Shown piece by piece: positions 1 through 64,000 of a stretch of 64,000 nt of DNA. The notes under the pieces are model-generated. The model was given only the letters and a program-made list of their open reading frames with translations. It was not told where the DNA came from and ran no database searches. Within the stretch, counting starts at the first letter, position 1. Each line of letters begins with the position of its first letter. The stretch is from Methanosphaera sp. ISO3-F5 (GTDB lineage Archaea > Methanobacteriota > Methanobacteria > Methanobacteriales > Methanobacteriaceae): positions 1,955,426 to 2,019,425 of the forward strand of contig NZ_CP118753.2 of the NCBI RefSeq assembly GCF_034480035.2, written 5' to 3'. A program made the translations under genes and the position numbers.

Positions 1-62
1 TTTTTCTCATTTAAAAATTTAGAGTCATAATCAAAATTGTATATAATTTTTTTTCTAGCCAT
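1..62 (-). CDS. Partial gene at the left edge, N-terminus only
   Basis: An ATG at 62-60 opens a minus-strand frame that stays open to the window edge. It encodes about 20 residues beginning MARKKIIYNFDYDSKF. A purine-rich GAGAG lies a few bases upstream. Too little is visible to assign a family. The start is plausible because the next 180 bp upstream hold no other gene. Confidence 0.45.
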   Translation of the reverse strand, partial: MARKKIIYNFDYDSKFLNEK

Positions 63-248
63 GATATCTCTCTTAATTATTCTCTACAATATGTACATAT
101 TCACCATATTTTACTTAAATTGATTATGTTGTTTTATAGTCTTTTGTTATAGGGTGTGGTTAATAATCTTTTTTTTTTATTGTTTGATTTTAACCGTTTA
201 TTATGTTATTGTCTATTTGTAGATAAGTAATATGTTATTATGTAGTTA

Positions 249-1088
249 TTAGTATAAATATTTACTTCTTATTATTACTGAGGGGATGTGTTTTACTTCC
301 TCGAGCATTTTATCTGATACTTCATTAAAATCTGCTTCAAATGTATCTGTCATATTATATATTGTTTCAAAAAAGTTGGACAAATTATTTTCTTGACATT
401 CCTCTGCAAGATTAGCATATTTGATGAGACTTTGTGCATCTTCCGTGAGTGTAGATGCAAGAGGAGTGGCACCAGCATACTCTGAAAAAAATCTTAAAAA
501 ATAACCGAAAACACCAGTATCATTAACAATCCCCTCCACAGACAATGGAATACTAGTAAACAACCGACCCCTAAAACAATACGTTGGATCAGTATCAATA
601 ACTAAAACATCAACATCAACACCAAACCTATCAAAAACCATACTCTTCACAAGATAAGCACTCTTAACAGGATCCCTAGGCAATAAAGAAACAAACTCAC
701 CAGGAACATTACTTAAATCAACACCAGCATCACCACTCGGCATCAAAGCATGCTTCAAACCAAAATTCCTCAAAATAAACTCCTTATGAACACGAGCCTC
801 AACAGGCATCTTCCTAAGATTACTGATAGTACGACTATTATAATTAAACAATGCCATAACATAACCCCAAAAAAACTTGCACCAAACCTCAGCAATCAAA
901 AAACCCATAATCCCATAATCATACCTGCTCTCATCAACAACACTACCCTCAAGAATAGAAATAGGAGTCTCACTAATAACTACAATATCACCATCAACGG
1001 CAACACCACCAATAGACTCCACTAACTTTTCATAACCTTCACCAATACGGATATAATCACAAAACACGGGAATGCACATAAAACTCAT
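249..1088 (-). CDS. F420-0:gamma-glutamyl ligase-like (CofE-like) protein
   Basis: About 279 residues resembling the CofE/FbiB ligase fold that adds glutamate to coenzyme F420-0. Visible motifs are GDIVVISETPIS near residue 35, the GVDLSNVPGE segment followed by LLPRDPVKSA near residues 123-145, and DVLVIDTDP near 160. The protein diverges from true CofE, so it may be a paralogue with another substrate. The start is uncertain: ATG at 1088 is used, TTG at 1097 and ATG at 1079 are alternatives, and no clear ribosome site is seen. The next gene upstream on the same strand is comA, 60 bp away, so both may serve coenzyme synthesis. The family is supported by motifs; the exact reaction is not known. 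Confidence 0.6.
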   Translation of the reverse strand: MSFMCIPVFCDYIRIGEGYEKLVESIGGVAVDGDIVVISETPISILEGSVVDESRYDYGIMGFLIAEVWCKFFWGYVMALFNYNSRTISNLRKMPVEARVHKEFILRNFGLKHALMPSGDAGVDLSNVPGEFVSLLPRDPVKSAYLVKSMVFDRFGVDVDVLVIDTDPTYCFRGRLFTSIPLSVEGIVNDTGVFGYFLRFFSEYAGATPLASTLTEDAQSLIKYANLAEECQENNLSNFFETIYNMTDTFEADFNEVSDKMLEEVKHIPSVIIRSKYLY

Positions 1089-1148
1089 AACAATCAATAC
1101 ACAAAAAAAAATATAATAATAAAAAAAAAATAGGCGTATAACCTAAGA

Positions 1149-1907
1149 TTAAACTTTTCCTAAAGTATCACCACGTAAACCCCGCCTAAGAGTCTCCAGG
1201 GAGATAACATCATTAGTATTAACATTACCAATATTAACATCATTACCAAGATTAAGAATTAAATCAATCTGCTGATTCTTATTAGGAGCCTCCCACATAA
1301 TACGGTCACCATCAACACTACCCGAAATCTCCTTCAAATCATCAAGACGAACATTACCCTTATCATCATAAATACCAATATTCTTACCACTTTCACGACC
1401 CTCAATAATAACCATATCAGAACCACTATCCAAATCAGCATTAATTAAACTAATACGGTCACCAGTAGAATACTCATGATCCTTCTCAGGATTCTTCTTA
1501 CCAATCTCACTCAGAGTAAAAAAACCCAAATCCTTAGCCATACCAATAAACTCACTTCTAACATCAGCAGGTATCACAGTAGAACCATCAGAAATCTCCA
1601 CAGCACTAAAACCAAGCCTATCAGCTTCACTAAAAAACTCATCAACACTATTCTTGGAATTAGCTAACTCAAATAATGTTCCACCAGTATAACTCTTAAT
1701 ACCATAAGAATCATATAATTCATTCTTCTGTTTAATTATACTGTCATCATACAATATGGAAGTACCCCAACCATACTTTATGAAATTAAAATAATCACCA
1801 TTTACTCTGAGAAAATCCTCAACATACTCCGGACCTAAACCCTTATCAATAACCATCGTGTCAGCGTCAATACTATCAAACTTGTCTAGAAAATTAAATG
1901 CTCTCAT
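1149..1907 (-). CDS. comA: Phosphosulfolactate synthase (coenzyme M biosynthesis)
   Basis: 252 residues, the normal ComA length. ComA joins sulfite to phosphoenolpyruvate, the first step of coenzyme M synthesis. Family marks are VIDKGLGP near residue 20, FIKYGWGTS near 43, GGTLFELA near 76, AVEISDGS near 102 and IIEGRESGKNIGIYD near 168, arranged as in the TIM-barrel family. The ATG at 1907 gives the expected N-terminus. It is read toward the CofE-like gene and away from ftsZ, so it probably has its own promoter in the gap at 1908-2313. Confidence 0.92.
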   Translation of the reverse strand: MRAFNFLDKFDSIDADTMVIDKGLGPEYVEDFLRVNGDYFNFIKYGWGTSILYDDSIIKQKNELYDSYGIKSYTGGTLFELANSKNSVDEFFSEADRLGFSAVEISDGSTVIPADVRSEFIGMAKDLGFFTLSEIGKKNPEKDHEYSTGDRISLINADLDSGSDMVIIEGRESGKNIGIYDDKGNVRLDDLKEISGSVDGDRIMWEAPNKNQQIDLILNLGNDVNIGNVNTNDVISLETLRRGLRGDTLGKV

Positions 1908-2120
1908 TATTATTCAGTCCTATATAATTCTAATTATATAATAATCTACATTTCAACAATATTATAATTTTCATAACACCTTAAATATATTATAGCAGAA
2001 GTAATCATACCCTAAAAAAAAGCAACTTTATATATTTTGTAAAACATAGAAATATAATAATATAAAGTTATTTAAGAAAAATGTTCTAAGATTAAATTAA
2101 AAAGTTAATCATATAAGCTA

Positions 2121-2250
2121 TTATTGACTAATATGTTTGTTATTGACTCAATTATTCCAAACATTAACATTTACCAAAAATAATGGTTATTCAATAATAA
2201 ATTAACTTTAATTTGATTTTTAAAAGATTAATTCAATAATGAACATACTA
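2121..2250. promoter_or_regulatory. Four TTATTGA boxes in the comA-ftsZ gap
   Basis: The 406-bp gap between comA and ftsZ is very AT-rich and holds four copies of one heptamer. TTATTGA occurs at 2121-2127 and 2140-2146 on plus, and its complement TCAATAA at 2191-2197 and 2233-2239. The first pair extends to a 9-bp direct repeat, the second to a 10-bp direct repeat, and 2129-2146 is an 18-base inverted match (15 identical) to 2233-2250. The last box ends about 75 bp before the ftsZ start. The arrangement suggests an operator or looped site; no family of binding protein is assigned. Confidence 0.4.
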
Positions 2251-2313
2251 ATAAATTATAATAACTACTAATAACTGTTATTAATCGCAATATACTAATA
2301 GTGAGGGTGTTAA

Positions 2314-3459
2314 GTGAAATCTCTAATTAACGATAGCTTAAAAGATTCAAAAGATAAAACTCCAGAAGTACCAGATCTTACTAATGCAAGTTTAGACGAC
2401 ATAAACGGAGAATTAGTTGACCTAATAAACCAAAGCAGAACAAAAATCTTTGTAATAGGTGCAGGTGGAGCAGGAAACAATACAATTTCAAGATTAGGTG
2501 AAATAGGAATCGAAGGTGCAGAAACAATATCCATAAACACAGATGCACAAGACCTATTCTTCTCAAAATCCAACGACAAAATACTAATAGGAAAAGAAAC
2601 CTGCCGCGGACTAGGAGCAGGAGGAATCCCTGACGTCGGAGAAGCAAGTGCAGAAGAAAGCGAAGAAGTAATCAAAAAGAAAATCGACGGAGCAGACATG
2701 GTATTCGTAACCTGTGGACTCGGGGGAGGAACAGGAACCGGATCAGCACCAGTAGTAAGTAGAATAGCACAAAAAGCTGGAGCACTAACAATAGCAGTAG
2801 TAACATTACCATTCAGTGCCGAAGGAATAAAAAGAAGAGAAAACGCTGAAAAAGGTCTTGAAAAACTACAAGAAGCAGCAGACACAGTACTCGTAATTCC
2901 AAACGACAAACTCCTAGAAGTAGCACCAAGCCTACCAATAAACAAAGCATTCATGGTATCAGATGAATTACTAGGAAGAGCAGTAAAAGGAATCACAGAA
3001 TTAATCACAAAACCAGGATTAATCAGTTTAGACTTCGCAGATATAAAAAGCGTAATGCAAAACAGTGGAATGGCAATGATTGGTATGGGTGAATCAGATA
3101 CTGGAGACAGAGCAATCGAATCCGTAAACGAAGCATTAAACAGCCCACTACTAGACCTAGACATATCCACAGCAAAAAGTGCACTTGTAAACATCAGTGG
3201 TAGCAGCGACCTAACACTCAACGAAGCAGAAAAAATTGTGCAAATTGTCGCAGACGAACTTGACCCAGAAGCAAACATCATATGGGGTACACAGATACAG
3301 GACGATCTTGCAAGCACAGTAAGAACAACCATTGTTGTTGCAGGAGTAACAGCACAAGGCATGCCTGGAGGCGACGATTCATACAAAGAAAGAACTCGTG
3401 GCGAAGAAACCTCAACACCTAGTGATGACCTCGAAGGATTCATAGATGACGTATTCTAA
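2314..3459 (+). CDS. ftsZ: Cell division GTPase FtsZ
   Basis: 381 residues. FtsZ is the tubulin-like GTPase that forms the cytokinetic ring. Visible are the N-terminal nucleotide motif [11 protein letters not shown] (residues 46-56), the tubulin signature GGGTGTGS (137-144) and PNDKLL further on. The synergy loop reads SLDFADIK, so Ser stands where many FtsZ proteins have Asn, while both acidic residues are kept. The first 42 residues are a charged linker. The start is GTG at 2314 behind GAGGGTG. FtsZ heads the common archaeal order ftsZ-secE-spt5-rpl11-rpl1-rpl10-rpl12. A T-rich stretch after the stop suggests separate termination. Confidence 0.97.
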
Positions 3460-3483
3460 CAATGATCATTAGGATACATCACT

Positions 3484-3506
3484 ATTTTTCAATTCTTTTT
3501 TTATTC
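3484..3506 (+). terminator. T-rich terminator after ftsZ
   Basis: A run of T-rich sequence starts about 25 bp after the ftsZ stop. Intrinsic termination in archaea typically uses such tracts without a required hairpin. Position and composition are the only evidence. Confidence 0.4.
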
Positions 3507-3639
3507 TCCATCAAACTTATTTTAAAAAAAATTACTCTAAAAACCAAAGCTTTATTAATACTAAAATAAATATATATATTTGATCCCTATCTTAGGTTTT
3601 AAATTTTCTCATTTTTGAAATTTTAATGCAGGTAGTAAT

Positions 3640-3825
3640 ATGAATATAAACAAAGAATCTATTAATGGTTTTTTAAAACAATGCGAAAGAGTACTAAGAG
3701 TCTCAAAAAAACCAGATGCTGAAGAATACAAAACCGTAGCAAAAGTAACGGGAATAGGAATCATCATCATCGGTGTAATAGGATTCATAATAGCTTTAAT
3801 ATCACAACTATTATTCTACTCTTAG
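3640..3825 (+). CDS. secE: Preprotein translocase subunit SecE (Sec61 gamma)
   Basis: 61 residues: an amphipathic N-terminal half (FLKQCERVLRVSKKPDAEEY) and one membrane helix at about residues 38-58. This matches the small single-span archaeal SecE, which clamps the SecY channel. The conserved KKPD..EY transition before the helix is present. It lies directly upstream of spt5, the usual archaeal order. Confidence 0.92.
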   Translation: MNINKESINGFLKQCERVLRVSKKPDAEEYKTVAKVTGIGIIIIGVIGFIIALISQLLFYS

Positions 3826-3938
3826 ATATTATTTAACAAACCATCCAAAAAATAAAAAAGAAAAACAAATATTATCTTTTAATATTTAGAAGAAGATAAG
3901 ATGAACACATCTTAAAATACAATGATGAAAGTGAAAAT

Positions 3939-4382
3939 ATGTTTTACGCAATGAGAGCAGCAATAGGACAAGAAAAAAATGTAGCCAGCCTACTAGCACA
4001 AAGTGTAAAGTACGAAGACCTCGGAATAAAAGCAATTTTATCACCCGAAGGAATGCAAGGATACATTTTTGTCGAATCCACAGAAACATTAGATATGAGG
4101 CATCCTGCACTTAAAGTTCCTAACTTGAGGGGTTTAGTCGAAGGTGACATGGCTTTTGAAGAGCTTCAAAAATTCTTGAACCCTGAACCAGCAATGTCCA
4201 ACATCCAAAAAGGAAGCATTGTAGAATTAACATCAGGACCATTCAAGGACGAAAAAGCAAAAGTAGTCAGAATAGACGAAACAAAAGAGGATGTTGTGCT
4301 CGAATTAATCGAAGCAGCAGTACCAATACCAGTTACCGTGAAGGGTGACCAAATCAGATTAATACAAAGGGAGGCTGAATAG
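3939..4382 (+). CDS. spt5: Transcription elongation factor Spt5 (NusG)
   Basis: 147 residues with an N-terminal NGN domain (about 1-85, including YIFVES near 42) and a C-terminal KOW domain starting at [15 protein letters not shown] (residue 91). Archaeal Spt5 pairs with Spt4 and keeps RNA polymerase processive; the KOW domain can contact ribosomes. The stop overlaps the GTG start of rpl11 by one base, so the two are translationally coupled. Confidence 0.95.
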
Positions 4383-4864
4383 TGGCTAGTCAAACTATTG
4401 AAATCCTAGTGGAAGGTGGAAAAGCCACACCAGGACCACCATTAGGTCCAGCTATAGGTCCATTAGGTATTAATATGATGCAAGTTGTTGAAGAAATCAA
4501 CAAAAAAACTGCTGATTTCAGCGGAATGAAAGTACCAGTCAAAATAACCGCAGACATGGATACAAAAGACTTCGAAATATCCATAGGTACACCACCAACC
4601 ACAGCACTAGTTATAGACGAACTAGGCATATCCGGTGGATCACACGAACCAGGTACAGAAGTAGCAGCTGATTTCACAGTTGAACAAGCATTTAAAGTTG
4701 CAAGAATGAAATTCGATGACTTACTTGCAAACGATTACAAACATGCAACTAAAGAAGTAGTCGGTACATGTGTAAGTATGGGAATTAACGTAGAAGGTAA
4801 AGACGGTCGTGAAACCCAAAAAGACATCGACAATGGTGACTATGACGACGTATTTAACCAATAA
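4382..4864 (+). CDS. rpl11: Large-subunit ribosomal protein uL11
   Basis: 160 residues. The N-terminal proline/glycine-rich motif [19 protein letters not shown] (about 18-36) is diagnostic of L11, which binds the GTPase-associated centre of 23S rRNA. The GTG start at 4382 overlaps the spt5 stop and a GGGAGGCTG ribosome site lies just upstream. The C-terminus is acidic. Confidence 0.96.
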
Positions 4865-5029
4865 ATACAATTCATAGAATCATGTTCTGTAACGTATTAA
4901 TTATTTAATGATATTAATCAATTAACGATTAGGCTTTAAATATAAAAATTTTATACAATGTACATGTTACATATTTATTACACGTTGAACTACGATTTAT
5001 ACCAAATCTAGTTCTTTGGAGGAAATTGA

Positions 5030-5668
5030 ATGACACAAGTTATTGAAGAAGCAGTGAAGAAGGTTTTAGAAGAATCAAAACCGAGAAACTTCACACAGTC
5101 TATTGATGTGGTCATAACCATCAACGATTTAGACGTAAACAAACCAGAAAACCGTTTAGATGAAGAAGTGCTTCTCCCTAATGGACGTGGAAAAGATGTT
5201 AAAATTGCATTTATTGCTGAAGGTGAATTAGCATACCAAGCTGAACAAGCAGGTGCAGATTTAGTAATAAACAAAGAACAATTAGAAGCTTACGGTAAAA
5301 ACCGTGCAGAAGCTAAAAAAGTTGCAAACTCCTACGACTTCTTTGTTGCACAATCTGACTTAATGCCAACAGTAGGTAGATTCTTAGGACCAGTATTAGG
5401 ACCAAGGAAAAAAATGCCAAAACCTATACCAGCAAGTGCAAATCCTGAAGTTATATTAGGAAGATTAAAAAGCACAGTAAAAGTAAGAGTGAAAGACCAA
5501 CCTATTGTACAATCTATTGTAGGATCCGAAGATATGACTGAAGCACAAATTGCTGAAAACGTGGATGCTATATTAGATGTACTTGATCGTAACCTTGAAA
5601 AAGGTCAAAAACAGATCAAGGCTTTATACATAAAAACAACAATGGGACCTGTAACGAGGGTGATCTAG
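5030..5668 (+). CDS. rpl1: Large-subunit ribosomal protein uL1
   Basis: 212 residues, the usual archaeal length. Motifs include [17 protein letters not shown] near 25, [20 protein letters not shown] near 108-126 and [10 protein letters not shown] near 150. L1 forms the mobile stalk at the E site. It follows a 165-bp gap with an AT-rich promoter region and a GGAGG site at 5019-5023. In other methanogens L1 represses its own operon by binding the mRNA; no such hairpin was identified here. It abuts rpl10 with no spacer. Confidence 0.96.
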
Positions 5669-6661
5669 ATGCCACATGTTGCAGATTGGAAAAAAGAAAA
5701 AGTAGCTGAACTAGAAGAGTTAACTAATAATAATGAAATAATCGGTATTGTAAACTTAGCTGACATCCCAGCACGTCAATTACAAACCATGAGAAAATCT
5801 TTAGGAGACAAAGCAATCCTAAAAATGTCTCGTAAAAACTTCATTAAAATCGCATTAGATAACGCTAACAAAAATGTTGAAGGTTTAGCAGATTACCTTG
5901 AAGGTCAACCAGCAATGGTCTTCACAGAAATGAATCCTTTCAAACTATTTAAAATCTTAGAAGATAGTAAAACGGAAGCTCCAGCAAAAGCTGGTGCTAT
6001 CGCTCCAGCTGATATTGTAGTTCCAGCAGGAGATACATCTTTCCCACCAGGACCTATCCTCGGTGAATTACAACAAGCAGGAATACCTGCAAAAATTGAC
6101 AAAGGTTCAATTGTAGTTCAAGAAGATGCAACAGTTGTAAAAGAAGGAGAAGAAGTTCCTAAAAAAGTAGCAGATGTTTTATCTAAACTTGAAATTCATC
6201 CAATGGAAGTAGGTATGGACTTACTAGCAGTTTGGGAAGGAGACACAATATATACTGCAGATGTGCTAAAAATTGATGAAGAAGAAACCATTCAATCAAT
6301 TCAAACCGCATATCAAAATGCTATTAACTTATCAGTTAATGCAGGTATAGCAAACAGCGAATCTGCTCCATTACTCATACAGAAAGCAGCAAATGAAGCA
6401 ATGAACTTAGCTGTAAATGCTAATATATTAACTTCTGAAACAACTGATAAAATATTATCTAAAGCATATGCTCAAATGTTAGCAGTAGCATCATTATTAT
6501 CAAGTGATGCATTAGACGATGAATTAAGTGAAAAACTTAACTCAGTCCCTGCACAAGCAGCACCTGCAGATAATACAGAAGAACCTGAAGAAGAAGAACC
6601 TGAAGAAGAAGAGGAAGAAGAAGTATCTGCAGCAGCAGGTCTTGGAGCTCTATTCGGATAG
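5669..6661 (+). CDS. rpl10: Large-subunit ribosomal protein uL10 (P0)
   Basis: 330 residues: an rRNA-binding N-terminal domain, the archaeal insertion, helical binding sites for L12 dimers near 205-290, and a Glu-rich tail. The tail ends [10 protein letters not shown], the same ending as L12 in the next gene, as is normal for archaeal P0/P1 pairs that recruit translation factors. The ATG follows the rpl1 stop directly. Confidence 0.96.
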
Positions 6662-6791
6662 ACTCTTAAGGTACTAGTAAAGGAAAAATTTCAAATCTTA
6701 ATAGCAAATTAAGATTCATTAACAAAGATATAAAAGAAAATAATTGTATTAATTACAATAAACATAATATAAAATTAAAAGGTGTATTAAC

Positions 6792-7097
6792 ATGGAATAC
6801 GTATACGCAGCATTATTATTAAACGCAGCAGAAAAAGAAATTAACGAAGAAAACGTAGCAGCTATCTTATCAGCAGCTGGAGTAGACGCAGACGATGCAA
6901 GAATCAAAGCATTAATCGCATCATTAGAAGATGTAGATATTGAAGAAGCAATCGCAACCGCAGCAGTAGCAGCAGCACCAGCAGCAGCTGCAGCACCAGC
7001 AGCAGAAGCAGCTGAAGAAGAACCAGAAGAAGAAGAGGAAGAAGAAGAAGCAGAAGAAGAAGCTGCAGCAGCAGGTTTAGGTGCTTTATTCGGATAA
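6792..7097 (+). CDS. rpl12: Ribosomal stalk protein P1 (archaeal L12)
   Basis: 101 residues: an N-terminal dimerisation domain beginning [20 protein letters not shown], an Ala-rich hinge near 60-75, a run of glutamates and the terminal [12 protein letters not shown] 130-bp gap after rpl10 is AT-rich and could hold an extra promoter, consistent with the higher copy number of L12. GGTG stands 8 bases before the ATG. Confidence 0.95.
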
Positions 7098-7108
7098 GTA
7101 AATTATCC

Positions 7109-7135
7109 AAACCCTTTTCTTTTTATCTTTTAAAT
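7109..7135 (+). terminator. T-rich terminator of the ribosomal protein operon
   Basis: CCC followed by a T-rich run lies 10-35 bp after the rpl12 stop. It is the last gene of the group and the next 430 bp contain no gene, which fits termination here. Confidence 0.45.
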
Positions 7136-7571
7136 AAATTAACCACCCAATAAAATAATAATCATTTTTTTTACCAAATAAAAAATATTTATAACAAATA
7201 CTCAAATATATTCCTATTTTGTTCTAGGATCCTGTTTTATCTCATTCAACTTTAATCTTCTTTTTAATATTAAATAGTAATATTAAAAATATTCATCTAA
7301 TTAATTAAGTTTATTAGCATCTAATTATAAAGCTTTTAAATCATATTAAATCAATATGCTTTTTTTAAACTTATGAACACTAAATTTAATACATATAATA
7401 AATAAAATAGTATTGTTCATGAAATCTTTTAATTAGAGCAAATTTATTTATAATTTATATAATTATTTCTAAAAAAAATATTAAGGTAATTATTTCATTT
7501 TTTATAAATTAAAAAAAATAATCAATTCATGGAATTTATGTGAACTAAAAGAAAAATAGGAGGAAAAATAG
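7136..7571. other. AT-rich gene-free stretch before the adhesin gene
   Basis: About 435 bp at very low GC with many A and T runs. No reading frame, RNA gene or clear inverted repeat was found. The distal part presumably holds the promoter of the adhesin-like gene; a strong AGGAGG stands at 7559-7564 just before its GTG start. Confidence 0.5.
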
Positions 7572-8049
7572 GTGACACACAAGAAAATATTTCTTATGAT
7601 ATTAATTATCACAATCATATCAAGTATTGGTATAGTAAGTGCTACAGACATATCTGATAACGACACCACAACAATCTCGGATCAAACAACACATACCACT
7701 GAAAACACTATAGAAACACCAGCAAAAACAATAAACAAGAACACGCAAACAAGCACAAAACAAGCAACACAAACAGTCACAAACTACCAGGAATTATATG
7801 ATAACTTGACAAGCCAAACGGCTGAAGAAGACACCACAATCACACTTGGTGGTGAAGAAGAAACATACACAATCACTAACACAATAACAGTTAGTGAAAC
7901 AATAAAAAACCTCATAATAGAGGGTAATGGAAAAACTATTGATGGAAATAATAAGTTTCAGTTCATAAATATAAAGCATCCATCAAACATTATAATTAAT
8001 AATTTAACTGTAACTAGATGTAATTCATCAGGTATTTATGGTGGAGCTA
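7572..8049 (+). CDS. Adhesin-like surface protein, exon 1
   Basis: The 5' part (478 nt) of a giant adhesin-like gene. It begins with GTG behind AGGAGG and encodes a signal peptide (MTHKKIFLMILIITIISS, cleavage probably after VSA near residue 25), a Thr-rich linker, and the first turns of a parallel beta-helix. It ends with the first base of a codon in the recurring motif YGGA, exactly where the group II intron begins. Read on through the intron it would stop at 8081. Joined to 10336-16034 it continues in frame as GGA-IFQKDGNLTINN, which matches the repeats downstream. The product is expected to be exported; its ligand is unknown. Confidence 0.85.
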
Positions 8050-8656
8050 GTGCGACAAGCAATTCTCTTTCCCTTTTATAATCAGTATAATACAATTATA
8101 CGTTGTATTATTAGCCTAGTTATGTGGGCTATTCTCGCCCGAAACTGCATCAACTGGCAACGGATGATGTGGGTTGCATGAGGGTAAACGCCTAATCACA
8201 CTCCTAATATCCATGGATGTGTGGGCTAGAGAAAGACTAATATTGGCTAATGATGAATGAACTCTTATAAGCGTCGTAACCATAGGCAGTGGGGAAGGAT
8301 ATTACATTACCCATTGTTTTGCAAGCAGGCAATGCATACTTTGCTCATATGCATTTAGCATAACCCATAGGCTTGTCGGCGTAATGGGAGAGCCTAAGTT
8401 AGTCGTAACTGAAAGAAGAGAAACTTGGTAAGCCCTACTTTGACCCACAATTAAGTGTGTGTGGGGGGACTACGGTGTGAACCGGTGTTCCTAAACCTAG
8501 TAGGGTAAGGGATGCTAAGAAAGCTAATGACCACATTAGTCGTTAAGACAGTAGGAAATTAAAGGGATATAATAACTACGTGGTATATGCTGACTTTAGC
8601 AGGTGTATATAACACAGGTAACTATATCAATTATAACTATAGAGGTGTAAAACTTT

Positions 8657-10213
8657 ATGTCGAAGGATGTTTATGCAGATTTGAGCCAAAATTGTATTTT
8701 GGAGGATGCTAAACAGAAAGAGTCCGATTATACTAGCGAATGGAATTCTATTCCATGGCAGAAGATTGAACGGAGCATTTATAAGTTACAATGTGATATA
8801 GCTTGTGCCGAAATCAGAAAAGAATATAGTAAAGCCAAACAATTACAAAGATTATTGTTAAATAAGGATTCCACAATTCTGTATGGTATTCGAAGGGCTA
8901 CCATTTTAAATAGTGGCCGTAGAACACCTGGAATTGATGGGATGGTGCTTAGGTCTCATCCTGAGAGAATGGCTTTATACTATAAGCTTAAATCTATGAA
9001 ATTAAAGGAATATGAACCTTTACCAGTGCGTAGGGTTTATATTCGTAAATCAAATGGTAAAATGCGACCGTTGGGTATACCGACCATTATTGATCGTGTG
9101 TATCAGACTGTCGTTAATCTTGCCCTTGAACCACGTGTAGAGGTGGGTTTTGAACCAACAAGTTATGGTTTTAGACCAATGCGCAATGCAGGACATGCAA
9201 TCGCACGCATACACCACTTCACAAAAAGAGGTAATCGGTCTTGGGTATTTGAAGGTGATTTCAAGTCATGTTTTGATACTCTTGACCATGACTGGATATT
9301 AAAGCAGTTGGGTAATTTCCCTGCTAAGAATATCATAGGTAAATGGCTTAAAGCAGGTTATGTACATAATGACATGTTTGATTTAACCGATATGGGTACG
9401 CCACAAGGTGGAATAATCTCGCCAACACTGGCAAATATAGCCCTAACGGGACTAGATGAAGCATTAGGAGTAACCTACAAGAAAGTAAAAGCTAGAAATA
9501 CAGTTACTTATAGTAATCAGTCAAGATATGCTATGATACGATATGCAGACGATTTTGTAGTACTATGTAGAACAAAAGAAGATGCAGAAGAAGTATACTC
9601 TTTGATTGAACCATACCTCAAAGAACGTGGTCTTAAATTAGCAGAGGATAAAACACATATAACACCATTAAATAAGGGTTTTGATTTTCTCGGATTTAAC
9701 ATCAGAGAATACCCAACACAAAATGGTATTAAAGTGCTTATTAAACCTGCTAAGGACAGGATTAAAAGGCTTAAAAGTAAGATACGAGAATTGTTTCTAA
9801 AATATCGTAGTAGTGGAAACATTGACGAGCTAATTGGAAAACTGAACAGTCTAATAATCGGCACTGCCAATTACTGGAAACAAGCAGTAGCCCAAAAAGC
9901 GTTCAATGACATTGATGACTACGTTTGGAAATTAACGTATCGATATCTTCGTAGACAACATCCTAACAAGTCATGGGATTGGATTAGAGATAGGTACTTC
10001 AAAGAAGATTATTATCATAAACATGATGATAATTATATACTTACTAGTCCAGAAAATCCTAGCATACAACTTGTTAAGATGAAATGGGTGCATATACACT
10101 ATGCACACATAATTAAATACAATTGCAATCCTTATGACCCTGAATATAAGGATTACATAAGGAAAGCTTTTAAGAAAACACCGTTTGAATGTCTTTACAA
10201 CAAAGGCAATTAA
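8657..10213 (+). CDS. ltrA: Group II intron reverse transcriptase/maturase, no endonuclease
   Basis: 518 residues lying in intron domain IV. The N-terminal WNSIPWQKIERSIYKLQ segment and GRRTPGIDG open the reverse transcriptase. Block motifs include RPLGIPTIIDRVYQ near 136, FEGDFKSCFDTLDHDWI near 196, GTPQGGIISP near 249 and the catalytic YADD at 296-299, followed by FDFLGFNIREYP. The maturase (X) domain contains NYWKQAVAQKAFNDIDDYVW. The protein stops soon after NPYDPEYKDYIRKA, where many relatives continue into a DNA-binding region and a zinc-binding HNH nuclease, so second-strand cleavage activity appears absent. GAGGTG stands upstream of the ATG. Confidence 0.95.
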   Translation: MSKDVYADLSQNCILEDAKQKESDYTSEWNSIPWQKIERSIYKLQCDIACAEIRKEYSKAKQLQRLLLNKDSTILYGIRRATILNSGRRTPGIDGMVLRSHPERMALYYKLKSMKLKEYEPLPVRRVYIRKSNGKMRPLGIPTIIDRVYQTVVNLALEPRVEVGFEPTSYGFRPMRNAGHAIARIHHFTKRGNRSWVFEGDFKSCFDTLDHDWILKQLGNFPAKNIIGKWLKAGYVHNDMFDLTDMGTPQGGIISPTLANIALTGLDEALGVTYKKVKARNTVTYSNQSRYAMIRYADDFVVLCRTKEDAEEVYSLIEPYLKERGLKLAEDKTHITPLNKGFDFLGFNIREYPTQNGIKVLIKPAKDRIKRLKSKIRELFLKYRSSGNIDELIGKLNSLIIGTANYWKQAVAQKAFNDIDDYVWKLTYRYLRRQHPNKSWDWIRDRYFKEDYYHKHDDNYILTSPENPSIQLVKMKWVHIHYAHIIKYNCNPYDPEYKDYIRKAFKKTPFECLYNKGN

Positions 10214-10260
10214 TAAAATAACATGGATTTATAATTGATTTCGAGATAAAGAATACGCTT

Positions 10261-10294
10261 GAGCCGTATGTCTTGAAAGGGACACGTACGGTTC
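10261..10294 (+). ncRNA. Group II intron domain V hairpin
   Basis: A 34-nt segment starting GAGCCGTATG, with a GAAA loop and closing CGTACGGTTC, folds as the canonical catalytic domain V hairpin. A shorter domain VI helix follows at about 10299-10325 before the 3' splice site. Confidence 0.92.
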
Positions 10295-10335
10295 TTAGGA
10301 GAGAAGGGAAGAGTAATCCTCCCGACTTATCCGAC

Positions 10336-13300
10336 TATTCCAGAAAGATGGAAATTTAACAATTAACAATTCAGTATTCACATTAAACCATGCAAACACG
10401 AGTATAAGATCAGATTATGGTGGTGCAATTGCTGTTAATAATTCTAATTTAAATATAATAAATTCAAGTTTTGAATCAAATATGATTTCTCTTGAAAAAA
10501 CACCCTATGAGTCTGAAGATGGTGAATTACATGTTACCAGTTTGGGTGGAGCTGTATATTTCAATGGAACAAACAATAATCTTAACATAGTTGATTCTAA
10601 TTTCACTTCTAATGGGTATGCATTATTTGATGTTGATTTTAATTATGACTATTCTGATGACACCAATGATTTGATGTCCGGTGGGGCTTTATATATAGAA
10701 AGTAATGCTAACACGAGCATAGTTAATTCAATATTTTATAATAATACAGCTGCTGAAGGTATGGGAATAACTTATAGAGGACATGAAAATAGTCATCTTT
10801 TAATTAACAATACAGTATTTGATTTACAGCATAACCCCCTAATGGGAGTAGGTGGTGGATTGTGTGTAGATGAAAATGAAGGTAGTATCATTATAGATAA
10901 TAGTAATTTTACATCAAATTATGTGTTTGAATCTGCAGCAATTTATTATTTCGGTCAAAATAAAAGTTCGCTTGAAATAATTAATTCAAATTTCGAAGGT
11001 AATGGTTATAGTGAACAGTATGATACTACTGTAAACTGGATTATGGGTATTAACTCTTATGGTTATGTGTTAATGGCTAATAATACATTTAAGGAAAATC
11101 TAGTTTCAAGTAGTTCAGTTATTGAACTTGATGGTGCTAATATTAGTAAATTTATCCTAGATAATAATACTTTTGATTCTAACTATGCACGAGACTACAA
11201 TTGGGGAACTTATGTATTAAACGTGTATGTTTGGGGTGAAGCAGTTGTTAATAATTGTACCTTCAAAGGAGACGATGGTAAAAAAATAAATGCATTATCT
11301 TCTCGTAATTCGAATGTTAATTCTACTTTATTGATTAATAACACCAAGTTTTATTTAGTGGGCAGTATTAGAAATGATCAATCTAATAGTGTTCTTTATA
11401 TAAATCGGGATGGTAACATCTCTGTAACAAATTGTGATTTTATTTCAAATGAAGGAGATAATATTGGTATAATTACTAGTGCTGAAGGTAATTTATTATT
11501 AGAAAACAATACTTTCGATTCTAATAAAGCAGAGTACAATGGAATAACTATTAGACGTTTTTCTGCAATATTAGAATATGATCCGGTTAATGATGAGTAT
11601 AAAGAAACATATTATAACTGGACTTGTAAAACAAAAATTATGAACAACACTTTCACAAATAACACCAGTAGTAATGGAATCTTAAATTATGTGGGTGTTG
11701 GAAATAATACCTTGGAAATAGTCAATTCTGAATTTAGTTCAAATGATTTGTCAAATAGAAGAGGTGATGGTGGAGCGTTATGTATACTAACTATGGGTAA
11801 CACATCCATAACAAACACAACATTTGATTCAAACACTGCTGATGAAGGTTCTGCATTTTATTGTTATGCAACTAATAATAGTAATCTTGAAATAACAGGT
11901 TCTGTATTTAGAAATAATGGTGATGATAGTAGTGGTTCTGGTGGAGCAATTTACATGAAAACTGATGGTAATGTTGTCATTAATGATTCTAAGTTCATAT
12001 CAAATATTGCTGAAAATGGTGATGCAATAGATTTTTCAAGTGAAACTTGTGGTTCATTAACTATTAATAATTCAGAATTCATTTCAAATGGTAAAATAGG
12101 ATATGATATGGAAGATGGTGCAGTGATTATTTCAACTGTAGGTAATGTATCTATAGATAATAGTTATTTCAGTAAAAACTATGCAGAATCTATTTCCACT
12201 ATTGATTTTGATGGAAATAATACGAATCATATTAATATTACAAACTCAATTTTTGATTCAAATGGAGGAGATAAGTATAATCCATCATCCAATACTATGA
12301 GTATAAATAATGCAAATTTCTTTATGAATAATTTGACTTTCCACAATAATTCTGCAATCAGTGGAGGAGCATTCACAATATACAAAGCAAATGGAATAAT
12401 AAAAAACTCCAACTTTACAGATAATTTTGTAAACAATGGTTGTATAGAAAGTTCTGACAGTAATTGTACTATTATTTCATCCAATTTCATTAATAATAAA
12501 TTATATGAAAGTGAATATGATCATGATGGTTCTGGTGCTGCTATAAATAATCATCAGAGTAATATAACAATCAATCAGACAAAATTTATTGGAAACGGCT
12601 TTGACAGTAGCCCAAATGGTGAAAATTCTTGTGGAGCCTTTTATAATTATGGAGGAAACTTATATATAGATAATAGTCAATTCATATCCAACATTGCAGC
12701 TGAAGACGGAGGAGCAATATTCAGTGCTGGAAGTTACTCTCAAGATGATACTGAAATGGTTATAACTAACACTTTATTTGAAAATAACACTATTCTCTCC
12801 ATAGATGGTTCTGGAGGAGCTATCAGTGCAAATAATAAGAAAACAGTTATCGACAATTGTACATTCATTTCAAATCATGCAAATAATTCAAAATATAGTT
12901 ATGGTGGAGCTATCAGTGCACCAAACTATGAATATAAAAATTACGAATATTTCAATGTTACAAATTCAGTTTTCATAAACAACACACCATCCACATTCAT
13001 CATTACAAACGGAATGATTGAATTAGATCAAAAAGATAATTATGTTCCAAATTACGCTAATATTCTTATTTTCGTGAATGCTGAAGAAGAAGGAGTAAGA
13101 TGTGAGTTAGTAGAAGATAGTCAGACAAAAAAAAGTTATATTACAGGTTATCATATTGATGGAGACAATTATGCTTATAAATTAGTAGTCAATCAGACAG
13201 AAGATGCAGAATTATACAATATAAATAAATTTTACAACAATGTATACATTATGCAATTACCTCATGATTACACACTAAGCGTAAATGTTACCACCCCAGT

Positions 13301-16034
13301 AAAATGGGCAAACAACACCACAATTAATGGTAAAATGTATTATACTAAAAATGATGGAACAGAAGCAGTATTAAGTCAAGAAGAAGTTGAATTATATGTT
13401 AACGGCAATTATATAACATCAAATTTAACAAATGAAAATGGTGAATACCAGTTTAATTACACAGCAAACATAATAGGAACACAAAACGTTACTGTAAAAT
13501 TCCCAGGAAATTCATACCTAGGATCAATAACTAACACAACCAGCTTTGAAGTAGAACAATTAGAAACAAAACTAAGCATCTACGCAAACAATACAACATA
13601 CAATGAAAAAACAAACATAACCTGCATACTACATGATGAAAATAATATACCAATACCAAATGCCAACATAACATTATATGTTGATTTAGAACAAATTAAT
13701 AAAACCACAGACGAAAACGGAACATTCACAATAGAATATGAAGCAAAAAATGTTGGAGACAATTATATAATAGCATTCTATTATGGAGACTACTCCCATA
13801 AAGACACATTGAATTCAACAACATTCCACGTAAACAAGTTAAACACATACATAACAGTTAATGCAGAAAATACAACCATAGGAAACGAAATAACAATAAC
13901 CGGTAAACTAACCGACAATGAAAACAATGCAATAGCCCATGCAACAATAATACTATTCATTGACGAAGAAGAAATAAAAATAAACACAACCACCGATGGT
14001 GAATTCACATACAAATACACAGCAGTACACCCTGATGAAAACTATGTGGAAGTATTCTATGAAGGAAACGACACATACTCCGATAGCATAAACTCAACCA
14101 CATTCCATGTTGAAAGAATAAACACAACAATCAAAGCAGAAATCACAAATAAAACAGTTGGAAACTTATCAATTAAAGTAAACATAACAGGCAATGACAC
14201 TAAAAAAATTACGAACGGAACCGTAATAATATATGATGAAACAGGTCAAATAGTAACAGCACACAACATAGAAGACACAACAATAATAACAATCACCAAC
14301 ATAACCAGTGGAACATACACATACAATATAACATACCCTGGAAACAAAACATACAACCCTTCAAGTACCATGAAAACAATAACAATAAAACCAGAAGCAA
14401 AAATAACAATAGAAGTACAAAATAACACCGAAGGAAACGTTATAATCGAAATAAACGTAACAGACGAAACAGGTAACCCACTAACAGAAACAGAAGTAAA
14501 CATAACACTACCAAACGGAACCAACACAACACTAAAAACAAACACCGAAGGAATAATAACAGTAACAGATACAAACAGCACACCAGGAGAAGCAACAATC
14601 AAAGCAGAAATCACAACAAATGATGAAATAGAAGGAACAGAAGCAGAAAAAACATTCACAATAGAACCAAACTACCAGAAAATCATCGACGAAATGAACA
14701 AGACAATACAGGAACAGAATCAAACTATTCAGGAATTAGAAAACATTATAGATGACTTAAATAAAACCAGTGTAATAACAGCAATACCAGACAATGGTAC
14801 AGTAGGCAACTCCAAAGTTGCAGTAACATTAAATAACAAACTAGGAAATCCTATAGCTAATGCTCCAATAACAGTCAAAAACAGCAAAGGAGAAACAATA
14901 GGAACAGCAACAACCGACGAAAATGGAATAGCAGTAATACCAGTAGATACAAAAGCAGGAACAGACAACATCACAGTATCCTACTCAGGATCAAAAGATT
15001 ATAAACCTGCAAGTACAACTGTAACAACAACCACTAGCAAAAACAATGTAACAGTAACAGTAGACCCAGTAAACGGAATAATAGGAGAGAAAATCACACT
15101 AACTGCACATATAACTGATACAAACGGCAACCCTGTAAGTGGTGGAAACCTTGTATTCAAACTAAACGGTAAAACACTAAGAACCGATGGCAGATTTGAC
15201 AGCAACGCAACAGCACAGAAATTCAAAGTACAAAACGGAGTAGTAACTGTTACAATTACTGCCGATCTTTACTTAAGAAACATTAAAAACTTAACCGCTA
15301 GTTACAGTGGAAGCTACAAATATAATGAAGCTAAAAGCAGCACAGTAACTGCTCAAATCAAGAAACGAGATGCTACAATAACTGTCACAGCAAGTCCTAA
15401 ATCACAAAAACAATATCAGACAATAACATTCACTGCAAAATTAACAGATAAAACACCAAACACCAAAAACACAACAGCAATGAGCACAAACACAAAAGTA
15501 TTGTTCAAAATCAATGGTAAAACAATCAAGGACAAGAACGGTAACAATCTACTAGTAAAAGTAACTAACAATACTGCTACTTATAAATACACTGTACCTG
15601 CTGGTATGGGTGGTGTAACCAAAGAAGGTGCAACACGTAACTATGATGTCGAAGCAGTACTAGTAAGTGATACTTACTATCCTGATACTAGAGGTACAAC
15701 CACTTTTAATGTGCAAAGAAGTCCTGTAACAATCAGTTTATCACAAGTAAAAGTAAACAAAAATAATCAGATAAGCATACAAACCAGTATCAAAGATTAT
15801 AAAGGAAACAATGTAGTTGGAACCAGTACTATTGCAGTAAAAATCAATGGTAAAACATACACTAATCCTAGTACGAACAAAACACAGCAATTCACAGCAA
15901 CAGATGGTAAAGTAAACTTAAATAATATTCAAGTGTCTAAGGATATTAAGATTAAAAAGGTTATGATTGTTACTGGTGATAGGCAGGCTTATCTTGGAGC
16001 TCGTAATGAAACAAGTAATATAGTTAAGGTTTAA
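10336..16034 (+). CDS. Adhesin-like surface protein, exon 2 (beta-helix and Ig-like)
   Basis: The 3' part of the adhesin-like gene; with exon 1 it encodes 2058 residues. Up to about 13060 the protein is a long series of beta-helix turns built on GGA(I/L/V)...N.(S/T)F.SN, as in polymorphic-membrane-protein repeats. From about 13260 to the end come tandem Ig-like domains rich in Thr and Asn with TDENGTFT-type signatures. A coiled coil (MNKTIQEQNQTIQELENII) interrupts them near residue 1610. The C-terminus ends in IKKVMIVTGDRQAYLGARNE; a second copy of this ending survives at 20311-20412. No C-terminal membrane anchor is visible. Without splicing, only a fragment starting at internal ATGs such as 10482 could be made. 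Confidence 0.88.
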
Positions 16035-16035
16035 T

Positions 16036-16090
16036 TTTTCTTTAACTTCTTCTTTATCTTTTTTTTTGTTTTTCTGATTTTTTCTGGGGT
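16036..16090 (+). terminator. T-rich terminator after the adhesin gene
   Basis: A nearly continuous run of T with interspersed C begins 2 bp after the stop codon and continues for about 50 bp. This is a strong archaeal-type termination tract. Confidence 0.55.
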
Positions 16091-16213
16091 AATGACTATC
16101 ATTAACTTTTTATTATTTTATTGGCCCTGTAGAAATCATATGAATAAAGTGTGAAAAGTAATACTTTTTATCAAAATATTTAAATACTATTATCAAAATA
16201 ATTATTAACTATA

Positions 16214-18049
16214 CAATGTCGTCAGGTTAAGCTTTTGATATGAAAATATTTTCCTGTTTTTTTTTGGCATATTAACTTTTTTTTTTAAAATGTTGGTTTG
16301 TATTGTGTTTGTATGTATCTGTTGGGTGTTGTTTTCTTTCTTTCATATTGACGGGGCTTTTTAACTTTGTTTGGTGCGGGTGTGCATTTTTTTATTAAGT
16401 TATTGATGAAGTTTTTGACTTTTGATGGATCTAATATTGTTTCGAATAAATCTATTTTTAATCTGCTGATAAGATGGGATTGATTTACATCATAATAATC
16501 TTTTTTTCCTTTTTTTCTCATATTTTTGTTAATTATTAGATTTAAGTATATTCTGGAATAGCAAAATATGTTATATAGTAAAAATGTAGAGTATATGTCT
16601 TGTTGTATTCCAATTTCTGTTTGTGCGGTGTAGTTTTGTATTTGTAGTCTTTGTTTAAGTGTTTTATATGTGCATTCTATTCCCCATCTGGCTTTATATA
16701 TTTCTTTTAATTGTTCTTTACTCATAGTTTCTTGTGGTAAATTTGTTATTAATGTTTCTATTTCTCCAGTTTCTAGTTTTATATTTACAATTCTTAAATT
16801 TAATGAATTAAAGAATCTTATTTTATTTTTAAAATAGTTGTTTTGGAATTGGTTTCGTCTTGTTTTGTCTAATTCTATTTCAACTATTTCATCATCAGAA
16901 GTCATGGATTCACGTTCTCCTATGTATGTGTCTTTTCTTAGTCTGATAACAAAATAACTATGCATTTCTATTATTCTAACCATTAATTCAATAGAATTAT
17001 ATCCTCTATCGAATATAAATATGGATTTTTCAGGAATTATCAGTCTTTTACACTTTTCAATATTTTTATGAATCAAAGTATGCTCGCCAACACCCCTTTT
17101 GCCAATTAAACCATCAATCATGAAATCATTTAGAACATCAACAACACCTGAAAAGACAACATTAATCTTTTTATCATAATTTTCTTTAAACCCAAATTCT
17201 TTCAATGTTAACTTTTTATTTGGTAATTCAAAACGAGATCCATCACCAGCAAATAAACGAAACCCATAAAAAGTTCTAAAGAACTCACAATTCTTTTGTA
17301 AATTTATATAACCAATATTTCTCAAATAATTAATGCTTATTCTTTTAAATACATCTGGATTGATATTAATTCTCTGTTCTGAAAAACTCTGTTTACTATA
17401 ACTACCAACACAATCTTTTGAGTACTTTAAATGAGTATCAATATTGTTCTGAATAGTTTTACGTTGATTAAACAATATATGTTTAACATAATCATCAAAA
17501 CCCCATATACGATTACGAGTAAAAGCAGAATCATTCAAAACATGTTTTCTAAAATCAACACACTCAGATTCTATAGAATCTTCAATAAAAGAGTATTTAA
17601 AATTATCATTTTCATACGGACAAACATTTTCTAATCCATCAAAAATCAAAAAGTAAATCAATAACTTACAACAAAATAATATTGAGGGAATGTTTTTTAG
17701 CTTCATAATATAAACTATTCCCTCATTTCATATATAAACTATTCTACTATTTTTAAACATAAAATAAAAATCATATAACTTCTTAATTATGCTACTATTT
17801 GATAAATATCAAAATAACAAAAAAATAAAACCAGAATAATCACTATCAAATAAATAAAATAAGGATACTGTAAAATAAACATCATGAAGAAATAATATAT
17901 TATAAAAACATCTAATTTTAATTATATGAGCCTATTTTTAAAAATAGTTAAATAATTAAGAAATTTAATAAAAATTAGTTTATAAAAATCAGTTAAAATT
18001 AAATTTAAATCTTTTACATAAAGAAAGAAATCTTAACCTGACGACATTG
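16214..18049 (-). mobile_element. Complete IS4-family insertion sequence
   Basis: 1836 bp bounded by perfect 18-bp inverted repeats, CAATGTCGTCAGGTTAAG at 16214-16231 and its complement at 18032-18049. A perfect 10-bp target duplication ATTAACTATA flanks it at 16204-16213 and 18050-18059, within the range known for IS4-type elements. The single transposase gene runs on the minus strand. Intact ends and frame suggest a recent insertion. It has split the left end of the outer element from the TnpB gene. Confidence 0.92.
16285..17706 (-). CDS. IS4-family DDE transposase
   Basis: 473 residues, full length and uninterrupted. The catalytic triad is visible as FAGDGSRFELP, FIFDRGYNS and the YKARWGIECTYKTLKQRL segment, which carries the Y-(2)-R-(3)-E signature of the IS4 family. 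The C-terminus is Lys/Arg-rich. It fills most of the element between the inverted repeats. Confidence 0.93.
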   Translation of the reverse strand: MKLKNIPSILFCCKLLIYFLIFDGLENVCPYENDNFKYSFIEDSIESECVDFRKHVLNDSAFTRNRIWGFDDYVKHILFNQRKTIQNNIDTHLKYSKDCVGSYSKQSFSEQRININPDVFKRISINYLRNIGYINLQKNCEFFRTFYGFRLFAGDGSRFELPNKKLTLKEFGFKENYDKKINVVFSGVVDVLNDFMIDGLIGKRGVGEHTLIHKNIEKCKRLIIPEKSIFIFDRGYNSIELMVRIIEMHSYFVIRLRKDTYIGERESMTSDDEIVEIELDKTRRNQFQNNYFKNKIRFFNSLNLRIVNIKLETGEIETLITNLPQETMSKEQLKEIYKARWGIECTYKTLKQRLQIQNYTAQTEIGIQQDIYSTFLLYNIFCYSRIYLNLIINKNMRKKGKKDYYDVNQSHLISRLKIDLFETILDPSKVKNFINNLIKKCTPAPNKVKKPRQYERKKTTPNRYIQTQYKPTF

Positions 18050-18126
18050 ATTAACTATACAATAAGTAATAATTTATTATCTATATTTAATATTTTATTA
18101 TTTGGTGTATTTTTTTGATAGTTGTT

Positions 18127-19224
18127 ATGTATAAGAGTTTTGTTGTTCGTATTTATCCTGATGAGGTTCAGGAGAATTTTTTCACCAATCAGTTTGGTTG
18201 TTGTCGGTTTGTTTTTAATACTTTTCTGGATGCCAAAAAGAAAGTATATGCTGAAAAGGGAGAGTATTTGTCTTTTTATGATTGTTCTGCTATGTTAACT
18301 GAACTAAAAAAGTCTAAAACTTGGTTAAAACGAGTTGATTCCACAGGTTTAATTGAATCATTGAAAAATTTAGAAAATGCATTTAACAGATTCTTTAACC
18401 AAATCAGCAAGTATCCGCGTTATAAAAGCAAGTATAATCCAGTACAATCTTATAAAACTAATAATATCAATAACAATATCCGGATTGATGGTAATTGTAT
18501 TCGTCTTCCTAAGGTGGGTTGGATACGATTTCGTACTCATCAAAAGATAACTGGTCAAATACAATCTGTAACTGTTAAAAGAAAAGCATCCGGCAAATAT
18601 TTTGTTTCTATTTTATGTAAAGATGTTACAAGACATGTTTTTAAGAGTAATAATCGTAGTTGTGGTATTGATTTGGGAGTATCACGTTTTGTCACAATAA
18701 ACACGGGCAAAATAATACAGTTCCCACAGCAAAATAAAATCATACAATTAAATAATAGAATACGAAGATTACAAAGAAAACTATCTAAGAAAGAATTTGG
18801 CAGCAAAAACTATAATAAAATCAAAAAGATGATAGCACAAACCTATGAAAAAATACATAACATACTAGACTATCACTTTTATAAGATAGCGCAACGATTA
18901 ACAGAAAAATACTCGGTAATCTGCATGGAAACACTAAACATCAAAGGTATGCTAAAAAACAGCAGACTATCTAAGAGTATACAGGAAAAATCATGGCACA
19001 TGTTCACAAAAATAATAGAACAAAAAGCATATGAACATGGACGAACACTAATACACATTGACCAATGGTACCCCTCCAGTAAAACATGCAATAACTGCCA
19101 ATACTACAATGACAAGTTAAAACTCGACAACAGAATATGGACATGTCCACAATGTGGAAATACACATGATAGAGACATAAATGCAGCCAAAAACATACAA
19201 CGAGAAGGGTTAAAAAAAATATAA
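18127..19224 (+). CDS. tnpB: TnpB RNA-guided nuclease of the IS200/IS605 group
   Basis: 365 residues from the ATG at 18127; an upstream TTG is less likely. The RuvC-like triad is intact: CGIDLG (Asp182), CMETLNIKG (Glu268) and DRDINAAKN (Asp350). The zinc ribbon cysteines lie at 321, 324, 340 and 343. No tnpA partner is present, as in IS1341-type elements. In studied relatives TnpB uses an RNA made from the right end of the element as guide; a structured GC-richer segment follows the gene here. The frame is complete, so activity is possible. Confidence 0.9.
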   Translation: MYKSFVVRIYPDEVQENFFTNQFGCCRFVFNTFLDAKKKVYAEKGEYLSFYDCSAMLTELKKSKTWLKRVDSTGLIESLKNLENAFNRFFNQISKYPRYKSKYNPVQSYKTNNINNNIRIDGNCIRLPKVGWIRFRTHQKITGQIQSVTVKRKASGKYFVSILCKDVTRHVFKSNNRSCGIDLGVSRFVTINTGKIIQFPQQNKIIQLNNRIRRLQRKLSKKEFGSKNYNKIKKMIAQTYEKIHNILDYHFYKIAQRLTEKYSVICMETLNIKGMLKNSRLSKSIQEKSWHMFTKIIEQKAYEHGRTLIHIDQWYPSSKTCNNCQYYNDKLKLDNRIWTCPQCGNTHDRDINAAKNIQREGLKKI

Positions 19225-19400
19225 TTATATAAACAAAGTATTTTATATGTGAACCGAGGGTTTCCCGGAGATCGCCTGTACCACTTACTATGCTTAGCGT
19301 TGGCGGCAATTAGGCAGGAATCAAATGAAAAATACGATTACTCAATATGAGTGAGATTTGTATTATGATGAAGAAAGGAGAATATTGAAATAAAATATTT
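19225..19400 (+). ncRNA. Possible TnpB guide RNA (omega RNA) and right element end
   Basis: The 175 bp after tnpB are unlike the surrounding AT-rich DNA. They are GC-richer and contain pairing elements: CCGAGGGTTTCCCGG near 19254-19268, CGCC at 19273-19276 with GGCG at 19302-19305, and ACTCAATATGAGT near 19342-19354. Location and structure fit the omega RNA made from the 3' part of TnpB elements. The exact element end and guide segment cannot be fixed by eye. Confidence 0.4.
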
Positions 19401-19476
19401 CCCTCTGTAAAAATACTATATTTGGGTATTACTCATATTTCCCTCAAAGCAAGGTTTTCTACAGAGCCATTTTATT

Positions 19477-19736
19477 AATGTAAACGGTATAATTATTAGA
19501 TTATCTAAAATTATTTATTGAGAAGTTAATTAAGTATGTTGAATAATTTAATCTTAAATTATTTTAACTGTATCTTGATTATTTTTCATGTAAATATTCA
19601 TTATGTCATTAATTGTATTTTTTTATAATAAAATATTAATAATGATATGAAGTATATATATTATTTCTCAAAATTAAATTAGAAAATATGTTGGGTTGTA
19701 TTATTTTTTTTTTAAAAAAAGTTTAAGAGAGTTTTT
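19477..19736. other. Gene-free AT-rich stretch
   Basis: About 260 bp between the outer transposon end and a degenerate adhesin region. No frame, repeat or RNA signal was seen. Confidence 0.5.
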
Positions 19737-20324
19737 TTATAAAAATTCTCTTTGATAGATATTGTCACCTTCAACTACTTTTAATACATGTTCTCCTTTG
19801 TACTTTTTAACAATTTTAAATAGTATTTCAGTTGAATTAGTAGTTGTTGTTCCATTATATACTAATGTGTCGTCTATGTAAATTAGAAGTTGTTTATTGG
19901 TGAATTTTTTATTGAATAATGTTTCTAACCATAGTAATGTGATAGGTGAATTTTCTTTTAAAGTTATGGTTTTTATTGGTTTTTGTGTTATTGTTTTGAA
20001 ATGTTTTGTATTGCCTGATGAACTTATACTATTGTTAGTTAGATTATCAGTATTTTGTTTGTTATTATCATTTTTGACTTTAATTTTGCTGATATTTTTT
20101 ATTGAAATATCTCTAATTTTTTCAGTAGTATTATCTTTTTGTACTTCTGTTGTTTTAGTTATTTCATCATTAACTTTAACAGTATAGTTTAAGGTAGTGT
20201 TATAGGTGTTTGTTGTTTGATTTAAATATGTGCCATTATTGTTTATATTTTGTGTATTATTGTTTTTTGAATTTGTTATTGTATTAGTATATAAACTACA
20301 AGTACCTACTGATATAAAAATCAA
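19737..20324 (-). pseudogene. Asn/Thr-rich adhesin-like fragment
   Basis: An open minus-strand frame of about 195 residues, rich in Asn and Thr, whose C-terminal 80 residues (LLIYIDDTLVYNGTTTT then GEHVLKVVEGDN) resemble an Ig-like domain of methanogen surface proteins. The only start is a TTG at 20324 with no ribosome site. The first residues (FLIFISVGTCSL) look signal-like but are antisense to the adhesin remnant at 20311-20412. It is either a small exported protein or a leftover from rearrangement; the fragment reading is preferred. Confidence 0.45.
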
Positions 20325-20412
20325 AAAACTTATGCTTGTTACCGGAGCAAGACAAGCTTATCTAGGTCAACGTAATGAAACATCCCAATTCGTTAATATT
20401 TGGCCACTTTAA
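20311..20412 (+). pseudogene. Remnant of an adhesin-like C-terminus
   Basis: The frame encodes IKIKKLMLVTGARQAYLGQR and a few more residues to a stop at 20412. This is a near copy of the last residues of the adhesin at 7572-16034 (IKKVMIVTGDRQAYLGARNE). Nothing upstream continues it, so only the 3' end of another adhesin gene survives. Confidence 0.75.
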
Positions 20413-20610
20413 CATTTAAACCTTCTTTTTCATAATTTTTTTTATCAAAACCCTATTTTCTATTTGCAAAAAAATATTCTCTTTTTCAAAAACATTTCCT
20501 CTAACCGGAATACTTTTTTATATCATTTTAAACAGATATCTTATTATAATAAATTAACAAACATATCATTTTTAACATTAATAAATACTATAAAAAGCGA
20601 GTAAATAATT

Positions 20611-23319
20611 ATGACTTTTGAATTAGAAGATTTAGGATTTAAAAAACATGTCTGCAGTAAGTGTGGACAGACTTTCTGGTCAATAAAAGAAAGATCAACA
20701 TGTGGAGATGCTCCATGTGATGAGTATGAATTTATTGGTAATCCTGTTACAAACAAACAATACGATCTGATGGGTATTCAGAAACAGTTTAAGGAATTTT
20801 TCAAAAACAATAACCATACACCAATAGACAGGTACCCAGTACTTGCAAAAAGATGGAGAAATGACGTATTCCTGGTGGGAGCTACAATATATGACTTCCA
20901 GCCATGGGTAACAAGTGGAATGGTAAGGCCTCCGGCAAATCCTCTTACAATAGCACAGCCATCAATAAGATTAAATGATGTGGATAATGTGGGAAGAAGT
21001 GGAAGACACATGACCTGCTTCACAATGGGAGCACACCACGCATTCAACAGTGACGACAACGAAATATACTGGAAAGACCAAACACTAAGATACTGTTACG
21101 AATTCCTGGTAAGCATAGGCATAAACCCAGAAGAAATAACTTACATAGAATCCTGGTGGAAAGGTGGAGGAAACGAAGGACCATCCTATGAAATATGTGC
21201 ACACGGAGTAGAACTAGCAACACTAGTGTTCATACAATACAAAACAACCAAAGATGGCCTCGAAGAAATACCATTAAGAATAGTGGACACAGGATACGGA
21301 CTAGAACGTATAGCATGGGTAAGTCAGGGAACACCAACCGCATATGATGCAACATTCGGACCAGTAATAGACAAACTAACCGAACTAAGCGGAGTAGAAC
21401 TAGACACAGAAATACTATCAGAAAATGCAAGAATAGCAGGGATGATGGACCTCGAAGACATATCAGACCTAAAACTCCTACGAAAAAAAGTAGCAGAAAA
21501 ACTATCATTAGACCCAGAAGTACTAAGAAAAGCAACAGCACCAATGGAAGCAATATACATAGTAGCAGACCATACCCGATGTCTAAGCTTCATGCTAGCA
21601 GACGGGATAATACCATCCAACGTAAAAGAAGGATACCTTGCAAGACTAGTGCTAAGAAGAACAGTAAAATACATGAACGAACTAGGACTCAAAGAATCAT
21701 TATCAGATATAATGAAAATACAACTAGACTTCCTAAGCCAAACATACCCAGAAATCAAGGACAACGCAGAACACATACTAAACATCACAGACCTCGAAGA
21801 AGAAAGATACCATACAACACTCACCAAGGGAAGAAACCTTGTAAAACGTTCAATAGAAAAACTAAGAAAAGAAGGACAAACATCATTCCCAACAGACATG
21901 CTCATAAACTTCTACGACTCCAACGGAATACCACCAGAAACAGTAGAAAGCATATGCAATGAAAACGACTTTGACGCAAACATACCAGACAACTTCTACA
22001 CACAAATAGCAGCAGCACACGAAGAAGAAGACGAAGAAGAACAAGAACCATTAGAACTAGACTACCCACAAACATACCTGGCATTCTATGATGACCTACA
22101 GCAAAGACAATTCACGGCCAAAGTACTGGGAGTAGAAGACTCAAACAAGATAATACTAGACCAGACAATATACTACCCTGAAGGTGGAGGACAACCATCA
22201 GATGAAGGAACAATCACCAGGCCAGATGGAACAACAATAAACATAACCTACGCCGAAAAACAGGACGGAATAGTACTACACCACGTAGACAAAGAAGACA
22301 TAGAAAAACTAGACGGTATCATAGGCGAAGAAATAACTGGTGAAATAGATGCACTAAGACGAGACCTACTTACAAGCAACCACTCAGCAACACACCTTAT
22401 CATAGCATCAGCAAGAAAAGTGCTAGGAAAACACATATGGCAGGCAGGATCACAAAATGGAATAGAAAAAACAAGAATCGACCTATCACACTACAAACGA
22501 ATCACAACAGACGATCTAAAACAGATAGAAAAACTTGCAAACGAGTACGTTAAACAAAACCTCCCAGTAAACATACAATGGTATGACAGGACAGACGCAG
22601 AAATCAAGTACGGATTCAAACTATACCAGGGAGGTATAGTACCTGGAAAAGACATAAGAGTAGTGGAAATACCAGGCGTAGACGTGGAAGCATGTGCAGG
22701 AACACACGTACAAACCACTGGTGATGTTGGAATCATCAAAGTACTTAAAACAGAAAGAGTACAGGACGGAGTGGAACGTATAGAATTCGCAGTAGCAGAC
22801 AGTGCAATAAACAAGATACAGGAAATAGATGACATCCTAAGAGAAAGCAGTGACGTGTTCGGCGTAGATGCAGAACAGTTACCTAAAACATGTAACAGGT
22901 TCTTCAATGAATGGAAGGAACAGCAAAAAACAATAAAAGCACTAGAAAAACAATTAGCAGAAGCAAAAATATCATCACTCCAGGATAATGTTGAAGAAGT
23001 AAACGGTTACAAAATATTAACACAAATAATGGATGCACAGGCAGGACAGCTAAGAGAAATAGCAACAAACCTCGTGGAGAAGGATGAAGTAGCAGACCTT
23101 GCTGTTATCATTAACAATCAGGGAAATATTGTAGCATCATGTAACGGGCAGATAGTGGATAAAGGCCTGAAAATGGGTGATGTAATAAACATTATCGGTG
23201 AAATCATGGGTGGAAGAGGAGGAGGAAAACCTAACCTTGCACAAGGTGCGGGAATGACACAACTTGATAAGAAAGAAGAAGCATTCACTGCATTACATGA
23301 TAAAATAAATGAATTATAA
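20611..23319 (+). CDS. alaS: Alanyl-tRNA synthetase
   Basis: 902 residues, typical of the archaeal type. It charges tRNA-Ala and edits mischarged Ser or Gly. Features in order: the archaeal N-terminal zinc-type segment CSKCGQTFWSIKERSTCGD (about 13-31), the class II catalytic core with FTMGAHHAFN, the editing domain with HSATHLI near 590 and CAGTHVQTTGDVG near 694, and the C-terminal GGRGGGKPNLAQG motif. It stands alone with an AT-rich leader. Confidence 0.97.
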   Translation: MTFELEDLGFKKHVCSKCGQTFWSIKERSTCGDAPCDEYEFIGNPVTNKQYDLMGIQKQFKEFFKNNNHTPIDRYPVLAKRWRNDVFLVGATIYDFQPWVTSGMVRPPANPLTIAQPSIRLNDVDNVGRSGRHMTCFTMGAHHAFNSDDNEIYWKDQTLRYCYEFLVSIGINPEEITYIESWWKGGGNEGPSYEICAHGVELATLVFIQYKTTKDGLEEIPLRIVDTGYGLERIAWVSQGTPTAYDATFGPVIDKLTELSGVELDTEILSENARIAGMMDLEDISDLKLLRKKVAEKLSLDPEVLRKATAPMEAIYIVADHTRCLSFMLADGIIPSNVKEGYLARLVLRRTVKYMNELGLKESLSDIMKIQLDFLSQTYPEIKDNAEHILNITDLEEERYHTTLTKGRNLVKRSIEKLRKEGQTSFPTDMLINFYDSNGIPPETVESICNENDFDANIPDNFYTQIAAAHEEEDEEEQEPLELDYPQTYLAFYDDLQQRQFTAKVLGVEDSNKIILDQTIYYPEGGGQPSDEGTITRPDGTTINITYAEKQDGIVLHHVDKEDIEKLDGIIGEEITGEIDALRRDLLTSNHSATHLIIASARKVLGKHIWQAGSQNGIEKTRIDLSHYKRITTDDLKQIEKLANEYVKQNLPVNIQWYDRTDAEIKYGFKLYQGGIVPGKDIRVVEIPGVDVEACAGTHVQTTGDVGIIKVLKTERVQDGVERIEFAVADSAINKIQEIDDILRESSDVFGVDAEQLPKTCNRFFNEWKEQQKTIKALEKQLAEAKISSLQDNVEEVNGYKILTQIMDAQAGQLREIATNLVEKDEVADLAVIINNQGNIVASCNGQIVDKGLKMGDVINIIGEIMGGRGGGKPNLAQGAGMTQLDKKEEAFTALHDKINEL

Positions 23320-23427
23320 TAACTTAATTCATTTTATTAACTATTTTTAAACTTTTTTTAACATATCCTTTTTTTAGAAAATCCTTTAAATAATGAAAAT
23401 CCTAATATAATATCAACAAGTAATAAA

Positions 23428-23431
23428 GGGG
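23428..23431 (+). promoter_or_regulatory. GGGG ribosome site preceding an ATT start
   Basis: AAAGGGGAT lies 9 bases before an ATT codon at 23441 that opens the coding frame. It supports a start 69 bases upstream of the first ATG. Confidence 0.5.
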
Positions 23432-23440
23432 ATAAAAAAC

Positions 23441-24142
23441 ATTTTAAAAGAAATATTAACAAAGGATTATGCAGTATACGATTTCCCATTTTACAAACAT
23501 AATCCTAGAATGCCAGTAACCGGATGGATACTTATATTCATATCAATACTATTAGGTTTCATAGCATCAGCATCAATATATGATTATTCAGAATTCCTAT
23601 CAAGCATAATTCAATGCACAATAATGATCATACCACTACTATACTATCTAGGATGGGATTATAATCTCATAATACGCAAACCCACAAATGACGAACTAAA
23701 AATAGCAATACTAATGTTTCTAGGATACATCTGTTATGCAATAATCATGATAATACTACTGGACACACTAGGATTAACAGGCACTGGAGGAGTAGTACAG
23801 GAAGATTATGTGACAATAGAAACCATAATCTCACTAATATTTTCCATGATGAACGAAGAACTAATTAAATTCATACCATTAATGTTCTTCATGAGACTAT
23901 TCTATAAGTTTTCACAAAAGCGTAAACTATCATTCATAGTCTCAGCAATCATAGTAATGGCAGGTTTCGGATTACTACATTACACTGATGGAGTCACAAT
24001 ATACTCTGTTTTACTAATACAAGGCCTGGGCTCAATCTTCGAAGTATACGGTTACTATAAGACAAGAAATCTATTAGTACCATATTTATCTCACCTATTA
24101 ACAGACGCATTTCTAATGAGCCTAATGTTACTTCAGTTATGA
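23441..24142 (+). CDS. CPBP-family intramembrane metalloprotease, apparent ATT start
   Basis: 233 residues if translation begins at ATT 23441. The family cleaves or binds membrane substrates (CAAX protease and bacteriocin-processing homologues). Several membrane helices are visible, with the motif residues NEELIKF (Glu139-Glu140), GLLHYTDG and HLLTDAF in the expected order. The first ATG is at 23510, but the 23 codons before it read DYAVYDFPFYKHNPR, which looks like real protein. The frame upstream is bounded by a stop at 23408 and contains no ATG, GTG or TTG. Substrate unknown. Confidence 0.75.
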   Translation: MLKEILTKDYAVYDFPFYKHNPRMPVTGWILIFISILLGFIASASIYDYSEFLSSIIQCTIMIIPLLYYLGWDYNLIIRKPTNDELKIAILMFLGYICYAIIMIILLDTLGLTGTGGVVQEDYVTIETIISLIFSMMNEELIKFIPLMFFMRLFYKFSQKRKLSFIVSAIIVMAGFGLLHYTDGVTIYSVLLIQGLGSIFEVYGYYKTRNLLVPYLSHLLTDAFLMSLMLLQL

Positions 24143-24225
24143 AATATGGAATTAATTTAATTAATAACTTTTAACAAAACATTAAAATAGAATAATGAAC
24201 AAAACAGTAGGGGAGTGGTTAAGAC

Positions 24226-25473
24226 ATGGTGAAAACAGTAGATGAAATTAGGGAAAAATTAGATTCAGGTGACGCAGTAGTACTGACAGCACAAGAACTT
24301 AAAACTAAATTAAAAAATGGTGAAGAAGTTACATTGGATGATGTTGACGTAGTAACATGTGGAACCAGTGGTGTGATGAGTGGAACCACAGCATTACTAC
24401 ATATTCCAGTATCCGAACCAGGAGAATTTAACAAGGCAAAAGAAGTCTACCTTAATGGTGTTCCAGCATATCCGGGTCCATGTCCTAATGAATTATTAGG
24501 ATCCGTTGATGTTGTACTCTACGGTACAAATCATAGTAAAACAAGGGAAGGATATGGTGGAGGATTCCTACTTAAAGACCTTGTGGAAGGCAAAGAAATA
24601 GATGTTCAGGTATTTGATAATGAAGGAAAAGAGTTCAATACTAAAATAACATTGGATGATCTTGGCACGGCCAGAATCATTGGTACACGTATGGCCTTCA
24701 AGAACTATAATTCATTCACAAATCCTGAAAGAAAAGCACAGGAATCCATATTTAATGTAGCTCCAATGGAGGGACCATATAATAATTATTCATTCAGTGG
24801 GTGTGGTGACATAAATCCACTGGCAAACGATCCCGAACAGAAAGTAATAAGGCCGGGTACAAAGGTACTGTTAAATGGTGCTCAGGGTGTAATAATTGAT
24901 AATGGTACAAGAAGTACTGATGAAAAACCTAACCTACTGCTTACTGCTGACATTAAGGAAATGAACTCATATTATCTTGGAGGATTTAAGACTGGTATGG
25001 GTCCTGAAGTATTTGATTCTGTTGCAATCCCTATACCTGTTACAAGTGAAGAAGTGCTTGAAAACCTAAAAGTACTTAACAAGGACATACAATTACCTGT
25101 ATGTGATATTCATGGAAGACACTTGCCAATAGATAATATTGATTATACTGTATGGGATGATGTGGATTACAGGCCAACAACAGACCCTGATAAATGTTTT
25201 AACTGTATTCCATGTTTACCAGAACTTTACTGTCCAGTAAATGCTTATGGTAAAGATAAAACGATAGATACCAGTTTATGTTATGGTTGTGGATACTGTG
25301 CATATGTTTGTCCACGTGGTGTGCCAAGCATTGAACTTGGTAATATCAGAATCGAAGCTGATGGTAAGCAAAGAAGCATCCCTGTTACATGCAGGCAGTC
25401 TGATAAGAAGCGTGGAATGGATATTGCAGAGGAACTTAAGGAATCCATTCTTGATGGTTCATTTAAACTTTAA
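24226..25473 (+). CDS. DUF39 homocysteine-synthesis-type protein with ferredoxin domain
   Basis: 415 residues. The N-terminal 320 belong to the DUF39 family, known as methanogenesis marker 16 and related to the enzyme that inserts sulfide into aspartate semialdehyde to make homocysteine. VVTCGTSGVMSGTTALLH (near 45) holds a conserved Cys. The C-terminus carries two 4Fe-4S motifs, CFNCIPCLPELYC and CYGCGYCAYVC, so the iron-sulfur partner is fused. GGGGAG precedes the ATG. Family assignment is firm; the precise reaction is inferred from related methanogen proteins. Confidence 0.82.
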   Translation: MVKTVDEIREKLDSGDAVVLTAQELKTKLKNGEEVTLDDVDVVTCGTSGVMSGTTALLHIPVSEPGEFNKAKEVYLNGVPAYPGPCPNELLGSVDVVLYGTNHSKTREGYGGGFLLKDLVEGKEIDVQVFDNEGKEFNTKITLDDLGTARIIGTRMAFKNYNSFTNPERKAQESIFNVAPMEGPYNNYSFSGCGDINPLANDPEQKVIRPGTKVLLNGAQGVIIDNGTRSTDEKPNLLLTADIKEMNSYYLGGFKTGMGPEVFDSVAIPIPVTSEEVLENLKVLNKDIQLPVCDIHGRHLPIDNIDYTVWDDVDYRPTTDPDKCFNCIPCLPELYCPVNAYGKDKTIDTSLCYGCGYCAYVCPRGVPSIELGNIRIEADGKQRSIPVTCRQSDKKRGMDIAEELKESILDGSFKL

Positions 25474-25547
25474 ACTCCAAATATTTTTTATTCTTTTATT
25501 TTTTCATGAAAATTTATTAATAATGTAAGAATCATATATTTATACAT

Positions 25548-26234
25548 ATGTTTAGAGCAGTATTTTTTGATATGGATGACACTATATATGATACTTCAGG
25601 GTTTGCTGCTATTGCTAGGCGTGCTGCAGTTAAATCAATGGTGCATAATGGTCTTAAATGTACTGAAGATGAAGGTTATGAGCATCTGATTAGAATTATC
25701 AAGGATAAGGGTTCAAATTATGATAAGCATTTTAATATCCTTGTTGAGGAGGTTAATGGTGAGGAGGATCCTTTAATAATTGTTAATGGTATAATCACTT
25801 ATCATAATACTAAGTTTGCTATGCTTAAGTTGGAACCTGAATCATTCTCCATACTATTGTACCTTAAAAGTCAGGGGTATAAGGTTGGTCTTATTACTAA
25901 TGGTAAGGAGTTGAAGCAGTGGGAGAAGTTGGTTCGGCTGGGTGTTTACCCATTCTTTGATGATGTGGTTACATCTGAATCTGTTGGTGTTGAAAAGCCG
26001 GATCCTGAGATTTTTGAGATTGCTATGAAGAGGCTTGGTGTTACTGCGGGTACTTCTTTGATGATTGGTAACAACTTTGATGCGGATATTATGGGTGCTT
26101 GTAATGCTGGTATGCAGAGTATGCTTATTAATTCTAAGCTTACTTCTGAACAGAAGGATGTTCTTGAGGATATGGGTGTATCTGAGAATGTGCGGGAAAT
26201 TAATAGTTTGATTGATTTGATGAAGATTTTATAA
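25548..26234 (+). CDS. HAD-superfamily phosphatase
   Basis: 228 residues. The HAD motifs are present in order: FFDMDDTIYDT (nucleophile Asp and acid Asp, residues 8-10), GLITNG near 126, Lys in EKPDPEIFE near 149, and GNNFDADIMGA near 174. These are soluble phosphatases of small metabolites; the substrate cannot be told. Codon use is strongly T/G-rich compared with alaS nearby. Confidence 0.88.
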   Translation: MFRAVFFDMDDTIYDTSGFAAIARRAAVKSMVHNGLKCTEDEGYEHLIRIIKDKGSNYDKHFNILVEEVNGEEDPLIIVNGIITYHNTKFAMLKLEPESFSILLYLKSQGYKVGLITNGKELKQWEKLVRLGVYPFFDDVVTSESVGVEKPDPEIFEIAMKRLGVTAGTSLMIGNNFDADIMGACNAGMQSMLINSKLTSEQKDVLEDMGVSENVREINSLIDLMKIL

Positions 26235-26335
26235 GAAAAATAGTAAAATGTATATTGTTATATTATCATAAATATTATTGGCTTTATAGTTAAGGGATTA
26301 TTATTATTTAATTGATTGAATTGGAGATTAGAGAT

Positions 26336-26509
26336 ATGGACTTCTTATTATTATATTCTGAGATTATTCCTACAATATTTGCTGTTGCCGGAATATATTT
26401 CATGTTATCTGGTGGGTTAGAAGAAAATAGGATACAGTTGGTTGTGGGCATTGCATTGTTTGTCTTGGCTGTTCTTATCCCATTTGTTAGTTTATCTATA
26501 CTTGTCTAA
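26336..26509 (+). CDS. Small two-helix membrane protein
   Basis: 57 residues from the ATG at 26336, preceded by GGAG at 26323-26326. Two hydrophobic helices are separated by a short turn (GGLEENRIQ). No family recognised. Its 3' end overlaps the convergent PfkB gene by 18 bp. Confidence 0.6.
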   Translation: MDFLLLYSEIIPTIFAVAGIYFMLSGGLEENRIQLVVGIALFVLAVLIPFVSLSILV

Positions 26510-27373
26510 TTCTTCTTCTATTTTTTCTTTGTTTGTTTGTAGTGGGCCTTTGTTTTCTAGTTTTTCTTTTGCTGTTATTGATGCGAATAGTCCTGCTTCT
26601 CTGATGTTTCTGGTTTCTTGTAGTTTTGTGATGTATGCTGCTATGTATGTGTCTCCTAGTCCGGTTGCGTCTATGTTTTTTGTGGTTTTTATTGCTGGTA
26701 TTTTTATTGTTTCATTTTTTGTGTAGATTTTTGATCCTTTTTCTGCGAGTGTTATGATTACTTGTTGGAGGTTGTATTTGTTTATTATCTTGTTTATGGT
26801 TTCTTTTTTTATGTTGTCTATGTTGAATGCGGTCTTTGCTTCTTTTTTGTCTAGGCATATTATGTCTGTGTGTTTGAGGTATTTTTCTTTGTTGGTCCAT
26901 TGTTTTTGTGTTATGTTGTTGTTTTTGTCTGTTTTTCTGAGGTATCCTTGTGGTAGTAGTATTGTTGTTGTGTTGTGTTGTTTTATGTGTTGTATTGTTT
27001 CTGGTGGTATGTCTTCTGGGGATAGGGGTGATATTAGTGCGTATTTTATGGGTGTTAGGTTGATTTTTATGTCTTGTGGGTGTATTGTGTTTTCGGGTAG
27101 TATTGCTTTTTGTGTTCTGTTTAGTTTTGTGTCGTAGATGTTTGTGTATTCTTGTGTTTTTTCTTTTAGTATTATTTCTTGTTTTTTCATTATATTGTTT
27201 AGTAGTTTTGTATCATTTTTTCCTATTGTTATTATTGATGTGGTGTCTTGTTTTAGTTGGGTTAATGTCATTGTCTGGTAGTATACTGCACCGCCTATCT
27301 GTGTATATGTGTCGTGTGGTGTAATTATCTTGTCTTTTGTCACCGGACCTATACTGAGTATTTTATTTTTCAT
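26492..27373 (-). CDS. PfkB-family sugar or nucleoside kinase
   Basis: About 293 residues from ATG 27373, behind TGGTGA. The C-terminal signature DATGLGDTYIAAY (near 237) with the catalytic Asp and anion-hole glycines identifies the ribokinase/PfkB fold, and IGGAVYYQ near 30 fits its N-terminal substrate loop. An ATG at 27385 is an alternative start. It begins a few bases after the stop of the HisA-like gene, so the two form an operon. The substrate is unknown. The coding strand is extremely A/C-rich. Confidence 0.82.
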   Translation of the reverse strand: MKNKILSIGPVTKDKIITPHDTYTQIGGAVYYQTMTLTQLKQDTTSIITIGKNDTKLLNNIMKKQEIILKEKTQEYTNIYDTKLNRTQKAILPENTIHPQDIKINLTPIKYALISPLSPEDIPPETIQHIKQHNTTTILLPQGYLRKTDKNNNITQKQWTNKEKYLKHTDIICLDKKEAKTAFNIDNIKKETINKIINKYNLQQVIITLAEKGSKIYTKNETIKIPAIKTTKNIDATGLGDTYIAAYITKLQETRNIREAGLFASITAKEKLENKGPLQTNKEKIEEELDKYR

Positions 27374-27378
27374 ATTTT

Positions 27379-28068
27379 TCACCATGTGTGTTTTGTGGAT
27401 AGTCTTCCTTCATGTAGTATTGTGCCGATTATGAAGTTGTCTATGCCCTTTTTTTTGTAGGATGTGATGCTTTGGTTGGTTATTCCGCCTGCTATTATGT
27501 GTTGTGTGTATGGTGTTTTTTCTATGATGTCTTCTATTATGTTTGTGGTGTTTCCTTTTTCTGTACCTACTTGTGATAGGTTTAAGAGTATTGTGTATGC
27601 TGGTTTAACCTTATTGATTAGGCGTATTATATCATCCAATTTGATACACTTATTCTTTACTAACAGTTCATTATCCTTAATATCCACACTTATAACTATA
27701 TTATCATGAGGCATTTCTTCGAAAATTTGCTCAACATCACTTATAATATTCATAGTTTCAGTAGCTAATATAGGGTAAGTGCAAATATTTTTATTAAAAA
27801 TAATATCATCAACACATGAAGCACCATTATCCAACAAAACAGGAACAACCTCATTAACATCCGATATCAAGCCACTATTATCACCAACACCCATAATCCT
27901 ATCTAAATCAGCAATATAAACAACACGAGCACCAGCATCCCTCAGACTAAGTGACATCTCAAAAATATCATCACCATAAACACTATCCAATCTAGTGTAA
28001 GTATCCCTGAAACCACTCTTACCACTAACACACATGCCATCCTTAACATCAAAAACAGGAATAATCAT
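27379..28068 (-). CDS. HisA/HisF-type TIM-barrel protein
   Basis: 229 residues beginning MIIPVFDVKDGMCVSGKSG, which matches the start of HisA-type isomerases (DxxxG..V). Further marks are VYIADLDRIMG near 51 and the phosphate-binding end IIAGGITN near 192 with FIIGTILHEG. The usual catalytic Asp positions are only partly kept, so it is probably a methanogen-specific relative rather than true HisA. It precedes a PfkB kinase. Base use changes sharply within the gene near 27650. Confidence 0.72.
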   Translation of the reverse strand: MIIPVFDVKDGMCVSGKSGFRDTYTRLDSVYGDDIFEMSLSLRDAGARVVYIADLDRIMGVGDNSGLISDVNEVVPVLLDNGASCVDDIIFNKNICTYPILATETMNIISDVEQIFEEMPHDNIVISVDIKDNELLVKNKCIKLDDIIRLINKVKPAYTILLNLSQVGTEKGNTTNIIEDIIEKTPYTQHIIAGGITNQSITSYKKKGIDNFIIGTILHEGRLSTKHTW

Positions 28069-28069
28069 A

Positions 28070-28345
28070 CTAATCTAAACTCTTATTTCTATTTTCAACA
28101 TACTCATCAACAGCATCCAAACTAAGATTAATAGCAGCATCTGCCAAATCATCAGGTAAATTAACATCACTATCCAAATCAATATCTATATCAATATCAA
28201 AACCTTCACTACCACGCTCAAGATTAATAGTAATATTAATATCCTCAAACTCCTTCTTATTCACATGCTTCAATATATATCTTTCACTAGTAGAATATGC
28301 AATATCAATAATTTCTTCAACTTCACTATCAGTTAACGGTATCAT
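28070..28345 (-). CDS. DUF3194 family protein
   Basis: 91 acidic residues starting MIPLTDSEVEEIIDIAYS, with a repetitive DIDIDIDLDSDV stretch. It matches the small archaeal DUF3194 family that often sits next to prefoldin beta, as here. Function unknown. Confidence 0.7.
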   Translation of the reverse strand: MIPLTDSEVEEIIDIAYSTSERYILKHVNKKEFEDINITINLERGSEGFDIDIDIDLDSDVNLPDDLADAAINLSLDAVDEYVENRNKSLD

Positions 28346-28445
28346 AATAAAATTCTCCCATAAAAAAAAATCAGTTTATCAATAAAAAACAAAATTTGGT
28401 GGTTATAATATAAAAAAGGATAAACAATAGAAAAAAAATAATAAT

Positions 28446-28793
28446 CTATTGCTGTACTTGACTCATAGCACTCTGAAGACTAGTCTGTAATTCTTCAAGT
28501 CTGCTAGCAATACGTTTTTCCTGTTTTTCAATAGTTTTCTGCCTAATTTCAAGCATTTCAATACTATCTTTCAATTCAGTTTCACTGTCAGCCTTATTAG
28601 TCTTAATAAGTAAAGGACCAGCAGTTTTATAAACATCCTGATCATCAGCAGTTTTAGATAATTCATCTAAAGCCTTTTTAGCTTCATTAATCTGTAAAGT
28701 AACAGTTTGTTTTTGCATAGCAATTGACTGAGCCTGCTGTTGAACTTGTTGGAATTGATTTAATTGTTCTTGTACATTTTGTGGCATATCCAT
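28446..28793 (-). CDS. pfdB: Prefoldin subunit beta
   Basis: 115 residues with two long coiled-coil arms joined by a beta-hairpin ([14 protein letters not shown], about 53-66), the prefoldin beta layout. It hands unfolded proteins to the thermosome. It closes the exosome superoperon in many archaea, as it does here. Confidence 0.93.
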
Positions 28794-28876
28794 ATTTTCT
28801 CACCTATAATATTTCTTTCTTTAAATAAAATAATTAACGTAAATTTATATTAATATAATATATCTCCATCATCATA

Positions 28877-29149
28877 TTAAATTTTTATGATTTCATTAGA
28901 TAATTTTATCCATCGAACATAAGAATTAATAGAAGCACGTAAGCTAACAACATCCTTAGAAAAAATCCGGATAACAATAACATTACCCTCTAATTCAATC
29001 TCACTAGTTGAACGTTCACCACGAGCAAAAGAAATCTCCGGCTTAATAGAATTATAAACAATCTCAGCATCATGACAATTATCATACTCTATATTAAACA
29101 CAGTTTCAACACTATCTAAAATCTTATCTTCACACATAAAACTCATCAT
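28877..29149 (-). CDS. pcc1: KEOPS complex subunit Pcc1
   Basis: About 90 residues from the paired ATGs at 29149 and 29146. A longer frame upstream only overlaps the Brix gene. ETVFNIEYDNCHDAEIVYNS and the closing ASINSYVRWIKLSNEI are typical of Pcc1. It dimerises KEOPS, which makes the t6A37 tRNA modification. It follows the Brix gene stop directly, the conserved order in this superoperon. Confidence 0.82.
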   Translation of the reverse strand: MMSFMCEDKILDSVETVFNIEYDNCHDAEIVYNSIKPEISFARGERSTSEIELEGNVIVIRIFSKDVVSLRASINSYVRWIKLSNEIIKI

Positions 29150-29150
29150 C

Positions 29151-29669
29151 CTAATACAATTTAAACCCCTTAATATAAACCCTATAATCAGTATCCAAAC
29201 CTTTCTTATCAATAAAATCGGCACTATACATATTATCCTCATAATCCCGTATGACAATACAGTTACTCCTAATCTTTTCACCACTCTTAAAACTACTCAT
29301 ACTAACAAACAAGTCATCCAAACCCCGTGCCTTATTAATTAACACAATAGCTGAACTATCAGTATTCACACTACTATTCTCCTGGGGCAAAGACACATTA
29401 ATATAAATGCTACAACACGGATTTTCAGCATCCACACTTAAATCATAAACATTTACGCTGCTAGGATTACCCTTGGTTTCAGTAATAACCAACAACAGGG
29501 AATTCTCATAACTTTTTGCCTGATTAACAATCTTACTAAAACTAGACTTTCCCCTATTAATATAAACAGCATTAAAATAATGCTTCAAAAACTGAGCAAA
29601 TCTTCTTGTAATCTGGGTAGGCTTTCTACTAGTAGAAATCACAAACTTATAATTTACATCGTATAACAT
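29151..29669 (-). CDS. Brix-domain ribosome biogenesis protein (Imp4-like)
   Basis: 172 residues. FVISTSRKPTQITRRFAQFLKH-type N-terminus and IVNQAKSYENSLLLVITETKG near 46 mark the archaeal Brix/Imp4 family of pre-rRNA binding proteins. Its place between rpoP and pcc1 is the conserved one. Confidence 0.85.
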   Translation of the reverse strand: MLYDVNYKFVISTSRKPTQITRRFAQFLKHYFNAVYINRGKSSFSKIVNQAKSYENSLLLVITETKGNPSSVNVYDLSVDAENPCCSIYINVSLPQENSSVNTDSSAIVLINKARGLDDLFVSMSSFKSGEKIRSNCIVIRDYEDNMYSADFIDKKGLDTDYRVYIKGFKLY

Positions 29670-29765
29670 AAATAATCACTATGAAAATAATAATATAATA
29701 AAAAAATAGTTTATAAAAAGGATAAAAAGGGAATAATACCCTTAATAAAAAAATAGTAAAAATAC

Positions 29766-29897
29766 TTATCGAGCTTTAATAGTACGTTTTACTACAGGAA
29801 CTTCTTTAAATAAAATTCTGTATCTGCATTTAGGACATTTTGATTCCGAATATTTTTTAACATCAACTGTTTGTCCACATTTAATGCATTTGTACAT
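29766..29897 (-). CDS. rpoP: RNA polymerase subunit P (Rpb12-like)
   Basis: 43 residues: [20 protein letters not shown], then [14 protein letters not shown] and a basic end. The two CxxC pairs form the zinc ribbon of subunit P. It starts 2 bases after the L37Ae stop, a standard archaeal pair. Confidence 0.93.
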
Positions 29898-29899
29898 GC

Positions 29900-30169
29900 T
29901 TATTCTCCTCCAACGATACGTTTAATGTTACGTTTTGCAACTTTTCCCATTGGTGTTGTAGGAATGTATGCTCCACCAGTAAATACGTTACCACATTTTT
30001 TACATTTCCAGATACCAGCGTGGGTTCTTTTTACACCTGGTCTGTCACATCTAGGACAAATGTGTTTTGCATGCATTTTATCTTCGATATCTCTTACGGT
30101 TCTTTTAGCTTTTCTACCGTATCTAGCACCAAAACGTCCAGTAGATCCTACTTTACTTTTTCTTACCAT
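29900..30169 (-). CDS. rpl37ae: Ribosomal protein eL43 (L37Ae)
   Basis: 89 residues from the ATG for [20 protein letters not shown], the normal start; an upstream in-frame ATG would add MEGEK, which overlaps the ribosome site. The zinc finger [22 protein letters not shown] is intact (Cys pairs near 38-41 and 54-57). Confidence 0.93.
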
Positions 30170-30184
30170 TTTTTCACCTTCCAT

Positions 30185-30474
30185 TAAGTTAATATATGAA
30201 ATATTGTTTATCTTTCCATATCTTAAAAAAAATATTTGAAGATAATTATAACATGTAAAGACAGTTACCTCTAAAACAAAAACCTATAAAAATGTTTAAC
30301 AGGCACTTCTCCACTCATTGTATTCATTAACTAAAAAGTAACAACAATCTTGCTGCACTTCAAATAATTAGCTTAAAAAATAATATTATTTCGGAATTAA
30401 ACCAATAGACACCTAAAATCTATTTTCCTTATAATATAACTATATAATATCTTTAAACTTTATCTAATATATAC
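30185..30474. other. Gene-free gap inside the exosome superoperon
   Basis: About 290 AT-rich bases between rrp42 and L37Ae. No frame or RNA gene seen. It may hold a promoter for the L37Ae-rpoP-Brix-pcc1 part. Confidence 0.45.
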
Positions 30475-31278
30475 TTATGGTTTCAACTTTTCAAGTAAAG
30501 AAAACATATCCCTACTATGATTAAAAGCCATACTCATCGACTGCATAACTTCCCTGCCAGTCATAACATTTAAACCACACTTTTGAAGAGCACACAAAGT
30601 ACCATCCTCCCTAAAACCAATAGAAAGACTAGCCTCCATCAAAGTCTCCTCAACATGAATAGGATCCACAATCAACTGATCATTAACCTTAACAACAGTA
30701 CATAAAACACTCTTATTCAATATAGGCAGACCAGCTAAATGATCCTCATCAATAGACAACTCATCATTAACAAACTTAGCAGTAGGAATCTTAGTAGTTA
30801 ACAATGCACTAACAGCAGCCAAACAAGTAGCATCCATCAAATTACCATCAAAATCCAAGATATCAATATCAACATGCAACTTCCAAACCTTACTGCCCTC
30901 AACAATACATAACTTACCCAAATCAATAAGAGGAGCCTCACGAATAGTTCTGTCAACAACACGGGAAATTTCAACAGCAAACTTATTAGGCGGACCATAC
31001 TCAAAATTACGACTAGCAATAGCAAGCAACTCAGCATTAGTAATGATAATACCACTATCAGGACTATTAGGGAAAGGCGTAGCAACTTGAGCCTTCACAC
31101 CCGCAAGAACAGTAGTACCACCAATAGACACCATAGCCGAACCATCAGCCTTTTTAATAAAACCAGTTTTAATTTTGATATCACGATACTCCGAAAATTC
31201 CCTATCATCAATACGCTGTTCATGATTCAATAAATCAAAAACCTTATCCTTTGATACTTCAGAGATAATATTTACCAT
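30475..31278 (-). CDS. rrp42: Exosome subunit Rrp42
   Basis: 267 residues of the RNase PH fold. [21 protein letters not shown] and [14 protein letters not shown] fit Rrp42, the non-catalytic partner that builds the hexameric ring with Rrp41. The start overlaps the end of rrp41 by 20 bp, indicating translational coupling. Confidence 0.94.
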
Positions 31279-31975
31279 CCTTTTCTCCTCCGTACTTACT
31301 TAACAATGTTTCCTGCTGTAACTGATTAATAAAATAACAAGCATCAAATGCCAACTTCAACGCATCCTCAAACTCCGGAACTGATAAATTACCATCCATC
31401 TGTAAGAAAGTAATATCACCCGTACGAGGCATAATAGCAACAGGCATATCTGCCTGGCCAGTCTGATCCTCCTCTTCAGATAAATCAACAACAATATGGT
31501 TATCAACCTTACCCACAGCACAAGCACTAATCAAATCCCTCATAGGAATTTCAGCATCAGCAAGGGCAAGACTGGCACCAACAATACCTAAACAACGAGT
31601 ACCACCCTCTGCCTCCAATACTTCGATTGAAATATCAATAGAAGAACGAGGATATTTCTCTAAAAAAATACCTGGCGTAATAGCCTCAGAAATAAGCTTG
31701 GATATTTCAGTTGAACGCCTATCAGGTCCAGGCCGTTTACGTTCCTTAACAGAAAAAGGGGCCATATTATATTTACATCTTAAAACAGCACCATCCGGCT
31801 TTGAATGCTTCTTAGAATATAATTCTCTAGGCCCATACACTCCAACTAAAACCTTATTATTACCACATTCAACATATGCGGAACCATCAGCATTATTTAA
31901 CACGCCAACCTTCATTTTCATATTACGCAGAGAATTAAATGCCCGTCCATCCTTTCTAATAAATTGTTTATTCAT
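31259..31975 (-). CDS. rrp41: Exosome subunit Rrp41 (catalytic)
   Basis: 238 residues. [33 protein letters not shown] and [22 protein letters not shown]-type motifs identify Rrp41, the phosphorolytic 3'-5' exonuclease of the archaeal exosome. It lies between rrp4 and rrp42 as in most archaea. Confidence 0.95.
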
Positions 31976-31990
31976 TTTATATCTCCCTTT

Positions 31991-32659
31991 TTATAAGTTC
32001 ATAATTTTAGATTGAACTATTTTAATAAGATTATGTTTGAATGGATTTTTCTCTATTTCATCAATAATTTTCAATAATTTCTCAACATTTTCCTTAAGTC
32101 CATTAATCCATATTAAACCATTTTTTGCAACAATCATATCAGTACAAGTATACTCTTGTATCATATTATTAAGAAAAGCATTCTCTTCACTTAAAAAGTG
32201 TACTGTTGGTTGTTTTACTCGTACAATAACTCCCTGATTAAATTTTCCTAAACCATGGGAACGTATAGTTAATTTAACCCTGTTAATTTCATCAACATTA
32301 GCAACCCTTAAAAGCAGAACATCCTTAACATTAATTATCTGGTTCATATTCTGTTCGTTCTTATCATACAATTCGGAAGCTGATAAATATCCATGGTATA
32401 TGCTGTTAATATTGATTGTCCATGATGAATATGATGAACTCACTACCTTACCTATAATTAAGTCACCATATTTGGGTTTATAAGTATACTTGAAAGGTAT
32501 GACACTAATTGTTTCACTTTCCAAATACACAATACCTGTCATGTTAGAAAAAATTTTCCCATTTTCTCTGAAAGTTCCTCGTCCTAGTTTAAGATCACTG
32601 TCGGCTAGTAGATGTCCGGGTAAAACAATTTGTTTGTTATCTACGAACAACATCTTCAT
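31991..32659 (-). CDS. rrp4: Exosome RNA-binding cap subunit Rrp4
   Basis: About 222 residues with an N-terminal domain containing VLPGHLLADSDLKLGRGTF, an S1 domain (PKYGDLIIGKVVSSSYSSW onward, about 62-135) and a KH domain (ENAFLNNMIQEYTCTDMIVA onward). Rrp4 caps the Rrp41/42 ring and guides RNA. Close in-frame starts at 32662, 32659 and 32653 cannot be separated. Confidence 0.92.
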   Translation of the reverse strand: MKMLFVDNKQIVLPGHLLADSDLKLGRGTFRENGKIFSNMTGIVYLESETISVIPFKYTYKPKYGDLIIGKVVSSSYSSWTININSIYHGYLSASELYDKNEQNMNQIINVKDVLLLRVANVDEINRVKLTIRSHGLGKFNQGVIVRVKQPTVHFLSEENAFLNNMIQEYTCTDMIVAKNGLIWINGLKENVEKLLKIIDEIEKNPFKHNLIKIVQSKIMNL

Positions 32660-32668
32660 CACTAGTAC

Positions 32669-33364
32669 TTATTTAAGAAGTTTTGTTTCGACTTCACCAT
32701 GGGTTAATCCACTAAGGTCTGTGTAAAATTTGTCCTGTAATCCGCCAGGAATTTCCACAATACCAATCCAGCTTCCATCATTTTCCCATTCTTCCTTAAT
32801 TAATTTACCGTATTGTGAAACAATACTATATGACTTACCAGCATATGTTCCAGGAATTTTAACAGCTACTTGTACTTTCTCAATACGTATAGGGATTTTT
32901 GTAAGGATTGCTTTCACGGTTGGTTCTATTTGTTCCTCAACTGTTTTCATAGGATCAATATGAACTTTTGCTTCTTCCATAGCTTTTTCAATTCTGTTTG
33001 GTGGGTGTGGAAGTTTTGTTTGTGGGTTAATAGCTTCACGTGCAATTTTACTAATTACCTGCTTGGTTTTTTCCTCTTGCATCTTTTTTCTTTGGTTTGC
33101 AGTGATTTGTATGTTACCCTTCTTAATGATTATGTCAGCAACTTCTAAGGCATCTGTTGTTTCGAAGGCTTTCATCATATTCTCTTCTGATGCCTTATCT
33201 GCTTTATGAGCATCCTTGAATACTTCTTCAACTGCCAGTACATTTTCTATTTCTATATCATTTCCTCTTTTGTAATCTGCAGCTAATTCAGCATCTACTA
33301 ATATTTCAAATCTTTCTCCATAACTTTCTAATCTTGCTATTACTGCATCATCAACATTTACCAT
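32669..33364 (-). CDS. Ribosome maturation protein SBDS
   Basis: 231 residues, matching archaeal SBDS: an N-terminal FYSH domain starting [17 protein letters not shown], a helical middle with [20 protein letters not shown], and a ferredoxin-like C-terminal domain. SBDS helps release the anti-association factor aIF6 from the large subunit. It stands between psmA and rrp4, its conserved place. Confidence 0.94.
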
Positions 33365-33540
33365 TTTATTTCACCTAGTAATATGATTAATTTTTAACAT
33401 AATTTTATTTTTTTATATCATTTAATATTTTATAAGTAATAACAATTAATAATTATGTTATTTTGTAGATTTTGAATTTTTAAAAATAGTTTTATAGTAA
33501 TGTTTTTTTTTTGGTGGTTAAAAAATGTATGGGATGAAGA

Positions 33541-34428
33541 TTATTCTTCATCATCTTCAGCAGATTCATCAGCTTCTTCAACTTCTTCAGCTTCTTTTGC
33601 TTTTTTCTCAGCTTCTTTCTGTGCTTTTAGTTCAGCTTTACGTGCTTCTTTTTCTTCTGCTTCTTTCTTAGCTTTTTCTTCTGCTTCTTTCTTTTCCTGT
33701 TCTTTACGTTCCACTACTTTGTTAACGTATGCTTCAATTTCTTCTTCGCCAAGTTTTCTGTATGTTGCAGTTTCTTTGTCTACTACTGAAATTTCCACAC
33801 TATCATCTGCTACTTTTCCATCGGTGGCTTTGTAAATTCCTTCTATTGCTAGATCAATCGCATCATCTAATGAAATGTCGTCTTCGTATTTGTCTTCGAA
33901 GAGTTCAAGTGCTTTTTCACGTCCGAATCCTATTGCTGTTGCTTTGTATTCTACTAATGCTCCGCTTGGGTCTGTTTCATAGACTCTGCATTCTCCATCG
34001 GATACTCCTCCGATGATTAATGATATACCGAAAGGTCTGATTCCACCGCTCTGGGTGTACATTTGTTCTAAGTCGCCAATGTATTTGGCTAGTCCTGTTA
34101 CGGATATTGGTTCGTGGTATTGTAATTTGTTTACTTGTGCCTGTCTTCTTGCAATATCTACGAGTCTTCTTGCATCAGCTACTAGTCCACTGGAGGCAGT
34201 TCCTATGTGTTCATCTATTTTGAATATTTTTTCTATTGATGTTGGAACTACTAGTTTGCTTTTTACTTTTTTGTCTACTGCAAATATTACTCCATCTTTT
34301 GATACTATTCCTACTGATGTTGTTCCTCTTTTTACTGCTTCTCTTGCGTATTCTATCTGGAATAAACGTCCATCTGGGCTGAATACAGTAAGTGCTCTGT
34401 CATATCCTGCTGTTGAAAATTGTTGCAT
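33541..34428 (-). CDS. psmA: Proteasome subunit alpha with long charged tail
   Basis: 295 residues. The N-terminal gate and fold are standard: AGYDRALTVFSPDGRLFQ (YDR motif) and GTASSGLVADARRLVD. Residues 238-295 form an extra tail of Lys, Glu and Ala ending EEADESAEDDEE, whereas archaeal alpha subunits usually end near 240-250. The tail is likely a helix projecting near the gate; its role is unknown. The gene heads the exosome superoperon on this strand. Confidence 0.95.
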   Translation of the reverse strand: MQQFSTAGYDRALTVFSPDGRLFQIEYAREAVKRGTTSVGIVSKDGVIFAVDKKVKSKLVVPTSIEKIFKIDEHIGTASSGLVADARRLVDIARRQAQVNKLQYHEPISVTGLAKYIGDLEQMYTQSGGIRPFGISLIIGGVSDGECRVYETDPSGALVEYKATAIGFGREKALELFEDKYEDDISLDDAIDLAIEGIYKATDGKVADDSVEISVVDKETATYRKLGEEEIEAYVNKVVERKEQEKKEAEEKAKKEAEEKEARKAELKAQKEAEKKAKEAEEVEEADESAEDDEE

Positions 34429-34737
34429 TTAATAACCTCTCCTTTTGTTTTTTTGTTATTAATTAAAGTAATTAACTTTTTTATTTATTTTTTTGTGTTT
34501 ACATTAATTATTATTACCTTATGTTATTAATATATTTTTTTAAGAGAGTATTTTTTTTTATACTTAGTATAATTGTTATTTTTTTGGTTCTTTGTTGTTT
34601 ATTCTTTGTGATTTTTTTTATTTTATTTTATATTTTTTTATAAAATATTCATCTTTTTTTGTTTTATTTTATATTTTTTTGATTAGTTCCTAATATTGTT
34701 CATAAATATTTATATATCAGTAATACTATATTTATTT
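34429..34737. other. T-rich gap upstream of psmA and a small membrane gene
   Basis: About 310 bp, very T-rich on plus. It contains the psmA promoter region and, at 34709-34716, a TATA-like TTTATATA for the plus-strand small gene at 34783. No other gene is visible. Confidence 0.5.
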
Positions 34738-34753
34738 ATACCTAACAGGGTAT
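34738..34753 (+). promoter_or_regulatory. Palindromic operator ATACC-N6-GGTAT, copy 1
   Basis: ATACCTAACAGGGTAT, a 5-bp inverted repeat with a 6-bp spacer, begins 22 bases after the TATA-like box 34709-34716 and ends 29 bases before the GTG at 34783. That is where transcription should start. The same palindrome stands at the same distance in front of the other small membrane gene (35245-35260). Confidence 0.5.
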
Positions 34754-34782
34754 GGTATATTTATAAAATTAGATGTGAAAAT

Positions 34783-34875
34783 GTGAATGAAAAATTAGAA
34801 AATGTTCTGTCTGCAACAATAGCAGTTATATTTGCAATTGGAATAATCTATTTAATTATTACATCTATGATGTAA
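34783..34875 (+). CDS. 30-residue single-span membrane peptide
   Basis: GTG start, product MNEKLENVLSATIAVIFAIG followed by IIYLIITSMM: a short polar start and one membrane helix. A purine-rich GATGTGA lies upstream. Too small for family assignment; the shared operator and a TATA box make expression plausible. Confidence 0.45.
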   Translation: MNEKLENVLSATIAVIFAIGIIYLIITSMM

Positions 34876-34960
34876 TTTTAAAACATAATATATTTATTCA
34901 ATAATTCTTTTTTTTAAAATTAGTTTTTTTGAAATCAGGTATTGTTTAAAAAAATAGTGC

Positions 34961-35149
34961 TTAGGATAATGAATGTGTTAGTGGTGTTTGGTGAATGTTT
35001 GTTTTTCTTTTTTCATTTCCTAAGTTTTTTGTTGTTTTTTTGGTTTTTTCTCTTATTTGTGATAAGTGTTCTAATAGTAATGCTAGTATTATTAATATTG
35101 AGGCTAGGATTTGAAATATTAGTATTCCTATTTTTTTGAATAGGTTCAT
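34961..35149 (-). CDS. Small membrane protein with basic tail
   Basis: 62 residues from ATG 35149, preceded by AAGGTGAT, a good ribosome site. One hydrophobic helix (IGILIFQILASILIILALLL, about 6-25) is followed by a Lys/Arg-rich soluble tail. No family recognised. It is convergent with the peptide gene at 34783 and carries the same palindrome at its promoter. Confidence 0.55.
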   Translation of the reverse strand: MNLFKKIGILIFQILASILIILALLLEHLSQIREKTKKTTKNLGNEKRKTNIHQTPLTHSLS

Positions 35150-35244
35150 TTTTATCACCTTGTTTCTTTTATTTTTTTTTATTCTATTATTTTGGATGTT
35201 TTTTTCCTGTTTTTTAATAGTATGTTAAGATTAATACTATACCT

Positions 35245-35260
35245 ATACCCCTTAAGGTAT
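35245..35260 (-). promoter_or_regulatory. Palindromic operator ATACC-N6-GGTAT, copy 2
   Basis: ATACCCCTTAAGGTAT repeats the architecture of 34738-34753. On the minus strand it begins 24 bases after the TATA-like box TTTATATA (complement of 35284-35291). That box is itself framed by ACATAC and GTATGT (35278-35283 and 35292-35297). The site would cover the start of transcription of the gene at 35149. Confidence 0.5.
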
Positions 35261-35428
35261 ATTGTATTATATATCTTACATACTATATAAAGTATGTCAA
35301 ATAAAATTGATAAAAATTTTAAATTTAATTTAATTAATTCTTTTAAAACAAAATCAATACCAAAAAAATAACAACAATAAAAAACAATCAAAAAGTTAAA
35401 AAAAATAGGAAAAATATAAACTCAAAAA

Positions 35429-36781
35429 CTATTCAATAAACTTCTGAGCATAACTTATAACATTATCAACAAACTTGCTGCTACTACCAAGATAAGTATG
35501 AGGATCTAAAATTTCATCAATCTCATCCTGACTCATATACTTAGTAATTTCCTCCTGTTTGGAAACCATTTCCCTAAGACCAGTATTCTCTTCATAAGCA
35601 TCCATAGCACATCTTCTAACAATACTATAAGCACTCTGCCTACCCATACCCTTCTGTGTAAGTTTAGACATGAATCTTTCAGCCATAACAAGACCATTAC
35701 TAGCATTAAGATTTCTTTCAATATTCTCATCATAGAAATCTAATTTAGAGAATAACTTAATTGACAAGTTTAATATATAATCAGTTAATATTGCAGATTC
35801 AGGTAAGATAATTCTTTCACATGATGAATTGGTAAGGTCACGTTCATGCCATAATGGATTGTCCTGAAGTGCAGCATTCACATATGATCTGACAACACGG
35901 GATACTCCACATATTCTTTCACCAGTAATAGGATTTCTTTTATGTGGCATAGTACTACTTCCCATCTGTTTTTCAGGATCAAATTTTTCTCCAACTTCCA
36001 TAATCTCAGTTCTTTGAAGGTTACGTACTTCTAATGCCATTTTTTCTAATGTACTGCAAAGGTTTGCAAGGGTCATAACATATTCTGCATGGTTGTCTCT
36101 TTGAACAACCTGGTTAGATATGTGCACAGGGTTAAGTCCTAAAATCTCGGATACTCTTACATGTATATCATATCCAGTTTCTCCAAGAGCTGCTGTTGTA
36201 CCAACTGCTCCAGTCATCATTCCTACACATACATGTTCCTTGGTAAGGTCTAATCTTTCAATCTGACGTGTTAATTCATCAATGTATATTGCAAATTTCA
36301 TTGCATATGTTGTAGGTAAAGCGTGTTGTCCATGGGTACGTCCTATTGTAACAGTATCTTTATGTTCTTCTGCTAAGTCGATGAGTATTTTGATGAGTTT
36401 AATTATTTTTTCTCTTATGATTTCTATTGATTCTTTTAACTGTAATGATTGTGATGAGTCTATGATATCATTACTTGTAGAACCGTAATGCACGTATTCT
36501 CCTGCACCATTGTCACATACTTCTTCTAGTGCTTTCATTAGTGCACCAATATCATGGTTTGTTGCTTTTTCTATTTCATCTACTCTTTCTTGTTTAACGT
36601 ATTCTGTTGTTGCTTTCCTGTTTATTTCATCAGCTGCTTCCTTAGGTATTAATCCTATTTCTCCTTCTGCTTTTGCTAGTGCAGCTTCTACTTTTAACAT
36701 GTTTTGTAATTTTGATTCCTGTTCCCATACAGCCTTCATTTCTGGAGTACCATATCTGAATTCTATTGGATGTATTGCCAT
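35429..36781 (-). CDS. purB: Adenylosuccinate lyase
   Basis: 450 residues. The fumarase/aspartase signature GSSTMPHKRNP (near 271) and TIGRTHGQHALPTTYAMK (near 146) identify PurB, which acts twice in purine synthesis. The start MAIHPIEFRYGTPEM is typical. It sits between pop5 and psmA, a place usually without it in the archaeal exosome superoperon. Confidence 0.96.
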   Translation of the reverse strand: MAIHPIEFRYGTPEMKAVWEQESKLQNMLKVEAALAKAEGEIGLIPKEAADEINRKATTEYVKQERVDEIEKATNHDIGALMKALEEVCDNGAGEYVHYGSTSNDIIDSSQSLQLKESIEIIREKIIKLIKILIDLAEEHKDTVTIGRTHGQHALPTTYAMKFAIYIDELTRQIERLDLTKEHVCVGMMTGAVGTTAALGETGYDIHVRVSEILGLNPVHISNQVVQRDNHAEYVMTLANLCSTLEKMALEVRNLQRTEIMEVGEKFDPEKQMGSSTMPHKRNPITGERICGVSRVVRSYVNAALQDNPLWHERDLTNSSCERIILPESAILTDYILNLSIKLFSKLDFYDENIERNLNASNGLVMAERFMSKLTQKGMGRQSAYSIVRRCAMDAYEENTGLREMVSKQEEITKYMSQDEIDEILDPHTYLGSSSKFVDNVISYAQKFIE

Positions 36782-36907
36782 AATAATCAGTTAAATAATT
36801 TTTTTAATTAATAATTCTTTAAAATAAAGTTTTGTTATTTATAGGTTTATTTTTCAAAATACATATTTTTTCTGAAATAATTTCTTGGGATAAAAATAGT
36901 TGATTTG

Positions 36908-37270
36908 TTAGGGGAGGTTATATTTTTGTTTCAGGGATTTTATTGTTCCTGATGTTCCTATTGTATGTACTGTTATTCTGGTTTCTCTTTGTCTGAAGAT
37001 AGTGTTGAATGAGGTTATTGCTTCTTCTTCGTATCCTCTTTGACATTTGACTATGACATTTTGTTGGAATCTTTTGCTGTTTTTTATTTCATTTGTTTCT
37101 ATTATCCATAGGTTTATTTTGCTTGATTCTATTTCGCCATATAGGTTTATTATACTGTTCCATAGGATGTTTGTAATGTCCTCTTTTTTTATTCTGTTTT
37201 GGCTGTATATTTTTAGTGCTATGTATCTTTTTTTCTCTCTCAGTGTTGGGGGCAATATTTTTAATTTCAT
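36908..37270 (-). CDS. rnp2: RNase P protein component 2 (Pop5)
   Basis: About 120 residues from MKLKILPPTLREKKRYIALK, the normal Pop5 start; an upstream ATG at 37288 adds MHADDN. Pop5 pairs with Rpp30 to activate the catalytic RNA of RNase P. It directly follows rpp30. Confidence 0.88.
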   Translation of the reverse strand: MKLKILPPTLREKKRYIALKIYSQNRIKKEDITNILWNSIINLYGEIESSKINLWIIETNEIKNSKRFQQNVIVKCQRGYEEEAITSFNTIFRQRETRITVHTIGTSGTIKSLKQKYNLP

Positions 37271-37299
37271 ATTATCATCAGCATGCAATAAATATAGGT

Positions 37300-37998
37300 T
37301 TAGTCCTTGATTATTCTTACACCTTGAACAATACTTTCCTTATGTATTGTTATGTTTTCAATTATTTCTTCAGGGTATGTTGTCATGCATTTTTTTGCAT
37401 AGTTTATATCCATGTCTAACAGTTGACTTAGCAATAGCATACTTCTAGGAGATTTCACATCATAAAAAGATTCACTACCACTACTAAGAACACACCTAAA
37501 ATCATACTTTCTCTGCAACATAAGCAACTGATTAATCTGATTAATAATTTTAGCCCTAAAATAACCCCTATGTTCCAGAACATCTCTAAAATTAATATTA
37601 ACACTAATATTATTCTCAACAAGAAGCTTGGCAAGCACATGATTAAGACCACTATTACGCTTATTACGATAAGGATGGTTAATAATATCAATCTGAGGAG
37701 TTTCACAAATAATCCTGTTTAAACTTTCATCCCCACCATTAGCCATTATCAAATCAACCTTTCTATAACAACGCTGAACCTCTTTTCTTAACAATTGAGG
37801 ATTAGCCTCATCAATAACAATACCATGATATAAATCAAGAGTCGTGGATTCATTCAATTCTTCAAAAACTTCCCTTAAATTATTATCAAAATACTTCTTC
37901 GAATCATAAAAGATGCATGCACCTTTAAATCCAAATGTTTCTAAAGTTTCAACAACATCTTCTCTTGGAATTATATTAAAGTCATAAAAAATAGTCAT
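37300..37998 (-). CDS. rnp3: RNase P protein component 3 (Rpp30)
   Basis: 232 residues of TIM-barrel Rpp30 type, with DLIMANGGDESLNRIICETP, DIINHPYRNKRNSGLNHVLA and VLSSGSESFYDVKSPRSM. It lies between the COG1325 gene and pop5. Base composition on plus flips from T/G-rich to A/C-rich near 37440, inside this gene. Confidence 0.92.
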   Translation of the reverse strand: MTIFYDFNIIPREDVVETLETFGFKGACIFYDSKKYFDNNLREVFEELNESTTLDLYHGIVIDEANPQLLRKEVQRCYRKVDLIMANGGDESLNRIICETPQIDIINHPYRNKRNSGLNHVLAKLLVENNISVNINFRDVLEHRGYFRAKIINQINQLLMLQRKYDFRCVLSSGSESFYDVKSPRSMLLLSQLLDMDINYAKKCMTTYPEEIIENITIHKESIVQGVRIIKD

Positions 37999-38044
37999 AA
38001 GATTAAATCCTAGGAAATTAGTATTATAAAAAAAAATTTTTTAG

Positions 38045-38473
38045 TTATAAGAAGTTAAAGATTTTATGAGCAACCTTAATTGCATTTTCTTTACTTACCG
38101 GATAACTAGCAATTTTTATTCTGACATGTATTGCATCACCAGAATAAGTTAATCTGATTTTTTCATCATAAGCTGATTGCTTATCAAAGCGCAGAAACAA
38201 GTTTCCTTTCTCATCAATTCTACGATTTAATTCTTCCTTAATAATCTTCTTATCTTCACTGGATAAGTTATTATTTAGGAATGCAATAATGTCTTTGTTA
38301 GTTCGTTTTTTGGTAATTTTTTCTGTTAAAATAGTTATCTTATTACCAAAATAATCTTCATTTATGGTTTTTTCTGGTAAAATAGAAGGAAAAAGATGAC
38401 CTATGGCGGTCATTACTTTTTCTTCATCTTCGGTACCATAAACAAAAGTTCGATAGGAAATGTTATGAATCAT
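38045..38473 (-). CDS. COG1325 RNA-binding (exosome-associated) protein
   Basis: 142 residues. EDEEKVMTAIGHLFP near 15, the GNLFLRFDKQSAY segment and VRIKIASYP near 120 fit the small archaeal family found between L15e and rpp30 in the exosome superoperon. A role in RNA metabolism is inferred from location and fold. The ATG directly follows the L15e stop. Confidence 0.75.
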   Translation of the reverse strand: MIHNISYRTFVYGTEDEEKVMTAIGHLFPSILPEKTINEDYFGNKITILTEKITKKRTNKDIIAFLNNNLSSEDKKIIKEELNRRIDEKGNLFLRFDKQSAYDEKIRLTYSGDAIHVRIKIASYPVSKENAIKVAHKIFNFL

Positions 38474-39019
38474 CTATCTAACCTTTTCAGCACCTTTACC
38501 TTTGTGACGTAATCCTCTACCTTTTTTACCAGCACTGGTTAAACCACGGAATGCACGTCTTGTATGTTTTTTACTGCATATCCAATTGATTTTGTTGTCG
38601 TGTTGGATTTCTGGGCGTTGTGGATCAACTAGGATTACTTCATAGTATTTTGCTTTACCATCTTCCCATACCCAGTAGGAATTTAGAACTTCTAAGTTAG
38701 GATATTTACGTGCAACACGTTCTTCTGCCATTCTTTGAATGGATTTTGCACCAGAGATTTTGTTAACACCCATTCTTTTTGGATCTCTACCGTTTTTGAA
38801 TCTGGATTTTCTTCTTGATCCTCTTCTTACTCTGATTCTTGCTACAACATATCCTGTTTTTGCTTTGTAACCTAATTTTCGAGCTTTATCAATTCTTGTA
38901 GGTTTATCAATTCTGATAATTACAGGTTGTCTTCTCCATTTAGGTAATCTTTCTCTCATTAGTTCTTTTACGTATGATTCGCTTGGGTTTTTCCATGCAT
39001 CTTGCATATGTTTATACAT
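38474..39019 (-). CDS. rpl15e: Ribosomal protein eL15
   Basis: 181 residues from [20 protein letters not shown]. Highly basic; [20 protein letters not shown] and the end [19 protein letters not shown] are diagnostic. An earlier in-frame ATG at 39034 lies in the ribosome site. It opens this half of the superoperon. Confidence 0.94.
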
Positions 39020-39059
39020 TAATATACACCTCATTGTTCAGCCGTTTGGCCACATCCAA

Positions 39060-39317
39060 TTTATTTTATTGTGTATTTAAGGGATTATTTTTTCTCCCTC
39101 AAACTTAAACTAATCCTATTTTTCTGATTAGTTTCTTTATTATATTCATTTTCTGGGAAGATGATTCCCATATTGTTTTATATAATAGTTTAGAATATAT
39201 TGTTGATATAACATCATATATTCTATATACTATACAATATATGTTTAATGTAGTATATTAATTGTTGGTTTTATTAGTGTTGAAAAACAGATTATGATTA
39301 TTGACGAGGTATTATTT
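39060..39317. other. Intergenic promoter region between L15e and TFS
   Basis: About 260 AT-rich bases between divergent genes. CATATATT and AATATATG (about 39212-39219 and 39234-39241) form an inverted repeat around a TATA-like core on the TFS side. No gene seen. Confidence 0.4.
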
Positions 39318-39629
39318 ATGGAGTTTTGTCCGAAGTGTGGAAAGGTTTTACTGCCTAAACATAACATTTTGCACTGTTATGGTTGTGGGTATGAGAAAGT
39401 TATTAGTGATGATAAAAAGAAGGATTATCTTATAGAACAGGATGTTTCTGATAAGCAGAACATTATTGTTACTGGGGATAAGGTTAATACTATGCCCACT
39501 ACCAGTGGCTTATGTTATAGGTGTCATAATCGAGAACTGGAATGGTGGATGGTTCAAACTCGTAAGTCTGATGAGGCTACCACTATATTTTATCGTTGCA
39601 CTAAGTGTGGTAATACGTGGCGCAGGTAA
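39318..39629 (+). CDS. tfs: Transcription factor S (TFIIS-like)
   Basis: 103 residues from the ATG at 39318, behind GAGGT. An N-terminal zinc ribbon (MEFCPKCGKVLLPKHN, CYGCGY) and a C-terminal ribbon (CYRCHNRELEWWMVQTRKSD, FYRCTKCGNTWR) are joined by a linker. The catalytic acidic pair RSDEATTIF is kept as KSDEATTIF. TFS makes backtracked RNA polymerase cleave its transcript. Confidence 0.93.
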   Translation: MEFCPKCGKVLLPKHNILHCYGCGYEKVISDDKKKDYLIEQDVSDKQNIIVTGDKVNTMPTTSGLCYRCHNRELEWWMVQTRKSDEATTIFYRCTKCGNTWRR

Positions 39630-39644
39630 AAAAAAAGGAATAGT

Positions 39645-40016
39645 TTATTTTGAAAAACTTAATGCTATTTTTTCTATTTGATTTTCTATTGCATTAGTGG
39701 TTTTTCTTGGGTTTTTATTAAACATTGAGTTATATTTTTCCCTGGTTTCAGTTATTTCTAATAACTCTTCAACTTTCTTGACGTCTTCACTTTTACACAT
39801 CCAACCCTTTGTTTTTCCAGCTACATTGTCTAGGTTATCGAAATCTTCTGGTGTCATGTACTGGAAGTATGATTTTATTTTGTGTTTTTGGTTTTCGTTT
39901 AGTGTTTGAGTTACTTGGTAATATTTGGTTGATGTGTTGCAGTCTAATGTTGAAAGCTTAAGTTTTAACTCTTCTTCATCATTATTAATCATAACATAAT
40001 TTCTTATATACTTCAT
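39645..40016 (-). CDS. Hypothetical protein
   Basis: 123 residues, Asn/Lys/Glu-rich and apparently soluble. It contains KSYFQYMTPEDFDNLDNVAG near 48-67 and a Cys in WMCKSEDVKK. No family recognised. It is convergent with tfs. A second in-frame ATG lies at 39992. A TATA-like sequence stands about 30 bp upstream. Confidence 0.6.
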   Translation of the reverse strand: MKYIRNYVMINNDEEELKLKLSTLDCNTSTKYYQVTQTLNENQKHKIKSYFQYMTPEDFDNLDNVAGKTKGWMCKSEDVKKVEELLEITETREKYNSMFNKNPRKTTNAIENQIEKIALSFSK

Positions 40017-40358
40017 ATATACTATATTTTTTGGTATTTATTTTACCAAGAATTTATACAATGTTTAATAATTGCAATATTTTTTATAAAATATAATAAT
40101 CACAGTTTTAAAGATTAATGCCAAAAAATAATTAACCCTTTTAAAAATAAATGAATAATTTCCATTACAAAAAACACAAAAAAACAAACCAATCCAAAAA
40201 CATCATTTTCCAAAATAACACCCTGAAATCATTCAACACAAAACAAATAATTTTTATAAAATTCCATTTTTCTCGAAACCAAACAAGGAAAACATAACAA
40301 AAAAAGCATCACTAAAAACAATAAAAGGGGGAGAAAAAACATAAAAATTGTTAATTAA
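40017..40358. other. A-rich gene-free gap
   Basis: About 340 bp, strongly A-rich on plus in its second half. No frame or RNA gene was seen. It would hold the promoter of the gene at 39645 and terminator sequence for ribC. Confidence 0.45.
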
Positions 40359-40826
<468 letters not shown>

Positions 40827-40864
40827 TTAACAACTCTCCCAATAATACAATCAAATAATTTTGT

Positions 40865-41848
40865 TTATAAAAATTTAACTTCCTTCACTTCAAAAGATTT
40901 TTTAAGCCTTTCCAGATCAATACTACCAGTATGGAACATCTCACCAGTAACCATATCATTCACAATAACCTGAGCAGGAGCAAACACTTCCTTAGGTATC
41001 TTATAGAAATCACCATCAGCTTCTTTAAAGAATTCTAGGAAACTTTTACCATAATTTTCTGATGAAGAAGAAGGTAAATTAACAGCCAATTCTTCTAAAC
41101 TTTCACCTTCATCCGGTTCAATATAATAATAGGTTCTTCCACCAAAAATAATAGCATCATTAGTTTTTCCCATAGCCTTAAGAGTATCAGGATCAACAGG
41201 AGTAATCGGTGTGATACCAGCAGCATAAGTAATTTTTGTAATATCAAAGCCCATCACTTCATACATCTTATAAACTCCAACCTCTAAAGCACGACCAGAT
41301 ATCTGGATAGAACCAACAAGTGATGATGTAGGAGCAACAAGTATTGTTAAATTTTCAGTACTAACTCCACATTCACTGGCAATAAACTCTGCAACTTCCT
41401 CAGTAGGTAACTTATTTGCTTCAAGTGTAATAACTGCTATATCTGATTCTTCAGTATAACCTGTTAATTCATAAATCTTATCATCTTTAAACTTATGTGC
41501 CTGTGCAGGACCTGAACCCATAGCATGATAACCATTCACACTAATATTCCAGCCAGCCTTCTGTGAACCAAGAGTTGTTAATGCAGGAAAATCAGTTTTA
41601 ACTTTAACTGCAGGCATGGCCATTATGTCACTTAAATCTCCAGGAATTGATATACCAACATCACATATTCCACCAAGACACACCTTAGTGAACAGTTCTC
41701 CACCTTTAATACTGCCCTTTGCTTCTACACCACAATCAATAACTAGTGTCCCATTTTCTAGGGTGAATGATTTTAGTTTTAATTTTTCTTCATCTTTAAC
41801 CATTTTGTCAGCTATTTTTTTAGCTTCTACATTCATACTTTCACTCAT
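40865..41848 (-). CDS. mch: Methenyl-tetrahydromethanopterin cyclohydrolase
   Basis: 327 residues, standard for Mch, which converts formyl- to methenyl-H4MPT in the C1 pathway of methanogenesis. SMNVEAKKIADKM at the start, NGYHAMGSGPAQA near 105 and FGGRTYYYIEPDEGE near 230 are typical. It lies 41 bp upstream of ribC on the same strand, so cofactor and pathway genes may be co-transcribed. Confidence 0.96.
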   Translation of the reverse strand: MSESMNVEAKKIADKMVKDEEKLKLKSFTLENGTLVIDCGVEAKGSIKGGELFTKVCLGGICDVGISIPGDLSDIMAMPAVKVKTDFPALTTLGSQKAGWNISVNGYHAMGSGPAQAHKFKDDKIYELTGYTEESDIAVITLEANKLPTEEVAEFIASECGVSTENLTILVAPTSSLVGSIQISGRALEVGVYKMYEVMGFDITKITYAAGITPITPVDPDTLKAMGKTNDAIIFGGRTYYYIEPDEGESLEELAVNLPSSSSENYGKSFLEFFKEADGDFYKIPKEVFAPAQVIVNDMVTGEMFHTGSIDLERLKKSFEVKEVKFL

Positions 41849-41982
41849 AAACGGTATCTCCTATAAAAAATAATTTAAAATCTGTCAAAATTAGTTTAAA
41901 TCAATAGTTTTATTCTAATCTCTTCAATATAGCTCTATATAGTCTTTATTAATAATAAATGTTATGTAAAATAATCAATACA

Positions 41983-42612
41983 TCACCATTTTTTCAAAAT
42001 TTCCCTACATTTATCCCAGTCATGTTCATAAATATGAAGACTCATAGCATGATGAACCATATTCACTAACTCGGTACCAGTATTCTCCGCAACATAATAA
42101 CCAACCTCCCTAATACCAAACAAATTAGGAAAAGTAGCACCACCACAATCATTACTTCTGAAAAAATCAGTCATGTAAAGTTCATCATTCCGAATCAAAA
42201 ATGCAATCTCCTGTAAACAAGGAATCTCATCAACCTTATTGTCCTGAATAGGATCTATAGTAATAGCAATAGCCCTTCTGGACTCACGACAATTATTTAA
42301 CTTATCAATACAAGTATCTATCTGATCAATATCAAAATATTGTCTTAACCGGTTACCATAAGTATAAACAAAACCCTGCTCATTATCTGGGTCAAGCAAC
42401 TCCTGTTTATATGTTTCAAGCCTATCATCATGCCATGGAGAACATTCCGGAATAGTATCATCACCAGGATTAGTAATTTCAATCATAACATTTTGTATTT
42501 CCTTAGTCAAACTACCCCTTTCATCAGTAACTTCATTACCTTCAAGCATAATCTTCTTAACACAAGTTAACCATGCATTCGCAATATTATTTGACCTAAT
42601 AAATTTTGCCAT
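41983..42612 (-). CDS. thyA: Archaeal thymidylate synthase
   Basis: 209 residues, the short methanogen type. The catalytic region reads DEIPCLQEIAFLIRN (nucleophile Cys) followed by FFRSNDCGGATFPNLFGI. It methylates dUMP; in methanogens the carbon donor may be methylene-H4MPT. It starts one base after metE ends, so the two are coupled. Confidence 0.9.
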   Translation of the reverse strand: MAKFIRSNNIANAWLTCVKKIMLEGNEVTDERGSLTKEIQNVMIEITNPGDDTIPECSPWHDDRLETYKQELLDPDNEQGFVYTYGNRLRQYFDIDQIDTCIDKLNNCRESRRAIAITIDPIQDNKVDEIPCLQEIAFLIRNDELYMTDFFRSNDCGGATFPNLFGIREVGYYVAENTGTELVNMVHHAMSLHIYEHDWDKCREILKKW

Positions 42613-42613
42613 A

Positions 42614-43591
42614 CTACAAACCCTCCTCCTTAATTTCCTTCAATAAATTTAATTTTCCTTCACTTAACTCGTTACTTAAAGTTCTCATACCACAATCAGG
42701 GTCAATAATAATATTATCCTGCTTAATAATATTCTTAACACTACTAACAGTACTTCGAACATCTTCCTTCTCATCAATACTGTCAAGTTTAGTGTTCACA
42801 CAGCCAATGCCAATATATTTATCCCTACTGGATGACCATTCTCTTTTCAAATAATCTATATTCTGTGGCATTCCAGAGAATTCAAAATCTAAAATGTCCA
42901 CATTAAAATCCAACAAGTCACCTAAAACATCCTTTAAGTCACCACAAACATGTAAAATAACGGGAATGTCCAATTCTTCACTAATTATTTCTACGGCAGT
43001 TTTAGAAACATTAATATCCTCCGCACCAGTGGAAATAAACGGTTCATCTATCTGTATAGCACAGGCACCATTATTCTCCAATTCCTTTGCTTCAACAAGT
43101 AATGCTCTTGCAATATCATAAATAGCATTTTCTTTACTGGAATAAAAGTTTTCAATCAATGATGAATGAATGAGGGTGGTTGGCCCGGTTAAAATACCTT
43201 TAACTCCCTTTGCCTCATGATTAAAAATATCCTCCAATGGAGCATTTAATTTAAACATGGGATTTAATGATTTTGCTGTTTTAAATGCTAACTTAAAATC
43301 TTTCACAGAAATTGGGTGTGGTGCTGGAGTAATTTTTCCTTTAACATAAGCAGTATTATCCTCTATTCGAAATCCATTAATCTTGCTGGCAAAAATTTTC
43401 ACCATATCTTCACGAACTTGACCATCACAGATAATGTCAATGTCTGCTTTAACAAATGCCTCTACCGAATTAATGATTGATTGTTTATATGGGTCAAATA
43501 ATCCAAGAGTTTCACTAAGCTTTTCATTAAAACCATTGGCTTTAAAACTGTGTGTAGGATAACTGCCGACTACTGTTGTAATTATGGTCAT
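42614..43591 (-). CDS. metE: Methionine synthase, archaeal core MetE
   Basis: 325 residues corresponding to the C-terminal catalytic half of bacterial MetE. VVGSYPTHSF starts it; zinc ligands lie in HVCGDL (near 216) and the DPDCGM segment near 300, with IQIDEPF near 180. The short archaeal form is known to use methylcobalamin. Coupled to thyA. Confidence 0.92.
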   Translation of the reverse strand: MTIITTVVGSYPTHSFKANGFNEKLSETLGLFDPYKQSIINSVEAFVKADIDIICDGQVREDMVKIFASKINGFRIEDNTAYVKGKITPAPHPISVKDFKLAFKTAKSLNPMFKLNAPLEDIFNHEAKGVKGILTGPTTLIHSSLIENFYSSKENAIYDIARALLVEAKELENNGACAIQIDEPFISTGAEDINVSKTAVEIISEELDIPVILHVCGDLKDVLGDLLDFNVDILDFEFSGMPQNIDYLKREWSSSRDKYIGIGCVNTKLDSIDEKEDVRSTVSSVKNIIKQDNIIIDPDCGMRTLSNELSEGKLNLLKEIKEEGL

Positions 43592-43692
43592 AGTATTATA
43601 TATCCTAAAAATTTATTTTATAATTATTAGTTTGTCTAAAAAAAGTATTATATTTTTAACTGAAAAAAAATGTGGGGGGTGATGAAAAAATG

Positions 43693-44775
43693 TTAACGTT
43701 TAGTTGTTACTATATGTGATAAAACCATAGCACTTAAGAATAAATAAGTAACTAACGCTGAACCATTAATTGTCCTTGTAATAATGAAAAATCCAAGAAT
43801 CGTCTGTGCAATAAATGCAGCTAATGATCCCGTAAGTAACGCCTCACGTCCAAGGAATTTCTTGTTTCCACGTTCACGCTGAATCCTGTATTTGTTCAGA
43901 ACTTTAATTCCAATAATTATTACGGATATTATCCAGATTACTGTTATTGCTAATGCAATATAACCAAAATCGTATCCTACTCCAAAAATTCCTGGCAAGA
44001 AGTAGTCAATAACGTCCTTCTTGGTTACCAGTATTCCGTAGAATAACGGGAATGGTAATCCGAATAATGTTACAAATGTTAATGGTAATGAAATATATCC
44101 ATCACTGTTTCCTAGACCAGCATTTCCCCAATAAGTGGAATTAGCTGTATGTCCCCAGAGGTTTGTGTTGTCCAGTACCAGTTTTAAACTTGATAATTGG
44201 TTATTACTCATACGGTCAATCCTTGAAAGAGGACTTATAATCTGCATATCTAATAATTGTGCTAATCCTTCCATTAATCCAAATACTAATAGTAATCCAA
44301 CAATTATTAAGAAAATGTTACGTACATTTACATATGATGTTTCTTTCTTGAAATTTTTACTAATTATTAAGAAACCAGCTATTAGGCCAAGAGCCCACAT
44401 TATTAAGAAGTCACGATGAACTACTGCTCCGAAAAGAGTTATTCCTGCAGTAATCAAGTATAATAATAATCTGATGTTTGATGTTTTGGAACCTTGGCCT
44501 TCTATCACGGGTATTATCGACCACGACGTTACCACAACCAGTATAGCTAGAGGACCATACGGGTGGGTGAATTCGTGATGATTAAACATAGGCAGTACAA
44601 GACATGCTGCATCTATTCCGAATAGAATTGTTAAACCAACACCTAATATTAATGACAGAACAAATACTAAACTGAAATTTAAAGGAATAAAGTTCAATAA
44701 CAATAAAACTCCTAAATGTATCAGAATAGCAAATTCTATGATTAACATCAAGTGACTTGACGCTATTAATGCCAT
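43693..44775 (-). CDS. Polytopic membrane protein
   Basis: 360 residues with about eight to ten membrane helices and a large external loop near 175-220 (QLSSLKLVLDNTNLWGHTAN). It probably belongs to a Methanobacteriales-restricted family. The helix-loop layout is reminiscent of polymerases or ligases of cell-surface polymers, but no motif proves this. It stands alone, with the tRNA-Ala gene behind it. Confidence 0.6.
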   Translation of the reverse strand: MALIASSHLMLIIEFAILIHLGVLLLLNFIPLNFSLVFVLSLILGVGLTILFGIDAACLVLPMFNHHEFTHPYGPLAILVVVTSWSIIPVIEGQGSKTSNIRLLLYLITAGITLFGAVVHRDFLIMWALGLIAGFLIISKNFKKETSYVNVRNIFLIIVGLLLVFGLMEGLAQLLDMQIISPLSRIDRMSNNQLSSLKLVLDNTNLWGHTANSTYWGNAGLGNSDGYISLPLTFVTLFGLPFPLFYGILVTKKDVIDYFLPGIFGVGYDFGYIALAITVIWIISVIIIGIKVLNKYRIQRERGNKKFLGREALLTGSLAAFIAQTILGFFIITRTINGSALVTYLFLSAMVLSHIVTTKR

Positions 44776-44960
44776 ATAATCATCTATCCTTAAAATAATT
44801 CATTTATTTTCAGGAAACTAAATTAATTTCCTATATTATTTAACTATATTTATATTAATACTTTTTAATATTAAAATATTGTTAAAATGTATATGGAATA
44901 AGTACATGAAAAAAATAGTTAAATTTATTATATTAAAAAAATAAATAATAAAATAATTAT

Positions 44961-45034
<74 letters not shown>

Positions 45035-45040
45035 CTCAAT

Positions 45041-46075
45041 CTAATTTTTATGTTCATTATAAGTTTTATAAATTTCATCAACAATCAAATCAATAAGATT
45101 ATCAGTTTCTAAAGAATGATTACATGGTTTTTCATTCAATAATTCCTTAGACAACTCAATAATTTCATTTAAATTTTTGGAACGCTTCATAAAACCTTTA
45201 CTAATATAATAAGTGTCAACAGACAATTGTTTCCCAGGATAACATGAAATAACAGGAGTTCCAAGCAAAGCTGCCTCCCTATTCATAGTTCCCCCAGCAC
45301 CAATAACAAGATCCGCCTTTTTCATAAGACTAAACGTATCAACAGGAGTCTTAATAATATGAACATTCTCCAAATCCTCAAAAAGTTCACCCTGAGTCCT
45401 AAAACGAGGAATTACAAGAATATCTGCCTGATCTTTCAAAGCATCAACAATTGGAGTTAAAACAGACTTAGTACAATCAGCATCCAAATATGATGCAAGA
45501 GAAGGCTCCGGCCTCATCAAAATAATCTTTTCATTATTCAACTCCAAACCAAGATCATCAAGAATATTCTCATTAAATTCAAAATCCTCCAAATGAGTAA
45601 CCTCACACGTACCATTATATCTAACAATATCATTAGGATTCATACCAAAATGAATAGTATTCCAAACATCAAAAATTTCCGGAATAATTAACTTATTAGT
45701 TAATGGAAGAGTTAATTTATTAGCAGCAATAGCATGTTCATTATCCAGAACAAAAATGTTAGGAATTCCCAGCCCAAAAGCTACCCGAGGTAATTCTATT
45801 GAATGCTTGGTAATTGCTATGTCAATATCTTCTTTTGCTATAAATTTGGATAGTTCATAAGCTCGCTTAGTACTAGATAATAACTTCTCTTCAAGAGTAA
45901 CACCATGATTACCAATAGAAGTATATTCTAAACCAAAAATATCCAGTAAATCATGTATATTAGAGAAATCTCTTGCCGTAATTAAAACTTCATGACCATC
46001 TGCCTTCAATCTTTTAATAATTCCATTAAAAAATCTTACATGTGGCGAATTAACTATATCTATCCATATTTTCAC
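45041..46075 (-). CDS. DUF354 protein (glycosyltransferase/epimerase-like)
   Basis: About 344 residues. IWIDIVNSPHVRFFNGIIKR at the start and LVIGAGGTMNREAALLGTPV near 253 are typical of DUF354, a two-domain fold like UDP-GlcNAc 2-epimerases and GT-B transferases. GTG 46075 behind GGTGAT is chosen because the frame upstream runs through the intergenic A-run. The substrate is unknown; surface polysaccharide work is inferred. Confidence 0.82.
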   Translation of the reverse strand: MKIWIDIVNSPHVRFFNGIIKRLKADGHEVLITARDFSNIHDLLDIFGLEYTSIGNHGVTLEEKLLSSTKRAYELSKFIAKEDIDIAITKHSIELPRVAFGLGIPNIFVLDNEHAIAANKLTLPLTNKLIIPEIFDVWNTIHFGMNPNDIVRYNGTCEVTHLEDFEFNENILDDLGLELNNEKIILMRPEPSLASYLDADCTKSVLTPIVDALKDQADILVIPRFRTQGELFEDLENVHIIKTPVDTFSLMKKADLVIGAGGTMNREAALLGTPVISCYPGKQLSVDTYYISKGFMKRSKNLNEIIELSKELLNEKPCNHSLETDNLIDLIVDEIYKTYNEHKN

Positions 46076-46129
46076 AACAATCACCAAAAAAAATATAATA
46101 AAAAAAAATAGTTGGTTACAAAATTCCAA

Positions 46130-46783
46130 TTATTGCTCTTGGAACTTTTTGTATAAGTCAATAATTTCCTGTACACCTTCTCCAGTTTTTAAACTACATT
46201 TAACAACTGGAATGTCAGGGTTTATAGTTTTAATGTCTTTAACCATTTTATCTGCATCTGCGCCCACAGCATCAGCTAAGTCAACCTTGTTAACTATTGC
46301 CATGTCAGCTCCTTTAAATATCATAGGATGTTTTTCTGCAGTGTCGTCTCCTTCGGTTACACTAATAATCACTGTTCTTACATGTGCACCAAGATTAAAG
46401 TCAGCAGGACAGATAAGGTTTCCAACATTTTCAATAAACAATATGGAAATGTCATCTAAAGGAACATCAGGCAAAGCGTGTTCAATAAGATGTGCATCAA
46501 GGTGACATTCTTTTCCAGTGTTCAAACCCTTAACTGGAACATTTTTATCTTCTATTCTTTTAGCATCAAACTTACTTAGAATATCTCCAGCTATTACTCC
46601 AATATCATCATCCATTTCATCAATTAATTTTTCGAGTAATGATGTTTTACCTGATCCTACAGCACCCACAAGGTCTACTGCAAACACTCCTTTTTCATCA
46701 AATTTTGTTCTATTGTCATATGCTAATTTATCATTTGCTTGAATAATATCCTGTTCTATTTCTATACTTGCTACATTATGCAT
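46130..46783 (-). CDS. hypB: Hydrogenase nickel incorporation GTPase HypB
   Basis: About 217 residues. The P-loop [15 protein letters not shown] (near 34), [13 protein letters not shown] (metal-site Cys near 115) and NKVDLAD near 161 identify HypB, which delivers nickel to NiFe hydrogenases. It overlaps hypA by 8 bp. The N-terminal His-rich nickel store of some HypB proteins is absent. Confidence 0.95.
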
Positions 46784-47159
46784 TTTCATCATCCTTCTCA
46801 ATTTTTATAGTTTTAATGTTACATTCCTGGCCCTGTAATATATGTACTCTCGTATTTTTACATTCCGGGCATGTTGCAACAGTCATTAAATGATCCGTAT
46901 TTTCATCTGTTTCTATTGATCCTGTAAATCCACATGATTCACATTCAATCTTTGTAGGAATCATATTGATTATTATTTTAGCATCTTCAAAGATGGTTCC
47001 TTCTCTGAGAACATCCATCATAAACCTTAACTGTTCCGGATTTAGCATAGTCAGTTCTCCAACTTCAAACACGGCTTCATTAATTTTTATGGCATCATTT
47101 TTCTTTGCAGTATCAAGTATGGCCTCAACCATACTATTAGCCATTGATAATTCATGCAT
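46776..47159 (-). CDS. hypA: Hydrogenase nickel chaperone HypA
   Basis: 127 residues starting [15 protein letters not shown], with the invariant His2 nickel ligand. The zinc site is CESCGF...CPECKN, separated by about 22 residues. It is the first gene of hypAB. Confidence 0.95.
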
Positions 47160-47374
47160 GGTATTTTTGCTCCATTATTTTGAATTTATTTTTTTTTATT
47201 TCATATTTTTTTATTATTTATTAATATTTATTTTTATCTTTACTCTAATTTAATTATAATTATTTTATTCAAAAATAAAAAATTAAAATATTTTAAAAAA
47301 GAATAACAAAAATTCATATAACAAGAAAATATTATCTTTCAAAAAAAAATTTAATGATAAAGAGGATAAAAATA

Positions 47375-48247
47375 ATGATAATAGGTGGATCAGCTTCACA
47401 AGCATTAGCAGCACAAGTTGCAACAGAATTAGATGATAAATTATGTAACGTTGAAACAAAAAAGTTTCCAGACGGTGAAAGATACCTGAGAATAAAAGAA
47501 GAAATACCAGAAGATGAAAAAGTCTGCGTAATTCAATCAACAGGATATCCACAAGACGAAAACATGATGGAACTATTCTTCATATTAGACACATTAAAAG
47601 ATATGAACATAAAAGACATCACAGTAGTATCACCATACCTCGGATACAGTCGTCAAGAACGCAGATTTAAAGAAACAGAATGCATATCAGCAAAAGCCAC
47701 AGCAACACTCATACAGAGTATGGGAATAAAACGATTAATCTCAATAAACCTCCACGAAGAAAGCATATGTGACTTATATGACATACCAGTAGATAACTTA
47801 TCAGCAATGCCAGCAATAGCACAACACATAAAAGAAACATTCAACGAAAAACCAGTAATACTAGCACCAGATAAAGGTGCACAAAACTTTGCTAAAGAAA
47901 TAGCAACAATACTAGACACAGATTATGACTACCTTGAAAAAGTACGCTTATCACCAGAAGTAGTTGAAACAAAAACAAAAAACATATCAGTAGAAGATAA
48001 GCAAGTAGTAATAATAGATGACATCATAAGTACTGGTGGAACAATAGTAAACGCAATCAACATACTTAAAGAACAGGGAGCAGTATCAGTAGATGTATTC
48101 TGTGTACACCCAGTTCTCGTAAATGATGCAGTAATAAAAATCAGTGCTGCAGGAGCAAGAAGTGTACAGGGAACAAACACTCTAAAAAGTGAAGTTTCAA
48201 ATATAAGTTTAGCACAAACAATTGCTAACCACTTAAAATCATTATAA
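47375..48247 (+). CDS. prs: Ribose-phosphate pyrophosphokinase
   Basis: 290 residues from MIIGGSASQALAAQVA; GAGG stands upstream, and an earlier in-frame ATG at 47354 would contain that site. KFPDGERYLRI near 32, YLGYSRQERRF near 90 and the PRPP loop VVIIDDIISTGGTIVNA near 207 identify PRPP synthase. PRPP feeds purine, pyrimidine and histidine synthesis. Confidence 0.95.
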   Translation: MIIGGSASQALAAQVATELDDKLCNVETKKFPDGERYLRIKEEIPEDEKVCVIQSTGYPQDENMMELFFILDTLKDMNIKDITVVSPYLGYSRQERRFKETECISAKATATLIQSMGIKRLISINLHEESICDLYDIPVDNLSAMPAIAQHIKETFNEKPVILAPDKGAQNFAKEIATILDTDYDYLEKVRLSPEVVETKTKNISVEDKQVVIIDDIISTGGTIVNAINILKEQGAVSVDVFCVHPVLVNDAVIKISAAGARSVQGTNTLKSEVSNISLAQTIANHLKSL

Positions 48248-48277
48248 AAATGCTATTTTAAAAAAAGAAAGAAATGA

Positions 48278-50110
48278 TTAGAATTCAAATTCATCATTTC
48301 TATAATTATTTTTACGATAATTGTTGTTATCATAATTATTTCGGTAATCATTGTTATAATTAGTTTTTCTATAAGTATTTCTCTTATGACCTTTCTTATA
48401 GTTATCATTAGAATAATTATTTCTCTTATAATTATCATTCTTATTATAACCATCATTCCTGTGTGGATTAAAATTTCTGCTTCTTCTAGAACGTTTATTA
48501 TGGTTTCTGAACTTTTTCTCAGAATTATTATTGGATTTTTCACGAGGACGTGCAGGTTCTATATGAACTCTTTTATTCTCAATATATGTATCTCCCATAA
48601 ATCTATAAAAATCTGAAGCATTTGCATCAGGAATTTCTACAAATGAGAAATTATCAAAAATGTCAATATTTCCTATTTGATGACCGTTAAGTCCTGTTTT
48701 TTCATGAACAGCATTAAGGATAGTGCCAACATTTATGTTCTGTTTTCTTCCAATACTCATAAAGAATCGTACAAATCCTTCATGTGCATCAGTATCTCCA
48801 AATTCTTCCTCTTTATACTTACTATCATCCATTATGCCCTTAAGTAATGTTGCAGCAATATCGATGGAATTATAATCCTCTTCGATAAGTTTTTCGATAA
48901 TGTATATTTCCTTTGAAATGTTCTCTGTTTCTATACGTTCTTTTAGTTGTTCAATAAAGTTATCCTTTTTAACTTCGGCAACATCACTAATTGATGGTAT
49001 AGGTGCTTGATCTATCTTAGTTTTTGCATAACGCTGAATATCTCTTAATTGATATATTTCACGGCCTGAAACAAAACTAAATGCTTTTCCGGTTTTACCG
49101 GCTCTTCCTGTTCTGCCTATCCTATGAACATAATACTCATTATCGTTAGGAATATCATAATTAAATACTGCTTCAACCCCGCTTACATCAATTCCACGTG
49201 CGGCCACATCAGTTGCAACCAGTATTTCCAGGTTTCCACGTTTAAATTTATGCATCACACGATCTCTCTGGTTTTGTGTCATATCTCCGTGTAATCCATC
49301 TGCCAGGTATCCTCTGATTTGCAAGTGACTAACAAGCTTATCTACTTTTCGTTTAGTGTTACAGAATACTAATGATAAATCAAAGTTATTTAAATCTAAT
49401 AGTCTTGATAATAATTCTAGTTTCATGTCTTCTTTAACTTCAAAGTATTTCTGTTCCACGTCTGGTGTTGTTAGTTCATGTTTTGTAATTTTAACAATTT
49501 CCGGGTTGCTCTGATACCTTTTGGCTAATTGCATAATTTCTGGAGGTAATGTTGCTGAGAAGAGTAAAAACTGTCTGTCAAATGGTATGTCTTCTAATAT
49601 ATACTCTATATCTTCTCTAAAACCCATATCCAACATTTCATCTGCTTCATCAAGAATAACTGTTTTTATAGCACTTAAATCAATAGTTCTTCTATCAATA
49701 TGATCCATAACTCTTCCAGGAGTTCCAATTATTACCTGCACTCCTTTTTGAAGAGCTTTAATCTGTCTATCTATAGGTTGTCCTCCATAAACTGGGAGCA
49801 CATCTATTTTTGGAAGGTATTTTGATAATTTTCTTAATTCTTCAGCCACTTGTATTGCTAATTCACGAGTAGGACATAAAATAATTGCCTGTAATCTCTT
49901 ATTGTTACTATCTAAATTTTCTAGTAAAGGAATTCCAAAAGCTGCTGTTTTTCCAGTTCCGGTCTGTGCTTGTCCTGTAACATCTTTATGTGCTAATATT
50001 TGAGGTATAGCTAATGATTGTATGGGTGATGCTTCTTCAAATCCCATATCTTCCACAGCTTTCTGAATTTCGGGGGATATATTTAAGTCCTTAAATTTTA
50101 ATTTTTCCAT
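48278..50110 (-). CDS. DEAD-box RNA helicase (DeaD/CsdA-like)
   Basis: 610 residues. The full motif set is present: AQTGTGKT (48-55), PTRELA near 80, DEAD (154-157), SAT, ARGIDV and HRIGRTGRAGKTG. A C-terminal DbpA-type RNA-binding region (about 445-520, GRKQNINVGTILNAV) is followed by about 70 residues rich in Asn, Arg, Lys and Tyr. It probably unwinds structured RNA, as in cold-shock helicases. A perfect hairpin lies about 55-75 bp upstream of its ATG. Confidence 0.94.
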   Translation of the reverse strand: MEKLKFKDLNISPEIQKAVEDMGFEEASPIQSLAIPQILAHKDVTGQAQTGTGKTAAFGIPLLENLDSNNKRLQAIILCPTRELAIQVAEELRKLSKYLPKIDVLPVYGGQPIDRQIKALQKGVQVIIGTPGRVMDHIDRRTIDLSAIKTVILDEADEMLDMGFREDIEYILEDIPFDRQFLLFSATLPPEIMQLAKRYQSNPEIVKITKHELTTPDVEQKYFEVKEDMKLELLSRLLDLNNFDLSLVFCNTKRKVDKLVSHLQIRGYLADGLHGDMTQNQRDRVMHKFKRGNLEILVATDVAARGIDVSGVEAVFNYDIPNDNEYYVHRIGRTGRAGKTGKAFSFVSGREIYQLRDIQRYAKTKIDQAPIPSISDVAEVKKDNFIEQLKERIETENISKEIYIIEKLIEEDYNSIDIAATLLKGIMDDSKYKEEEFGDTDAHEGFVRFFMSIGRKQNINVGTILNAVHEKTGLNGHQIGNIDIFDNFSFVEIPDANASDFYRFMGDTYIENKRVHIEPARPREKSNNNSEKKFRNHNKRSRRSRNFNPHRNDGYNKNDNYKRNNYSNDNYKKGHKRNTYRKTNYNNDYRNNYDNNNYRKNNYRNDEFEF

Positions 50111-50164
50111 TATTAAGCTCCTTTCTAAAATATAATTCTTACTTATTACTCTATTGGACTTACG

Positions 50165-50184
50165 ATTGACACGGGCGTGTCAAT
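50165..50184 (-). promoter_or_regulatory. Perfect 8-bp hairpin in the helicase leader
   Basis: ATTGACACGGGCGTGTCAAT is an exact 8-bp inverted repeat with a 4-base loop. It is GC-rich in otherwise AT-rich DNA, 55 bp before the helicase ATG and downstream of a TTTAAAA-like box. It could be an operator, or a leader stem-loop acted on by the helicase. Confidence 0.55.
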
Positions 50185-50434
50185 TATTCTAATTAATACT
50201 TTTTAAAATTCTTTAAAGTTTTTACTTTATATATTCATTAGTTTATAAAATTAGGATTTACATTTAATCCTTAATATAATTATGATTAATTTAATTAAAA
50301 GTATTTTTTGTTAAAAATCAGTATCAATAGCAAAATGAAAATTATCTGTAAGTAACTGATTTATTAAACAGAAAGTTCAGAGTCCAAAAAATTAATTATA
50401 AAAAAATAAAAGTAATTTTGGTGGGGGTGGAGAG
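50185..50434. other. AT-rich gap between helicase and solute-binding gene
   Basis: About 250 bp with promoter-like AT runs for the helicase. No reading frame or RNA gene was seen. Confidence 0.45.
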
Positions 50435-51241
50435 TTATGGATATAATAATGAATCTTCAATTTCATATGCATTATATTTTTGAGCAATCTTATTAACAGT
50501 ACCATCAGAATACATTTCATCTAACGTTTTCTGAACTTGATTTTTAAGGTCATCATTTCCCTTTTTAAATGCAATACCATACTGTTCAAAAGCAATAGGT
50601 TCATCTAATATCTTAAATTTATCGGCACTTTTCTCTTTTATATGATATTTTGCAAGAGGAACATCTACTATTATTGCATCACAAACACCAGATTCCAGAT
50701 CCATAAATCCAGTATTATATTCTTTAATCTTAGTTAAAGATTTAAAACTATTCATCAAGCTTCGTTTCTCTTTCTCAAGAACATTCAGTGCTGAATGGCC
50801 TTCCTGAATTTCCACGTCTTTATCTTTTAAATCTTTTTGTGATGAAATATTTGAGTCAGCCTTAACAACTACAACTTGGGTATTGTTAAAATATGCTTTG
50901 GACCAGGTATATTCATCTTCCCTGCCATTAATTGTAAATTCACTCCATATACAATCCATCATTCCAGAATTTAGTTCAGTATTCTTAGTACCCCAATTAG
51001 TTATAGGTTGTGGAATAAAAGTCCAATTGTTACGTTCACAAACTTCTTTAGCTAGTTCAATATCAAAACCAGTGTATTCTCCATTATCAGCTTGATATCC
51101 GAAAGGAGGAAATTCTGAATTAAAACCAACTACAAATGATTTTTTAGAATCTAATGAATTAGAATTTTCTGCACAGACACAATTAGTTATTGATAATACA
51201 AATAATGAAATGATTAGTAATGTAAATAATTTCCTGAAAAT
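50435..51241 (-). CDS. Family 3 solute-binding protein, apparent ATT start
   Basis: 268 residues if read from ATT 51241-51239. The N-terminus is a clear signal peptide (FRKLFTLLIISLFVLSITNC then VCA), possibly a lipoprotein-like one. The mature part begins SFVVGFNSEFPPFGYQ and ELAKEVCERNNW, the hallmarks of amino-acid binding proteins. The frame closes at a TAA just upstream, and no ATG, GTG or TTG occurs before the paired ATGs at 50962, which would delete the signal and the first lobe. GGAGG stands 7 bases before the ATT. No ABC permease or ATPase is adjacent. Confidence 0.85.
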   Translation of the reverse strand: MFRKLFTLLIISLFVLSITNCVCAENSNSLDSKKSFVVGFNSEFPPFGYQADNGEYTGFDIELAKEVCERNNWTFIPQPITNWGTKNTELNSGMMDCIWSEFTINGREDEYTWSKAYFNNTQVVVVKADSNISSQKDLKDKDVEIQEGHSALNVLEKEKRSLMNSFKSLTKIKEYNTGFMDLESGVCDAIIVDVPLAKYHIKEKSADKFKILDEPIAFEQYGIAFKKGNDDLKNQVQKTLDEMYSDGTVNKIAQKYNAYEIEDSLLYP

Positions 51242-51248
51242 TGTAATT

Positions 51249-51253
51249 CCTCC
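51249..51253 (-). promoter_or_regulatory. GGAGG ribosome site setting an ATT start
   Basis: A perfect GGAGG lies 7 bases before ATT 51241. No other ribosome site fits this gene. Confidence 0.7.
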
Positions 51254-51341
51254 ATTACCTGTTTAATAAATATTTTTTAATTTATAAGTAATATATGTAA
51301 TGGATTACACTAAAAAAAAGGTTAAAGGGATATTGAAAACA

Positions 51342-53396
51342 TTAGTTTTCTGATGAGGAAGGATTGGAAGTGATGATGTCTGAAGGATTTGGTATAATCT
51401 CTTTAATTCTGTCCATTTTATTTTTTTTCAATTCTTTGATGAATTGTTCTTTTTTAGGACCAATTAATGCATATTCAAGAACTTCTGCAAGAGTGTTGAC
51501 TGGTATGATTTCTATCTTGTCCTGGTATTTTTTCTCTATTAACACATCATCCTTGTTTGATGCAGGTATAAGTACTCTTTTCATACCGGATTCAGCTGCG
51601 GCTTCTATTTTGTAGGTTACTCCACCTACTGGCAATACATTACCTCTTACGCTTAATGAACCTGTTAATGCTAATGTTTGATCAATAGGTATGTCTTCGA
51701 TAGCTGATATGATTGCTGTTGCCATGGATACACTTGCACTGTCTCCTTCGACTCCATCATATGATTGTACAAATTGTATGTGGATATCGTAATTGGATAT
51801 GTCTTTTCCAATGCTTTTCTTAATAATTGCCCCTACATTTTGTACTGCTTCTTTTGCTATGTCTCCTAGTTTTCCTGCTGCAATTATTTTACCTTCTTCT
51901 TTACTTTGTGATGGTGCTGCTTCTGCTGCAATAGGTAGTACGATACCGCTTGAGTTACCTATTACTGCTAATCCGTTGATGCATCCGATTGCTGATCCTT
52001 GGTTGTTGAATACACTGTATTCTTTTCTTTGTACAATGTATCTGTCTGCTATTTGTTGTTCTAGTGTTCTGGATTGTTTTTTAGCTTCGTATACGTGTTC
52101 TATTGTTACTTCTGGTGCTCCTTCTTCTACTGCTACGTCTCCTGCTGCACGAACTAGTCCACCAAGGTCTCTTAGTTTAAGGGTTAATGAGTCTTTTTTT
52201 CCTGCTCTTCTTTGTGCTTCTTTAATTACTTCTGCTACTGCTTCTTTGTTGAAGTGTGGTATTCTTCCATCATTTTTTACTTCTTGTGCTACGAATTGTC
52301 CTAGTTTTTGACGGTTTTCTGGTGTGTCTTTCATGGTGTCTTTCATGAATACTTCGTAACCGTATCCTCTTATTCTTGATCTTAATGCTATGTGCATGTC
52401 TTTTAGTACTTCTAGGTTTCCTGCTGCTACTAATACGAAATCACATGGTACTGCTTCTGTTCTTACCATTGCTCCACTACTGTTGTCACTTTGTCCTGTT
52501 ATTTGGAATTTGTGTTCTTGTAGTGCAGTTAGTAATTGTTGTTGTGTTTTCATGTTCATTGTACCGATTTCGTCAATGTATAGTACTCCCTTGTTTGCTT
52601 TGTGTATCATACCACTTTCTACTCTTTCGTGTGCTGGAGTTCCAAGTCCTCCTGATTGGTATGGGTCGTGTCTTACGTCACCGAGTAATGCTCCTGCGTG
52701 TGCTCCGGTTGCATCTACGAATGGTGCTACTTTTTTTGCGTCACTGTTTACTAGGAGTTTTGGTGCGACTTGGTTGTTTTTTGGTTTTATCTGGTATAAT
52801 GCGAAGAATACGATTCCTACTGCTATGATTGCTTCTAGGAATTGGCCTGTTATGAAACCTATTGCCATTATTAATCCTATGATTGCTACTGTTAGGATGT
52901 TTTTTCTTTCTTCCTGGCTTTTAACATTTTTTTTGCTGTTTTCTATTATTTTTGCTCCTTGTCCTGCTGGCATTACTCCTACTAGTGGGTTGTTTGGGTC
53001 TTCTAGGTTTGGGTATATTAGTATGTCTTGTAGTTCTTCTGGTGGTAGTAGTTCTGCCATTGCTTTTGCAATCATTGATTTACCGATTCCTGGTTCTCCT
53101 ATGAGGAGTACGTTTCTTCTTTGTTTTGCTGCTTTTTTGATTTTTTCTACTGCTTCTTCTTGTCCTATTATCTGGTCTATTAGCATTGGTGGTATGTCTA
53201 TGTTTTTTGTGTCTATGTAGTCATTTGGGTCTATTTCTGGTAGTGTTTCGTTTTCGGTGGTGTTGCTGGTTGTTTCTTCGTTTGAGGGTTCATTGTTTTC
53301 TTCATTTACTTCGATTATGTCTTCTGTTTCTGGTACTATTACTTCATCATCGATTATGTCTTCTTTATTTATTTCTTCCTCGTTTATATTGCTTAT
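51342..53396 (-). CDS. lonB: Membrane-anchored Lon protease (LonB), apparent ATA start
   Basis: 684 residues read from ATA 53396-53394. After an acidic N-terminal 60 residues comes [20 protein letters not shown], then the AAA+ Walker A GEPGIGKS (100-107), two membrane helices inserted after it ([14 protein letters not shown] and [13 protein letters not shown]), and the protease domain with catalytic Ser in [10 protein letters not shown] and Lys in [10 protein letters not shown]. The first ATG (53186) would remove 70 residues including conserved sequence. No ATG, GTG or TTG occurs before it, and a TAA closes the frame above. GGAGG lies 7 bases before the ATA. Confidence 0.93.
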
Positions 53397-53403
53397 ACAA
53401 ATC

Positions 53404-53408
53404 CCTCC
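53404..53408 (-). promoter_or_regulatory. GGAGG ribosome site setting an ATA start of lonB
   Basis: A perfect GGAGG is placed 7 bases before ATA 53396. The same spacing is seen at the ATT start of the solute-binding gene. Confidence 0.65.
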
Positions 53409-53667
53409 GTTTTATTTGATGATTGTTATTATTATTGTTATTTGTTGATTTTTTCTATTCATATTAATTTTATAATTTATGTATATTATATCTATTTGTT
53501 ATCATATTATTTTAAGTTACCAAAAGTATTTAAAATCTTTCATATTATACCCCGACACAACAATATACCGAAGTCAAAAATTAATATCAAAACTATTTTA
53601 AAATACATAAAGTTTTTAACAATATAATATACAAATATATTGATAACTATCGTAACTAACAAACCAG

Positions 53668-55197
53668 GTGAAAACAAATATGAAGTACATAATGTTTCAA
53701 GGAACATCATCAAATGCAGGAAAAACATTAACAGTAGCTGCATTATGTAATATACTATCACGGAGAGGATACAGAGTAACTCCATTCAAATCACAAAACA
53801 TGTCCCTAAACTCATACACAACAAAAGACAATAAAGAAATGTCAATAGCACAAGTAATGCAAGCAGAAGCAGCTGGAATAGAACCAGATTGTAACATGAA
53901 TCCAATCCTACTAAAACCAAAAGGCGAATTCTTATCCCAAGTCATAGTTCAAGGAAAACCAGCAGGAGATATGAGATTCGATGACTATCAAAACAATTTC
54001 AGAGACGAAGCAATCGTAGCAGTAAAAGATTCATTAAATCAACTAAAAGATGACTATGACATAGTAATACTAGAAGGTGCAGGATCACCAGCAGAAATAA
54101 ACATGTACGACAAAGATATTGCAAACATGTTCATGGCAAGATTAACAGATGCTGATGTAATACTTGTTGCAGATATAGACCAAGGAGGAGTATTTGCATC
54201 AATCGTAGGAACATACTTCCTATTACCCGAAGAAGATAGAAACAGAATCAAGGGAGTTATAATAAACAAATTCAGAGGAGTAGCAAGCGTTCTTGACTCA
54301 GGAATAGAAAAAGTGGAAGAAATCACAGGAATACCAATAATAGGTATCATGCCCTTTGATGAAACACTAAACTTACCAGAAGAAGATTCAGCATCACTAA
54401 CAACACACCAATTCAGTGAAAACGAAAAAATTACAATAGGAACATTAAGACTTCCAAAAATATCTAACTTCACAGACATAGACCCACTAGATTACGAACC
54501 AGATGTAGGTATAAAATTAGTGAGCATATACGATGACTTTGAAGGATTAGATGCACTAGTAATACCAGGGACACGTAACACAGTAGATGATATTGAAGAA
54601 CTAAAAAAATCAGGAGCATTTGACAAAATCAAGGAATTATCCAAGAAAATACCAATATTCGGTATATGTGGTGGTTATCAAATGTTATCCACAGAAATAC
54701 TTGATCCTAACTGCATAGAATCAGATCATGGTACTGTGGAAGGTCTTGGATTAATAGACATGCAAACAAAATTTGGAGAAATAGAAAAAGTAGTAAAACA
54801 GAGTGAAGCAACAGTAATTGAGGATAGTGAAATAGGATTTAAAAAAGGCACTGCAGTAACAGGGTATGAATTACACGAAGCTATAACAATCCTTGGAGAA
54901 AATACTAAACCATTCCTAAAATTAAGCAAAGGTCATGGAAACAATCCGGACTGTGAATATGATGGTGCTATTCAGGGAAATATTTGTGGAACTTACTTCC
55001 ATGGAATATTCCATAACTATGAATTTAGAAGAAACTTCACAGACTACCTTAGAGTACAAAAAGGATTGGAACCATTAGGGTTAACCGGTGACACATTCAA
55101 GGAATCCAAACGTGTAAATTATAATCAATTAGGTGATTTATTCACTAAAAATGTTGACATGTCTTTCTTTGACAAATTATTAGGTGATTTAGATTAA
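53668..55197 (+). CDS. cobQ: Adenosylcobyric acid synthase CobQ
   Basis: 509 residues. The N-terminal P-loop-type domain begins MFQGTSSNAGKTLTVAALCN and contains ILEGAGSPAEINMYD. The C-terminal glutamine amidotransferase holds the nucleophile Cys in FGICGGYQML near 332 and the His in GTYFHGIFHN. It amidates the corrin side chains in cobamide synthesis. The start sits in-frame at ATG 53680, or GTG 53668 behind CAGG. The stop codon shares bases with that of the convergent VWA gene. Confidence 0.95.
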   Translation: MKTNMKYIMFQGTSSNAGKTLTVAALCNILSRRGYRVTPFKSQNMSLNSYTTKDNKEMSIAQVMQAEAAGIEPDCNMNPILLKPKGEFLSQVIVQGKPAGDMRFDDYQNNFRDEAIVAVKDSLNQLKDDYDIVILEGAGSPAEINMYDKDIANMFMARLTDADVILVADIDQGGVFASIVGTYFLLPEEDRNRIKGVIINKFRGVASVLDSGIEKVEEITGIPIIGIMPFDETLNLPEEDSASLTTHQFSENEKITIGTLRLPKISNFTDIDPLDYEPDVGIKLVSIYDDFEGLDALVIPGTRNTVDDIEELKKSGAFDKIKELSKKIPIFGICGGYQMLSTEILDPNCIESDHGTVEGLGLIDMQTKFGEIEKVVKQSEATVIEDSEIGFKKGTAVTGYELHEAITILGENTKPFLKLSKGHGNNPDCEYDGAIQGNICGTYFHGIFHNYEFRRNFTDYLRVQKGLEPLGLTGDTFKESKRVNYNQLGDLFTKNVDMSFFDKLLGDLD

Positions 55198-56306
55198 ATC
55201 TCTTTAATAACCTTAGCAAACTCTTTTAAGGTACTTGTCTGATAAACTTTTGCACCTGCTTCTTCGTAGTCTCGAACACAACTGGTAGGTGTGTTCCACC
55301 TAACTTTTTTTTCAGGATTTAATATCATAACTTTTCTTGACTTTACAACAATTTGATGCAAGATTGTAGCACTTTCCAGGATTCCATTCTTTCTTTGACC
55401 GGTCCAGTCACGGCAGTCTGTTAAAAGAATCACATCTGTGTTACGATTAAGATCTGATTTCTTTAGAAAATCAGTGAAAGCTTTTGTCATATCTGAATGT
55501 CCTCTTGGCCTAAGACCTAGGGATTGAAGTCCCACGTTTACTTGGAATGAATTTCTATATTCAACATCCAGTGCATGGGTTATGTCAACGATTCTATGAT
55601 CAAATGCGTCAACTGTAATTTTATCAAATGATTCATGGCATCCTGTTAGTAATGAGAAGAACCATGTTGTAGCCCATTCGCATGATCCACTTATGTCACA
55701 TAGGAATAGGTGTTTTGATTTTTTTAGTGGTGGTTTTTTATGGACTAGGTCTATTAGGTGTCCTCCAACTTTAAGATTTTTTCTTATGGTTTTTGGTATG
55801 TCTATTGTGTGTGATTTGTTCTTCTTTTTTCGTATTGATCTCTGGTTTGCTATTTTTTTACTGAATTCGTTGCATATTTCAAATACTCTGTAATCAATAC
55901 TGTTTAGGGTTGAAAGTTCATCACCTAGTATGCTTTTGTCAACTACTTTTTTATGTTCAAGCCGTCGTCGAATCATGGTTTCTCTGGTTGTGTCTTCTAT
56001 TGGTTTGCTTTTATCAATTTTTTGGGGGGTTGCTTGTTCTTTTACTTCTATGTGTTCTTGGTCTGCGGGATTGTTTTTGGTGTTTCGATTAAAGATGAAC
56101 ACGTAGTCAAATGAACGTTCATATTTAACAATATCTTCCTTATTTTTTACGTATACACTTTTTAGAGCTTCTTTAAGTTCTTTTAATGTGAATTTATTTT
56201 TGTAGTTGTTCCATATTTTGGAGGCCATTATTGTGCTTCTTATGCTAACGTTTACTCCTTGGTATCTTAGGTGGTAGGATAGTGTTAATATTTTTTCATT
56301 TGTCAT
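55194..56306 (-). CDS. VWA-domain (CoxE-like) protein
   Basis: 370 residues. The C-terminal half is a von Willebrand A domain: FLCDISGSCEWATTW carries the metal-site motif DxSGS, and DVILLTDCRDW the later Asp. The N-terminal half is helical and charged. CoxE-like proteins usually assist a MoxR AAA+ chaperone; none is adjacent. Start MTNEKILTLSYHLRYQGVNV fits the family. Confidence 0.85.
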   Translation of the reverse strand: MTNEKILTLSYHLRYQGVNVSIRSTIMASKIWNNYKNKFTLKELKEALKSVYVKNKEDIVKYERSFDYVFIFNRNTKNNPADQEHIEVKEQATPQKIDKSKPIEDTTRETMIRRRLEHKKVVDKSILGDELSTLNSIDYRVFEICNEFSKKIANQRSIRKKKNKSHTIDIPKTIRKNLKVGGHLIDLVHKKPPLKKSKHLFLCDISGSCEWATTWFFSLLTGCHESFDKITVDAFDHRIVDITHALDVEYRNSFQVNVGLQSLGLRPRGHSDMTKAFTDFLKKSDLNRNTDVILLTDCRDWTGQRKNGILESATILHQIVVKSRKVMILNPEKKVRWNTPTSCVRDYEEAGAKVYQTSTLKEFAKVIKEI

Positions 56307-56335
56307 TTTAATCTTAAAAATAGTTTTTTTTTCTA

Positions 56336-56989
56336 TTATTCTGTTTCTTTTGTGAAGTAGTCATGTATTTCGTCTATGTATTCTTGTTTTACTAGTACTG
56401 CTATGCTGTCATCGTAGCCTATTTCAGTGTTTTCTGTTGGTATTATTACTTCTTTTCCTGAGTAGACTGTTACGATTTTGAATTTGTTGCTGTTATTTTC
56501 GATTTCGTGTATTGGGGTGTATATTAGGTTGCTATTTTTTACTTCTAGTTCTATTATTTCAGCGTTTCCTTTACCCAGGTTTACTAGTCGTTGTGTTCTT
56601 GGTCTTATTATTGTTCGTGCTATGTATCTCATTGCACTTTGTTCGGTGTTTACTGTTCTTATGTTTAGTTTTTTAAATATTTCGTTGTGTTGCATATTGT
56701 TTACTCTGGCAACAATTATTTTTACTCCGTGTTCTTTTGCGTATACTGAGGATAGTAAGTTTACTTCATCGTTTCCTGTTGCTGCTACAAAGAAGTCTGA
56801 TTTAGGTACGTCTGCTTCTTCTAGTATTATTGTGTTTGTTCCGGATCCTTGTATTATGTAACAGTCTATTTCGTCTAGTTTTTGGCATGCTGTTTTGTCT
56901 TTTTCTATTATTGTGATGTCATGGTCTTCTGCCATTGATTTTGCTAAATTGAAACCTATACGTCCAGCACCAACTATTACACCTATCAT
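56336..56989 (-). CDS. trkA: TrkA-type potassium uptake regulatory protein
   Basis: 217 residues: a Rossmann RCK-N domain starting IGVIVGAGRIGFNLAKSMAE and a RCK-C domain from about 135. NAD/ATP-binding of this kind gates K+ channels or transporters. No transporter gene is adjacent. Confidence 0.9.
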   Translation of the reverse strand: MIGVIVGAGRIGFNLAKSMAEDHDITIIEKDKTACQKLDEIDCYIIQGSGTNTIILEEADVPKSDFFVAATGNDEVNLLSSVYAKEHGVKIIVARVNNMQHNEIFKKLNIRTVNTEQSAMRYIARTIIRPRTQRLVNLGKGNAEIIELEVKNSNLIYTPIHEIENNSNKFKIVTVYSGKEVIIPTENTEIGYDDSIAVLVKQEYIDEIHDYFTKETE

Positions 56990-57188
56990 ATTTTTTAGAC
57001 CTCGTATGTGGTTTATTATTATAATATTTTTTTTGGGTTTTGTTATGATTAAATTTTTTGGGTGGGATATGTTTTTTTTCTTAAAATTAGTTTTTATTTT
57101 TTTTTGGGTTTGTAATGCTGGTATATATATTATACCTAAAATTAGCTTGTAGTTTTTGTTTAATATGATGTAAGTTAGATTAAAAATT

Positions 57189-57264
<76 letters not shown>

Positions 57265-57291
57265 TTGTTATATGTTTCTTGTAATATTTGA

Positions 57292-57365
57292 TGCAACGAC
57301 CGGGATTCGAACCCGGGTCTCTACCGTGGCAGGGTAGGGTCTTAGCCAGACTGGACTATCGCTGC
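57292..57365 (-). tRNA. tRNA-Gly (GCC anticodon)
   Basis: The reverse complement begins GCAGCGA, pairing with TCGTTGC. The anticodon stem-loop CTACC-CTGCCAC-GGTAG gives GCC. It lies 27 bp upstream of the other tRNA-Gly on the same strand, so both probably come from one transcript. Confidence 0.95.
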
Positions 57366-57517
57366 ATATGTTTGTGTACAAGTCACTATACAATAGTCTA
57401 TCGTATCTTATATATATACTTTATGGTTCAATGTAAAATGAATAAATTTTTAATAAAATTAAAGCATTTTTTATAAAAATGTTATTTTTATTTATCATAT
57501 TTATATAATATTAAAAC

Positions 57518-57558
57518 CATATTAATAATTAATAATATGATATTAATAATAATCATAT
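57518..57558 (+). promoter_or_regulatory. Tandem palindromes before nikR
   Basis: Two overlapping inverted repeats: CATATTA/TAATATG (57518-57524, 57533-57539) and ATATGAT/ATCATAT with a 10-bp spacer (57535-57541, 57552-57558). NikR binds inverted repeats with TCAT-type half-sites in bacteria, so this is a candidate autoregulatory operator 31 bp before the start codon. Confidence 0.5.
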
Positions 57559-57588
57559 TAATTTCAATAAAAATTTGGAGAGATTGTA

Positions 57589-58011
57589 ATGCGCATAAGC
57601 ATGTCATTACCAAATAAACTTCTTAATGAATTCGACGATGTATTAAGAGACAGAGGATACCAATCACGTTCAAAAGGTATCAGAGATGCACTAAAAGACT
57701 ACATACTCAGATACCAATGGATGAATGAAATGGAAGGAGAACGAGTAGGAGTATTAGCTGTAATCTACGATCATCATTACGTAGGCGTAATGGAATCAAT
57801 GACAGACATCCAACACGACTACAGAGAACAAATTAACGCAAGTTTACACATTCACATGAATGACAAATACTGTCTAGAAGTAATCATAGTTAAAGGAGAT
57901 ATAATACATATCAGAGATTTAACAGAAAGAATTATGAGACTAAAAGGAGTCGAACATGTGAAACTAACCAGTGCAGGAACTGGTGAACTAGATAAAGTAA
58001 CAGAAGACTAA
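57589..58011 (+). CDS. nikR: Nickel-responsive regulator NikR
   Basis: 140 residues: a ribbon-helix-helix DNA-binding start (MRISMSLPNKLLNEFDDVL) and an ACT-like nickel domain. The nickel ligands are visible as QHDY and SLHIHMNDKYC (three His and one Cys in the known spacing). GGAGAG precedes the ATG. No nickel transporter is adjacent, though hypAB lies 11 kb away. Confidence 0.95.
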   Translation: MRISMSLPNKLLNEFDDVLRDRGYQSRSKGIRDALKDYILRYQWMNEMEGERVGVLAVIYDHHYVGVMESMTDIQHDYREQINASLHIHMNDKYCLEVIIVKGDIIHIRDLTERIMRLKGVEHVKLTSAGTGELDKVTED

Positions 58012-58129
58012 AAAAAAATTAATAAAGATTTATACCCACAAAAAATTAATAAAACAATCTTTTCAAAACAATCTCCAAATTTAACTATTTTTAAACTATT
58101 ATTAAACCCTTCAAACAAAACAATATATA

Positions 58130-58885
58130 ATGACATATTATGATGATTTAACAAAAGACGAAAAAAGAGTCACTATTTTTAAAGAAGCAATAAAACAAAA
58201 TGCACACGGACTAACATACGACCTAGGAACAGGCTCCGGAATACTAGCAGGCATAGCATCAAAATATGCCGACAAAGTATACGCATACGAAATAAACCCA
58301 CTAACAATAAAACACTACACAAAAGCAAACCTACAACAATACAACAACATAACAATAATAGAAACCGATGCAAGCACACATAAATTCACAGAAAAACCTG
58401 ACGTAGTAATATGTGAAATGCTAGACACAGCACTAATAGACGAAGAACAAGTACCAGTAACCAACAACATACAAAAATACACAAAAAAAGACACAATACA
58501 CATACCCCATTCAACATACGATACAATCATGATAGGACAAACAAACATAACCAACATCACATATCAAGAAAACAACAAACCCAACTTCAAAGAATACTCA
58601 GAAGAAACAAAATATAACGAAACAATATTCCGAGAAAAAAACAACACACACATACAAAAAGAAATAACACTAACATCCAAAAAAACAGGAACAATAAACA
58701 CAATAAAACTAACCACATACACCAGAGTAACAGAACAATTAATAACAGGACCAACGCCAATGTTAAATCCGCCTTTACTCATACCAACAAAAGAAAAAAA
58801 GGTAAAAAAAGGAGAAAAAATAAAAATACAACTAAAATACATAATGGGTGGTGGACTAAATACAATCCAAACAGATATACAATGA
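58130..58885 (+). CDS. SAM-dependent methyltransferase (COG4076-like)
   Basis: 251 residues. Motif I is TYDLGTGSGILAGIAS (near 28), followed by VYAYEINP and a VVICEMLDTALIDEEQ segment where PRMT-like enzymes have their catalytic acidic loop. The substrate may be protein or RNA. No ribosome site is seen, so the message may be leaderless. The 3' end overlaps the HycI-type gene, linking it to the pseudomurein-type operon. Confidence 0.75.
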   Translation: MTYYDDLTKDEKRVTIFKEAIKQNAHGLTYDLGTGSGILAGIASKYADKVYAYEINPLTIKHYTKANLQQYNNITIIETDASTHKFTEKPDVVICEMLDTALIDEEQVPVTNNIQKYTKKDTIHIPHSTYDTIMIGQTNITNITYQENNKPNFKEYSEETKYNETIFREKNNTHIQKEITLTSKKTGTINTIKLTTYTRVTEQLITGPTPMLNPPLLIPTKEKKVKKGEKIKIQLKYIMGGGLNTIQTDIQ

Positions 58886-59363
58886 ACTATCAAAATTTTT
58901 AAAACAATACGAAAAATTATTAATATTCACAATAGGAAACACAATGAGGGGAGATGATGGACTAGGACCATTACTATCAGAACAAGTATACAACAAACTA
59001 GTCGAAATAACAGACAAAAACACAGACAACGTATACCTATTAAACACAGAATCAACACCAGAAAACCATACAATAGAAATAAGAAACCTAAAACCATCAC
59101 ACATAATAATAATAGATGCAGTAGAATTTGAAGCAAAACCCGGAGAAATGCTACTAATAAACAAGGAACAAATAGATACCTTCAACATATCAACACACTC
59201 CATGCCAATATCATTCATAATAAACTACATAGAAGAAACAATAGGAAGCAAAATAATCACAATAGGAATACAACCAAAACAAATGGAACTAATAAACACA
59301 ATATCCGAAGAAGTAAAAGAAAGTGTAGAAGAATTAACTAATATCATAGTAGAACTAGTCTAG
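58860..59363 (+). CDS. Hydrogenase-maturation-type protease (HycI), apparent ATA start
   Basis: 167 residues if started at ATA 58860. The family trims the large subunit of NiFe hydrogenases. IFTIGNTMRGDDGLGP holds the conserved GN.xRGDDGxG with the metal-binding Asp, and IIIIDAVEF the next acidic site; HSMPI supplies the His. The ATG at 58944 falls inside the core motif and would destroy beta-strand 1. The frame above it is closed at 58857 and contains no ATG, GTG or TTG. GGTGGTGG lies 5 bases before ATA 58860; ATA 58875 is another option. Confidence 0.75.
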   Translation: MQSKQIYNELSKFLKQYEKLLIFTIGNTMRGDDGLGPLLSEQVYNKLVEITDKNTDNVYLLNTESTPENHTIEIRNLKPSHIIIIDAVEFEAKPGEMLLINKEQIDTFNISTHSMPISFIINYIEETIGSKIITIGIQPKQMELINTISEEVKESVEELTNIIVELV

Positions 59364-59373
59364 GTGAAAAAAC

Positions 59374-60528
59374 ATGAAAATATTATTTATAGGATCAAGA
59401 TTATTTGATGATGCAGCATGGTATGCAAAAAAACATGAAATAGAAACAATCATCACAGAATCCAACGAAAAAGCTATGAACTTAGACCTTGCAGACAAAA
59501 AATACATAGTCCCAAGAGGCATGGAAGAACCAATAAACATAGCAATAAAAGAAGATGTTGACGCAGTAATACCATTAATAGGAATAGACCCACCACTAAC
59601 AGATGTCGGACTAATGAAAGAAAAACTAGAAAAAGAAAACAACATACCAGTAATAGCAGCATCATCAAACACAGCACAACTAGCAGCCAACAAATACGAT
59701 ACAAAACAAATGTTAACCAAAAATAATATAAAAACACCTAAATTCAAAAAACTAGAAAAACCATACCAGATCCAAGACTTAGAAAATGAATTGCCAATAG
59801 TACTTAAAACCCCCGACGGACAAGGAGGAGTCGGAGTAAAAATAGCATTAAACACTGAAGACATTCAAGACTTCATAAAAGATAAAAACAACATCTTCAC
59901 AGAAAAATTTGTTCAAGGAACAGAAATATCCATAGAAACACTCAGATGGAAAGAACAAACAATAGCACTAGCCCCAGTATACAAGGGAGATACAACACTA
60001 GAAGGCACACACCCATTATCCAAGATAAAACAAGCACCACTAAATATCAGTGGAATAGATAACCAACAGCATAACCAAGCAATAAGAGACTTAGCAGAAA
60101 AACTTGCAGACATGGTAAAAGTAGAAGGAACAATGGACATAGACATATTACATGATGCCAGAAACAATGAAAACTATGTAATAGAACTAAACACCAGACC
60201 AAGTGGAACAAGATACATGACAGCAGCAACAACAAACATCTACCCAATCTGCCAACTAATAGACATGGCATGTGGAACATGGTCTCCAGAAAATGTAAAA
60301 AAAGAAATGAAAAGTTACTATGCCACAGAATTGCCAGTAGGAGACTTCCCCGAAAACAGGCAAACACCAAAAATAAAACAATTCAGTGGAGAAAATTCAT
60401 ACATCGTTCATGGCCCAAAACACTACCAAAGGGTAACAATCAGGGCAAACAGCAAAGAAAACTTAAATAACCTAACATATGAATTAGTCCCGGATTATGC
60501 GAGAGAAAACAATATAAAATTCATTTAA
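59374..60528 (+). CDS. CarB-like ATP-grasp ligase of the pseudomurein-type cluster
   Basis: 384 residues. An ATP-grasp fold like one half of carbamoyl-phosphate synthase large chain: N-terminal MKILFIGSRLFDDAAWYAKK, LKTPDGQGGVGVKIAL near 147 and the metal site YVIELNTRPSG near 269. It lies 10 bp after the protease gene and before MraY-like and Mur-ligase genes. Comparative genomics of pseudomurein producers links such a CarB-like gene to their wall clusters; the reaction is unproved. Confidence 0.8.
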   Translation: MKILFIGSRLFDDAAWYAKKHEIETIITESNEKAMNLDLADKKYIVPRGMEEPINIAIKEDVDAVIPLIGIDPPLTDVGLMKEKLEKENNIPVIAASSNTAQLAANKYDTKQMLTKNNIKTPKFKKLEKPYQIQDLENELPIVLKTPDGQGGVGVKIALNTEDIQDFIKDKNNIFTEKFVQGTEISIETLRWKEQTIALAPVYKGDTTLEGTHPLSKIKQAPLNISGIDNQQHNQAIRDLAEKLADMVKVEGTMDIDILHDARNNENYVIELNTRPSGTRYMTAATTNIYPICQLIDMACGTWSPENVKKEMKSYYATELPVGDFPENRQTPKIKQFSGENSYIVHGPKHYQRVTIRANSKENLNNLTYELVPDYARENNIKFI

Positions 60529-60660
60529 TTTCCTTTTATATTCCATTTTTCACCGTTTGTAGTTACTTATTTTAATCTGAGTCTTGGCATAAATTAGTTT
60601 AAAGAGAAAAAAAATGATTACTCTAAAAAAAAGATTAACCTTTTTTTTCAAAAAATATGC

Positions 60661-60841
60661 CTAATTCAACTGTTTAAAATGTATATCATCAGCACATTTA
60701 AATAACTCAGTAGTTTTTTATAGCATAATTTCTTAAATTATTCAATTTCAACGAAATATCCACTAAAATATTGAACTGCTTCTTAGAAAGACCCCTAATA
60801 AGAGTACTTTGAGTTAAAATTATACAATTTTCATCCATCAT
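60661..60841 (-). pseudogene. N-terminal remnant of a TnpB-type transposase
   Basis: The frame opens MMDENCIILTQSTLIRGLSK and continues KQFNILVDISLKLNNLRNYA before a stop. A second frame then gives TELFKCADDIHFKQLN. Both match, in order, the N-terminus of TnpB proteins. A frameshift and loss of everything downstream make it a dead fragment. Confidence 0.6.
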
Positions 60842-60979
60842 AATATGTTAATACTACTTTATTCGCTCCCTTAACTTTAAAAACGAAAATTAAGAAAAAA
60901 TTCATGAAAATAACAATTCTGTGACTTCCATATTATAAACCATACAATAAATGGTATATAAATTTAATTTAAGAGGCGC

Positions 60980-61012
60980 TGGTAAGTAATCAAGGGGGTC
61001 TTGGTAAGTAAT
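60980..61012 (+). repeat. 11-bp direct repeat before the MraY-like gene
   Basis: TGGTAAGTAAT occurs at 60980-60990 and 61002-61012, 22 bp apart (about two helical turns), within a locally GC-richer patch. The gap 60529-61101 has no gene except the TnpB remnant. The repeat is 90 bp before the ATG and may be a regulator site. Confidence 0.45.
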
Positions 61013-61101
61013 ATATTTACATAATTATATATACATAAGTAACAATCATACTAAAAAAATAATTAATATTGAGTTTTTGACTTTAGGGGGTTAAAGAAAT
61101 T

Positions 61102-62184
61102 ATGATTAGTCAAATGGACATACTAATCTTCATATTAACAATTATAGTAACAGCACTATTCACAGCAGCTGTACGGCGAGAATTGTTAAAAGCAGATATT
61201 AGGGACAATCCAATCATCTCTGAACATAGACAAAAGAGTGGAACACCAACAATGGGCGGTTTTGGGATACTGCTAGGTATATCCCTAATGGCTTTAGTAA
61301 CATTCACATGGCATGCAGTAAGTTATCTTCACATAACAGTATTTATGATGATAGCTGCAGGAATATTTGGAATGTTTGATGATTTACTAGGATTTAAAGT
61401 AAAAGAATATCAGAAAGTTGTAAAAAATACTGGTGACAATCCAGTCCAACTGGGATTATTAACATTACAACCAGGTGAAGAAGCAAGAGTAGCATCACCT
61501 AAAGCTAAAAAAGATTATGAACAAATTGTTGAAAAAGAACATAAACTAGAACTAATTGATGAAATACCAATAAAAACAGAAACATCAGAAACAGAGAAAA
61601 TAATCACACAATTCATATTAGCATGTTTCCTAGTCGTACCAGGAGTATTATCAACTAACATACTTGGAATAGAAATCGGAGTATTGATGATACCATTAGC
61701 AATCCTTGCAATCATAGGATCAATAAATGCAGTAAACCTAATTGATGGTATGGATGGACTAGCTGCAGGAATTATTGCAATCGCATCCGTGGCTTCAGCA
61801 TTATTTGCTGGTGCAACAACAGGTTCTGTAGCATCATTACCATTTGTTGTAATAGCAGGTGCTAGTGTAGGATTTTTGGTATTAAATCATTATCCTGCAA
61901 AAATATTCATGGGAGATACAGGATCATACGCATTAGGTACAGGGTACATGGTAGCAGCATTACTTGGAAATACATTAATATTTTCAGTAATAGCTTTGGC
62001 AGTTCCAATAATATCAGTCATAATAAGTCTCTTACACAGAGCACATATTATCACACTACCTGTAGAACCATTACATCATACATTAAACTATCATGGAATG
62101 AGTGAACAAAAAATTATATTATTATACTGGGGAGTAACATTAATAGTGTCCGTAATAGCATTATTCCTGTTTGGAATAATATAA
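61102..62184 (+). CDS. MraY-like glycosyltransferase 4 family membrane enzyme
   Basis: 360 residues with about ten membrane helices. Motifs of the MraY/WecA family are present: ADIRDNPIISEHRQKSGTPT, MFDDLLGF, NLIDGMDGLAAG, MGDTGSYALG and EPLHHTLNYHGMSE. It transfers a phosphosugar-peptide to a lipid carrier. Here it is expected to make the pseudomurein lipid intermediate. A hydrophilic insert spans about 100-165. GGGGG precedes the ATG. Confidence 0.9.
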   Translation: MISQMDILIFILTIIVTALFTAAVRRELLKADIRDNPIISEHRQKSGTPTMGGFGILLGISLMALVTFTWHAVSYLHITVFMMIAAGIFGMFDDLLGFKVKEYQKVVKNTGDNPVQLGLLTLQPGEEARVASPKAKKDYEQIVEKEHKLELIDEIPIKTETSETEKIITQFILACFLVVPGVLSTNILGIEIGVLMIPLAILAIIGSINAVNLIDGMDGLAAGIIAIASVASALFAGATTGSVASLPFVVIAGASVGFLVLNHYPAKIFMGDTGSYALGTGYMVAALLGNTLIFSVIALAVPIISVIISLLHRAHIITLPVEPLHHTLNYHGMSEQKIILLYWGVTLIVSVIALFLFGII

Positions 62185-62201
62185 TCATTTGAGGAGTAAC
62201 A

Positions 62202-63665
62202 ATGAATAATATCAAAACATTAGATTTAGCAAAGAAAATTGAAGGAAAATTGTATGGTCCAAACAAGGAATTAAATGGAACCTTCACATTCCTAAACAAG
62301 GCATCTAAAAATGATATTGTAATAAGACATTGGATTAACGAAAAAGGTGTGCAAATAGCATTAGATAAGGAAATATCCTGTATAATCACACAAAATCCTC
62401 AAGAAGATACAATTAAATATGCACAAGAGCATGATTTTCCATTAATTGTGACAGATCACATAGAATATGCAACAGCATACGCATTAAACCAATCAATAAA
62501 AAAATATGCACAAAACGCTTTTAAAATGTCCATAACAGGAACCAATGGTAAATCAACAACTTCCCACCTTCTATTTACTATTTTTTCAGATTTAAATTAT
62601 AAAACATACACAAATACTGATGCTGAATCAGAAGGCAACACATTAATAGATCCACGAGTATCAGATGAATTAACAGATTACTACAAGCAACACGGCGAAA
62701 TAGAAGCAATATCACTGGAAGTATCAGAAGTACAAGGATGGGATGATAAACTAATGAAAAATCATTCATACCAGATGATAAGCGCATTAGAAGCAGACGT
62801 GGCAATAATTACAAACGCATCATTTGACCATATGAATCTCGTAGAATCATTCGATGAATTATTAGACGAAATAGAAGGAGCTGCAAGAGCCTTAGATAAA
62901 CAGGATAAAAACACCTTACTAGTACTAAACTATGAAGATACAAACATCAGAAAAATGAACAAAGCAGTAGAAGATAATCCAAACATAAAAGTAATGTACT
63001 TCGGAGATTATGACCCGGAAAACATATTAGACATATCCTATAAAGAAAATGTGGGAATATATGCAAAAGAAACATTATACATCAAATACGAGGATTTACC
63101 ATTCACATCAGCACATTTTATCCAAGACATCATGGCTGCAATAGCCGTATGTGAATACAAATCATTAAACAAGGAAGAAGTAATAAAATCTCTGAAAAAC
63201 TATAAACCGCTAGCAAGACGTTTCATCAAACTAAGAGAAAACCCTGTTATCATTGACGACTTTGCACATAACCCTTCAGGAATACAGTTAACAATAGAGA
63301 ACGGTTCAAAACTGGGGGATAAACTAGTAGTAGTTAATGCAATAAGAGGATCCCGTGGCGAAGATATTAATGAAGAAATCGCTGAATCCCTGGCAAAAAC
63401 ATTAAACCAGAAAGAGGATTACACATTATTATTAACTTGCAGTAAAGATGTGGTAAATCATTTAAACACAGTACTTGACTCAGAACTTCAAGTATTCACT
63501 GCAACATTAGATGAACATAACATAAAATATGAAGTAATAGAAAACCTTGAAGATGCATTAAACAAGTCACTACAAATAGCATCACCGGATGATGTCATAT
63601 TATTGTTAGGAGCCCAGGGAATGGACCCTGCAAGTAATATTCTATCAAAAAACAATCAAATATAA
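62202..63665 (+). CDS. Mur ligase (pseudomurein peptide assembly)
   Basis: 487 residues. The Mur ligase P-loop ITGTNGKSTT (111-120), a LEVSEVQGWDD segment, NASFDHMNLV near 204 and the C-terminal IIDDFAHNPSGIQLTI near 352 fit the Mur ligase family, which adds amino acids to the wall precursor. GAGGAG stands before the ATG 18 bp after the MraY-like gene. The amino acid added is unknown. Confidence 0.9.
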   Translation: MNNIKTLDLAKKIEGKLYGPNKELNGTFTFLNKASKNDIVIRHWINEKGVQIALDKEISCIITQNPQEDTIKYAQEHDFPLIVTDHIEYATAYALNQSIKKYAQNAFKMSITGTNGKSTTSHLLFTIFSDLNYKTYTNTDAESEGNTLIDPRVSDELTDYYKQHGEIEAISLEVSEVQGWDDKLMKNHSYQMISALEADVAIITNASFDHMNLVESFDELLDEIEGAARALDKQDKNTLLVLNYEDTNIRKMNKAVEDNPNIKVMYFGDYDPENILDISYKENVGIYAKETLYIKYEDLPFTSAHFIQDIMAAIAVCEYKSLNKEEVIKSLKNYKPLARRFIKLRENPVIIDDFAHNPSGIQLTIENGSKLGDKLVVVNAIRGSRGEDINEEIAESLAKTLNQKEDYTLLLTCSKDVVNHLNTVLDSELQVFTATLDEHNIKYEVIENLEDALNKSLQIASPDDVILLLGAQGMDPASNILSKNNQI

Positions 63666-63667
63666 TC

Positions 63668-63728
63668 CAATGCTGTCAAGTTAACGTTCATTTTGTGAGA
63701 CTGTTTTTTCAAGGCAGTCAAGTTAAAA
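63668..63728. repeat. Two transposon-end-like sequences in tandem
   Basis: CAATGCTGTCAAGTTAA (from about 63669) and AGGCAGTCAAGTTAA (from about 63713) resemble the 18-bp end of the IS4-type element at 16214 (CAATGTCGTCAGGTTAAG). No transposase lies in the following 270 bp. They look like insertion scars or solo ends. Confidence 0.45.
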
Positions 63729-63941
63729 TTTTTATCCCATCATTATCCTTTATTTTTTATATTGTAACCTATTTTTACTTTAAATTTACTTAATTCTATT
63801 GATAATTTAATTATATTTAATAATATAAGTATTTATTTAATTATATTGGTATTTAATTATTATTTATAGTTAGTTTTATATATTATGAGTTATATATTAT
63901 TATTTAGTTAATTAGCATATTGTTTATTTTTATTTTTTTAT
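63729..63941. other. Gene-free AT-rich stretch
   Basis: About 210 bp of nearly pure A and T. No frame or RNA gene was seen. Confidence 0.45.
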
Positions 63942-64000
63942 TTAATTGTTTGTGGATTTGATTGATAATGTTTTGGTGTTGTAGATGTCTTTATGTGGTA
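63942..64000 (-). CDS. Possible 3' end of a minus-strand gene at the right edge
   Basis: The minus strand enters the window open and reads PHKDIYNTKTLSIKSTNN before a stop at 63942-63944. A second frame is also open (to 63938). Composition switches to T/G-rich on plus here, as in other minus genes. Only context supports it. Confidence 0.25.
   Translation of the reverse strand, partial: PHKDIYNTKTLSIKSTNN

Follow-up and report, generated by a model that had tools for sequence, protein, structure and literature searches.

An ATT codon as the probable start of a solute-binding protein gene in Methanosphaera sp. ISO3-F5, and a class of genes putatively started at ATA, ATT or ATC across the genus

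The window, i.e. the whole stretch of 64,000 nucleotides from the rumen methanogen Methanosphaera sp. ISO3-F5 that was analysed, carries an orphan gene for a solute-binding protein (SBP), flanked by the gene of the archaeal LonB protease (lonB) on one side and by a DEAD-box helicase gene on the other; the features of concern here are collected in Table 1. On its own strand the start region of the SBP gene reads TTATTAAACAGGTAATGGAGGAATTACA-ATT-TTCAGGAAATTATTTACA, the Shine-Dalgarno (SD) motif GGAGG being followed by the seven-base spacer AATTACA, the ATT and then FRKLFTLLIISLFVLSITNCVCA. A spacing of 7 is the commonest GGAGG-to-ATG distance in the ISO3-F5 genome. An in-frame TAA lies 7 codons 5' of the ATT, and the first ATG is found only at ORF codon index 100—residue 94, if ATT is counted as 1—which is inside the domain, both the first GTG and the first TTG lying further downstream. 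The segment 5' of this first canonical start is coding by score, and the beginning of the protein, KLFTLLIISLFVLSITNCVCA-E, looks by eye like an export signal, similar segments being present in the orthologues. The minus strand thus bears out the initial annotation, which had placed an ATT just before a signal peptide and GGAGG 7 bases earlier, with no ATG, GTG or TTG before codon 94; its range, 50435-51253 in plus-strand (+) numbering, located the gene correctly, but takes in the SD motif, the coding sequence itself beginning at 51241 (-). In the reading for promoter and transcription start, the TATA-like stretches 5' of the ATT are unlike between the two strains compared.

Table 1. Location of the SBP gene, its start signals and the two other genes of the window with a putative ATA start
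Feature	Position in window	Strand	Remarks
Open frame of the orphan SBP	50435-51262		
TAA stop of SBP	50437-50435	-	
SBP coding sequence	50438..51241	-	PF00497 (SBP_bac_3), amino-acid ABC transporter substrate-binding
Sec-like signal peptide, residues 1-24	51170..51241	-	IFRKLFTLLIISLFVLSITNCVCA, cut likely after VCA; by eye
Putative ATT start codon of SBP	51239..51241	-	7 nt 3' of GGAGG
GGAGG Shine-Dalgarno motif of SBP	51249..51253	-	sequence reading; identical in L023/L053
Archaeal LonB protease (lonB)	51345..53396	-	putative ATA start 53396-53394, GGAGG-N7
GGAGG of lonB	53404..53408	-	
Hydrogenase maturation protease HycI (hycI)	58860..59360	+	ATA immediately after in-frame TAA; codon 29 is the first ATG

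Concerning the protein, a profile search matches residues 37-257 to PF00497 with 110.3 bits (curated cut-off 26.4), and the closest solved structures are glutamine- and polar-amino-acid-binding proteins. No genes for an ABC permease or ATPase—the usual, albeit not obligatory, partners of PF00497 proteins—adjoin the SBP gene at this locus. A paralogue with 52% identity (L002) starts with ATG and belongs to an operon complete with binding protein, permease and ATPase (L068:8939-11121), no other full ABC operon of this family having been seen. Since the SBP stands alone while the paralogue has a complete operon, the former may be an additional binding protein feeding a shared transporter.

A homologue with 96% protein identity originates from an independent metagenome-assembled genome (MAG) of the same species from goat jejunum (L023/L053), with both GGAGG and ATT unchanged in spite of a difference in the codon adjoining the ATT on its 5' side. 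Between the two genomes the pN/pS ratio is 0.15 for the whole gene and 0.28 for codons 1-93, on small counts, with few changes in the latter; the frame is, as judged by these ratios, under purifying selection. The nearest intact orthologues, L003 and L004 from two other species (G006 and G015), are 65% identical to the SBP and have ATA aligned with its ATT, 7 nt after GGGGG/GGGGGG. They are not found beside lonB, so their locus differs from that of the SBP. No ATG, GTG or TTG precedes the aligned ATA in L003; in L004 a TTG overlaps the SD motif and could serve as the start instead. The more distant L005 and L006 possess an ATG near the position of the ATT. In the evolutionary tree, two groups are well supported, one made up of the two ATA-bearing sequences and the other of the two ATT-bearing ones together with a pseudogene from the sister species G005; they join with support 92/86, their next relatives, G003 and G009, carrying ATG. 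The pseudogene (L017/L049) occupies the same locus beside lonB, has lost the first ~110 residues and contains an in-frame TGA. The gene is therefore dispensable in G005, and decay is known in the lineage of the SBP, though not in the ISO3-F5 genome.

The SBP gene is not a lone case; the sequences point to a class of ATH-started genes (ATH standing for ATA, ATT or ATC) across Methanosphaera, part of it conserved in the majority of species. The GGAGG-N7-ATA/ATT arrangement of lonB recurs in 12 of the 17 Methanosphaera species compared (two of the 12 also have a TTG 5' of the SD), the remaining species showing a spacing of 8 (one), TTG (two), ATG (one) or an undecided start (one). The gene queE (L280-L299) has no canonical start 5' of the SIQGEG motif in 17/20 Methanosphaera genomes, and in 11 of those 17 the first canonical start lies even beyond the radical-SAM CxxxCxxC cysteines. 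L285, L297 and L298 have ATT AAC TCT AAA immediately after a TAA in the same frame; G009 and G010, on the other hand, possess a potentially usable ATG, placed 5' of the SD motif or inside it, and G016 has ATG. Counted from the ATC start, the protein matches QueE family profiles from residues 2-4 onwards. As for hycI, the GGTGG upstream of its ATA (start region 58850-58862, plus strand) is situated within the preceding, overlapping gene, and the M. stadtmanae-like G014 (L091) likewise has ATA after TAA, with 71% identity from the first residue. The initial annotation had alluded to further cases in the window without naming them; these hold if lonB (ATA at 53396) and hycI (ATA at 58860) were meant. 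In the malate dehydrogenase gene (mdh) of ISO3-F5, an ATA occupies exactly the position at which most orthologues inspected, and a relative with 92% identity, have ATG; here ATG has recently given way to ATA in a single species. Proteins of the DUF1616 family have ATA in one species (L057) and ATC in another (L108).

Several additional observations and discarded candidates should be mentioned. The ATT or ATC of queE often comes right behind the stop codon of the upstream gene, translational coupling to that gene being possible. Two ORFs resembling MATE transporters by eye, L265:8570-9970 (+) and L103:8953-10320 (+), have a conserved N-terminus 5' of the first ATG; a GUU start is possible for them, with GTT located 7-9 nt after GGGAG/AGGAGG. 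In a PriS-like ORF (by eye) of G043, L251:9982-10998 (-), conservation extends over 31 codons 5' of the first canonical start, and no well-spaced SD-ATH combination is present. The ORF at 56336-57355 of the window, with its first ATG at codon 122, was rejected as a further case, since it is a TrkA-like protein (by eye) with an ordinary ATG and tRNA sequence before it, and many short conserved leads of 6-10 codons were judged to be alignment run-on.

The extent of the class was estimated from samples of 400-464 kb from each of four Methanosphaera genomes, as well as from another genus of the family (300 kb) and a Methanothermobacter-like outgroup (400 kb). Among the GGAGG-led genes lacking ATG, GTG or TTG at the proper place, the in-frame codon at spacing 7 is ATH in 11/14 (binomial P = 3e-7 against a background of 10-15%), as compared with 3/28 at spacings 4 and 10 (Fisher P = 2e-5), and control motifs gave no ATH peak like that of GGAGG at spacing 7 in the genome samples. 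The GGAGG-led starts of the four Methanosphaera samples comprise 75 ATG, 14 TTG, 5 GTG and 15 ATH, the last corresponding to ~1.2% of the 1299 ORFs of at least 100 aa, a value covering only GGAGG-led genes and leaving out other SD motifs; ATH starts would be on the order of 1-3% of the sampled genes. The outgroups provided single good cases among more chance matches, namely a TMEM175-like protein with ATA (L129) and a TatD protein with ATT (L247). Within the Methanothermobacter-like G043, the TatD DNase at L247:12228-13007 (+) has a likely ATT start and the surface-protein-like ORF at L247:15029-18976 (+) a likely ATC start; because of these two candidates the trait may extend past Methanosphaera.

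With regard to the initiation machinery, Methanosphaera has a conserved aIF1 (SUI1), a factor that in Sulfolobus reportedly selects against non-canonical starts (as cited in PMC6237735); the genomes in which it was not matched are, with one exception, incomplete. One initiator-like tRNA, with a CAU anticodon (L162), is found among 30 of the 34 tRNA matches, those taken as separate loci. A loss of aIF1 was thus rejected as the cause of the AUU tolerance, the SUI1 protein being present and looking ordinary, and so was an unusual initiator tRNA, given the CAU anticodon. Nothing in the initiation machinery looks altered, and it is apparently the strong SD that makes up for the AUU.

From sequence architecture, conservation and enrichment we infer that the ribosome initiates at the ATT, with methionine as residue 1; the start conservation, the aligned ATA, the ATG of more distant orthologues at about that place, the selection over codons 1-93 and the genus-wide class all support this start, as originally proposed for the SBP. 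The strong GGAGG, at the spacing favoured by AUG starts, would position the ribosome on the SBP mRNA, where the ordinary initiator Met-tRNA (anticodon CAU) would form base pairs with the A and the first U of AUU, the mismatch at the third base being tolerated. The protein would then begin with methionine, be exported via its signal peptide and bind an amino acid outside the cell, AUU, AUA or AUC behind a strong SD (AUH for short) representing the normal start of a gene class across Methanosphaera. Taken as a whole, this explanation is considered very likely to be correct. The yield from the AUU is probably below that from AUG, as Staphylococcus aureus reporters with non-canonical starts gave ~10-30% of the AUG level, and ~10% in poor medium (PMC13009471).

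It is conceivable, albeit somewhat doubtful, that the AUH starts are more than tolerated, i.e. actively selected for low expression or for a response to initiation-factor activity, a role proposed for infC, pcnB and ccpN and one compatible with the explanation preferred here. The persistence of AUH in queE (17/20) and lonB (12/17), with A, T and C exchanged at the third base, would fit such selection, but a third base drifting in an AT-rich genome would also seldom become G, so that persistence alone cannot part selection from tolerance, and the switch in mdh is recent and confined to one species. More speculatively still, Methanosphaera and, less so, other Methanobacteriales might keep a regulon-like AUH set as a conserved expression dimmer sensitive to the supply of aIF1 or initiator tRNA. 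It is an equally speculative suggestion that this set—queE, lonB, the DUF1616 proteins and binding and surface proteins—could do in archaea what start-codon control through IF3 does in bacteria.

A recent pseudogene, whose ATG has mutated to ATT and which is transcribed yet gives little or no protein, would agree with the truncated copy at the same locus in G005 and with the orphan state of the SBP, the ATG-started paralogue sitting in the complete operon. It is nevertheless improbable, the open frame persisting under selection in two genomes (pN/pS 0.15), the SD and ATT both being fixed, ATA occurring in two other species and the indispensable-looking lonB and queE sharing the start type. Even less probable is a start at the ATG of residue 94, at a different canonical codon inside the gene, or out of frame with a subsequent frameshift: an out-of-frame ATG does overlap the SD (TAATGGAGG), but its frame has only 13 codons, residue 94 has no SD-led start, the frame upstream of it is conserved, and, the SBP_bac_3 match beginning at residue 37, a protein starting there would lose both the putative signal and the first part of the domain, as had been anticipated. 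A sequencing or assembly error hiding a true ATG, for which only the single-technology (PacBio CLR-only) assembly (PMC11008217) could speak, is largely refuted by the ATT of the independent MAG and the ATA of the relatives and is hardly credible.

Many gene finders assume that genes start with AUG, GUG or UUG. If 1-3% of the genes of the genus start with AUU, AUA or AUC, many archaeal N-termini are probably absent from annotations, including signal peptides, Fe-S motifs and protease N-domains, and archaea would provide natural material for studying how start-codon fidelity depends on aIF1 and on the strength of the SD. The cleanest test gene is queE, some species having a stop codon directly 5' of its ATT.

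As a member of the family-3 solute-binding proteins (SBP_bac_3, GlnH/ArtJ-like), with which it shares the domain family and, judging by eye, would share a signal peptide, the SBP is ordinary except for its start and for the lack of an adjoining permease and ATPase. According to a review of archaeal initiation (PMC7531240), the start codons are AUG, GUG and UUG; a search of the open-access literature found no report of AUU, AUA or AUC starts in methanogens. In a survey of bacteria and archaea, sub-optimal starts were found to have stronger SDs and AUU to be a rare replacement of AUG, with 1 AUG-to-AUU switch among 61,358 AUG starts (Belinky et al. 2017; PMC5622118)—a figure that is partly circular because it is based on annotated starts, AUU being far rarer there than in the Methanosphaera samples. 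Bacterial starts at AUU or AUA behind strong SDs are an established phenomenon (infC, pcnB, ccpN). The S. aureus genes cvfC1 (AUU), ccpN, infC and citZ (AUA) have strong SDs and are conserved among relatives (PMC13009471), as in Methanosphaera; they are, however, four bacterial genes shown experimentally, whereas the Methanosphaera starts are predicted from sequence. A further likeness is to the AUU starts of infC and pcnB in Escherichia coli—pcnB being presented, in a title cited in PMC13009471, as the second chromosomal AUU example—where initiation is low in yield and the initiator tRNA pairs with two bases. As in infC-type genes, the SBP gene has no usable upstream AUG, GUG or UUG (nor have queE, mdh and hycI), possesses a strong SD at the proper spacing and keeps its start type in relatives. 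The E. coli genes are, however, bacterial and governed by IF3, whereas the Methanosphaera case is archaeal, with aIF1, and would involve on the order of 1-3% of the sampled genes.

Follow-up and report, generated by a model that had tools for sequence, protein, structure and literature searches.

The gene hycI of Methanosphaera sp. ISO3-F5, encoding a predicted hydrogenase maturation protease, is very probably translated from an AUA codon at position 58860 of the window (the whole stretch of 64,000 nucleotides that was analysed), and comparison with related genomes suggests that it is one of few genes across the Methanobacteriaceae that start at AUA, AUU or AUC (AUH; ATH in DNA) with the backing of a Shine-Dalgarno (SD) site. 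Proteases of the HycI family cleave the C-terminus of the [NiFe] hydrogenase large subunit, and the protein of the window is a predicted member. The features of the locus are the following.

58860 to 59363, plus strand: hycI, hydrogenase maturation protease (TIGR00142, PF01750), 167 codons before the stop.
58860 to 58862, plus strand: proposed hycI start codon ATA, a position compared across relatives, with ATA at the same place in genera g12, g13, g16 and g8.
58857 to 58859, plus strand: in-frame TAA abutting the hycI start; TAA, TAG or TGA in relatives.
58847 to 58854, plus strand: SD-like GGTGGTGG, 5 nt before the ATA, with an anti-SD duplex of -10.2 kcal/mol.
58944 to 58946, plus strand: ATG, the first standard start of the hycI frame, within GNTMRGDDG; not conserved.
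58130 to 58885, plus strand: methyltransferase-like gene with an ATG start and a TGA at 58883 to 58885, whose C-terminal GGGLNT stretch overlaps the hycI start.

The hycI frame, which ends at a TAG (59361-59363), is preceded by several in-frame stops within 60 nt, and the window sequence holds no in-frame ATG, GTG or TTG between the stop that opens it and ATG 58944. It has 26 nt in common with the methyltransferase gene (58130-58885), whose coding end for GGGLNT is the source of the SD-like sequence; this neighbour gave only weak matches to SAM-methyltransferases (PrmA, RrnaAD) in NCBIfam and Pfam. Begun at the ATA, the HycI protein reaches 147.2 bits against TIGR00142 (cut-off 119.1) and covers positions 1-141 of the 146 of the profile from residue 20 onwards, a match that is above the curated cut-off and near full length. 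It carries the GN..RGDDG core of HycI/HyaD-type proteases (TIGR00142, PF01750) and differs from them in the start codon alone. The original prediction had put the start at an ATA overlapping the methyltransferase gene, with the SD-like sequence 5 bases ahead of it and with ATG 58944 inside the active-site core; its coordinates hold, both the SD and the place of the ATG were confirmed in the window, and the start itself is supported by the comparison with relatives. The same prediction named the ATA codons at 58860 and 58875 as the only start-like codons available, and both are present, but further in-frame ATA codons lie at 58923 and 58932, within the core strand.

We found hycI in all 20 Methanosphaera genomes searched. 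Of the 19 usable loci, 18 have ATA at the start position and one has ATT; the twentieth (G002, L021), split at contig ends and kept outside the 19, also has ATA. No ATG, GTG or TTG occurs at least 17 residues ahead of the GN in 18 of the 19 loci, in which no standard codon could give the conserved N-terminus (the same holds for 10 of 13 loci of queE, described below); in the exception, G012, a GTG stands in frame 3 codons upstream. The second ATA of the window (58875) corresponds to ACA, GTA, CAA, CAG or CTA in other species and, since it is not kept there, 58860 is the better start. Among the Methanosphaera loci, hycI codons 10-24, which lie beyond the overlap, show a pN of 0.25 and a pS of 0.59, and codons 25-84 a pN of 0.34 and a pS of 0.64. 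The lower pN than pS in codons 10-24, outside the overlap, indicates that the N-terminal extension is under selection at the protein level and hence is translated.

The overlap also bears on the choice of the start codon. The methyltransferase codon lying over the first two start bases is AAT in 18 of 19 loci and GAT in one, never AAC or GAC, and AAT makes up 68.5% of the Asn codons in the remainder of that gene; this bias is only supporting evidence for the start, as the loci share ancestry. The following methyltransferase codon, Thr (ACN), sets the third base of the hycI start as A, and in the sole species with ATT a Ser codon stands in place of the Thr. Because the Thr codon fixes the third base, we infer that the overlap forbids AUG as the start of hycI, which would become possible only by altering that codon.

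Outside Methanosphaera, the same overlap with an ATA immediately after the stop is found in g12, g13 and two of the three g16 loci, while in g8 and the remaining g16 locus the ATA at the same place is accompanied by an in-frame GTG (in g16 also an ATG) upstream, in or before the SD. Where the overlap is lacking, the genera carry a separate SD (GGTGA/GGTGG type) with the start codon 3 nt after it, and there the start position, 22 codons ahead of the GN, is occupied by ATG, TTG, GTG, ATT or ATC. Position and codon type are kept in relatives, and the codon is swapped with AUG in orthologs. Of the 61 classified genomes, 27 (in g1, g3, g6, g12, g13, g15 and g16) have no standard start 17 or more residues ahead of the GN, a count that excludes 8 of the 69 listed loci which the recognition pattern missed; in g17 and g18, which belong to other families of the order, 12 of 12 offer one. 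This distribution indicates that AUH starts are spread family-wide in the Methanobacteriaceae and are not limited to Methanosphaera. It may be, although we propose this only tentatively, that hycI retains an AUH start in several genera even though AUG is one mutation away where the overlap permits it.

Concerning the neighbouring gene, several genera have a methyltransferase ending in MGGGL[ND][TS] that runs over the hycI start (window 58840-58862; L031-L034, L052, L274-L278), as probably does g17 of another family, so that the gene pair and its overlap look old. A separate observation concerns g10, where the open frame of hycI is 234-260 codons long in several genomes vs the usual 160-190 elsewhere; some g10 genomes gave no match to the HycI of the window at 1e-20.

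Three other ways of reading the hycI locus were weighed against a start at AUA 58860. The first is that translation begins at ATG 58944, the first standard start, and that the stretch upstream is untranslated; the shortened product would still pass TIGR00142, with 134.6 bits against the cut-off of 119.1. However, this form lacks profile positions 1-9, the GN of the core included, the ATG is not conserved (the aligned codon is TTA, CTT, ATT, ATC, CTA or others in relatives) and codons 10-24 evolve in a protein-like manner, which together make such a start very improbable. As the 26-nt overlap sets the two frames side by side, it is also conceivable that readthrough of a stop codon or a +1 frameshift from the methyltransferase produces a fusion protein. 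We give this hardly any credit: the hycI frame is closed by several stops in the 60 nt upstream, the stop preceding the ATA varies between TAA, TAG and TGA, the genera without overlap use ATG, TTG, GTG, ATT or ATC behind an SD of their own, and queE and lonB show the same kind of codons with no partner frame upstream.

A third reading takes hycI from an ATG at 58882, either with -1 slippage on A-AAT-TTT (58893-58899) or on the assumption that the assembly lacks one T. Here the ATG belongs to an ATGA stop-start overlap of the usual kind, a heptamer of the X-XXY-YYZ form comes after it, and one extra T would join its frame to that of hycI; but neither the ATG nor the heptamer is kept in relatives (e.g. 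L003, L008, L020), the hycI frame and its ATA or ATT are identical in the 19 Methanosphaera loci without any indel, and queE and lonB have no ATGA/heptamer arrangement. An upstream slip or a lost base is thus extremely unlikely, and programmed -1 frameshifting was rejected, no conserved slippery heptamer with an upstream ATG having been found. Initiation at AUA 58860 is the reading that we retain in what follows.

The window contains three further genes for which ATA or ATT starts had been claimed.

51342 to 53396, minus strand: lonB, ATP-dependent protease LonB (TIGR00764, 946 bits), in which the first standard start is codon 75 of the open frame.
53394 to 53396, minus strand: proposed lonB start ATA, with GGAGG at 53404-53408.
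50435 to 51241, minus strand: family 3 solute-binding protein (PF00497) with a signal-peptide-like N-terminus.
51239 to 51241, minus strand: proposed ATT start of the solute-binding protein, with GGAGG at 51249-51253.
23441 to 24142, plus strand: CPBP/Rce1-like membrane protein, proposed ATT start at 23441, with a weak SD, AAGGGGAT, at a spacing beyond the optimum.

Of 12 Methanosphaera lonB loci, 6 have ATA and 3 have ATT at the usual spacing after GGAGG; the others have ATG (G013) and TTG (G003), and no codon was assigned in G001. The residue after the start is Thr in 6 of the 9 ATH loci, just as Thr follows the ATG in g12 and g13. In one genome (G007:C91:19355-21491) lonB is broken into two pieces that overlap and lie in different frames, owing to either a frameshift or a fault of the assembly. 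The solute-binding protein starts with ATT in G000 and G010, and its homologs with ATA (G009, G019) or ATG (G007, G008). For the CPBP gene, the closest homolog in another species (G015) has GGTGAAAAT-ATT at the same place, and more distant homologs start with ATG or TTG. Of the claims made for these genes, those for lonB and the solute-binding protein are well supported, whereas the one for the CPBP gene, with its poor SD, is supported only moderately.

The gene queE was absent from the original prediction and surfaced in the scan described below. Its start is ATT in 9, ATC in 3 and ATG in one (G013) of 13 Methanosphaera loci; an in-frame ATG lies ahead of the SD in two of the ATT loci, which leaves 10 of the 13 without any standard start upstream of the core. 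In other genera it is ATG in all 17 loci shown, at the place of the Methanosphaera ATT/ATC or one codon from it, counting two loci that the script scored as TTG and in which an ATG directly precedes that TTG. Across these loci (L161-L173 for Methanosphaera), ATT or ATC with a strong SD in nearly all Methanosphaera stands against ATG with a weak SD in the other genera, a natural swap of the start codon. ATA, ATT and ATC behind GGAGGT were also seen in large secreted proteins with signal-peptide-like N-termini (G003 57137, 119962, 122739; G016 45813, 116566; positions in the joined samples). The samples of G016 and G003 have 366 ortholog pairs in common, and among the large secreted proteins two pairs are non-standard in both species and one pair has ATC vs ATG.

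We then compared the strength of the SD sites. For queE the 12 ATH loci reach a median SD/anti-SD energy of -10.0 kcal/mol, against -3.85 for the remaining 18 (p = 1.6e-5); the result did not change with a fixed window. The only Methanosphaera queE locus with ATG has an SD of -4.0 kcal/mol. Over 907 ATG-first frames from the sample, the median is -5.8 kcal/mol. For hycI the medians are -11.2 kcal/mol with ATH (n=28) and -6.05 with standard starts (n=36), an advantage due in part to the overlapping Gly codons, which form the SD; where there is no overlap, the ATH loci of hycI have -8.4 to -9.9 and are no stronger than the TTG starts of g4 (-8.9 to -9.5). A strong SD at the optimal spacing, beyond that of AUG orthologs, was therefore found for queE and hycI, and that of the CPBP gene is poor. 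These differences point to compensation of a weak start codon by the SD.

To evaluate whether such starts exceed chance, as the original prediction would require, we scanned 1.26 Mb of Methanosphaera sequence, which came from five genomes and included the window, together with 200 kb from each of four other genomes. In ATG-first frames the start codon peaks 3-4 nt after the GGAGGTGAT alignment, and the strict scan considered codons at least 6 codons upstream of the first standard start with an SD core at spacing 3-4. In Methanosphaera, 12 of 962 ATH codons and 16 of 5334 other codons were so placed, with p = 4e-4; this value, like the one for queE, overstates the case as the relatives share descent. 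The corresponding counts are 3/77 vs 1/579 in G036 and 4/213 vs 4/1097 in G040, while the outgroup samples, which are small, gave no SD-placed ATH in the strict scan (0/90 in G092 and 0/103 in G105). Taking Methanosphaera, G036 and G040 together, there is a peak at spacing 3 (ATH 15/1252, ATG 123/1089, other codons 17/7010), and ATH is close to background at most other spacings. The share of frames involved in the strict scan is about 1-2% (12/1157, 3/174 and 4/196). From these samples of Methanosphaera and two other genera it is evident that an excess exists.

It should be noted that the AUH signal requires exact spacing and no standard start nearby. With a loose SD definition, the first codons of 418 frames showed little excess (ratios of 1.3 for ATA and 1.1 for ATT), and this loose scan is uninformative because Gly codons inside genes resemble SD sites. 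One earlier codon scan gave high ratios also for ACG, AAC and TTT, which we think are due to true SD sites nearby. As the frames of the scan were selected by their SD, its strength in them was not counted as evidence. A screen by conservation alone, with 107 ortholog groups from 463 frames, returned mostly antisense frames, hycI and lonB alone being clear.

The initiation machinery was also compared, as the original prediction had proposed, and neither the initiator tRNA nor the aIF1 core looks unusual. The initiator-tRNA pattern occurs in one copy in each of 41 of 44 genomes, and the 30 loci compared are near identical, with CAU and the GGG/CCC pairs; the genera differ hardly at all in the aIF1 core. 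The aIF1 of Methanosphaera ends in DTIEIK (L191, L195, L197-L201, L213, L217) and lacks the basic C-terminal tail present in most other genera compared (L192-L194, L202-L211). Loss of this tail was considered as a cause of the AUH starts and dropped, g12 being likewise tail-less.

Several unrelated genes are affected, and together with the missing tail this could speak for a general loss of start fidelity, through an altered aIF1, initiator tRNA or 16S rRNA, that would make AUH starts cheap everywhere. We regard such a loss as unlikely: the aIF1 core and the initiator tRNA are near identical to those of other genera, the tail is missing from g12 as well, and only about 1-2% of frames are affected, which carry strong SD sites. 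An ordinary initiator tRNA and aIF1 core, together with strong SD sites, argue for weak starts compensated gene by gene, and we read the AUH starts in this way. The proposal of relaxed AUA/AUU initiation in this lineage is consequently borne out as regards the AUH pattern; "relaxed" is too broad a word given the ordinary tRNA and aIF1 and the strong SD sites, and the pattern extends beyond one genus.

With SD-compensated weak starts as the preferred reading, the GGTGGTGG within the last part of the methyltransferase gene would position the ribosome for hycI, and Met-tRNAi would pair with the first two bases of the AUA and tolerate the mismatch at the third. AUA, AUU or AUC about 3-4 nt behind a strong SD would start about 1 in 100 genes in the Methanobacteriaceae, among them hycI, lonB, queE, the solute-binding protein and the large secreted proteins. 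We infer that AUH codons would initiate with methionine and at low output, with possible regulation, for example via aIF1. Whether AUH with an extended SD forms a standing further class of archaeal starts, holding genes such as hycI, lonB, queE and those for surface proteins at low or aIF1-controlled output, is more doubtful, and from the sequences compared we suggest it as a possibility.

Starts of this kind have been described in other organisms. In Staphylococcus aureus, cvfC1, ccpN, citZ and infC have AUU or AUA starts with extended Shine-Dalgarno motifs, and ribosome profiling and reporters revealed that AUU/AUA lowers expression to about 10-30% of AUG (PMC13009471). As in the cases reported there, the starts considered here depart from AUG in the third base, are kept in relatives and stand behind a strong extended SD; but S. 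aureus is a bacterium with IF3 and its starts were measured, whereas here archaea with aIF1 are concerned, by comparison alone, with more genes and in several genera (PMC13009471). Another paper mentions the AUU autoregulation of infC in E. coli and, for sigR of Streptomyces, a GTC start (PMC5472188), which resemble the present cases in that a non-standard start was retained in evolution and overlooked by annotation. The infC start, however, is controlled by IF3, a bacterial factor (PMC5472188), while regulation of the Methanobacteriaceae cases is hypothetical.

Among archaea, an ATT start of the Asgard tubulin gene atubA was deduced because the first beta strand was missing and a ribosome-binding site was well placed; although this case is also archaeal, it is a single gene, and the passage that treats it holds no comparison of start codons across relatives (PMC13394414). 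In the part available of a review of archaeal initiation, AUG, GUG and UUG are the only start codons named (PMC7531240), and our literature search, which left subscription papers mostly outside, found no AUA, AUU or AUC starts described for methanogens. AUH starts being known from bacteria and from one Asgard gene, the Methanobacteriaceae set is a variant of that kind. If our reading is correct, the N-termini of LonB, HycI and QueE are likely misannotated (cut short) in public genomes, gene finders require an additional rule for the Methanobacteriaceae, and the natural start-codon swaps with their SD compensation offer material for testing how aIF1 reads the third base.

A last observation concerns the gene for aIF1 itself. 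In Methanosphaera its start region has a GGGAG followed after six bases by an ATA (replaced by CTA in two genomes) and, after one further codon, by an ATG; the ATA occupies the place of the ATG of other genera. The ATG two codons later weakens the case, but the arrangement could point to an infC-like self-control of a start-fidelity factor.
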